A DNA stretch of 33,529 nucleotides from Rhodopila sp. (GTDB taxonomy: Bacteria > Pseudomonadota > Alphaproteobacteria > Acetobacterales > Acetobacteraceae), in NCBI GenBank assembly GCA_031291715.1, contig JARLIN010000093.1, positions 1 through 33,529 on the forward strand, in the 5' to 3' direction. Below the pieces are notes generated by a model that worked only from the letters and a program-made list of their open reading frames with translations, ran no database searches and had not been told where the DNA came from. This document shows positions 1-33,529 of this stretch, piece after piece (position 1 is the stretch's first letter; each line of letters starts with the position of its first letter). A program made the position numbers and the translations under genes.

Positions 1-157
1 GATCGTCGAGCACGACATGGACCTCATCCGCCGCCTGTGCCCGCGCATCCTGGTGCTGGACGCCGGGGTGCTGCTCGCCGACGGTCCGCCGGCGGTGGTG
101 CTGGCCAGGCCCGACGTCATCGCCGCCTATCTGGGCGAGACCGAGGAGACCGCCTGA
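1..157 (+). CDS. livG: Branched-chain amino-acid ABC transporter ATP-binding protein, C-terminal fragment
   Basis: Only the last ~51 codons lie in the window, read in the frame starting at base 2. The peptide opens IVEHDMDLI, the switch (H-loop) segment of an ABC ATPase with its conserved His, and continues with VLDAGVLLADGPP, the usual tail of LivG-type ATPases. The stop TGA (155-157) shares its last base with the ATG of the next gene, so the two ATPases are translationally coupled, as in liv operons. The substrate is unknown because the permeases and binding protein lie outside the window. LivG is inferred from the sequence of the tail and from the livF neighbour. Confidence 0.82.
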   Translation, partial: IVEHDMDLIRRLCPRILVLDAGVLLADGPPAVVLARPDVIAAYLGETEETA

Positions 158-852
158 TGCTGCTGCGCATCGAGGACCTCTGGGTTCGTTACGGCGGCAT
201 CACCGCCCTGTCGGGCATTTCCATCGACGTGCCGGAAGGCGAAACCGTCCTGCTGGTCGGCGCCAACGGGGCGGGAAAATCCAGTACCATCAACGCCATC
301 ATCGGCCTGGTTCCGGCGGCGAAAGGGCGGATCATCTTCGCCGGCACGGACATATCCCACATCCCCTGCGAACGCCGCGCGCGCCTGGGGATCGGCTATT
401 CGCCCGAGGGCCGCCGCGTGTTCCCCACCATGTCGGTGACGGACAACGTCCTGTCCGGCGCTTTCGGGCTGGGGCGCAAACGGCAGATGGAGGCGCTGGA
501 ATGGCTCCGGTCCACCTTTCCGCTGCTGCACGATCGCGCGTCCCAGCCGGCCGGGCAATTGTCCGGCGGCCAGCAGCAGATCGTCGCCCTGGCCCGCGCG
601 ATGGCGTCGTTTCCGAAACTGCTGCTGATGGATGAGCCGTTCCTGGGATTGGCGCCCGTCTGGATCAAGCAGATCAGCGACGCGATCCTGCAACTGCGCG
701 CCCGTGGCACCACGGTGCTGATGACGGAACAAATGGCGCGTCCGGCACTGAAACTGGCCACCAGCGGGTATGTCATGCGGGGCGGGGAAGTGCGCCGCAG
801 CGGTCCCGTGGATGCCATTCGCGACCTCGCGCTGGCTGACGAGTATCTGTGA
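157..852 (+). CDS. livF: Branched-chain amino-acid type ABC transporter ATP-binding protein LivF
   Basis: A 231-residue ATPase of normal LivF length. It shows the Walker A motif GANGAGKS near residue 35, the signature LSGGQQQ, the Walker B LLLMDEP followed by FLGLAP, and the switch region. YSPEGRRVFPTMSV is the characteristic LivF Q-loop area. I chose ATG 157, which overlaps the livG stop (TGATG), over an upstream in-frame start that would add 40 implausible Arg/Ala-rich residues. It energises uptake through a HAAT-family inner-membrane permease. The downstream hydrolase and CoA-transferase suggest that the importer may serve a carboxylic acid or aromatic compound rather than leucine; that is inference. 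Confidence 0.93.
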   Translation: MLLRIEDLWVRYGGITALSGISIDVPEGETVLLVGANGAGKSSTINAIIGLVPAAKGRIIFAGTDISHIPCERRARLGIGYSPEGRRVFPTMSVTDNVLSGAFGLGRKRQMEALEWLRSTFPLLHDRASQPAGQLSGGQQQIVALARAMASFPKLLLMDEPFLGLAPVWIKQISDAILQLRARGTTVLMTEQMARPALKLATSGYVMRGGEVRRSGPVDAIRDLALADEYL

Positions 853-859
853 GGATTTG

Positions 860-891
860 GCGCCAGCCGGCGGCTGTCTATAAACTGGCGC
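860..891 (+). other. Inverted repeat between livF and the hydrolase gene
   Basis: GCGCCAG (860-866) and CTGGCGC (885-891) are perfect 7-bp complements around an 18-nt loop. It lies just after the livF stop and before the hydrolase start. There is no U-tract, so it is not a classical intrinsic terminator. It could be an mRNA-stabilising hairpin or a protein site. Confidence 0.3.
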
Positions 892-918
892 ACGACCCGA
901 ACAGAGGATAAGCCCAGG

Positions 919-1785
919 ATGAACGACCAGGTGACCGAAGACCCGCAAACCATCCTGGACCGCATTCAGCAGCAAGCCACCCGCTACGAGACGCCGTGCG
1001 GCGACGGGCGTCTTCTCTGGCATCTGTGGGACCAGTCCGGCGGCACCGCGCCGGTCGTCGCGCTGTTCCATGGCGGCGCCGGTTCCTGGCGGCACTGGAT
1101 CCGCAACATTCCCGCCCTGGTGGCGACCTATCGCGTCCTGGTCCCCGACCTTCCCGGTCTGGGCGAATCCGACTTCCCGCCCAGCGGCGACGATCCAGAG
1201 GCCATCGCGACGATCGTGGCCGACGGGATCGATGCGATCGTGGGTGCCGGCACGACCTACGACGTCGTCGGCTTTTCCTTCGGCAGCACCATGGCCGCCT
1301 GCGTCGGTGCCCTGCGCGGCAAACAGGTCCGGTCGGTCACCATCATCGGTTCCTCCGGCGTCGGCGGCATGGGATCGGCGGTAACACTGGAGAAAGTGCG
1401 CCACTTGGAGGGGCAGGAGCGGGTTGACACCCACCGTACCAACCTCAGCCGGCTGATGATCGCCGATCCGGCGAAGATCGATGATCTGGCACTCGTGATC
1501 CAGGACTGGAATACCGTGCGGTCGCGTCTGCACACGCCGTCGATCTCGCGCAGCGGGGCGGTGATGCGGGCGATCGACCGGCTGCAGTCGCCACTGAACG
1601 GCATATGGGGCGAGCGCGACGCGCCGGCCAACCCGAAGGCGCCGGAGCGTGTGGCGTTCCTGCGCGCCCTGCGGCCGGAGGCGGATATCCGCCTGATCCC
1701 AGGGGGCGGCCACTGGGTCGCCTATGAATGCCCCGAAACCGTCAATGCGATCCTGCTGGAGATGCTGGCGCGCACGCGCCCCTGA
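919..1785 (+). CDS. Alpha/beta hydrolase
   Basis: 288 residues. The alpha/beta-hydrolase fold is evident from the oxyanion-loop motif FHGGAGSWRHW near residue 50, the nucleophile elbow GFSFGS with Ser120, an acid region GIWGERD, and the C-terminal GGGHW that supplies the catalytic His. There is no signal peptide, so it is cytoplasmic. It lies 66 bp after livF and 27 bp before the CoA-transferase, so it is probably part of the same transcription unit. The family includes C-C bond hydrolases (meta-cleavage type), esterases and lactonases. The context of a solute importer and a CoA-transferase favours a catabolic ester or C-C hydrolase, but the substrate cannot be read from the sequence. Confidence 0.85.
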   Translation: MNDQVTEDPQTILDRIQQQATRYETPCGDGRLLWHLWDQSGGTAPVVALFHGGAGSWRHWIRNIPALVATYRVLVPDLPGLGESDFPPSGDDPEAIATIVADGIDAIVGAGTTYDVVGFSFGSTMAACVGALRGKQVRSVTIIGSSGVGGMGSAVTLEKVRHLEGQERVDTHRTNLSRLMIADPAKIDDLALVIQDWNTVRSRLHTPSISRSGAVMRAIDRLQSPLNGIWGERDAPANPKAPERVAFLRALRPEADIRLIPGGGHWVAYECPETVNAILLEMLARTRP

Positions 1786-1812
1786 CCACAGGCTCGCGGG
1801 AGGAAACAAAAA

Positions 1813-4410
1813 ATGAATGAGCTTTCGACCGGCCCTGGCGAGATGATGGGCAACGCCGGCCCCGGCATGCTCGCCGGGCTGCGGGTGATCGAAATCACGG
1901 ACGAGCGCGCCGAATACACCGGACTGCTGCTGGCCGGTCTGGGCTGCGAGGTGGTGAAGATCGAGCCGCCCGAGGGCAACGCCACCCGCCGTATCGGCCC
2001 GTTCCTGGACGATGAACCGGGGTTGGAACGGTCGCTGTTTTTCTGGAACTACAACCGGAACAAAAAATCTGTCGTCCTGGACATTCAGTCGCAGCCGGGC
2101 GAATTGCTGCGGCTGCTGGATGGTGCCGATATCCTGCTGGATTCTTCTTGCGGCGCGCTGAACACCGCGCTTGGTCTGGACCGCGCCGCCTTGAACGCGC
2201 GTTTTCTCAGGCTGATCACGGCGCGCATGACGCCGTTCGGCGACGATGGCCCGTGGGCGGATTTCAAGGCGTCGGACCTTATTCATCTCGCCCTGGGCGG
2301 GGTGATGATGAATTGCGGCTACGATCCCGACCCGAACCTGCAATACGACACGCCACCGATCGCGCCGCAGGTCTGGCATGCCTACCACATCGCCGGCGAG
2401 CAGCTTGCCACCGGCATCATTGCCGCCCTGATCGCCCGCCATCGCAACGGCCAGGGTCAGGATGTTTCGGTCGCGGTGCACGAGGCGGTGTCGAAAAACC
2501 CCGAGCTGGACATCATGCACTGGGTGATGCGCCGCGTGCCGCTGTGGCGCCTGACCTGCCGGCATGCGCTGGAGACGCCGAACCACTCGCCCAGCATCAT
2601 GCACACCAAGGATGGCCGCTGGTACATCTCCCACGGGATGGGTGCGCGCGACCTGAAGGCCCTGGTGCCGTTGTTGAGCAAATACGGCATGCAGGCCGAT
2701 CTTCAGCCTCCGCCGCCGGATGCGGACCTGAAGGCGCGGGCGGTGCCTGGCTCGACCGCCAGCGATGAGGCGCGCGCCCATATGATCGACGTCATGCAGC
2801 GCTTCGTCCGTGCCTGGACCTACGAAGACATGCCGTGGCTGGAGGCGCAGGAGGCCGGTCTGCTGTGGGCGCCGATCCGCAAGCCGCATGAAAATGCGCT
2901 TGACGAGCACTGGCTGCAACGCAAGTCGTTCGCCGACGTGTATCATCCTGAACAGGAGCGTTCGTTCCGCTATCCGACCAGCAAGTGGCTTTCGACAAGA
3001 ACAAGCTGGCAGGTTGGCCGCCGCGCGCCACTGCTGGGCGAGGATACCGAAGCCGTCCTGGCCGAGGCGCCGCGCGCGCCTTCCGTCCCCGCGCAGCCGA
3101 AAGGCGATACGGGCGCGGTCGTTTCGGCGATGCACGGCAAGCAATTTCCGTTGCAGGGCGTGAAAATCCTCGATTTCGCCTGGTTCCTTGCTTCGGCCGG
3201 CGGCACGCGGTTTCTCGCCGCGATGGGGGCGGAAAGCTACAAGGTGGAGTGGAAGGACAATCCCGACACCCGTCTCGCCGCCATGGCGCCTGTCGGCGGA
3301 CGGCCCGCCCGAGACGCCGCGACCGGCCCGCTTCCGGGCGTCAAGGACCCCGACATGGGCGGCCAGTTCAACAACAAGAACGCCGGCAAGCGCGGGATTT
3401 CGCTGAACATCCGTCATCCCAAGGGCCTGGCGATCGCGAAAGACCTTGTCCGCATCTGCGACATCGTCGCCGAGGGGTTCTCGCCCGGCGTGCTGCAACG
3501 CCTCGGCCTTGGCTACGACGTGATGAAGAAGATCCGGCCCGATATCATCTACATCCAGCAGGCCGGGATGGGCGCGCACGGCACCTATGGCCGGATGCGG
3601 ACGGTCGGACCCGTCGCCGCGGCGTTCGGCGGGCAGGGCGATATGTCCGGACTGCCGGAACCGGCGATGCCGGTGGGCTGGGGATATTCGTATCTGGACT
3701 GGATGGGTGCCTATGGCTACGCGCTCGCGTTGCTGGGTGCGCTGTATCACCGCGACCGTACCGGAGAGGGCCAATGGATCGATGCGTCCCAGTGCGAGTC
3801 CGGACTTTTCCTGACCGGAACGTCGATCCTGGATTGGTCCGCGAATGGGCGGGAATGGCGTCGTTACGGTAATCGCTCCCCCTACAAACCTGCGGCTCCA
3901 CATGGTGCGTATCGTTGCAAAGGCAATGACCGCTGGGTTGCAATCGCTTGTTTCACGGAACAGGAATGGCATTCCGTCGCCCGCGTCGCCGGACACACCG
4001 AGTGGCTGGACGATAAGCGTTTCGCGACCCTGACGGATCGCCTCGCGCATCAGGATGCGCTGGACGCCGCTATCGGCGCCTGGACGGCGACCCGCTCGGC
4101 CGAGGACGTGATGATGGCACTGCAAAATGCCTCGGTTCCCGCTGGAGTTTGCCAGAACGCGGAAGACCGCTGCGACAACGACCCGCAGCTTCGCCATCTG
4201 AAATGGCTGACCGAGGTCACCGGCACCAAGATCGGTACGTGGCCGGTTTATGAGTTGCCGATGAAACTGTCCCGCACCCCCGCCTATATCGGCGGTCCGA
4301 TCAACCGCGGCGCCCCCTGCTACGGTGAGGACAACGCCTGGCTGCTGACCGAGCTGCTTGGCATGACACAGTCGGATGTGGAACGGCTGGCGGAGGAGGG
4401 GGTTATCTGA
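1813..4410 (+). CDS. Tandem-domain family III (CaiB/BaiF) CoA-transferase
   Basis: 865 residues, about twice the usual ~400 of formyl-CoA transferase relatives. Two CaiB/BaiF domains are joined: the first begins LAGLRVIEITDERAEYTG (~residue 17), the second LQGVKILDFAWFLAS (~residue 448). In domain 2 the catalytic Asp is visible at residue 629 (YLDWMGAYG), followed by the normal GEGQWIDAS strand. At the equivalent place in domain 1 the sequence is HAYHIAGE around Tyr191/His192, with no Asp, although GQGQDVSVA follows normally. Domain 1 is therefore probably non-catalytic. A good Shine-Dalgarno (GGGAGG) precedes ATG 1813. It should move CoA between an acyl-CoA and a free acid in the cytoplasm; the substrate is unknown. 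It ends 6 bp from a convergent gene. Confidence 0.88.
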   Translation: MNELSTGPGEMMGNAGPGMLAGLRVIEITDERAEYTGLLLAGLGCEVVKIEPPEGNATRRIGPFLDDEPGLERSLFFWNYNRNKKSVVLDIQSQPGELLRLLDGADILLDSSCGALNTALGLDRAALNARFLRLITARMTPFGDDGPWADFKASDLIHLALGGVMMNCGYDPDPNLQYDTPPIAPQVWHAYHIAGEQLATGIIAALIARHRNGQGQDVSVAVHEAVSKNPELDIMHWVMRRVPLWRLTCRHALETPNHSPSIMHTKDGRWYISHGMGARDLKALVPLLSKYGMQADLQPPPPDADLKARAVPGSTASDEARAHMIDVMQRFVRAWTYEDMPWLEAQEAGLLWAPIRKPHENALDEHWLQRKSFADVYHPEQERSFRYPTSKWLSTRTSWQVGRRAPLLGEDTEAVLAEAPRAPSVPAQPKGDTGAVVSAMHGKQFPLQGVKILDFAWFLASAGGTRFLAAMGAESYKVEWKDNPDTRLAAMAPVGGRPARDAATGPLPGVKDPDMGGQFNNKNAGKRGISLNIRHPKGLAIAKDLVRICDIVAEGFSPGVLQRLGLGYDVMKKIRPDIIYIQQAGMGAHGTYGRMRTVGPVAAAFGGQGDMSGLPEPAMPVGWGYSYLDWMGAYGYALALLGALYHRDRTGEGQWIDASQCESGLFLTGTSILDWSANGREWRRYGNRSPYKPAAPHGAYRCKGNDRWVAIACFTEQEWHSVARVAGHTEWLDDKRFATLTDRLAHQDALDAAIGAWTATRSAEDVMMALQNASVPAGVCQNAEDRCDNDPQLRHLKWLTEVTGTKIGTWPVYELPMKLSRTPAYIGGPINRGAPCYGEDNAWLLTELLGMTQSDVERLAEEGVI

Positions 4411-4416
4411 CGACCT

Positions 4417-5100
4417 CTACTTCTTCATGTATTTCCCGAGCAGCGCCTGAAGATCGGCCGCACCGTTCTGATATCCGGCCGCCTTCAATGCCTTGTCGGC
4501 CATTCCCATCAAGGCGCCTGGCGTTTGCGATGCCAAGGCCGTCATCGGGCTTGGGACCTGCGACGGCCCGACCGTTCGCAGACGCGTGAGCGCCTCGTTC
4601 GTGCCGGAAAGGTCCAGGGATTTCTCCTGGACGGGCAGGGGGGTCATCCCGGTGACGGGCACCGATACCCGCACGGTCACCGACCGCGCCGCCGGCAATC
4701 CCGCTGCCAGCCTCGAAGCCGCGGCGTCGTTCGGCGAACAGATATAGCCGGCGCTGCTCGCCGCGCAGGCCAGGTCCTCGCGCTGACCGCCGCCGAACTG
4801 CACGGACGCCTCGGTCTTGCCGGCCATCGCAGCGGCCATCAGGATCTCGCTCGACAGTCCGCGCAGCGCGATGACCGGCACCAGGGACTTGCCCTCGGCC
4901 TGCACTTCCAGGTCGCCGGTGATCCCGGCCTTGTCGAAAAACCGCTTGTTGAAGCGCATCAGGCACGGTTCGGCGCCCGGCGTATCGCCCGGACAGCTCA
5001 GCACCCAACTGCCGATTTGCTCCTGCGTCGCGGCCGAGGCGCTGCCGAGCATCGCGACGAGTCCCAGTGCCAGGGCGATGATGCCCCTCATTTTATCCAT
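4417..5100 (-). CDS. Periplasmic IalB-like protein (invasion-associated locus B family)
   Basis: 227 residues. The N-terminus has a clear Sec signal peptide (MDKMRGIIALALGLVAML, likely cut after ASA near residue 23); ATG at codon 4 would also fit. The mature part starts with GSWVLSCP and carries two likely disulfide pairs (Cys36/Cys46 and Cys112/Cys121). It ends in a stretch LPVQEKSLDLSGTNEAL, reminiscent of the last strand and helix of IalB-like domains. That cysteine layout and length fit the alphaproteobacterial IalB-like family of small periplasmic proteins, whose biochemical role is not settled. Similarity is judged by eye only. The gene is divergent from the dipeptidase, with only 44 bp between start codons, which must hold both promoters. 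Confidence 0.65.
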   Translation of the reverse strand: MDKMRGIIALALGLVAMLGSASAATQEQIGSWVLSCPGDTPGAEPCLMRFNKRFFDKAGITGDLEVQAEGKSLVPVIALRGLSSEILMAAAMAGKTEASVQFGGGQREDLACAASSAGYICSPNDAAASRLAAGLPAARSVTVRVSVPVTGMTPLPVQEKSLDLSGTNEALTRLRTVGPSQVPSPMTALASQTPGALMGMADKALKAAGYQNGAADLQALLGKYMKK

Positions 5101-5144
5101 CCGAACCTCTTCCGTGGCGCGCGGTTATCTGTAAGCGTGTCGGC

Positions 5145-6173
5145 ATGAACGATGCCATGCAGCCTGACGCGCTCTCGATCCACCGGACCATCGTGACGTT
5201 GGATACACACATCGACATTCCTTGGCCAACCGGTCCGGACCCGTTCCAGGATGGCCCCAGGCGGGTGGATTTGCCAAAGATGATTCGCGGCGGGCTCAGT
5301 GCCGCGTGCTTTGTGGCCTATGTGCCGCAGACCACCCGCACCCCGGCGTCCGAGGATGCCGCTTACGGCCGCGCCATCGCCATGCTGGAGCAGATCAACC
5401 GCATGGAAAGCACCCCGTCGGCGATCCCGATGCGGATCGCGAACCGGGCGGATGCGATCGTGGCGGCGAAGCGCGACAATGTCCTCGCCATCGTGCCGTG
5501 CGTCGAGAATGGGTTCGCCGTGGGCGCCGATCTGTCGCGGATTGCCGCATTCCGGCGGTGGGGCGCGATCTACATGACCATGACCCATAACGGCCACAAC
5601 GCCCTGGCCGATTCCTGCAATCCGCGCCGCGACCTGGGCGATCGGGAAACCGAGCATGGCGGGCTTTCCACCCTGGGGCGCGCGGCGATCGCGGCGATGA
5701 ACAAGGTCGGCATGCTGGTCGATGTCGCGCACACCTCCCGCGACACGATGGTGCAGGCGGCGGAGGAGTCGCGGTCGCCGATCGTCTCCACCCATTCCTG
5801 CGTGAGTGCGCTGTGCGATCATTCCAGGAACATGACCGACTGGCAGTTGGACGTGATCCGGGATGTGAAGGGGGTGATCCAGATCACCGCGGTGCCGGCC
5901 TTCCTGAAGCTGAACGCGAAGCCCGAGGAGGTGACAGTCGCCGATTTCGCCGATCATATCGATTACGCGGTGCGGCGGATCGGGATCGATCATGTCGGGA
6001 TTTCCTCGGACTTCGATGGCGGGGGCGGGTTCTCCGACTGGCACGACGCCAGCCAGAGCCCCAACATCACGATCGAGCTTGTGCGGCGGGGCTATGACCG
6101 GGGCGCCCTTGAAAAACTGTGGGGCGGTAACTTCCTCCGGGTGATGCGGGTGGCGGAGGGGTTGGCAGGCTGA
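5145..6173 (+). CDS. Peptidase family M19 (renal-dipeptidase-like) metallohydrolase
   Basis: 342 residues, normal for bacterial M19 enzymes. The binuclear zinc ligands are visible: HxD in TLDTHIDIP (His22, Asp24), the bridging Glu in VPCVENGF, His in LVDVAHTS, His in [11 protein letters not shown], and Asp in [11 protein letters not shown]. The family hydrolyses dipeptides, often with a D-residue at the C-terminal side, and some members act on other amides. No signal peptide is seen, so it is probably cytoplasmic. The stop shares one base with the following aldo/keto reductase start (TGATG), indicating a two-gene operon. Confidence 0.9.
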
Positions 6174-7012
6174 TGCGAACGGTTGCGTTGCCAGGCGGCG
6201 AGACGGTTCCGGCCCTCGGGCAGGGGACCTGGTATATGGGCGAGCGGCGCGCTGACGCGGCGCGTGAGGCCGATGCGCTGCGGCTGGGCGTCGATCTGGG
6301 CATGACGCTGATCGACACGGCCGAGATGTACGCCGATGGCGGGGCCGAGCAGGTGGTCGCCCAGGCCGTCTCGGGGATTCGGGACCGGGTGTTCATCGTC
6401 AGCAAGGTGTTGCCGCAGAATGCGTCCCGGACCGGCGTGCCGGCGGCGTGCGAGCGGAGTTTGAAGCGGCTTCGGACGGATCGAATCGACCTGTATCTGC
6501 TGCACTGGCGGGGCGGGCATCCCCTGGCGGAGACGGTCGCGGCGTTTGAGGCTTTGAAGGCGGCCGGGAAGATCCGGTACTGGGGCGTGTCCAATCTGGA
6601 TACCGACGACATGAACGAACTGCTCGGTGTGGCGGGCGGGACGGGGTGCGCGACGGATCAGGTGCTGTATCATCCGGACAGCCGCGGGATCGAGTTCGAT
6701 CTGCTGCCCTGGTGTGTCGAACACAAGATACCGGTGATGGCGTATTCGCCGTTGGGGCATGACGTGCGCCGGTTGCTGGGGTCTTCCGCGTTGCAGGCGG
6801 TGGCGCGGCGGCACGGCGCGACGCCGGCACAGGTGGCGATTGCCTGGGGGTTGCGGGGCGGGAATGTGATCTCGATCCCCAAGGCGGCGGATGTGGCGCA
6901 TGTGCGGGAGAATGCCGGGGCCGGCGGGATTACGCTGACGGCCGAGGATCTGGCGGCGATCGATGCGGCGCATCGGCCGCCGAAGAGGAAGGTCGCGCTG
7001 GATTTGCTTTAG
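6173..7012 (+). CDS. Aldo/keto reductase
   Basis: 279 residues. The AKR catalytic tetrad can be placed: Asp48 and Tyr53 in [11 protein letters not shown], Lys78 in VSKVLP, His111 in LYLLHWRGG. The C-terminal MAYSPLG and the cofactor loop [14 protein letters not shown] are also typical, the latter binding the NADPH phosphate. It is closest in appearance to the bacterial AKR5-like/2,5-diketo-gluconate reductase group. It should reduce an aldehyde or ketone in the cytoplasm using NADPH. It is coupled by a one-base overlap to the M19 gene, but no pathway linking the two is obvious. Confidence 0.92.
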
Positions 7013-7170
7013 GCTGGGGCACGGGGGTAGGTCAGGCGACGTTTTGCGCGGGGGTGGTCTGGCATCGGTTCGAATGTTCGATTCCGACCCGTTGCGGACA
7101 TCTATCTGATGCACTCAAGAATCATGCACCACGGGAAATGCAAACTTGGAGCGCCTTGCGAGCTTCAATT

Positions 7171-7644
7171 TTAATCGACGACCATCACGAATGCGAACAG
7201 TAAATCACGCCACGATTCAGTGTCGGCGTGGAAGGTCCTGTAGCCAAGGATTCTTACGCGCTCTCCGTCCGCCATAGACATGCCAAGCGGGGCCGGTTTG
7301 GAGGCGATAAGCCCAGACTTACACTTCCCATCGACGACCGTGATGGATATGCGCGGAAAATCCTTGATCTCGCTTTCAATCTGAGCAGCGCTGTAAACGC
7401 CGGTTCCGCCGATCTGGTTTGTGACGATAGTGTTGACGTCCGGGATGCCCTTATCGCCGAACGGATTGAATTGAGCGGTATCCTCACAACTGCCTTCATA
7501 GGGACTTAGATGTGGAATATAGACATAACCCATTAATCCAGCGCACCCGACCATCCAACAGTTTTCGGCATGGGCAGCAGGCGAACCATCAACAACGGTG
7601 CTGAGAGCGATAGTCGCCGTTAAAACGCGAAGGAGTTTTGTCAC
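7171..7644 (-). CDS. Putative secreted Cys-containing protein of unknown function
   Basis: I do not recognise this protein. With a GTG start at 7644 it is 157 residues and begins with a good Sec signal peptide (VTKLLRVLTATIALSTVV, then SPAAHA before ENC). The frame is open upstream to 7866, but those extra 74 residues look non-coding, so I prefer the GTG. The mature protein has several Cys residues (ENCWMVGCAG near its start, later SCEDTAQ and DGKCKSG) and a tail FAFVMVVD. Its bases are clearly less GC-rich than the flanking genes, which suggests recent acquisition. It has no operon partner. Confidence 0.5.
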   Translation of the reverse strand: MTKLLRVLTATIALSTVVDGSPAAHAENCWMVGCAGLMGYVYIPHLSPYEGSCEDTAQFNPFGDKGIPDVNTIVTNQIGGTGVYSAAQIESEIKDFPRISITVVDGKCKSGLIASKPAPLGMSMADGERVRILGYRTFHADTESWRDLLFAFVMVVD

Positions 7645-7985
7645 CGCACCACCAGCCGATTCGAGCTGATTTTTAACACCGACCTTCGCGTCCGAACAAC
7701 GGTGAGGTTTCGGGGCCGGACGATTTCGCAACGTTAGACATCTCGCGCCATAAACCATACTGACAAATATCAAGATTTCTGCACCAAAAATCATGTCAAC
7801 AAAGCCAGAATATTGACGCGTGCATAAGTCCGGTGCGAACGGCCGCTTCCTACCCGTCGCCGACATTCCCTCGAAACAACAACCATCCAGCGAATGGATC
7901 GACTGATCCAGCGCGTCTCCCTGACAATCGTTTCGACAGCGCGGCCATCAAGGCGGTAACCGTCCAACCCAAACAGCACGCGACC
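7645..7985. other. AT-richer stretch without a supported gene
   Basis: An open frame continues through part of this stretch upstream of the secreted orphan, but its codon use and composition do not look coding. No RNA gene, repeat or mobile-element end was recognised. It may hold the promoter of the minus-strand orphan. Confidence 0.4.
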
Positions 7986-8807
7986 CTAAATCCGTTTCGC
8001 CGTCTGCTGCGTGTGTTTCCGAGCAATAGCGGCCGAGCTCCGGATGCCGGTGGCGAGATGGCCCGGGAAACCAGGATCGCCGGCCATCAAGGTGGTGCGT
8101 AGCAGCTCCGACTTGCTCATACCGACACCAGCTGTCGGGCACCTTCCCTGGGTGAGATCGTTCGCCACCCCGGTCAGCACATCGACCCACAGCAGGTTGG
8201 CCTTCCGCTGGGCGGGCGGGACATGCTCGGTACCCGCCTGAAGCCTCGCCGCCTCGGTCCTCATCGCCCTGGACCAATGCAGTCTGTTCTGCTGGTCGGT
8301 TGAGGCGGGCGCGTCCGGCATGGTGACTGGCTGAACGGCGGGTGTGGCTTCGGCTTCGTGTTCGGGCGCCGGGATTTCGGCTGGACCGGACGTCTCGGCA
8401 GGTTCCGTTTCCGTCTCATCCCATATTGCCATCGCCGCTTGTTCCGCGAGGCTGGGCTCCAGCGGCGAGGTCTCGCGCCGGGCTCTCTCCAGCGTTTCGG
8501 AGTTGTCCCGGGCGGCGCGGTTCAGGGCGTTGGCGTTGCCGCGCAGCTTCAGCTTCATCGACAGCGAAAGGTCGGGTGCCATGGACAGCCGCAGATTGTC
8601 CAGCGCCGTCAGCGCGAAGGCGAGGATCTGGCCGATGGTCATCAGTTCCCCTTGGCCGCGGGCTTTGTAGGCGGCGACCGCTTCCTGTGCGGCGAGGCGG
8701 GCCAGGTGCATGTCGGTGATGCTGCCGGCCATCAGAAGAGGGGCGAGCAGGCCGAGGATGAACTCCATCAGGAGGCCGGAGGGCTGGTCTTGGGCGGGGT
8801 CGGTCAT
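7986..8807 (-). CDS. Uncharacterised helical protein (possible paralogue of the next minus-strand gene)
   Basis: 273 residues with no recognised domain. The N-terminal ~120 residues are predicted helical by eye (LLMEFILGLLAPLLM; AARLAAQEAVAAYK-like heptads; ALDNLRLSMAPDLSLSMKL; RGNANALNRAARDNSETLE). A Glu/Pro-rich low-complexity linker follows (~residues 125-170), then a charged C-terminal part ending in HTQQTAKRI. The pattern of a helix, an LxLRGNxNALNR-like turn and another helix resembles the gene at 9058-9870, so the two may be diverged paralogues. No signal peptide or catalytic motif is visible. The start ATG 8807 follows from the sequence; no better start exists. Confidence 0.6.
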   Translation of the reverse strand: MTDPAQDQPSGLLMEFILGLLAPLLMAGSITDMHLARLAAQEAVAAYKARGQGELMTIGQILAFALTALDNLRLSMAPDLSLSMKLKLRGNANALNRAARDNSETLERARRETSPLEPSLAEQAAMAIWDETETEPAETSGPAEIPAPEHEAEATPAVQPVTMPDAPASTDQQNRLHWSRAMRTEAARLQAGTEHVPPAQRKANLLWVDVLTGVANDLTQGRCPTAGVGMSKSELLRTTLMAGDPGFPGHLATGIRSSAAIARKHTQQTAKRI

Positions 8808-8888
8808 GAGGCGGTGGTCCTGGTGATTTCGACGTCTTTTCTGTGAATCAACAAAGATGTTGAGGGCGGCGCGTCTTCATCCCTGTGT

Positions 8889-8966
8889 TGTGGCCGGGCT
8901 TGACCAAGCCCCCCCGCAAACGCCGGAGTCTGCGGGGATCGCCGGGTCAGGCCCGGCGATGACGGT
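8889..8966. repeat. REP-like cluster of GC-rich inverted repeats
   Basis: Three hairpins lie in tandem: GGGCTT-GACC-AAGCCC, then CCCGCA...TGCGGG, then GCCGGG-TCAGG-CCCGGC followed by GATGACG. The last one belongs to a dispersed family with other copies near 9031, 15407 and 27961. It lies between the two uncharacterised minus-strand genes, upstream of the one ending at 7986. Confidence 0.65.
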
Positions 8967-9030
8967 GGGAGGAATGGCTCGCTCGGCCAAAAAATTCTCC
9001 CGCCCTCCGCTTATTCTGATGCGCATGTCG

Positions 9031-9056
9031 CCAGGCCCGGCCATGACACGAGGGGG
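9031..9056. repeat. Partial copy of the GGCCCGGCCATGAC dispersed repeat
   Basis: CCAGGCCCGGCCATGACACG resembles the right half of the element at 27961 and the end of the 15407 copy. It abuts the stop of the uncharacterised gene at 9058, so it may sit in the 3' UTR. Confidence 0.45.
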
Positions 9057-9057
9057 C

Positions 9058-9870
9058 TCACGGGATCAGATCCCCTGGCCGGATCGGCCGGATCTTCGGG
9101 ATCCGCTTGATGCCCTTCCGCAGGTCCGCCTCGTATTCCCGCTTGTACATCAGGCCAAGGCGGCGCCCGATATAGGCGGCCTGCTGGGGTGTCGGGTCCT
9201 CCGGCATGATCATGCCGCCGCCGGGGAGGATGCCCTCGGTATTCGCGATGTCCAGGCCTTCGTTCTCCTTTTCGATCCGTTCGCGCTCGCGGCGTTCGTC
9301 GGCGACTGCCAGGTCCTCCTGTGTCCATGCGACCGGCAGGGCCGGTTCCGGGCGGCGTTCGGGTTCGGGATCGTCCTCGCCGCGGCGGCAGCGTTCCTCC
9401 CATTCCAGTACGGCGCTGGCCGGGTCGGGTTCGGGCCAGGCGCGCGAAGGCGGCCGGCCGACGGGGACCGAGAGCGGTTTGGCCTGCCGCCGTTCCATTG
9501 CCTTCAGCAGGGAGTCGAAGGTGCGGGCGGCGGAGGCCGCAGTGGTGATGTGGCGGGTGCTGTCGCCGTTCGGTCGGCGGAGGTTCATGCCGATGCGCCA
9601 GCACGCGGCGGCGGCATGGTAGGCGGAAAGGGCCTGTACGCCGAGCATGACCTCGATCTCGTCACGGGGATGCAGGGCGGAGAGGGCGCGCATCGCGCTG
9701 TGCATGCGCCGGTAGGCCCAGCCGCGCGGCTCGGTGGAGTCGAGCGGCATGGTGCGCATCAGGGTGCGGATGGCTTCGTTCATGAAGCCTGGCTCCAGGG
9801 GGCCGTCTTCGTGGAAGATCGCGTCGCGGTCGTAGGGCGGGGCAGGTTCGGCAGCGGTCGGCTCGGGCAT
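9058..9870 (-). CDS. Uncharacterised protein, second member of the pair
   Basis: 270 residues from ATG 9870 (MPEPTAAEP). The open frame continues upstream to 10116 but runs through intergenic repeat-like DNA, so I use the ATG. Residues ~25-130 are helical with conserved-looking blocks (FMNEAIRTLMRTMP, RGWAYRRMHSAMRALSAL, ALSAYHAAAACWRIGMNL, ARTFDSLLKAMERR). Residues ~145-200 are acidic and Pro/Arg-rich, and the C-terminal ~60 residues (TPQQAAYIGRRLGLMYKREY) form a second compact helical segment. I do not recognise a family. The arrangement of helices echoes the neighbouring gene at 7986-8807. No enzyme motif is visible. Confidence 0.6.
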   Translation of the reverse strand: MPEPTAAEPAPPYDRDAIFHEDGPLEPGFMNEAIRTLMRTMPLDSTEPRGWAYRRMHSAMRALSALHPRDEIEVMLGVQALSAYHAAAACWRIGMNLRRPNGDSTRHITTAASAARTFDSLLKAMERRQAKPLSVPVGRPPSRAWPEPDPASAVLEWEERCRRGEDDPEPERRPEPALPVAWTQEDLAVADERRERERIEKENEGLDIANTEGILPGGGMIMPEDPTPQQAAYIGRRLGLMYKREYEADLRKGIKRIPKIRPIRPGDLIP

Positions 9871-10151
9871 TCGGTCTGTCGTTCTTTGTATGTTCCTAAG
9901 TGGGCGTGGAGTTGGGGGAGCGGGGCGGCTGATGCAAGGGGGCTCGTTAAAAGAATGCAACCACAGATGAACGCGGATTGAGCGGCTCCTGGCCGGACCG
10001 CGCCGAGCCATGACGATCGCGGAGAGGGCGGTGCCTCGTCCCGCGCGGGAACGGTTTCCCGGCTCCCGCCTGCCGCCCGCTTGCCTTTCCCCCCAAGCTG
10101 CGCGACCCTTGGGCAACTTTCGTTGTCCAGGATAAGCAAAGCGAGGATGCC
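9871..10151. other. Divergent intergenic region with an ACCACAGATGAACGCGGAT-type repeat fragment
   Basis: This ~280-bp gap separates the minus-strand uncharacterised gene from the plus-strand molybdenum hydroxylase. At 9959-9979 it has AACCACAGATGAACGCGGAT, which resembles a widespread intergenic repeat of unknown function. Promoters for both flanking genes must lie here, but I could not assign -35/-10 boxes with confidence. Confidence 0.4.
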
Positions 10152-12434
10152 GTGAACGACACCACGATCGTCACCGACTCAGTCAAGCGGTTCAAGTGGG
10201 TTGGCACCCGCCCGATTCGTCCCGATGGCGTGCCGAAGGTGACCGGCCGGGCGCTGTACGGCGCGGACCTGAAGCTGCCGGGGATGATCTACGGCAAGAT
10301 CCTGCGCTCCCCGCACGCCCATGCCCGCATCAGGTCGATCGATACCTCCGCCGCCGAGGCGCTTCACGGCGTGAAGGCCGTCGTTACCTCCGCCGACTTC
10401 CCGGAGCAGAAATTCGACTACATCGGACCCGAGCGCGTGGCGGTGAACTTCTGGCACGTCACCCGCAACATCTTGGCACGTGAGAAAGTGCTTTATGAGG
10501 GCCACGCCGTCGCCGCCGTCGCCGCCATGAGCAGCAGCATCGCCGAAGAGGCGTTGTCGCTCATCAAGGTCGATTACGAGGTTCTGCCGCACGTCATCGA
10601 CGTCGATGAGGCGATGGCCGCCGACGCACCGCTGCTGTTCGAGAACATGATCACCCGCGGCATCGAACCGGCACCGACCAAGCCGTCCAACATCTCCAAG
10701 CGCCTGGACTTCGCCATCGGCGATGTCGAAGCCGGCTTCAGGCAGGCGGACGTGGTGATCGAGAAGGAATTCAAGACCGCCGCGGTCCACCAGGCCTACA
10801 TCGAGCCGCACGCTTGCGTCGCGAAGTACGAGGCCGACGGCCAGTGCGAGATCTGGTCTTCCAGCCAGGGCCATTTCCAGATGCGGGCGCTGACGGCGCA
10901 GGTCATTGGCGCTCGCCTCGGCGACTTGCGCGTGACCCCAGCCGAGATCGGCGGCGGTTTCGGCGGAAAAACGGTCACGTATCTGGAGCCGGTGGCGGCC
11001 ACGCTGTCGAAGAAATCCGGCCTGCCGGTCCGCATCCAAATGAGCCGCGAGGATGTGTTCCGCGGCTCCGGCCCGACATCCGGTGCGTCCATGTGGGTGA
11101 AGATCGGCGTCAAGAAGGACGGCACGATCGTTGCGGCCGACGGCATCTTCAAGTTCCAGGCGGGTGCGTTCCCCGGCTCGCCGGTGATGAACGGCTGCCT
11201 GTGCGCCTATGCGCCGTATGAGATCCCGAACCAGCGTGCCGTGGGCTTCGACGTTGTTTCCAACCGTCCCAAGGCCGCCGCGTATCGTGCGCCTGGCTCG
11301 CCGATCTCCGCCTTCGCGGTGGAGAGCGTGCTGGACATGTGCGCCAAGGCGATCGGCATGGACCCGCTGGCGCTGCGGCACAAGAATGCCTGCCGCATCG
11401 GCACGCCGACCATCGCTGGGCCGAAGCATGCCCATGCGGGGTACGCCGAGACCATCGAGGCGCTGATGAAGCATCCCGGCTACCATGAGAAGCTGGGTCC
11501 GAACCAGGGCAGGGGCGTCGCGTCCGGCTACTGGTTCAACGGCGGCGGCGAATCCAGCGCCACGTTGCAGGTGAACGCCGACGGCACCGTTCTGGTGGCG
11601 ACCGGCAGCCCTGATATCGGCGGCTCCCGCGCCTCCATGGCGATCATGGCGGCCGAGACGCTGGGCGTCGATTACAGCACGGTGCGGGCGATCGTCGCCG
11701 ACACCGCGTCGGTTGGCTATACGCATGTCACTGGCGGCTCGCGCGTGACCTTCGCGACCGGCACCGCGGTGGTGAACGCCTCCAGGACGGTGGTCAAGGA
11801 GCTTTGCAAGCGCGCCGCGCTGATCTGGGGCGTGGATGAGGACGGCGTGGTCTGGGAGGACGGCTATGCCAAGCCGGCCTCGTCCAATGTCGGCGACTTC
11901 AAGCCGTTGTCGTTGAAGGAAATCGCGGCCAAGGCGGCGGCGACCGGTGGTCCGATCACCGCCTCGAACGGCGTGAATGCCGGCGGGCAGGCACCGGGCT
12001 TCTCGACCCAGTTCTGCGACGTGGAGGTCGATCCGGAAACCGGGAAGGTCACCATCCTGCGCTTCGTCGCCGCGCAGGACGTGGGTCGCGCCATCCATCC
12101 CAGCTATGTCGAGGGCCAGATCCAGGGCGGTGTCGTGCAAGGCATCGGCTGGGCGCTGAACGAGGAATATATCTACAATTCCAAGGGGCAGCTCGATAAT
12201 CCCGGCTTCCTGGATTACCGCTGCCCGGTTGCCTCCGACCTGCCGATGATCGAGCCGATCCTGGTGGAGGTGCCGAACCCGAACCATCCGTATGGTGCGA
12301 AGGGCGTGGGTGAGGTGAATATCTGCCCGCCGATGGCCGCCATCGCCAACGCGATCGAGATGGCGACGGGCAAGCGGATGACCTCATTGCCGATGTCGCC
12401 GCCGCGCCTGCTGGCGGCGCTGTCGGAAGGCTGA
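10152..12434 (+). CDS. Xanthine dehydrogenase family molybdopterin-binding (large) subunit
   Basis: 760 residues from GTG 10152, with AGGA just upstream. It has the family architecture: a small N-terminal hammerhead domain (GRALYGADLKLPGMIYG) and then the Mo-cofactor domains with GGGFGGKT near residue 276, AYRAPGSPISAFAVES, GSPDIGGSRAS, AAQDVGRAIHP with QGGVVQGIGWAL, and the catalytic-Glu motif GAKGVGEV (Glu721). It should hydroxylate or oxidise an aldehyde, N-heterocycle or aromatic substrate. The loop AYRAPGSP differs from the AYxCSFR loop of CO dehydrogenase. Normally such a subunit works with a 2Fe-2S and a FAD subunit encoded alongside; neither is in the window. The next gene is MoaD/ThiS-like. 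Confidence 0.93.
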   Translation: MNDTTIVTDSVKRFKWVGTRPIRPDGVPKVTGRALYGADLKLPGMIYGKILRSPHAHARIRSIDTSAAEALHGVKAVVTSADFPEQKFDYIGPERVAVNFWHVTRNILAREKVLYEGHAVAAVAAMSSSIAEEALSLIKVDYEVLPHVIDVDEAMAADAPLLFENMITRGIEPAPTKPSNISKRLDFAIGDVEAGFRQADVVIEKEFKTAAVHQAYIEPHACVAKYEADGQCEIWSSSQGHFQMRALTAQVIGARLGDLRVTPAEIGGGFGGKTVTYLEPVAATLSKKSGLPVRIQMSREDVFRGSGPTSGASMWVKIGVKKDGTIVAADGIFKFQAGAFPGSPVMNGCLCAYAPYEIPNQRAVGFDVVSNRPKAAAYRAPGSPISAFAVESVLDMCAKAIGMDPLALRHKNACRIGTPTIAGPKHAHAGYAETIEALMKHPGYHEKLGPNQGRGVASGYWFNGGGESSATLQVNADGTVLVATGSPDIGGSRASMAIMAAETLGVDYSTVRAIVADTASVGYTHVTGGSRVTFATGTAVVNASRTVVKELCKRAALIWGVDEDGVVWEDGYAKPASSNVGDFKPLSLKEIAAKAAATGGPITASNGVNAGGQAPGFSTQFCDVEVDPETGKVTILRFVAAQDVGRAIHPSYVEGQIQGGVVQGIGWALNEEYIYNSKGQLDNPGFLDYRCPVASDLPMIEPILVEVPNPNHPYGAKGVGEVNICPPMAAIANAIEMATGKRMTSLPMSPPRLLAALSEG

Positions 12435-12441
12435 TCGGCCG

Positions 12442-12690
12442 TTGGCACGGATCGTATTCACGTCGGGCTTCGCACGCCGCTACACCAGCGGCGTGCGGGA
12501 GTTCGAGGTGGAGGCAAAGAACCTCCGCGGCGTGCTGAAGGCGATGGACGACCTCTATCCAGGGTTGGGCGAGCATCTGGAGGAGGAAACGACCGTCGCC
12601 ATCAACGGCGAACTGCACGAGACCGGCTATTTCCAGCCCGTGCCGCCTGGCGCGGAGGTGTTTTTCATTCCGAAGATCGAGGGCGGGTAG
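12442..12690 (+). CDS. MoaD/ThiS-like ubiquitin-fold sulfur-carrier protein
   Basis: 82 residues, the usual size for MoaD. It ends in Gly-Gly (KIEGG), the C-terminus that MoeB/ThiF-type enzymes adenylate and thiocarboxylate. Other family marks are a strand-helix start (EFEVEAKNLRGVLKAMDDLYPGL), AINGE, and the PPGAEVFFIP strand before the tail. The start appears to be TTG 12442, 7 bp after the upstream stop, with GGAAGG in the end of the previous gene. The position directly behind a molybdopterin enzyme suggests a role in molybdopterin dithiolene synthesis or in sulfuration for this enzyme. It could instead be a dedicated sulfur carrier for another pathway. Confidence 0.82.
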   Translation: MARIVFTSGFARRYTSGVREFEVEAKNLRGVLKAMDDLYPGLGEHLEEETTVAINGELHETGYFQPVPPGAEVFFIPKIEGG

Positions 12691-12708
12691 GGAGCAGGTA
12701 CGGGTTGC

Positions 12709-12728
12709 GAATGGTCAGGTGACCATTC
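12709..12728. promoter_or_regulatory. Perfect 9-bp palindrome GAATGGTCA-GG-TGACCATTC
   Basis: The arms 12709-12717 and 12720-12728 are perfect complements. The site lies between the convergent ends of the MoaD-like gene and metA. There is no U-tract on either strand. It could form an 8-bp hairpin with an AGGT loop and slow convergent transcription, or be an operator; the TGGTCA/TGACCA half-sites resemble GntR-type sites. The role is undecided. Confidence 0.4.
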
Positions 12729-12785
12729 ATCACTTGGCCGTTCTGATACATCCTTGTTCCATTTCCTTATGCCCCCAACGCGCCG

Positions 12786-13706
12786 TCAGGTCTTCCCGAT
12801 CAAGCTGATGTCAAACGGTGTCGTTTGATAGATCTCATTGATCCAGTTGGAGAGCAGCAAATGCGCATGAGGCCGCCAGCGATTCGGTGGCGTCAGTGAT
12901 GTATCGTCGTTGGGAAAGTAATTAAACGGCAGCTTGATCGGTACGTTTGCCTTGATGTCCCGAAAATACTCGTCCGCGAGGGAGCTGGAATCGTATTCGA
13001 GGTGATCGAGCACGTAGAGGCGTCGGAATTTTCCGTCTTCCACGATGCAAGCGCCTTTCTCATCGGAGTGCGCCAGCAGCGTGAGATCTGGGCGACCCGC
13101 AAGATCCGTGGCTTTGATTTCGGCCCAGCGCGATATCGGAATGGAGAAATCGTCGGAGAAGCCATTGAGATACGGTGATGACGGCTTCAGGATTTTCTGC
13201 CGGTAGACACCAAAGGCTTTTTCCGGAAGCTGGTGTTTCGGGACGCCATGAAAATGGTAGAGCGCAGCCATCGCGCCCCAGCAGACATTCATCGTCGAAT
13301 GTACGTTCGTTTGCGTCCATTCAAAGATCTGCTGCATTTCCCGCCAATAGCTGACGTCTTCATAAGGGATTGTCTCAACCGGCGTGCCGGTGATGATGAA
13401 GCCGTCGAATTTCCGATCCTTTGCTTTCTCCCACGTTTGGTAAAACGCGAGCAGATGATCTTCCGAGGTGTTCTTGGGCTTATGGTTACCGATCCGGACG
13501 AGCGAAAGTTCGACCTGTAGCGGCGAGGCGCCGAGGAGGCGTGCCATCTGCAGTTCGGTCTTGATCTTGTTCGGCATGAGATTGAGCAGCCCGATCTGCA
13601 GCGGGCGGATATCCTGACGGATCGCCACCGCCTCGGTCATCACACGCACACCCTCGTTCACCAGGGCTTCGAAGGCGGGCAGCTTATCGGGAATCTTAAT
13701 GGGCAT
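12786..13706 (-). CDS. metA: Homoserine O-succinyltransferase
   Basis: 306 residues from ATG 13706 ([13 protein letters not shown]), matching the canonical MetA N-terminus; a TTG four codons upstream is less likely. The catalytic triad sits at the canonical numbers: Cys142 in [10 protein letters not shown], His235 and Glu237 in VLDHLEYD, with Lys47 in MPNKIKTE. It transfers an acyl group from succinyl-CoA (or acetyl-CoA, since some MetA proteins use that donor) to homoserine, the first committed step of methionine synthesis. A SAM-II riboswitch precedes it, so expression should fall when S-adenosylmethionine is plentiful. Its GC content is visibly lower than that of its neighbours, which may reflect transfer. 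Confidence 0.97.
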
Positions 13707-13751
13707 AGCAGTCACCAAAAAACGACAACAGTTCGCCTCTGGTCCGCAAGC

Positions 13752-13812
13752 GGCCCTTTAGCGATTTTTTTAACGTGGCTGCTAGCCGGCCGGCCAAATC
13801 ACCACGGAGGAT
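13752..13812 (-). promoter_or_regulatory. SAM-II riboswitch upstream of metA
   Basis: On the minus strand the leader reads CGTGGTGATTTG, a G/C-rich loop, GCAGCCACGTTAAA, then AAATCGCTAAAGGG, the SAM-II consensus. Both helices can be drawn: P1 pairs CGTGG (13802-13806) with CCACG (13774-13778), and the pseudoknot pairs GATTT (13796-13800) with AAATC (13763-13767). The aptamer ends ~45 nt before the metA start, a short distance that fits occlusion of the ribosome-binding site on SAM binding. SAM-II is known from alphaproteobacterial metA/metX leaders. Confidence 0.93.
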
Positions 13813-13851
13813 CTTCCTTACAAGACCCACAAAGGAATAGCCATGCTCCTA

Positions 13852-14490
13852 TTAGCCCTCCGCCACCGCCGGATAAGGCTGCCCCCATTTGTCCTGATAC
13901 ACGAAGTCCGACAGCTTCCCGCGCCCGACCGGACCGAATTTTCCCATCGGATAGCCGATCGGCAGGATCGCGTAGGAATGCACCCCAGGCGGCAGGCCGA
14001 GCGCAGCCTCGGCTTCCTTTTCATAAAGCAGGTGCCGCGTCGTCAGCGTCGATCCCAGCCCCAGCGCGCGGATCGTCAGCAGCATGTTCTGCACGGCCGG
14101 ATAGATCGAGGCGCCAGCCCCGCGGGTCGGGTTCGGCCCATCCTCCAGGCAGGCCACGATCCAGACCGGCGCTTCGTGGAAGTGCTCGGTCAGGTATTCG
14201 ACCGCGCTGTGCTGACGGCCGTAACGTTCGGCCGTCACGCCGGGCGGTGGCGCGCTGGTGGCGTAGCGAGGGCCGATGACCTCGTCGAACGCCTTTTTGT
14301 ACCAGACCTGGACCGCCTTCTTGATCGCCGGATCCTTGATCACCAGGAACCGCCACTTCTGCGTGTTTCCGCCATTGGCCGCGGCCGTTCCCGCTTCCAG
14401 GATTTGCTTGATCAGTTCATCAGGCACCGGGTCCGGCTTCAGCCGGCGCATCGAGCGCGTGGTTCCGATGATTTCAAAAAAATCAGGCAT
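13852..14490 (-). CDS. Nitroreductase family FMN-dependent oxidoreductase
   Basis: 212 residues. The N-terminal TTRSMRRLKPDPVPDELI and NGGNTQKWRFLVI are the FMN phosphate- and ring-binding motifs of the nitroreductase superfamily, and the C-terminal LGSTLTTRHL...VHSYAILPIGYPMGKFGP completes the fold. It would act as a cytoplasmic homodimer reducing quinones, nitro groups or enoyl-type substrates with NAD(P)H. It starts 13 bp after the stop of the SDR gene and is read in the same direction, so the two probably form an operon. The substrate is not predictable. It ends ~40 bp before the SAM-II element, leaving little room for the metA promoter. Confidence 0.92.
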   Translation of the reverse strand: MPDFFEIIGTTRSMRRLKPDPVPDELIKQILEAGTAAANGGNTQKWRFLVIKDPAIKKAVQVWYKKAFDEVIGPRYATSAPPPGVTAERYGRQHSAVEYLTEHFHEAPVWIVACLEDGPNPTRGAGASIYPAVQNMLLTIRALGLGSTLTTRHLLYEKEAEAALGLPPGVHSYAILPIGYPMGKFGPVGRGKLSDFVYQDKWGQPYPAVAEG

Positions 14491-14503
14491 CTCGTGTCCT
14501 CCC

Positions 14504-15301
14504 TTAAAGCCGCTTTACCGGTGCCACGCCGCCCGAGCCGGAGCGGCCGCCGTCGATGACAATGTGCGTTCCCGTCACGTCGCCGGACAGGTCTGAGCAC
14601 AGGTATAGCACGGCGCCGGCGATCTCTTCCGGCAGGGCGTAGCGCCCGGTCGGGATGCCCGCGGCGTAGGCGGCGTGGACACCCTCCGGATCGTTCGGAT
14701 TGCGCTGTGACTCCAGCGACCGCATCATCCGCGTCTCCACCGGGCCGGGGCACACCGCGTTCACCCGCACGCCAAGTCCCGCCACGTCGGTGGACGCGAC
14801 CTTGGTCAACCCGAGCACGCCGTGTTTGGACGCGACGTACGCCGGCATGCCCGGCGACCCGAACAGCCCGGCGACCGATGCGGTGTTCACGATCGCCCCT
14901 GACCCTTGTTTCAACATGACCGGCAACACATGGCGCATCCCCAGGAACACGCCCTTCAGGTTGACCGCGATGACACGGTCGAAGACCTCTTCGTCGTAGT
15001 CCTGCGTCGGTACGACTTTTCCCTCGATGCCGGCGTTGTTGAAGAAGCAGTCGATCCGGCCATACGCCGCCAGCGTCTTCTCGACATAGTCCTTCACCGA
15101 TGCCGACTTCGTCACATCGGCCTGCACGAATGCCGCCGTGCCGCCACGCTGCGCGATGATATCGACGCTCGCGCGCCCGGAGTCCGCATCGGCGTCCACC
15201 ACCATCACCTTCGCCCCGCGTAGAGCGAACCCCAAAGCCGTCGCACGGCCGATGCCACCGCCGCCGCCGGTGATCAGTGCCACCTTTCCGGTAAAATCCA
15301 T
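14504..15301 (-). CDS. Short-chain dehydrogenase/reductase (SDR, classical)
   Basis: 265 residues. It shows TGGGGGIG at residues 11-18, an acidic residue after strand 2 (VVDADAD, Asp36) that favours NAD(H), NNAG at 88-91, Asn114, Ser142, and the YxxxK pair Tyr155/Lys159. PGPVETRMM follows in the usual substrate-loop position. It should interconvert a secondary alcohol and a ketone. A strong Shine-Dalgarno (GGAAGG) precedes ATG 15301. Downstream lies the nitroreductase, 13 bp away. The 5' region holds an unusual 20-bp tandem repeat. Confidence 0.94.
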   Translation of the reverse strand: MDFTGKVALITGGGGGIGRATALGFALRGAKVMVVDADADSGRASVDIIAQRGGTAAFVQADVTKSASVKDYVEKTLAAYGRIDCFFNNAGIEGKVVPTQDYDEEVFDRVIAVNLKGVFLGMRHVLPVMLKQGSGAIVNTASVAGLFGSPGMPAYVASKHGVLGLTKVASTDVAGLGVRVNAVCPGPVETRMMRSLESQRNPNDPEGVHAAYAAGIPTGRYALPEEIAGAVLYLCSDLSGDVTGTHIVIDGGRSGSGGVAPVKRL

Positions 15302-15328
15302 TTTCGTTTCCTTCCAGTTCTTTCTTTA

Positions 15329-15426
15329 ATCATCACGGCCCGGCTTTACGTCACGGCCCGGTCTTGATCATCTTGGCCCGGTCTTAATCATCACGGCCTG
15401 GTCCTGATCGTCATGACCCGGGCCAT
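15329..15426. repeat. Imperfect 20-bp tandem repeat, about five units
   Basis: Units begin at 15329, 15349, 15367, 15387 and 15407 and follow the pattern ATCATCACGGCCCGGTCTTA; unit 2 is 18 bp and the last merges into the dispersed CCCGGGCCATGACGGG repeat. The array fills the gap between the CoA-transferase stop and the SDR start, within the SDR 5' region. Confidence 0.8.
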
Positions 15427-15454
15427 GACGGGAGAGGGCTACCCGCTTGTTACT

Positions 15455-16627
15455 CTAAACAACCTTCTCCGCGTGCAGCCTGGCGATCTCCTCTGCGTTG
15501 TAGCCCAGTTCCCCCAGGATGGAGTCGGTGTGCTCGCCCGCTTCCGGCGTCGCGCTGCGGATGCTCCACGGCGTGCGGCTGAGTTCGATCGGTTGGCCGA
15601 TCACCTCGACGTCGCCCAACACCTTGTGCGGCACGACCCGAGTGATCCCCAGATGCTTCACCTGCGGATCGGCGAATACCTCGTTCATCTTGTAGATCGG
15701 GCCGGAGGGAACGCCCGCCTTGTTCAAAGCCTCGATCCATTCGGCCGAGGTCTTGCCGCGCGTGATCGCTTCGATCGCTTCGTTCAGCACATCCCGGTTT
15801 TCCAACCGGGTCCGGCCGGTCGCGAAGCGTGGATCGGTCGCCAGTTGCTCGGCCCCGAGCGCCTTGCACAGCCGGCGGTAGATATCGTCCCCGGCCGCGG
15901 CGATGTTGATATACCCGTCCGCCGTCGCGAATACACCTGTCGGGATACTTGTCGGGTGGTTGTTCCCCGCCTGCCCAGGCACCTCTTTCGCGATCGTCCA
16001 GCGCGCCGCCTGGAAATCCAGCATCGAAATCTGCGCGCCCAGCAGCGAGCTTTTCACCCACTGTCCTTCGCCGGACTGCTCACGCTCCAGCAATGCTATC
16101 AGAATGCCCATCGCGGCGAAAATCCCCGCGGTCAGGTCGGCCACCGGAATGCCGACGCGCATCGGGCCGCGCCCGGGCTCGCCGGTGATCGACATCAGGC
16201 CGCCCATGCCCTGGGCGATCTGGTCGAAGCCGGGCCGGTCGCGATACGGTCCATCCTGCCCGAACCCCGAGATACTGGCATAGACGATCCTGGGGTTGAT
16301 CGCCTTCAGGCTTTCGTAATCCACCCCAAGACGGAATTTCACGTCCGGCCGGTAGTTTTCCACCACCACGTCCGCCTGGGCGACGAGGCGCTTCATCACC
16401 GCCAGGCCTTCGGGCGATTTCAGGTTCAGCGTCAGGCTGCGCTTGTTGCGGTGCAGGTTCTGGAAATCGGGCCCATGCCGCTCACCGCCCAGGCCCGCAT
16501 CGCCTTCCGGCGATTCGATCTTGATCACATCGGCGCCCCAGTCGGCCAACTGCCGCACCGTGGTGGGGCCCGCGCGCACACGGGAGAGGTCGATGACCTT
16601 GAAGCGGGCGAGGGGGCCTGTCGTCAT
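15455..16627 (-). CDS. CaiB/BaiF family III CoA-transferase
   Basis: 390 residues, standard single-domain length. The N-terminal LARFKVIDLSRVRAGP and ADVIKIESPEGD are typical, as is HRNKRSLTLNLKSPEG. The catalytic Asp is Asp164 in PVADLTAGIF, followed by SGEGQWV. It should transfer CoA between an acyl-CoA (often succinyl- or formyl-CoA) and a carboxylic acid. Unlike the enzyme at 1813-4410 it has a single, complete active site. It lies downstream of an MFS carboxylate-type transporter on the same strand, with the Rieske gene between, so it may activate an imported acid. Confidence 0.93.
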   Translation of the reverse strand: MTTGPLARFKVIDLSRVRAGPTTVRQLADWGADVIKIESPEGDAGLGGERHGPDFQNLHRNKRSLTLNLKSPEGLAVMKRLVAQADVVVENYRPDVKFRLGVDYESLKAINPRIVYASISGFGQDGPYRDRPGFDQIAQGMGGLMSITGEPGRGPMRVGIPVADLTAGIFAAMGILIALLEREQSGEGQWVKSSLLGAQISMLDFQAARWTIAKEVPGQAGNNHPTSIPTGVFATADGYINIAAAGDDIYRRLCKALGAEQLATDPRFATGRTRLENRDVLNEAIEAITRGKTSAEWIEALNKAGVPSGPIYKMNEVFADPQVKHLGITRVVPHKVLGDVEVIGQPIELSRTPWSIRSATPEAGEHTDSILGELGYNAEEIARLHAEKVV

Positions 16628-16692
16628 GCGCGGATCCTTCCAATCGGGACCCTATGTTCGCATGAAAAATCCCCGCCGGTCGAGGCAGCGGC

Positions 16693-17334
16693 TTACATCT
16701 GCACCACCGAGGTCAGCTCGAATGTCTCGCCTGTCGGATTCTCGCCAATCCGCAAGATCTTCTCGTCAACAAAACGATACGGCGGCACAGGCAGATTGTA
16801 CGGCGCCGGAACCCCGCTATAGACCCGTCCCGCCAAGTCGTATTTCGACCCATGGCACGGACAAAAATACCCACCCGGCCAGTTCGGGGCCGGCGTCGAT
16901 GGATCTGGGGCCGGCATATACGCCGGCAGGCATCCGAGGTGCGTGCAGATCCCGACCAGTACCGCATATTCCGGCCTGATCGAGCGATGCCAGTTCTCGG
17001 CATATGGCGGTTGCTGGTGCACGGTCGAACCAGGGTCCGATAACAGCTTGATAAGAGCGGGCTCCTGCAAGGTCTTCAGCGCCGCCGGCGTGCGGTTTAC
17101 GATCAGCATCGGCGCACCGCGCCACAGCACGACGATCTGTTGCCCGACAGCGATCTTGGACAGGTCGATATCGATAGGTGCACCCGCGGCGATCACGTCG
17201 GCTGACGGATTCATCGAATCGATCAGCGGCCATGCGATCGCCCCGGCCCCGATCGCCGTGCCGGCGATGGCGATAAGGCCGAGCAGATCGCGCCGCTTAG
17301 GTTCGGCCCCGGGCGAAATGGCATGCGACGACAT
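16693..17334 (-). CDS. petA: Rieske 2Fe-2S protein, cytochrome bc1 iron-sulfur subunit-like
   Basis: 213 residues from ATG 17334 (MSSHAISPG); an upstream TTG would add 24 residues. The N-terminus has a twin-Arg signal-anchor (KRRDLLGLIAIAGTAIGAG, ~residues 13-31), as in bc1 Rieske subunits. The cluster ligands are Cys130/His132 in CTHLGC and Cys158/His161 in CPCHGS, with the disulfide Cys135/Cys160. Length and motifs match ubiquinol-cytochrome c reductase subunit 1. However, no cytochrome b or c1 gene is adjacent; the neighbours are an MFS transporter and a CoA-transferase. It may be the sole copy displaced from its operon or a second, specialised Rieske protein. Confidence 0.88.
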   Translation of the reverse strand: MSSHAISPGAEPKRRDLLGLIAIAGTAIGAGAIAWPLIDSMNPSADVIAAGAPIDIDLSKIAVGQQIVVLWRGAPMLIVNRTPAALKTLQEPALIKLLSDPGSTVHQQPPYAENWHRSIRPEYAVLVGICTHLGCLPAYMPAPDPSTPAPNWPGGYFCPCHGSKYDLAGRVYSGVPAPYNLPVPPYRFVDEKILRIGENPTGETFELTSVVQM

Positions 17335-17429
17335 CGGGTGCACAGTGGGCAGCGCGAATGGCCGCTCCAATGGCTGGCGCAATAACGATTTCGTGATGCG
17401 GGCCAAACATTAACCCGCCGGTCCCGCTC

Positions 17430-18734
17430 CTAGGCCGGCTGCGGCACAGGTTCGAACGCCGCGGCATCGATCGGCTTGCCCGGCACGACGAAGACATACA
17501 TCAACGCGCAAACCAGCCCCAGCGCCGCGCTGAACAGCAACGCCGGAACAAAGGTGCCGGTGTCCTGCACGATGAACCCGGTCACCGCCGGGGCCAGCGC
17601 GCCGCCGATATAGCCGCCGCAGTTCTGGATGCTTCCCAGCGACGCCGTGCAGTGCTTCGGCGCGATCACGCTCGCCAGCGCCCAGCACATCGCGCCTGCC
17701 ATCCCGTTGAACAGCAGCGCCGTCGAGATCGCCGCCACCGCCACGAACGTGCTGGGCGTCAGTGCCGCGACGATGGTGAATCCCGCCATGCCGGTCAGGC
17801 CGACCACCACCGGGATCTTGCAACTGTTGACCGGCGAGACACCGCGCCGCGCCAGGAAATCGGCGGACCAGCCGGCGCCGATGCTGCCGATGATACCGAA
17901 GGCGAACGGGATGCCCGCGACCCAGCCGGTCTTCGGGATGCTCATGTGCCGTTCGATCTCGAGGTAGCCGGGCAGCCAGGACTGATAGACCCAGCCCATA
18001 TAGACCTCACCGAAGAAGCCGAAGACCATGCCCCATGTGGCCCGATAGGCGAACAGGTGCTTCCAGTCGGCCCAGGTGACCCGTGTCGCTGTCGTGGCCG
18101 CTTCGCCGTCGGACAGGTAGGCCCTTTCCTCGGCGGTCAGGTCGACTTCGTGCGGTTCGCGATAGACGGCATACCAGATCAGCGACACCGCGATGCCGAC
18201 GACGCCCATGATGACGAACATCCAGCGCCAGCCAAAGGACAGCATCAGCGTCGTCAGGACCAGCGGCGCGATGGCGGGGCCGAGCTTGGAGCCGCAGAGC
18301 CCGATGCCGGTGGGCAGGCCGCGCTCGCGTACGTTGTACCAGTCGCGAACGACGCGCACGAGGCCGGAGAACTGCGGTGACTCGCCCATCCCCAGGAACA
18401 CGCGCGCCCCGACGAACTGCCAGAATCCGTTCACGAGGCCGCCCACGCCTTGCGCCAGCGACCAGACGAAGATGCCGGCCCCCAGCAGCTTGCGCGGCCC
18501 CAACCGGTCCACCAGTGCGCCGGCGGGAAGCTGGAACGCGGCATAGGCCCAAAGAAACGCCGACAATAGCAAGCCCATGTCGACGATGGATAATCCCAGA
18601 TCGTGCCGGATCAGCGGATTGGCGACTGCCAGTGTGGATCGGTCCACGTAGTTCAGCGCACAGCCAAGCGTTATCAGCCCGATCGAGTTGCGCTGGATGC
18701 GCTTGATCCGCGCGGATGCAGTGACAGCAGCCAT
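17430..18734 (-). CDS. MFS transporter, probable anion:cation symporter (ACS) family
   Basis: 434 residues with about 12 hydrophobic helices. ALNYVDRSTLAVANPLI in helix 1, the loop 2-3 motif DRLGPRKLL, and GARVFLGMGESPQFSGLVRVVRDWYNVRERG in helices 4-5 are typical of the glucarate/phthalate/tartrate-type ACS group. It should import an organic anion, probably a carboxylate, with protons across the inner membrane. The gene is first in a same-strand run (MFS, Rieske, CoA-transferase, SDR, nitroreductase), which would fit uptake, CoA activation and redox conversion of a carboxylic acid. That pathway is inference. Confidence 0.9.
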   Translation of the reverse strand: MAAVTASARIKRIQRNSIGLITLGCALNYVDRSTLAVANPLIRHDLGLSIVDMGLLLSAFLWAYAAFQLPAGALVDRLGPRKLLGAGIFVWSLAQGVGGLVNGFWQFVGARVFLGMGESPQFSGLVRVVRDWYNVRERGLPTGIGLCGSKLGPAIAPLVLTTLMLSFGWRWMFVIMGVVGIAVSLIWYAVYREPHEVDLTAEERAYLSDGEAATTATRVTWADWKHLFAYRATWGMVFGFFGEVYMGWVYQSWLPGYLEIERHMSIPKTGWVAGIPFAFGIIGSIGAGWSADFLARRGVSPVNSCKIPVVVGLTGMAGFTIVAALTPSTFVAVAAISTALLFNGMAGAMCWALASVIAPKHCTASLGSIQNCGGYIGGALAPAVTGFIVQDTGTFVPALLFSAALGLVCALMYVFVVPGKPIDAAAFEPVPQPA

Positions 18735-19140
18735 TTATTCGCTCCTTTTGGAGTCTGTTGGGACGTTCGGGTCCAAGCCTAAGCATGGTTAGCGGTGTTG
18801 GCTATATCGACGGCCGGGCACGTCGATCGCGACTGTGCCTGTTTTTTCGTTTTTTCGTATTAACCACCGAGGAGGCTCACAGGGCGTCGTAGATGGCGGG
18901 GCATCGCGCCCGGACGGATCGTTTCATTGGTTTGCGATTTGTATTTATACTTTTCGAACGTAACTGCCCGCTGTGACGGGATCAATGACGGAGCCGATTG
19001 GGGGCCGCGAAAGAAGTATATCGTGACGCTCAGCGCGGAAGGGCGGAAACAGCTGGCGAAACACTCAGCGCGAGCGAGGCTCGGCGACAACAAAATCCGA
19101 GCCTATCCGGACTCCATGGTCTCCACGCAGTGGGACCACC
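18735..19140. other. Gene-poor region with repeats and an IS630 remnant
   Basis: About 400 bp without an intact gene. It holds the direct repeat GTTTTTTC-GTTTTTTC near 18841, TTAACCACCGAGG (18860-18872), which is similar to other intergenic junk repeats, and the transposase N-terminal fragment listed separately. Upstream-facing sequence near 18735-18780 should contain the MFS promoter. Confidence 0.5.
18999..19064 (+). pseudogene. N-terminal fragment of an IS630-type transposase
   Basis: One frame gives GPRKKYIVTLSAEGRKQLAKH, which resembles the conserved start of IS630-family transposases ((R/K)KYIVxLSAEERxxL). The similarity fades after ~20 residues and the rest of the gene is absent here. 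It is too short to be functional. It lies just left of the cupredoxin gene. The call rests on recall of the family N-terminus and should be treated as tentative. Confidence 0.5.
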
Positions 19141-19584
19141 TTATTTTACGACGACATCCAGCCGCATCTTGGGGTGGATACCGCACAACACCACGAACTC
19201 TCCGGGGACGGTGAACACGATGTCTGTCTTGGTGCCGGGCTCCTGGTCGCCGGAATCGAAACTGAAGGTCTTCGAATCGACGTAGGCGTGATGAATGAGT
19301 TCACCGTCATCATTGAGGATCTCGACCGTCGCGCCACGATGGACGGACAGAAAGCCCGGATTGAACGCCTGGCCCTTCTGTGTGACCGAATACAATTCAG
19401 CCGGGGTTCCCGCCAAAAGCGGAATCGCGCACGCAACACACAGGATCGCGCCGGCCACGGCCGGTTTCCAGGCGCCCTTACGCGCCGCGGCGGCCGTTCT
19501 GGCGTGCCTGGCGCCAGCAGAGACAGCGAAGGCGGTCCGCCGGATTGCCTCTGTCCACCACTTGCGGGCAACGGCGATAACCAT
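19141..19584 (-). CDS. Amicyanin/plastocyanin-like cupredoxin
   Basis: 147 residues from ATG 19584, preceded by a G-rich Shine-Dalgarno; an upstream TTG is possible. A basic N-terminus and hydrophobic segment (~residues 41-58) act as signal or anchor. The rest is a single cupredoxin domain. Type 1 copper ligands can be placed: a His in ELIHHAYV (98 or 99), then Cys134, His137 and Met140 in VVLCGIHPKM, the CxxHPxM loop shared with amicyanin. It would carry single electrons in the periplasm. The divergent neighbour is a GGDEF-EAL protein, and a MauG-like di-heme enzyme lies ~5 kb away. The gene family is often labelled methylamine utilization protein, but no methylamine dehydrogenase genes are present. 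Confidence 0.85.
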   Translation of the reverse strand: MVIAVARKWWTEAIRRTAFAVSAGARHARTAAAARKGAWKPAVAGAILCVACAIPLLAGTPAELYSVTQKGQAFNPGFLSVHRGATVEILNDDGELIHHAYVDSKTFSFDSGDQEPGTKTDIVFTVPGEFVVLCGIHPKMRLDVVVK

Positions 19585-19602
19585 CAATCCCCCCGAACAT
19601 CC

Positions 19603-19631
19603 TTGATTCAAGCGACATCAAAATCTCTAAT
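19603..19631 (+). promoter_or_regulatory. Candidate promoter for the GGDEF-EAL gene
   Basis: TTGATT (19603-19608), a 17-bp spacer and TCTAAT (19626-19631) form a weak sigma-70-like match in the AT-rich 112-bp gap between divergent cupredoxin and GGDEF-EAL genes. Shared regulation of the two is possible. Confidence 0.3.
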
Positions 19632-19696
19632 GGAATTATATCCATCTTGCTATCATAATTCGACGCAATCTGTCTGTTAGAGGGATCTACCACGCT

Positions 19697-22648
19697 ATGC
19701 CCTTCATTGGCCTGCGCCGGATCGGTTCAGCCAGCTACCTAACGATCCGCGCAAGCATCTTTATTGGCTTCGCATTGATGTGCGTGTTCATCGGGGTACT
19801 AGGGTATTCCTCCGCCCAGATGATCAAGCGGTCGGCGGCGCTGGTCGTGGAGACGTTCGACAGATCGCTCATGTCGATCGATTACGCCCGGGCGGCCGCG
19901 GCGGATTTCTCGGCGATGCAGACCGGCTTCCTCCGGTTGCGTCTGGCTACGACCGCCGCCCGGCAGAAGGAACGCGAAGCCGAGTTGGAAGTCCTGGCCA
20001 AGACGTTCTACGAAGATCTCGACATCAGCGCTACGCGATCGCAGTCGGCCCGAGCGAAGCGCGCCGCGCAGACCGTGAAGAACGCGGTGGACGGGTGGCA
20101 AAGAAGCCGCAATGATATCGACCCGCAGCTTCCCCTGTCCGAGGTACTCGCAAACCTGGACGTCTATTCCGAAACCGTCAACCATCAGATCGATCTGCTG
20201 ATCAACCTGACCGCGGGCGACGGCTTCCTGCATCGCCAGCAGGCGTTGCGGTCCATCCAGACCGAAACCGAGATGGACATCGCGTTCACGCTGGCGGCCC
20301 TGCTCCTGTCCGCGATTGTGACCCTGGTGCTGACCAAGCGTATTTCGGGGCCGGTCTCGGCCGCCTCCGCCATCGCTGCCCGCATCGCGAGCGGCGATCT
20401 GGACGTGGCAATCCCAGAGGCGCGGCGCGACGAGCTGGGCGACTTGCTGCGCTCCATGTCGATCATGCGCGACAGCATCCGGGCGATGATGCAGGCCGAG
20501 GTATCGCAGCGGCAATCCGCCCAGGCGCGCCTGATGGACGCGATCGAGAACTCGCGGGAAGGAGTGCTTCTCGTCGATACCGCTGGACGCGTTGTGATCG
20601 CCAACTCGCCCCTGGCGGCCTTCTTCGGCGATCTGAACGAGCAGCTCGCGCCGGGTGCATCGCTGTCCAGCCTGATCCAGGCTCTGGTGCGGACAAAGCT
20701 TGTCGAGGAATCCAGGCTGGCGATCGATGCGCTGCCCTGGTCGTCCGCGACCGACTCGCCTGGGACGGTGGAGATCGGTCTGCTGGATGGCCGGTGGCTC
20801 AGAGTAAGCTGGTGCCCGACGCGCGAAGGCGAGCTGGTCGCATTTTTCAGCGACATTACCCTGTCGAGAAGCCGCGAGGCGCAGCTCAAGCAGACCAACC
20901 TCTGGTTCGATGCCGCGTTGACCAATATGTCGCAGGGTCTCTGCGTGTATGACAGCGATTCCAGGCTCAAAGTCGTCAATGCGCGATTCCGCGACATCTA
21001 TAATCTGTCCGCGGACCAGATCCGGATTGGAACAACGATCGAGAGCGTGTTGTCGCTCCTTGGTTCTTACAAGAAAGATACGAGCCGCGCGGCCCAGGAC
21101 AGCCAGGCGATACGGGCACGAATCGCAACGAGGGCAATGTTCGCGCAGCAGGACGAGCTGGCCGACGGCCGTGTGATCGCCTTTTCGCATCGGCCGATCT
21201 CCGACGGCGGGTGGGTTCTTGCGTATGAAGATGTAACGGAACGTCATCGAAGCGAGGCACGGATCTCTTTCATGGCGCGGCATGACCCTCTGACCGCTCT
21301 GCCGAACCGGGCCTTGTTCGGCGAACGGTTAGAGCAGGGGTTGGCGGCGCTGGAGCAAGGCGGCAGCCTCGGTCTGCTCCTCATCGACCTCGACCGGTTC
21401 AAGGAGGTGAACGACACGCACGGCCATCCGATCGGCGACGCTTTGCTTCGCCTCGTCGCCCAGCGGCTGCTCGCCTGTTCCCGGGAGGGAGACACGGTCG
21501 CACGCCTCGGCGGCGATGAATTCGCGCTCATCGGGACAAGCCTGAGCGACGCGGATGACGCCAAGCAACTCGCCGCCCGCATCATTCAGACCCTGGTCCG
21601 GCCGTTCGCGATCGAAGGGTACCGAATCGAAATCGGCGCAAGCGTCGGGATCGCGATGGCGACCAACAGCGACTGCGACTCCGACACCCTGTTCCGAGAC
21701 GCCGACATCGCCCTCTATTCTGTCAAGAAGGAAGGCCGGGGCAGCTACAGCGTGTTCACGCCCGATATGGAGTCCGCCCTGCACGCACGTCGCGTCCTGG
21801 AACACGATCTCCTGCAATCCGTTGCCAACGGGGAGATGGAGCTCGCCTACCAGCCCATGGTGGCTCTGAACGACGGGCAGATCAGGGGGTTCGAGGCGCT
21901 GCTGCGTTGGAATCATCCGACGCGCGGAAGAATAATGCCGGACGAATTCATCTGGCTGTCGGAGGAAACCGGCTTCATCGACAAGCTCGGCGCCTGGATC
22001 CTGCGCCAGGCCTGCAAGGATGCGGTGCAGTGGCCTGAACCGCAGAAGATCGCGATCAACGTCTCCCCGGTTCAGTTCCGGTCCGGCAAGCTGATACGCT
22101 ATCTTGAGGAAGCCCTGCGTGATACGGGTGTGGCGCCGTCCCGTGTCGAGCTGGAAATCACCGAAACCACGCTGCTGCACGAGAACGAGGCCAACATCGC
22201 AACGCTGCGCAACATGCATGCGCTTGGCGTCAGGATCGTCCTGGACGATTTCGGAACGGGCTTCTCATCCCTCAGCTACCTACGAAGCTTTCCGTTCGAT
22301 CGCATCAAGATCGACCGCTCCTTCGTAAAGGACTTCGGTCTGAGAAACGATGCCGACGCCATCATCCATGCCATCCTGGGACTTGGAAAAAGCCTCCGCA
22401 TTCCGGTCACCGCCGAAGGCGTGGAGACGTATGAGCAGCTTGAGCTTCTGCGCGTGAGGGGATGCGACGAGGTGCAGGGCCACCTGATCAGCAAACCGAT
22501 ACGAGCAGGGGACATTCCGGCGCTGGCGGCCAGCGTCGCGGCGACCCTGGCTGCAGCCACGGTGACATCGGACGGAGGCCTGGGCGGTCAGGCGGATCGC
22601 CCGGCTTACAGCCCGCCTGCGGGAAACAAGGCCGCGTGGCCGGCATAG
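19697..22648 (+). CDS. Membrane-bound HAMP-PAS-PAS-GGDEF-EAL c-di-GMP enzyme
   Basis: 983 residues. Layout: TM1 ~20-38, a periplasmic helical sensor region ~40-190, TM2 ~194-213, HAMP ~214-270, PAS ~277-390, second PAS ~397-515, GGDEF ~529-690, EAL ~697-945, and a disordered tail. The cyclase motif GGDEF is intact (605-609), with an RxxD inhibitory site (REGD) five residues upstream. The phosphodiesterase has EALLRW at 733, NVSPVQF, ELEITET, DDFGTG and AEGVET, so both activities could work. It should set local c-di-GMP in response to a periplasmic signal. Its 3' end overlaps the convergent membrane-protein gene by 43 bp. The cupredoxin and di-heme neighbours suggest redox or metal sensing, which is inference. 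Confidence 0.95.
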   Translation: MPFIGLRRIGSASYLTIRASIFIGFALMCVFIGVLGYSSAQMIKRSAALVVETFDRSLMSIDYARAAAADFSAMQTGFLRLRLATTAARQKEREAELEVLAKTFYEDLDISATRSQSARAKRAAQTVKNAVDGWQRSRNDIDPQLPLSEVLANLDVYSETVNHQIDLLINLTAGDGFLHRQQALRSIQTETEMDIAFTLAALLLSAIVTLVLTKRISGPVSAASAIAARIASGDLDVAIPEARRDELGDLLRSMSIMRDSIRAMMQAEVSQRQSAQARLMDAIENSREGVLLVDTAGRVVIANSPLAAFFGDLNEQLAPGASLSSLIQALVRTKLVEESRLAIDALPWSSATDSPGTVEIGLLDGRWLRVSWCPTREGELVAFFSDITLSRSREAQLKQTNLWFDAALTNMSQGLCVYDSDSRLKVVNARFRDIYNLSADQIRIGTTIESVLSLLGSYKKDTSRAAQDSQAIRARIATRAMFAQQDELADGRVIAFSHRPISDGGWVLAYEDVTERHRSEARISFMARHDPLTALPNRALFGERLEQGLAALEQGGSLGLLLIDLDRFKEVNDTHGHPIGDALLRLVAQRLLACSREGDTVARLGGDEFALIGTSLSDADDAKQLAARIIQTLVRPFAIEGYRIEIGASVGIAMATNSDCDSDTLFRDADIALYSVKKEGRGSYSVFTPDMESALHARRVLEHDLLQSVANGEMELAYQPMVALNDGQIRGFEALLRWNHPTRGRIMPDEFIWLSEETGFIDKLGAWILRQACKDAVQWPEPQKIAINVSPVQFRSGKLIRYLEEALRDTGVAPSRVELEITETTLLHENEANIATLRNMHALGVRIVLDDFGTGFSSLSYLRSFPFDRIKIDRSFVKDFGLRNDADAIIHAILGLGKSLRIPVTAEGVETYEQLELLRVRGCDEVQGHLISKPIRAGDIPALAASVAATLAAATVTSDGGLGGQADRPAYSPPAGNKAAWPA

Positions 22649-23658
22649 TATGCCGCGATCACGACAGCGAGCGCGGCGAGATAGCAAACGGGCGCGAGGA
22701 ATACAGGATGCCGCCGGCCGGGCCTGTTATCGGCCGCGATTGCCAGCATCACGACGATGATGGGGGAGTGACCGATCGCGTCGATCTTGCCGAACTCCAA
22801 GACCGCCGCGACGAACATGCTTCCCAGGATGATCGCGGCGGTGCGCCGCATCAGGGGGGTTCCGATAAGGGCAAACGCCAGGCTGAATTCCACGACACCT
22901 GCCGACTTCATATAGAAGGCCACGTCGAATCCCATCGACATTTCGGGATGAGTGACGAACAGCGGATAGGTCCATTGCGGATATCCCCATTTCTCGACGG
23001 ATGCCCACATCAGCGTCACCGATGCGGCACAGCGAACGACGTCCAGCGGTTTCACCCTCCAGCGAGTCCGTTCGAGACCGGTCAGGGTAAAATAGCCGGC
23101 TGCGCCAAGAAAAATCGGATAGTCCATCAGATGAAACAGGCCGTAGTGCTTGATGGCATACCCGTATAGGAACACCATCCCCGCCGCTGCGAGTATCAGG
23201 GTCTGCCGCCAGATGAAGCACGCCCCGATGAACAGTTGCAGCCAGGAAATCGCGCTTACCTGCGTTGTGAGCTCCGGGGTCATTATGATCCCGCCGACCG
23301 ACCAGAGCGACACGAAGAATGCGCCGTAGGTCACCCGCATCAGGACTTCCGTCTGGTACCATATTCGGGTCGTGACACGGTCGATCGACCAAACGATGGC
23401 GCGGCCCAATACAGAGTTCTCGATCACGGTCGCGGCCGCGAACACAGTGGCCGCGATCAGGATGAGATAAATGAATTTTGGATCGAGGATCCAATCGAGG
23501 CTCTGGGGCGATTCGGAAACGTCGAAGGGGCAGAACCATTTGACGTGCGCCGCGGCGGCTTTCGGAAGAAATGTTAGCGCAAACAATGACACCGCGGCAC
23601 CAAGACAAGGTCTTGCCCAACATTTGCCGATCCAGCGGGTGGATGATCGCAATGTCAT
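22606..23658 (-). CDS. Polytopic membrane protein, DoxX-like (uncertain)
   Basis: 350 residues from ATG 23658 (MTLRSSTRW); the frame stays open to 23754 but the extension looks non-coding. After an N-terminal hydrophobic segment ending KAAAAHVKWFCPFDV come about eight more hydrophobic helices. The AHVKWF segment at the first periplasmic face resembles a group of proteobacterial integral membrane proteins annotated as hypothetical or DoxX-like. Charged or polar residues within helices (SVEKWGYPQW, FGKIDAIGHSP) are reminiscent of DoxX/MauE-type proteins. It is encoded on the same strand as the MauG-like gene, with a tiny divergent gene between. A role in maturation or quinone-linked redox chemistry is plausible but unproven. 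Confidence 0.75.
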   Translation of the reverse strand: MTLRSSTRWIGKCWARPCLGAAVSLFALTFLPKAAAAHVKWFCPFDVSESPQSLDWILDPKFIYLILIAATVFAAATVIENSVLGRAIVWSIDRVTTRIWYQTEVLMRVTYGAFFVSLWSVGGIIMTPELTTQVSAISWLQLFIGACFIWRQTLILAAAGMVFLYGYAIKHYGLFHLMDYPIFLGAAGYFTLTGLERTRWRVKPLDVVRCAASVTLMWASVEKWGYPQWTYPLFVTHPEMSMGFDVAFYMKSAGVVEFSLAFALIGTPLMRRTAAIILGSMFVAAVLEFGKIDAIGHSPIIVVMLAIAADNRPGRRHPVFLAPVCYLAALAVVIAAYYAGHAALFPAGGL

Positions 23659-23754
23659 CACTGGTCTACCGCCAGAGGTATCGGTTTTGACTCCTTTTTT
23701 GGGGTGAACGATGGCAAGATGCGAGCCGTACCCCTCATACACTGGAAGCAGCAC

Positions 23755-23916
23755 ATGTTCGGAGTTCTGAGCGTTATCATCCTCGCTGGCGGCGCAACGG
23801 TCGCATACGAGTCGAGGCTTTTCCCCTCGCGGAGAAAGATGTTCGAGGGTTGTGGCGGCATCCTCTTTATCACGGGCCTCGTGCTACTCGGATTTACATT
23901 TCCGATACCGTACTAA
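23755..23916 (+). CDS. Small two-helix membrane protein
   Basis: 53 residues from ATG 23755, with GGAAG 6 bp upstream; an in-frame GTG at 23704 would add 17 residues. Two hydrophobic segments (FGVLSVIILAGGATVAY and GILFITGLVLLGFTFPI) flank a short basic loop (SRRKMFEGC). No family is recognised. It sits between two minus-strand genes of the redox block and points the other way. It may be a real small membrane protein; the evidence is its topology and ribosome-binding site. Confidence 0.45.
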   Translation: MFGVLSVIILAGGATVAYESRLFPSRRKMFEGCGGILFITGLVLLGFTFPIPY

Positions 23917-23942
23917 TAGCACTCTGATAATGCAATTCTTTA

Positions 23943-24953
23943 TCAACGCGGAAGGACCGGAATAGCAACTGGGTGGGGCGTTTCGGTCAGCGTATTCAGA
24001 AACGCGATCAGATCGAGCTGATCCTGTTCCGATAGCCCGAGAGGCCGGATCAGCTCCGATCGGCTTGGCCGATCTATGCCCCCCTCGTTATACAGCGCCA
24101 ACACACCCCGCAGGTCCGGGATCGACCCATCGTGCATGTAAGGTGCCCGGTGTGCCACGTCGCGGAGAGTGGGGGTCTTAAACGCGTAACGGAGTTTCCC
24201 AGACGTCGGGAACAAAGCGCCTCGTCCGATATCGTCCCCTTTCGCGGTGCCGATGTCGTGGAAGGAGCCGTCGGTGAACGCCCATCCCGAATGGCATGAC
24301 GCGCAGTGCGCCTTTCCGTTGAACAGCGCGAAGCCCTGCTGCGCGCTTGGGCTGATTGCCTGACTGTCGCCTGCGACCCACCGATCGAAAGGCGCGGTCC
24401 CCGACACAATTGTCCGTTCAAAGGCCGCGATCGCCTGTTCGACGGTCGAGCGGGATACACCTTGTCCGGGAAAAACATCTTTAAAGGCAGCTACATAGCC
24501 CGGAATCTGCGCAATACGACTCAGCGCCTCCGTCTCCGAGAGGTTCATGTTGCCGGACGAGGAGATCGCCGCGAATGTCACGGCCTCGATGTCACGGAAC
24601 TTGCCGGTCCAACCCAGCCTTGGAAGCTGATTGATGTCGAGGAGCGTCGGCGCGCGCAGCTTCATCGAGCTGCTGTCGTCCGCGACCGCCCTGGGCAGGC
24701 CATCTCCCCAGGACAAGGCGGGATTGTGACAACTCGCGCACGAACGAGCGGACGTTCCGGACAGAATTGGATCGAAGAAGAGCGCCTTTCCAAGCTTGAT
24801 TTCGTGGTCCTCGCGGGGATCGACCTGACCGGCCGCCACCTGCGGGGGCCTGTATTTGGCCAGCAGTTCGGGATCGGCCGGCGTCATATCGGCCCGCGCC
24901 ACGGCGGTTACCAGCAGCAGAATGAGGACAAGCAGGGTCGTGACGGTGCGCAT
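23943..24953 (-). CDS. Di-heme cytochrome c peroxidase/MauG family enzyme
   Basis: 336 residues with a Sec signal peptide (MRTVTTLLVLILLLVTAVARA). Two c-heme sites are visible: CASCH at 72-76, followed by the inter-heme Trp82 region, and CASCH at 217-221. The C-terminal block KTPTLRDVAHRAPYMHDGS is typical of the family. After it, LALYNEGG places Tyr288 where MauG has its axial Tyr and classical peroxidases have Met, so this is more MauG-like than peroxidase-like. It would act in the periplasm, either reducing peroxide or oxidatively modifying a partner protein. The start ATG 24953 lies one base after the stop of an upstream broken frame. The cupredoxin 4.4 kb away could be an electron partner. 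Confidence 0.9.
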   Translation of the reverse strand: MRTVTTLLVLILLLVTAVARADMTPADPELLAKYRPPQVAAGQVDPREDHEIKLGKALFFDPILSGTSARSCASCHNPALSWGDGLPRAVADDSSSMKLRAPTLLDINQLPRLGWTGKFRDIEAVTFAAISSSGNMNLSETEALSRIAQIPGYVAAFKDVFPGQGVSRSTVEQAIAAFERTIVSGTAPFDRWVAGDSQAISPSAQQGFALFNGKAHCASCHSGWAFTDGSFHDIGTAKGDDIGRGALFPTSGKLRYAFKTPTLRDVAHRAPYMHDGSIPDLRGVLALYNEGGIDRPSRSELIRPLGLSEQDQLDLIAFLNTLTETPHPVAIPVLPR

Positions 24954-24954
24954 T

Positions 24955-25125
24955 TCAGGTCCGGATGGTCACTTGATACTCAAGGGTCCAATTGAGGTTA
25001 AGTAGGGTGTCCATGTCGAGTCTGAATCGGCCATAGAATCGCGCGATATGCGACGGTCCTGCGTCATTGACAGTGAGGAGAATGTCCGAATCGGTCGCTC
25101 CGCGATCCAATGACGGGATCGATTC
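24955..25125 (-). pseudogene. Possible 3' remnant of a gene once coupled to the MauG-like gene
   Basis: This minus-strand frame ends TGA (24955-24957), one base before the di-heme start codon, the spacing of a coupled operon partner. Its last ~45 residues (ILLTVNDAGPSHIARFYG, then LNWTLEYQVTIRT) look like real protein sequence. Upstream of this the frame runs antisense to an IS630 transposase remnant and becomes Arg/Ser-rich junk. The simplest reading is that the IS truncated the 5' part. The family is not recognised. Confidence 0.35.
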
Positions 25126-25368
25126 GGCCCCGCGGAGGATCGCCGCAAGTGAGCATGCCGAGGCGCTCGGCGGAGCATGGAGCGACAGCCGGGCCGCGAA
25201 GGCCCTGGACACAAGTCTCGCGACCGCCGCCCGAGTCCGCCGGCACCGGGTTGAAGAAGGGTTGGAAGCCGTGCTGACGCGCCCGCCTCGGTCAAACCGC
25301 ATATGGTCGATGGCGCCGCGGAGGCCGAACTGATCGCCCTGGCCTGCTCGGAACCGCCCGATCCCGGC
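25100..25368 (+). pseudogene. Decayed IS630-family transposase, central fragment
   Basis: The plus strand encodes GGAWSDSRAAKALDTSLATA and VEEGLEAVLTRPPRS, then after a frameshift near 25290-25305 VDGAAEAELIALACSEPP. These are the helix-turn-helix and linker blocks that IS630 transposases share. The N-terminus is missing, the frame is broken and everything after SEPP is absent, including the DDE catalytic core, so it is dead. It fills most of the ~490-bp gap between the di-heme gene and the acyl-CoA synthetase. It points the same way as the N-terminal fragment at 18999-19064. Confidence 0.8.
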
Positions 25369-25441
25369 ACCAGGTTGAAAGCCGCTCGGCCAGCACGCAT
25401 TATGGCCGGCAATCAACCGAACCATACCAGGGAGCAAACCA

Positions 25442-27118
25442 ATGACCGACCCCGCGCCCAGCTATATGCATGGCGCCTCCGACCAACCGATGATCGGGGA
25501 CACGATCGGGGTCCATTTCGACCGCACCGTCGCCCGTTTCGGTGACCGTCCTGGTCTGATCGTCCGTCAGCAGGGAATCAACTGGACCTGGGCGCAACTG
25601 GCCGAGCGTGTCGAGGCCTTCGCCGCCGGCCTGGTGGCGCTTGGGCTGCAGCCTGGCGACCGCATTGGCATCTGGTCGCCAAATAATGCCGAGTGGGTCG
25701 TCACCCAGTTCGCCACCGCCAAGGCCGGGCTGATCCTGGTGAATATCAATCCGGCCTATCGCCTGACCGAGGTCGAGTACGCGCTGAACAAAGTCGGGTG
25801 CAAGGCGCTGGTCACCGCCACCCAGTTCAAGACCAGCGATTATATCGGCATGATCAATGCCTTGGCGCCCGAACTTGCCATCTCCCATCCGGGCGAGTTG
25901 CATGCCGCGCGGCTACCCGCGTTGCGGTCGGTGATCCAAATCGGCGGCGACGCGCCAGGGACGTTCGCGTTCGATAAAATCGCGCACCACGGCCGGGACG
26001 CCGATCGCGCGCGGTTGAAGGAACTGGAGCCGCTGCTGCAATTCGACGACCCGATCAACATCCAGTTCACCTCCGGCACCACCGGGCTGCCGAAGGGTGC
26101 GACACTGACGCACCACAACATCCTCAACAACGGATACTTCATCGGCGAGGTGCTGCACTACACCGACCAGGACGCGGTCTGCGTTCCGGTGCCGATGTAT
26201 CACTGCTTCGGCATGGTGATCGGCGTGCTGGCCTGCATGACCCACGGCGCCGCCATCGTCTTCCCGGGTGAGGGGTTCGATCCCCTCGCCACGCTGCAGA
26301 CCGTCGCGGAATATCGCTGCACGTCGCTCTATGGCGTGCCGACGATGTTCATCGCCGAACTCGATCATCCTGATTTTTCAAGATTCGATCTTACCAGCCT
26401 GCGCACCGGCGTGATGGCAGGCTCCCCATGCCCGATCGAGGTCATGCGCCGCTGCATCCGCGACATGCACCTGACCGAGATCACCATCTGCTACGGTATG
26501 ACCGAGACCAGTCCGGTCAGCACCCAGACCCGTATCGGCGATTCGCTTGACAAGCAGGTTGGCACCGTGGGCCGGCCGCATCCGCACGTCGAGATCAAGG
26601 TGGTCGATGCCGAAGGCCGTGTCGTGCCGCGTGGCATGACGGGCGAACTCTGCACGCGCGGCTATCCGGTCATGCTGGGCTATTGGGAAGAAGCGGAGAA
26701 GACGGCCGAGGCGATCGACCAGGCCGGCTGGATGCACACGGGTGATCTGGCGACGATGGATGGCGACGGTTACCTCGCCATCGTCGGCCGTATCAAGGAC
26801 CTCGTGATCCGTGGCGGGGAAAACATCTATCCGCGTGAAGTTGAAGAATTCCTCTACCGCCATCCCTCGATACAGGACGTACAGGTCTTCGGCGTCCCCG
26901 ACCAGCGCTTCGGCGAGGAGCTTTGCGCCTGGATCAAGGTGCGCGCCGGTGAAACCCTCACCGAGGAAGACGTGAAGGCATTTTGCCAAGGCCAGATCGC
27001 GCATTACAAGGTGCCGCGCTATGTCCGGTTCGTGGAGGAATTCCCGATGACCGTGACCGGGAAAATGCAGAAATACCTGATGCGTGCGACGATGGCTGAA
27101 GAATTGAGTTCAAACTGA
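25442..27118 (+). CDS. AMP-dependent acyl-CoA synthetase
   Basis: 558 residues, typical of medium/long-chain acyl-CoA synthetases. The phosphate loop [13 protein letters not shown] lies near residue 209; the adenine motif is YGMTETSP; the hinge [21 protein letters not shown] separates the C-terminal domain; and the adenylation Lys is Lys541 in VTGKMQKY. It converts a carboxylic acid, ATP and CoA to acyl-CoA in the cytoplasm. AGGGAG precedes the ATG. It is followed 17 bp later by a fumarylacetoacetate-hydrolase family gene, so it probably starts a catabolic operon. Chain-length preference cannot be read. Confidence 0.95.
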
Positions 27119-27135
27119 GATTGGAAGGAAACACC

Positions 27136-27921
27136 ATGCGCTGGGCACGCTTCGATCAGAACGGCTCGCCGTCCTATGCGGTTGTTGAAGGCGATACGAT
27201 CATACCCGTCCGCGGGTCTCCGTTCGAGGTCTGGGAACGCACCAGCCAGCGATTGAAGCTGGCGGATGTGAAGCTTCTGGTGCCGGTCATTCCGCCGACG
27301 TTCTACGCGGCTGGGATGAACTATCCCGAGCATGTCCGTGAAGTTGCGGAAAAAATCGGGCAGAAGCCGAACCTGCCGACGCAGGCCGACATTGGGTATC
27401 GCGCGAACAACGCGCTGATCGCTCAGAATGAGACCATCGTCATCCCGGCCGACGCGACGGAGCAGGTTCAGTATGAGGGTGAGCTGGTCGTCGTTATCGG
27501 CCGGAAATGCAAGAATTTGACCCGGGAAAATGCTCTGTCCGCCGTGCTGGGCTACACCATCGGCAACGACGTGAGCGAGCGCACCTGGCAGAAGGCCGAC
27601 CGCACCATGTGGCGGTCGAAGAACACCGATACGTTCAAGCCGATGGGTCCGTGGATCGAAACGGATGTGAAGCTCGAGGATCTGGTTACCAAAATCCGGC
27701 TGAACGGCGAGCAGCTGATCGCTTTCCCGACCAACCACATGATCTTCGGGGTGGTCGATTACCTGGTGAACATGACGACATGCCTGACGCTGTATCCCGG
27801 CGATGTCATCTGGATGGGCACCGAGGGCGCCACCGCCAACATGAAACACGGCGACCGCATCGAGGTCGAGATCAGCGGCATCGGCACGCTGAGCAATCCG
27901 GTGGTGCGGGAAGGGGTGTAA
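27136..27921 (+). CDS. Fumarylacetoacetate hydrolase family protein
   Basis: 261 residues from ATG 27136, with GGAAGGAA upstream; the open frame begins 15 bp earlier at a TTG. The FAH-fold metal site is visible in QYEGELVVVIG (two Glu) and in GNDVSERTWQ (Asp). FYAAGMNYPEH is the start of the catalytic domain, and TEGATANMKHGDRIEVEISGIGTLSNPV the C-terminal strand pair. Family members hydrolyse or decarboxylate/hydrate acylpyruvates and 2-oxo acids with Mg2+. Together with the HpaI-type aldolase next door it suggests a meta-cleavage-like or sugar-acid catabolic route. Confidence 0.92.
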   Translation: MRWARFDQNGSPSYAVVEGDTIIPVRGSPFEVWERTSQRLKLADVKLLVPVIPPTFYAAGMNYPEHVREVAEKIGQKPNLPTQADIGYRANNALIAQNETIVIPADATEQVQYEGELVVVIGRKCKNLTRENALSAVLGYTIGNDVSERTWQKADRTMWRSKNTDTFKPMGPWIETDVKLEDLVTKIRLNGEQLIAFPTNHMIFGVVDYLVNMTTCLTLYPGDVIWMGTEGATANMKHGDRIEVEISGIGTLSNPVVREGV

Positions 27922-27960
27922 GGCGGCCCGGCCATCCGCCCCCGGCCGGTCGTACGCAGA

Positions 27961-27982
27961 TGGCCGGGACTGTGCCCGGCCA
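27961..27982. repeat. Hairpin copy of the dispersed GCCGGG/CCCGGC element
   Basis: TGGCCGGG (27961-27968) and CCCGGCCA (27975-27982) form a perfect 8-bp stem with a 6-nt loop, followed by TGACGATGACA. It lies between the FAH-family and aldolase genes and may affect mRNA stability. It shares its core with copies near 8941, 9031 and 15407. Confidence 0.7.
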
Positions 27983-28024
27983 TGACGATGACACGACGGT
28001 CGACTGCCAAAGGAGGATCCGCCA

Positions 28025-28840
28025 ATGCCCGCACCGATCGGCACCAACCTCGCCAAGCAAAGACTGGCTGCCAACGAACTCGTCCTGTGCTTCGGCGTCA
28101 ATCAGCTTCGCACCCCCAACGTCGCGATGATGGCCGCAGCCTGCGGCTTCGACGCGCTCTACATCGATCTGGAACACAACCCCACGTCGCTGGAAACCGC
28201 CGCCGGCATCTGCGTCGCCGCGCTCGGCCTGGGCATCACGCCCATCGCGCGGGTTTCGTCGCACGATCCGCATGACTCGACACGCATCCTCGACTGCGGC
28301 GCCCAAGGCGTGATGGTCCCGCACGTCAACACCGCCGCCGAGGCCCGCGCCATCGTCGAGGCCTGCCGCTTCGCCCCGCTCGGGCATCGCTCCGCCGCCG
28401 GGACGGTGCCTTCACTGGGGTACGCGGCGTTGTCGCAGCCGGAGATCTGCCGCCGGTTGAATCAGGAAACCTTGCTGATCGCCATGATCGAAACGCCCGA
28501 GGCCGTCGCCAACGCCGATGCCATCGCTGCGGTGGACGGGATCGACATGCTGCATATCGGTTCCACCGATCTGTCCACCGAGATGGGCATCCCCGGCTAC
28601 TACAAGCATGAGCGGATGCGCGCGGCCTACGAAACCATCGCCCGCGCGGCCAAGGCACACGGCAAGTCGATGGGCGTCGGCGGCGTGCGCCAGGACGTCG
28701 CCTTCCAGTCGTGGCTGCTCGATCTGGGCGTCCGTTATCTCACCAGCGGGTCTGACACGCTGTATATACTCAGCGGCGGACGCGCCGATGTGAAGGAGAT
28801 CAGGGCGGTGGCAGCAGGCGCTTCTGCTGGAACAGCCTGA
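28025..28840 (+). CDS. HpcH/HpaI family aldolase
   Basis: 271 residues. The class II pyruvate-aldolase features are visible: LYIDLEHN (Glu50, His51), GAQGVMVPHVNTAAEA, IAMIETPEAV with a metal-binding Glu, and HIGSTDLSTEMG with a metal-binding Asp. It should cleave or form 4-hydroxy-2-oxo acids with a divalent metal, yielding pyruvate and an aldehyde. A strong AAAGGAGG precedes ATG 28025. The last 41 bp overlap the convergent reductase gene. With the FAH-family protein it makes a plausible two-step hydrolase/aldolase pair. Confidence 0.92.
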   Translation: MPAPIGTNLAKQRLAANELVLCFGVNQLRTPNVAMMAAACGFDALYIDLEHNPTSLETAAGICVAALGLGITPIARVSSHDPHDSTRILDCGAQGVMVPHVNTAAEARAIVEACRFAPLGHRSAAGTVPSLGYAALSQPEICRRLNQETLLIAMIETPEAVANADAIAAVDGIDMLHIGSTDLSTEMGIPGYYKHERMRAAYETIARAAKAHGKSMGVGGVRQDVAFQSWLLDLGVRYLTSGSDTLYILSGGRADVKEIRAVAAGASAGTA

Positions 28841-29885
28841 ACCACTTCCGGAACATAAGCTCGGTGTCCATGACTTCGTGAAAGCCCGCCTGCGTGATCT
28901 TGATGGTTGAAACGATCGCCGGCGGCCCCGGTTCGTTATGGCCGTAGCGCATCTGGTAGTCGGCATATTCCAGGGACAGACCAACGAAATCCGCCAGGGC
29001 AGGGGATACCAGCCCGTGGTGTTGGCGAGCCCGGTCCCAGTCCGCACGCCCGAGCGACTGCAACAGGAACGGTTCATCCGGTCCGGGCCGCATTCCCACC
29101 GCCTCGGCGATCGCGGGCCATACGTTGGGCCAGGTGAAGACATCGCCATTGGTGACGTTGAACGTCTCATTGCGGGCGGCTTCGGTATCGCCCGCCCACG
29201 CGATGGCCCGCGCCAAAAGATCCGCATCGACCGCCTGGCTCACCCGTTCCGCCCCGCCGGGATAGGGCAGGATGGGGCCTCCTTCCCGCATCACCGCGGC
29301 ATGCACGCCAAGTGCGGGGATCAGGTTCATGGCGCCGCCGATCGCCTCGCCGATGATCAGGACAGGGCGAAGGATGGTGAAATGCCAGTCTCGTCCGGCC
29401 TGGGCCTGCCGAAGGTAATCCTCCTGCGCCCAGTAGAAATTCGGCTGCTCGCGCATCTCCGACCGGCCCTCGCGCGCCGGTACGGCGAGCGGCCGGACAT
29501 GCACGCCATAGGCTTTTGTCCCCTGCAGCAGGGTCACATGCCGCAGCCGCGGCGCCGCCTGCATCAGCGGACCCAACAGGTTCCGCAGCATCCGGTCGTT
29601 GGTGGCGATCTGCTGGTCGTTGCGCCAGCCCTCGACCAGCCCGGGCAACTCGAACAGCGCGGCATAGACCAGATGGGTGACGTCGCCCAGAGTCTCCGCC
29701 GCCTCCCGGCAAGCGGCCGCATCCGTCAGGTCCAGCGCGATATGCCGGGCAGCGATCCCGGGAGGCGGGCGGCGCGACAGGGCGATAACCTCGGTATCCG
29801 GCGCGTCGACGAAATGCTTGAGCGCGGCGTAACCCACCAGACCTGTCGCCCCGGCCACCAGCACAGTCTTGCGAGCCATCGGCAT
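28800..29885 (-). CDS. Extended SDR of the PRISE (progesterone 5-beta-reductase/iridoid synthase-like) type
   Basis: 361 residues. The nucleotide-binding motif is GATGLVG (~12-18). Catalytic residues of the PRISE group are visible: Lys124 in LQGTKAYGVH and Tyr151 in NFYWAQEDYL. The tail blocks FNVTNGDVFTWPNVWP, ADYQMRYG and STIKITQAGF are typical. PRISE enzymes reduce activated C=C bonds of enones with NADPH. AGGAGA lies just before the ATG; ATG codon 3 is an alternative start. The 3' end overlaps the HpaI-type gene by 41 bp, tail to tail. A bacterial role, such as reducing an unsaturated ketone in terpenoid or xenobiotic catabolism, is inference. Confidence 0.9.
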   Translation of the reverse strand: MPMARKTVLVAGATGLVGYAALKHFVDAPDTEVIALSRRPPPGIAARHIALDLTDAAACREAAETLGDVTHLVYAALFELPGLVEGWRNDQQIATNDRMLRNLLGPLMQAAPRLRHVTLLQGTKAYGVHVRPLAVPAREGRSEMREQPNFYWAQEDYLRQAQAGRDWHFTILRPVLIIGEAIGGAMNLIPALGVHAAVMREGGPILPYPGGAERVSQAVDADLLARAIAWAGDTEAARNETFNVTNGDVFTWPNVWPAIAEAVGMRPGPDEPFLLQSLGRADWDRARQHHGLVSPALADFVGLSLEYADYQMRYGHNEPGPPAIVSTIKITQAGFHEVMDTELMFRKWFRLFQQKRLLPPP

Positions 29886-30057
29886 GATTCTCCTGAACTG
29901 ACAGTATCATCGGTTTCGGCACGAAGACCAATCCAGGCTCCGACGTGGGTGTCCGCGGCGCCGAAACGCCTTCCGCCAACGGCAACTCCGCGTGAACGCA
30001 ATGTTCGTGTCGGCGGATGCCCTTGCGGACCATCTCCCGGCGGTAATGTAGGCTGTG

Positions 30058-31272
30058 ATGAAGACCAAACCTTTCGCCAAACCCACCGAGCGGATGAAGC
30101 GCCTCTCGGCTGTGCGAAACCTGAAAATGGCCGCCTCGGCCCAGGCCTATGTTCGCGGCAGCACGACGCGGTTCTATGCGTGGTTGGAGGCATCCGACCG
30201 GGCGGCTGTGCCTGAAGGGCCGCAGGTCTGGATCTGTGGCGATTGTCACGTCGGCAACCTTGGACCGGTGGGCAGTGCCGACGGCGCGCTCGCGATCCAG
30301 ATCCGCGACCTCGACCAGACCGTGATCGGCAATCCGGCGCACGACATCATCCGCCTGGGTCTGTCGATGGCCATGGCGGCGCGCAGTTCCGACCTCCCCG
30401 GCGTCACGACCGCGCAGATGATGGAACACATTATCGACGGCTACAAAGCTGCCTTCGCGCCCGGCGCGCAGGGTGAAACCACCGACGCCAGCAGCGACCT
30501 GCCCAAGATCGTCAGCCAACTGATGCGGATGGCGGCGGGCCGGTCCTGGAAGCATTTGGCGGATGAACGGATCGAGGGCGTGGACCCCGTCATTCCGATC
30601 GGCAAGCGGTTCTGGCCCCTGACCCCGGATGAACGGGAGGCAGTGGACACGCTGTTCGCCGAAGACAGCTTGCGCCGGCTTGCGACAGCTCTGCGGTCGC
30701 GGGAGGACGATGCGCCGGTGCGGGTGATGGATGCCGCGTATTGGCGCAAGGGCTGCAGTTCCCTTGGGCGGCTGCGCGTGGCCGTCCTGGTCGCGATCGG
30801 CAAGGGAAAGAACGAACGCCATTGCCTGATGGATGTGAAGGAAGCCATCGGCGCGGCGGCGCCTCACAGCCCGACCGCCCCGATGCCCGGCGACAATGCC
30901 GAACGGGTGGTGACCGGCGCCCGCAACCTCTCGCCTTTCCTCGGCGGCCGCATGCTTTCCGCCGGGCTGCTCGGCAAGGCGGTGTTCATTCGTGAGCTAC
31001 TGCCGCAAGACCTCAAGCTGGAGATCGAGCGCCTCTCCCGCGCCGAAGCGTTGGAGGTGGCCGGGTTCCTCGCCCATGTCGTGGGCCGTGGCCATGCCAG
31101 ACAGATGGACGCGTCCGATCGCAGGAAATGGTCGGCCGAGTTGCGGCGCAACCGGTCCAAGTCGTTGGATGCGCCATCCTGGCTATGGAACAGCGTGGTT
31201 GACCTGGTGGCGACGCATGAGGCTGCCTACCTGGAGCATTGCCGGCGGTATGCGATGGAGGAAGCCATCTGA
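30058..31272 (+). CDS. DUF2252 family protein (kinase-like fold)
   Basis: 404 residues from ATG 30058 (a GTG lies one codon upstream). The central motif ICGDCHVGNLG (Asp62, His64, Asn67) and IRDLDQT (Asp84/Asp86) match the catalytic loop and metal-binding region seen in aminoglycoside phosphotransferase-like kinases, here close to the N-terminus as DUF2252 proteins have it. Later blocks (NLSPFLGGRML, LLPQDLKLEIERL, HVVGRGHARQMD) are also typical of the family. The substrate is unknown. It is monocistronic, divergent from the PRISE gene and convergent with the RES toxin gene. Confidence 0.88.
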   Translation: MKTKPFAKPTERMKRLSAVRNLKMAASAQAYVRGSTTRFYAWLEASDRAAVPEGPQVWICGDCHVGNLGPVGSADGALAIQIRDLDQTVIGNPAHDIIRLGLSMAMAARSSDLPGVTTAQMMEHIIDGYKAAFAPGAQGETTDASSDLPKIVSQLMRMAAGRSWKHLADERIEGVDPVIPIGKRFWPLTPDEREAVDTLFAEDSLRRLATALRSREDDAPVRVMDAAYWRKGCSSLGRLRVAVLVAIGKGKNERHCLMDVKEAIGAAAPHSPTAPMPGDNAERVVTGARNLSPFLGGRMLSAGLLGKAVFIRELLPQDLKLEIERLSRAEALEVAGFLAHVVGRGHARQMDASDRRKWSAELRRNRSKSLDAPSWLWNSVVDLVATHEAAYLEHCRRYAMEEAI

Positions 31273-31339
31273 CCCGACGGGGCGCCCTTGGCGGGGATCA
31301 TGGTGCGGGCCTGCCCCGAGAGGTGCCGCCGTTACGGCA

Positions 31340-31876
31340 TCACCGCTTGCGCCAGGAAGACCAATCCACGGCCTGGGTTTCCCGCACCGACAGTACACAG
31401 TCCCGACCGAGATTCTCCAGAAAGACGACCAGATTGGCGCAGGTTGCCCGCGCGCTGGGTACGATCAGGCCATCGAACTCCAGGAAATGCGCCGCCGCGG
31501 CGATTGCCTGGGTGGCGGTGTAGTCGAACCCCTGCCAGCGCGCCGGATCAACGCCCAGCGGCACCAGCGCGGTCACGTCGGCAAAACGGAGCGTGCGGCT
31601 GGTTTGCGCTTCGACCCGGTGGATTTCATGCGCGATCCGGCTCGGCCAGACCGGTTCCAGTGACAGCCGGAAACCGATCTCGGCCAGGGCGCCGTCTCGT
31701 TCGAGGCTGGTGTACAGAACCGGTTGGTCATCGCTCCCCGGCGACCAGCGGCCCGGTGCGGTAGAACCAGTCAGAGCGTCGCGGCCGGCGCGGGTGACAC
31801 GCCAGACGTCGCCCAGAAGGATCTCGGTCGCCCGCCCCTCCAGCGCATCGAGCAGGGCACTGTCATGCGGGCGCAT
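31340..31876 (-). CDS. RES-domain toxin of a Xre-RES toxin-antitoxin module
   Basis: 178 residues. VWRVTRAGR, GRWSPGSDDQPVLYTSLERDGALAEIGFR and SARATCANLVVFLEN carry the Arg, Tyr, Glu and Ser positions that define the RES domain. Family members are related to ADP-ribosyltransferases and deplete NAD+ when released from the antitoxin. It begins 3 bp after the antitoxin stop and is therefore cotranscribed. Length is normal and no lesion is visible, so it is probably functional. Confidence 0.9.
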   Translation of the reverse strand: MRPHDSALLDALEGRATEILLGDVWRVTRAGRDALTGSTAPGRWSPGSDDQPVLYTSLERDGALAEIGFRLSLEPVWPSRIAHEIHRVEAQTSRTLRFADVTALVPLGVDPARWQGFDYTATQAIAAAAHFLEFDGLIVPSARATCANLVVFLENLGRDCVLSVRETQAVDWSSWRKR

Positions 31877-31879
31877 GGA

Positions 31880-32218
31880 TCAGCTGTAGGTGCCTTGGTC
31901 GAGGCTTTCGATCACCCCGAGGACATCTTCGGTCTGACCCTGTTGGATCAGGTCGATCGGCCGCTTGCCATCCAGCAGGCGATGACGGGAATACAGCCAC
32001 ATCCGGGTTTCCTCGGGCGAATAGAATTCCGCCAGCCGATCAATGACATAGCGCAGGTCGGAGATCACAAGCTGGGTCTTGGGATGCGGCAACGCCTTTC
32101 CCGAGGTCCAGCGCGAGACCGTGGCGGGCGAAACGGCGGCGATGTTTGCCACATCGGCGCCGCGCAGCCCGCCCGCGAGCTTCAGATTTTCAAGAACCGT
32201 AACCATGGCGCTTTCCAT
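31880..32218 (-). CDS. Xre/MbcA/ParS-type antitoxin
   Basis: 112 residues (ATG 32218; ATG 32206 with GGAAAG upstream is an equally good start). An N-terminal helix-turn-helix (ADVANIAAVSPATVSRWTSG) precedes the toxin-binding domain (RYVIDRLAEFYSPEETRMWLYSRHRLLDGKRPIDLIQQG), the signature of MbcA/ParS/Xre antitoxins. It should neutralise the RES toxin and repress the operon promoter. Antitoxin-first order is standard for this class. Confidence 0.92.
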   Translation of the reverse strand: MESAMVTVLENLKLAGGLRGADVANIAAVSPATVSRWTSGKALPHPKTQLVISDLRYVIDRLAEFYSPEETRMWLYSRHRLLDGKRPIDLIQQGQTEDVLGVIESLDQGTYS

Positions 32219-32252
32219 AGCCTGCGTGCCTTAAGCAAAGGTTAACGCCACC

Positions 32253-32281
32253 TATATAAGCGTCAATTTCATAAAATTCAA
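32253..32281 (-). promoter_or_regulatory. Promoter of the Xre-RES operon
   Basis: On the minus strand TTGAAT (32276-32281), a 17-bp spacer and TATATA (32253-32258) make a good sigma-70-like promoter in an AT-rich patch ~35 bp before the antitoxin start. GTTAAC (32241-32246) and CTTAAG just downstream are palindromic and could be antitoxin operators. Confidence 0.6.
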
Positions 32282-32304
32282 TCGTGAAAGGAAAACGTAA
32301 TTTC

Positions 32305-33529
32305 CTAACCCGCCGCCCCCGGCAGATGCCAGGCGCCGCGTTTCGGCACTGGCAGGCCCAGGTTCTCCCGCAACGTCGCGCCGGTGTATTCCGTCCGGTA
32401 GAGGCCGCGCCGCTGCAGCTCCGGCACGACGAAGCGGACGAAATCCTCGAAGGTGCCGGGCATGTGGGTGCCGGCCACCACGAAGCCGTCGCAGGCGCGC
32501 TCGGTGAACCAGTGCTCAAGCCGATCGGCGATGTCCTTGCCGCTACCGACGACCGCCTCCCGCGGGCGGCCGCGGCGGGTGACTTCCAGGAAGTCGCGCA
32601 CCGTCGGGTTGCGGCCGGTCACCCGCATGACCCGGTCGCGCATGGCCTGCATGCCGGACATGCCCGCCAGTTCCTCCGTGCTGAACGCCTCGTCCATGCC
32701 CTTGGTCTTGAAGTCGAAGTTCAGCGCCTCGGACAGCAGCGACAGGCCATCGACTTCCTTGTACAGCGACTCGATCAGCGCCATCTTGTCTTCGGCTTCG
32801 GCCCGGGTCTCCGCCACCACCGGATAGGCGATCGTATTGACCGTTGTCAGGTCGGGATCGCGGCCCAGGCGAGCGACCTCGGCTTTGAAATCGGCGTATT
32901 GACGTTTGCCTTCCTCCAGGTCCGCATAGGCAACGAACACCGTCTCCGCCCAGCGCGCGGAAAAGGTTTTGCCGCGTGCGCTGGCGCCCGCCTGGATCAC
33001 GACCGGATGCCCCTGCGGGCTGCGCGGCACGGTGAACGTGCCCGATGAATTCAGGTACTTTCCTTTATATTCCAGCCGATGAACCTTCGACGGGTCGGCG
33101 AACAGACCGGTCTTCTTATCGACGATCAGGGCGCCGTCTTCCCAGCCGTCCCAGCAACTGAGGACGATCTCCATGAACTCATCGGCCCGATCATAACGGA
33201 GGTCGTGCTCCATATGGACCTCGCGGCCCATGTTGTGCGCCTCCCCGTCGTTCACCGAGGTCACCACGTTCCACGCCGCACGCCCATTCAGCATGTGGTC
33301 CACCGTCTGGAACCGGCGGGCGACGTCGAACGGTTCGTAATAGGTGGTGGAGGCGGTGGAGCCGATGCCGAGGTATTTGGTCCCGAAACCCATCGCCATC
33401 ATGGTGGCGACGGGATCGATCTTGACGACGCGGACGCCGTTGGCGACGACCTCGGCCGGGTTGCCGCCATAGATGTCGGGCATCGCCAGCCGGTCGTCGA
33501 AGAACGCGAGCTGGAACTTCCCTTCCTCC
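32305..33529 (-). CDS. NtaA/SnaA/DszA-type LLM-class flavin monooxygenase, 5' end outside the window
   Basis: At least 408 residues; the frame is open to the right edge (EEGKFQLAFFDDRLAMPDIY), so the true N-terminus is missing. It contains YEPFDVARRFQTVDHMLNGRAAWNVVTS, NMGREVHMEHDLRYDRADEFMEIV and SPQGHPVVIQAGASARGKTFSARWAETVF, all typical of the flavin-dependent NtaA/SnaA/DszA monooxygenase family (FMNH2-dependent, two-component, TIM barrel). A partner flavin reductase is not in view. Members oxidise chelators, dibenzothiophene sulfone, or other small molecules; the substrate is unknown here. The stop TAG lies ~90 bp from the divergent-free antitoxin promoter, upstream of the TA operon on the same strand. 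Confidence 0.9.
   Translation of the reverse strand, partial: EEGKFQLAFFDDRLAMPDIYGGNPAEVVANGVRVVKIDPVATMMAMGFGTKYLGIGSTASTTYYEPFDVARRFQTVDHMLNGRAAWNVVTSVNDGEAHNMGREVHMEHDLRYDRADEFMEIVLSCWDGWEDGALIVDKKTGLFADPSKVHRLEYKGKYLNSSGTFTVPRSPQGHPVVIQAGASARGKTFSARWAETVFVAYADLEEGKRQYADFKAEVARLGRDPDLTTVNTIAYPVVAETRAEAEDKMALIESLYKEVDGLSLLSEALNFDFKTKGMDEAFSTEELAGMSGMQAMRDRVMRVTGRNPTVRDFLEVTRRGRPREAVVGSGKDIADRLEHWFTERACDGFVVAGTHMPGTFEDFVRFVVPELQRRGLYRTEYTGATLRENLGLPVPKRGAWHLPGAAG

Follow-up and report, generated by a model that had tools for sequence, protein, structure and literature searches.

Several described systems come close to the locus analysed here. MauG, encoded in the mau operon, takes part in TTQ biosynthesis, and in the MbnH/MbnP family a MauG-type enzyme acts outside mau operons on a partner protein, which is modified. 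A cytochrome c peroxidase can pair with azurin or pseudoazurin. On the receptor side, LuxP-LuxQ, TorT-TorS, MglB-Trg, and XylFII-LytS are systems in which receptors read periplasmic proteins that bind small molecules. BthA and the bacterial cytochrome c peroxidases are both peroxide-reacting di-heme enzymes; according to one report, the canonical peroxidases have Met-His ligation and BthA Tyr-His ligation, the BthA gene is always accompanied by a putative phosphatase gene, and the genomic context of MauG-like enzymes points, in the view of its authors, to other chemistry (PMC6405878).

The locus described here lies in a contig of Rhodopila sp. (JARLIN010000093.1), within a window of 33,529 nucleotides, this being the whole stretch of DNA that was analysed. 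In it, a MauG-type enzyme is linked to a copper protein and a putative receptor with a c-di-GMP (GGDEF-EAL) output. No description of this cluster was found among open-licence PMC papers, as represented by their listings and the beginnings of their abstracts.

Results

Organization of the five-gene block

The first-pass annotation had claimed five genes side by side, and each was found in its place. The cupredoxin gene (19141..19611, minus strand; start codon uncertain) and the receptor gene (19697..22648, plus strand) are divergent, which counts against the signalling cassette proposed below, and the receptor gene overlaps tail-to-tail by 43 bases with the gene of a polytopic membrane protein of the AHVKWF family (22606..23658, minus strand; ATG at 23658, with an upstream GTG at 23754 also open). 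A two-helix small membrane protein (23755..23916, plus strand) and the MauG-type di-heme enzyme (23943..24953, minus strand) complete the block. A truncated gene upstream of mauG (24955-25100) was considered and is read as no gene, since a search with its C-terminal peptide turned up no convincing match (best E 2.9 among the loci compared, the window itself aside).

The cupredoxin, taken from the ORF list, is a small, predicted periplasmic protein that carries the type-1 His...CxxHxxM ligand set (here CGIHPKM). The residues H107, C143, H146, and M149 are identical across 73 aligned relatives, a table from which one over-long ORF (L144) was dropped and fused cupredoxins were left out. Profile matches to cupredoxin domains in the PDB agree with this assignment, and the Pfam model Cupredoxin_1 scores below threshold (16.7 vs 27 bits gathering cut-off). 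The earlier designation "amicyanin-like cupredoxin" stands as to a cupredoxin with type-1 ligands, but "amicyanin-like" is too specific; in a genuine mau cluster, a relative adjoins mauG.

The di-heme enzyme matches CCP_MauG with an E value of 1.5e-42. TTQ MauG (TIGR03791) is its best NCBIfam model, yet the score lies under the cut-off (297.1 vs 443.85 bits), as does that for MbnH (TIGR04039; 172.7 vs 362.85 bits). Like MauG, it has the di-heme fold, the CXXCH pair, a Tyr at the axial-ligand position (Y288, which lines up with residue 294 in the chains of MauG entries), and W115, taken for the inter-heme Trp. A six-coordinate heme with Tyr-His ligation would be expected from this alignment; in an alignment with a peroxidase, the Tyr falls opposite a Met that serves there as ligand of the electron-transfer heme. 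The methylamine dehydrogenase small subunit (Me-amine-dh_L, PF02975) gave 0 matches in the genome of the window (about 91% complete), the same search being positive in an Indioceanicola plasmid, and no dehydrogenase is found among the five genes. A methanobactin or mau system was accordingly rejected, in line with the earlier remark that no gene of methylamine dehydrogenase or methanobactin is visible.

Neither Pfam nor NCBIfam yielded a match to the AHVKWF protein at 0.01, and Foldseek with its model returned nothing below E 0.001. In a second structure comparison the predicted fold was nearest to GGCX, a possible likeness to the GGCX/HTTM fold, at 7-9% identity and with a Z that may be common for helical bundles. 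The former label "DoxX-like" finds no support in Pfam (DoxX/MauE); DoxX is absent among the rows listed for the model, which is no proof either way. The protein carries an invariant E222-K223 pair. The 70-aa ORF at 23704-23916 is a conserved gene with a better start at 23755 (about 54 aa). Its identification as YrhK was rejected (no Pfam match at 0.01). A Martelella plasmid encodes a more remote AHVKWF homologue as a fusion with DUF305, with genes for a multicopper oxidase and a heavy-metal P-type ATPase in the vicinity; in Martelella, the two-helix protein YrhK is encoded beside AHVKWF.

Receptor with a common input domain and swappable outputs

A domain search confirmed the HAMP and PAS domains that had been assigned to the GGDEF-EAL protein, whose architecture is a four-helix periplasmic input, HAMP, two PAS, GGDEF, and EAL. 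Both catalytic motifs and RxxD are intact. Among the residues known to be catalytic in GGDEF and EAL domains, GGDEF, RxxD, EAL, N788, E820, DDFGTG, and K871 are present in 45/45 rows, and Q927 and E907 in 44/45. The input domain falls just under the cut-off of Pfam 4HB_MCP (26.2 vs 27 bits). Its predicted model (pLDDT 89) matches NarQ-like and chemoreceptor structures (best E 1e-3), suggesting a likeness to four-helix-bundle receptors of the NarQ/Tar type; XylFII-LytS appears as a weak PDB row in the same comparison. Unlike those receptors, the family has a residue set of its own (D55, L58, R65, and W134, identical in 16/16 rows regardless of the output) and adjoins a cupredoxin gene.

The outputs of 30 receptors (that of the window, that of locus L015, and 28 of the 32 found near cupredoxins, as described below) were assigned by Pfam as 21 kinases, 5 chemoreceptors, 3 GGDEF-EAL proteins, and 1 cyclase. 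On the receptor tree, the GGDEF-EAL output requires two changes; the tree labels place three kinases under "other", and the output counts were taken from Pfam instead.

Conservation of the cluster

In the best 80 of 368 AHVKWF loci, drawn from a collection of 84,980 species, all four large genes occur together 44 times (in one order in 41), and the small gene is present in all 44 full loci by HMM, the receptor and small-protein profiles having been partly trained on the loci being counted. These full loci belong to Bradyrhizobium (20), Methylobacterium/Methylorubrum (14), and ten others (Acidisphaera, Afipia, Nitrobacter, Beijerinckia, Methylovirgula, and MAGs), so that 34 of the 44 come from two genera; many of the hosts are soil and plant-associated bacteria. 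The other three large genes are absent from six of eight further class regions around AHVKWF genes. A comparison of neighbourhoods across genomes, which had been proposed as a check, finds the genes adjacent elsewhere too, so that the refuting condition set at the outset, homologues that are not neighbours in other genomes, does not hold.

Cupredoxin-receptor pairing as the wider core

The wider core is a cupredoxin and a receptor, with varying outputs. From 90 listed cupredoxin places, three loci formed the profile, and 40 loci (L057-L096, comprising the 38 places that rank next, the region G356 with its two places, and the weak second match of the window's genome) were read together with 20 weaker controls (L258-L277). 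The same receptor input domain (at least 60 bits, within 1.75 kb) was found at 32 of the 40, in 18 families, and at 30 when the window's own domain served as a single query; at 25 of the 40, cupredoxin and receptor lie within 200 bases, overlap, or are fused. Such a receptor is absent within 1.75 kb at the other 8. At the same score limit, none of the 20 controls had this domain. Receptors that resemble the input profile only faintly (22-50 bits) occur at six of these control loci, three of them being GGDEF-EAL proteins directly adjoining the cupredoxin, indicating that the family boundary is not sharp. In the reverse search, 20 of 27 receptors (at least 139 bits) have a cupredoxin within 1.75 kb and 7 have none nearby; the proportion is 11/18 for receptors outside profile building and 0/5 for lower-scoring four-helix receptors.

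MauG is adjacent or fused at only 8 of the 40 cupredoxin loci and is thus not essential to the core, the pair being present without an adjacent MauG at 26. Natural MauG-cupredoxin fusions were found at L023, L070, and L085, and a receptor-cupredoxin fusion, with a hydrophobic segment preceding the cupredoxin, at L065. The first-pass annotation had suggested that the c-di-GMP enzyme may read the state of the module; that the receptor reads the copper protein is made more likely by the nearby input domain and by the fusions.

IS630 pieces and spread

Transposase debris had been noted at both ends of the block, and IS630 pieces do lie on both sides. Both were aligned with an annotated IS630 transposase, of which residues 3-32 correspond to the left piece (19002..19121, plus strand) and about 40-90 to the right one (25067..25333, plus strand; assigned to about residues 30-90); in neither case did any of 300 shuffles score as high. 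The left piece is the weaker one, with no in-place alignment to a second IS630-type protein (14/300 shuffles as high) and one tblastn match against plasmids (E 9), and the right piece reaches 15.6 vs a 100-bit cut-off in NCBIfam (E 0.0084). Because both are on the plus strand, in order, and from one N-terminus, they resemble a single transposase gene that the block interrupts, not two flanking copies. Only short partial matches, and no second copy of either piece, were found in the genome. Between the block ends there is no direct repeat of at least 7 bases, and one inverted match of 8 bases vs 0.23 expected. Inspection by eye of the listed ORFs of L097 (4500-18500, at least 130 aa) found no IS630. 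A composite IS630 transposon is not supported, only pieces being present, with no intact copies or target duplication.

Plasmids (72,556 records) gave 21 matches for AHVKWF and 2 for the cupredoxin, all below 60% identity; as a vehicle they were rejected, the complete block occurring in none of six opened regions (three judged from the annotation table only). An AHVKWF homologue is found in 3 of 23 species of the same genus, at 39-48% identity, and this patchy distribution suggests horizontal transfer. Of the mobile periplasmic redox module proposed earlier, the conserved module is supported, but IS630-driven mobility is not.

Discussion

The reading that we favour, with a probability of roughly 0.55, is a periplasmic redox-signalling cassette in which the state of the cupredoxin, worked on by the MauG-type enzyme, is read by the receptor into c-di-GMP. 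The cupredoxin would dock on the four-helix bundle that the receptor exposes to the periplasm. The receptor would report the state of the cupredoxin (Cu(I)/Cu(II), presence or absence of copper, or a covalent modification), and HAMP and PAS would relay the signal to the GGDEF-EAL output, changing c-di-GMP. The MauG-type enzyme may oxidise or modify the cupredoxin with peroxide, or with oxygen plus electrons, and the AHVKWF and small proteins may together reset it through a link to quinone or to copper. Docking, reading of the state, and the directions of electron flow and of the c-di-GMP change are steps that we infer. The proposed presentation of a soluble periplasmic protein to a membrane receptor resembles LuxP-LuxQ, TorT-TorS, MglB-Trg, and XylFII-LytS, except that a redox copper protein is proposed here in place of a small-molecule binder. 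The proposed partner, a cupredoxin plus a receptor, likewise sets the enzyme apart from MbnH, from BthA with its phosphatase gene, and from MauG of the mau operon.

Alternatively, the block might encode a periplasmic peroxidase of the usual kind, served by its own copper electron donor, the GGDEF-EAL protein being a mere neighbour that controls behaviour under the same stress and makes no contact with the cupredoxin. Membership of the enzyme in the peroxidase family and the adjacency and fusions of MauG and cupredoxin would fit, but we consider this unlikely, as the axial position is Tyr, in place of the Met given for ordinary bacterial cytochrome c peroxidases in PMC6405878, and as the 26 pairs without an adjacent MauG make the receptor the tighter partner of the cupredoxin. 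Equally doubtful is that the receptor tells holo- from apo-cupredoxin and reports periplasmic copper, which MauG and AHVKWF would handle. The invariant copper-site residues and the metal-related neighbours in Martelella speak for such copper sensing, against which the block genes of the window include no copper exporter or regulator. Type-1 sites, moreover, usually hold copper tightly, a property more in keeping with signalling of redox state than of metal level. A mau-like cofactor maturation would have MauG act on a periplasmic dehydrogenase encoded elsewhere, with the cupredoxin, placed like MauL, as its electron acceptor or a maturation factor. This is improbable despite the Indioceanicola mau cluster holding MauG with a related cupredoxin and TTQ MauG being the best model, given the missing small subunit, the lack of a dehydrogenase among the five genes, and the receptor association, which it leaves unexplained.

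Returning to the redox-signalling cassette, it may tentatively be extended to a class-wide family of "redox ligand" receptors with a dedicated periplasmic cupredoxin as input and interchangeable outputs. In the five-gene form, the MauG-type enzyme would then oxidise the cupredoxin and the GGCX-like protein re-reduce it from quinol, so that c-di-GMP would be set by how peroxide or oxygen balances against quinol, and the copper protein would be a reversible messenger of electron state, not a respiratory carrier.

The linkage gives the MauG-like enzymes of non-mau genomes a concrete partner set, the cupredoxin and the receptor, with c-di-GMP as a testable output. The cluster occurs in culturable genera (Methylobacterium and Bradyrhizobium), making it directly testable. 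A copper electron-transfer protein serving as a receptor ligand would, if true, be a new way of sensing the periplasmic redox state.

Gene content and linkage of the block

All five genes named by the first-pass annotation are present in the block at 18999–25368: a cupredoxin (19141–19611, minus strand), a 983-residue receptor with a periplasmic four-helix input domain followed by HAMP, PAS, GGDEF, and EAL domains (19697–22648, plus), a polytopic membrane protein of the AHVKWF family, with an invariant H-x-K-W-F-like motif past the signal region (22606–23658, minus), a two-helix small protein (23755–23916, plus), and a MauG-type di-heme enzyme (23943–24953, minus). No Pfam or NCBIfam model matched the AHVKWF or small protein at 0.01, and no description of the cluster was found in openly licensed papers.

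The members are linked repeatedly in other genomes, as the annotation of the block as a module had anticipated. Scanning an AHVKWF alignment over 84,980 species genomes gave 368 relatives, and among the best 80 of these 368, the four large genes (all except the small one) lie together within the fetched stretch at 44 loci, spanning 5.7–7.1 kb, in the order MauG (+), AHVKWF (+), cupredoxin (−), receptor (+) at 41 of them. The small gene was detected in 21 of the 44 by blastp and in all 44 by an HMM whose training set was the window together with hits at 24 of these 80 loci. The full set is dominated by two genera, with 20 loci from Bradyrhizobium, 14 from Methylobacterium/Methylorubrum, and 10 from others (Acidisphaera, Afipia, Nitrobacter, Beijerinckia, Methylovirgula, and MAGs). 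The other 36 loci, several of them on short contigs, contain on HMM recount MauG only (18), cupredoxin only (10), none (7), or, at a contig start, cupredoxin and receptor (1). The locus of Acidisphaera sp. S103 (L097) has exactly the order and orientation of the window, with protein identities of 54–80% (blastp) and the same 43-base tail-to-tail overlap of the receptor and AHVKWF genes, while the window flanks gave no blastn match to it; the flanks differ. In an earlier alphaproteobacterial sample, AHVKWF matched in nine other genomes among 289; two of the eight regions read (L015 and L016) contain all four large genes, and in the other six, none of the remaining three passed the threshold as a neighbor, with the exception of one weak receptor-like match. 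A later sample gave one further full locus (L246).

Two neighborhoods are recorded separately. In L015 (13801–17483), genes resembling pufC/M/L of the photosynthetic reaction center, as judged by eye, directly follow the block. In Martelella plasmid pMM593 (L013, 6950–8407), DUF305 is fused to an AHVKWF-family protein, near an Rrf2 regulator, a YrhK family protein, a multicopper oxidase, and a heavy-metal P-type ATPase.

IS630 pieces and distribution

The description of a mobile block bracketed by IS630 fragments holds in part. Both ends align to the same annotated IS630 transposase, the left piece to residues 3–32 and the right to approximately residues 40–90 (in each case, none of 300 shuffles scored equally high), but the left piece is weaker: it failed to align in place to another IS630-type protein (14 of 300 shuffles reached its score), and it found a single match among plasmids (E 9). 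Because the pieces lie on one strand in transposase order, the simplest picture, likelier than a bracket, would be one transposase gene that the block has split. Comparing the block ends gave no direct repeat of at least seven bases, and the single inverted match of 8 bases, where 0.23 were expected, is uninformative.

An AHVKWF homologue occurs in 3 of 23 other species of the genus, at 39–48% identity, below the 61–63% to Acidisphaera. One of these loci (L288) also has the small gene and cupredoxin, MauG and receptor being absent from the 12 kb read, and the other two have AHVKWF alone. This patchy occurrence fits horizontal spread and loss, by whatever vehicle. In L286 and L289, of the same genus, the homologue lies within an open stretch of 870 residues containing a single TAA; the gene may be broken or fused.

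Pairing of the cupredoxin with a receptor

A cupredoxin profile built from three loci matched at 90 places in 65 of 385 alphaproteobacterial genomes. At 32 of 40 further loci read, the cupredoxin has within 1.75 kb a receptor that shares the input domain (≥60 bits), and these 32 fall in 18 families; at 25 loci the two are at most 200 bases apart, overlap, or are fused. The receptor profile was trained in part on these 40 loci, and the window's input domain alone as the query recovers 30. Since receptors are few per genome (of 240 genomes, 48 had a match at E 1e-20 or better, with at least 1–4 receptors listed in each, a lower bound because at most 10 candidates per genome were scored), chance proximity looks unlikely. 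Among 20 weaker cupredoxin matches taken as a control, none has such a receptor at 60 bits and six have a receptor scoring 22–50 bits, three of these being GGDEF-EAL proteins directly adjoining the cupredoxin. Conversely, a cupredoxin lies no more than 1.75 kb from 20 of 27 receptors at ≥139 bits (16 from 1.5 kb flanks, four from other loci read), or from 11 of 18 without the nine used in profile training, and none of five lower-scoring receptors has one nearby. At L065, a kinase-type receptor is followed in one chain by a hydrophobic segment and then by a cupredoxin; this arrangement would put the cupredoxin in the periplasm, although this is a single case in which a sequencing error is possible.

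At four other loci (L255:4775–7754, L261, L266, and L274), a longer cupredoxin (~210–250 residues) directly adjoins a GGDEF-EAL gene; the encoded input domain resembles that of the window's receptor weakly or not at all (it is dCache in L255). This may be a second, independent pairing of a copper protein with c-di-GMP.

The MauG-type enzyme and a predicted mechanism

We infer that the cupredoxin would dock to the receptor as its periplasmic input, that the MauG-type enzyme may set its oxidation or modification state, and that AHVKWF and the small protein may reset that state; the gene linkage is observed, while the docking, the chemistry, and the direction are predicted. Three main alternatives compete with this reading: a peroxidase plus its electron donor, the regulator being a bystander; a sensor of copper levels; and maturation of a cofactor in an unlinked pathway. 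As to the first, MauG adjoins or is fused to the cupredoxin at 8 of the 40 cupredoxin loci and forms a single reading frame with it in L070, L085, and L023. Tyr288 of the enzyme aligns with chain position 294 in MauG structures, where a bacterial peroxidase has Met; passages of PMC6405878 give Tyr–His ligation as the mark of MauG and BthA, and Met–His as that of ordinary peroxidases. Because of this ligand, and because Y288 and W115 are identical across 45 rows, its chemistry is expected to be more like that of MauG than that of a simple peroxidase. The protein falls under the curated cut-offs of both TTQ MauG and MbnH, and the methylamine dehydrogenase small subunit was not matched in the window's genome by a search that found it in a control.

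MauG-type genes also precede chemoreceptor genes elsewhere: directly before a HAMP-MCPsignal gene in Rhizobium leguminosarum plasmid pRL31b5 (L025, 6938–9740; no cupredoxin found in the stretch), and before a four-helix-bundle chemoreceptor in L244 (1–3243; no cupredoxin match). Rhizobium plasmids often carry such genes (129 of 386 matching plasmid records).

Receptor inputs and outputs

The input-domain model (pLDDT 89) resembles the four-helix bundles of NarQ and chemoreceptors, and all 16 aligned domains share D55, L58, R65, and W134, irrespective of output. In 30 receptors near cupredoxins (those of the window and L015, and 28 of the 32), HAMP is universal and the outputs are kinase (21), chemoreceptor signaling (5), GGDEF-EAL (3), and nucleotide cyclase (1), with a receiver domain in 12 and Hpt likewise in 12; on the input-domain tree, well-supported branches force two changes for GGDEF-EAL, and the chemoreceptor output takes one. 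Every one of the 45 module members retains the GGDEF and EAL motifs, the RxxD inhibitory site, and what we take to be the residues for metal binding and catalysis in these domains, with Q927 and E907 kept in 44 of 45. One receptor kinase with the same input domain (L241:6599–9436) carries an N-terminal CoA-binding domain, its start perhaps misjudged.

Outside the class, such a cupredoxin was found in 8 of 18 genomes positive at 1e-8 (sample of 349). It lies beside MauG at four of these loci (L248, L249, L251, and L252), with hybrid kinases besides in L251 and L252, and adjoins a dCache-HAMP-GGDEF-EAL protein in L255; the other three have none of these adjacent. Therefore, the pairing of a copper protein with a membrane signaling protein recurs with other input domains.
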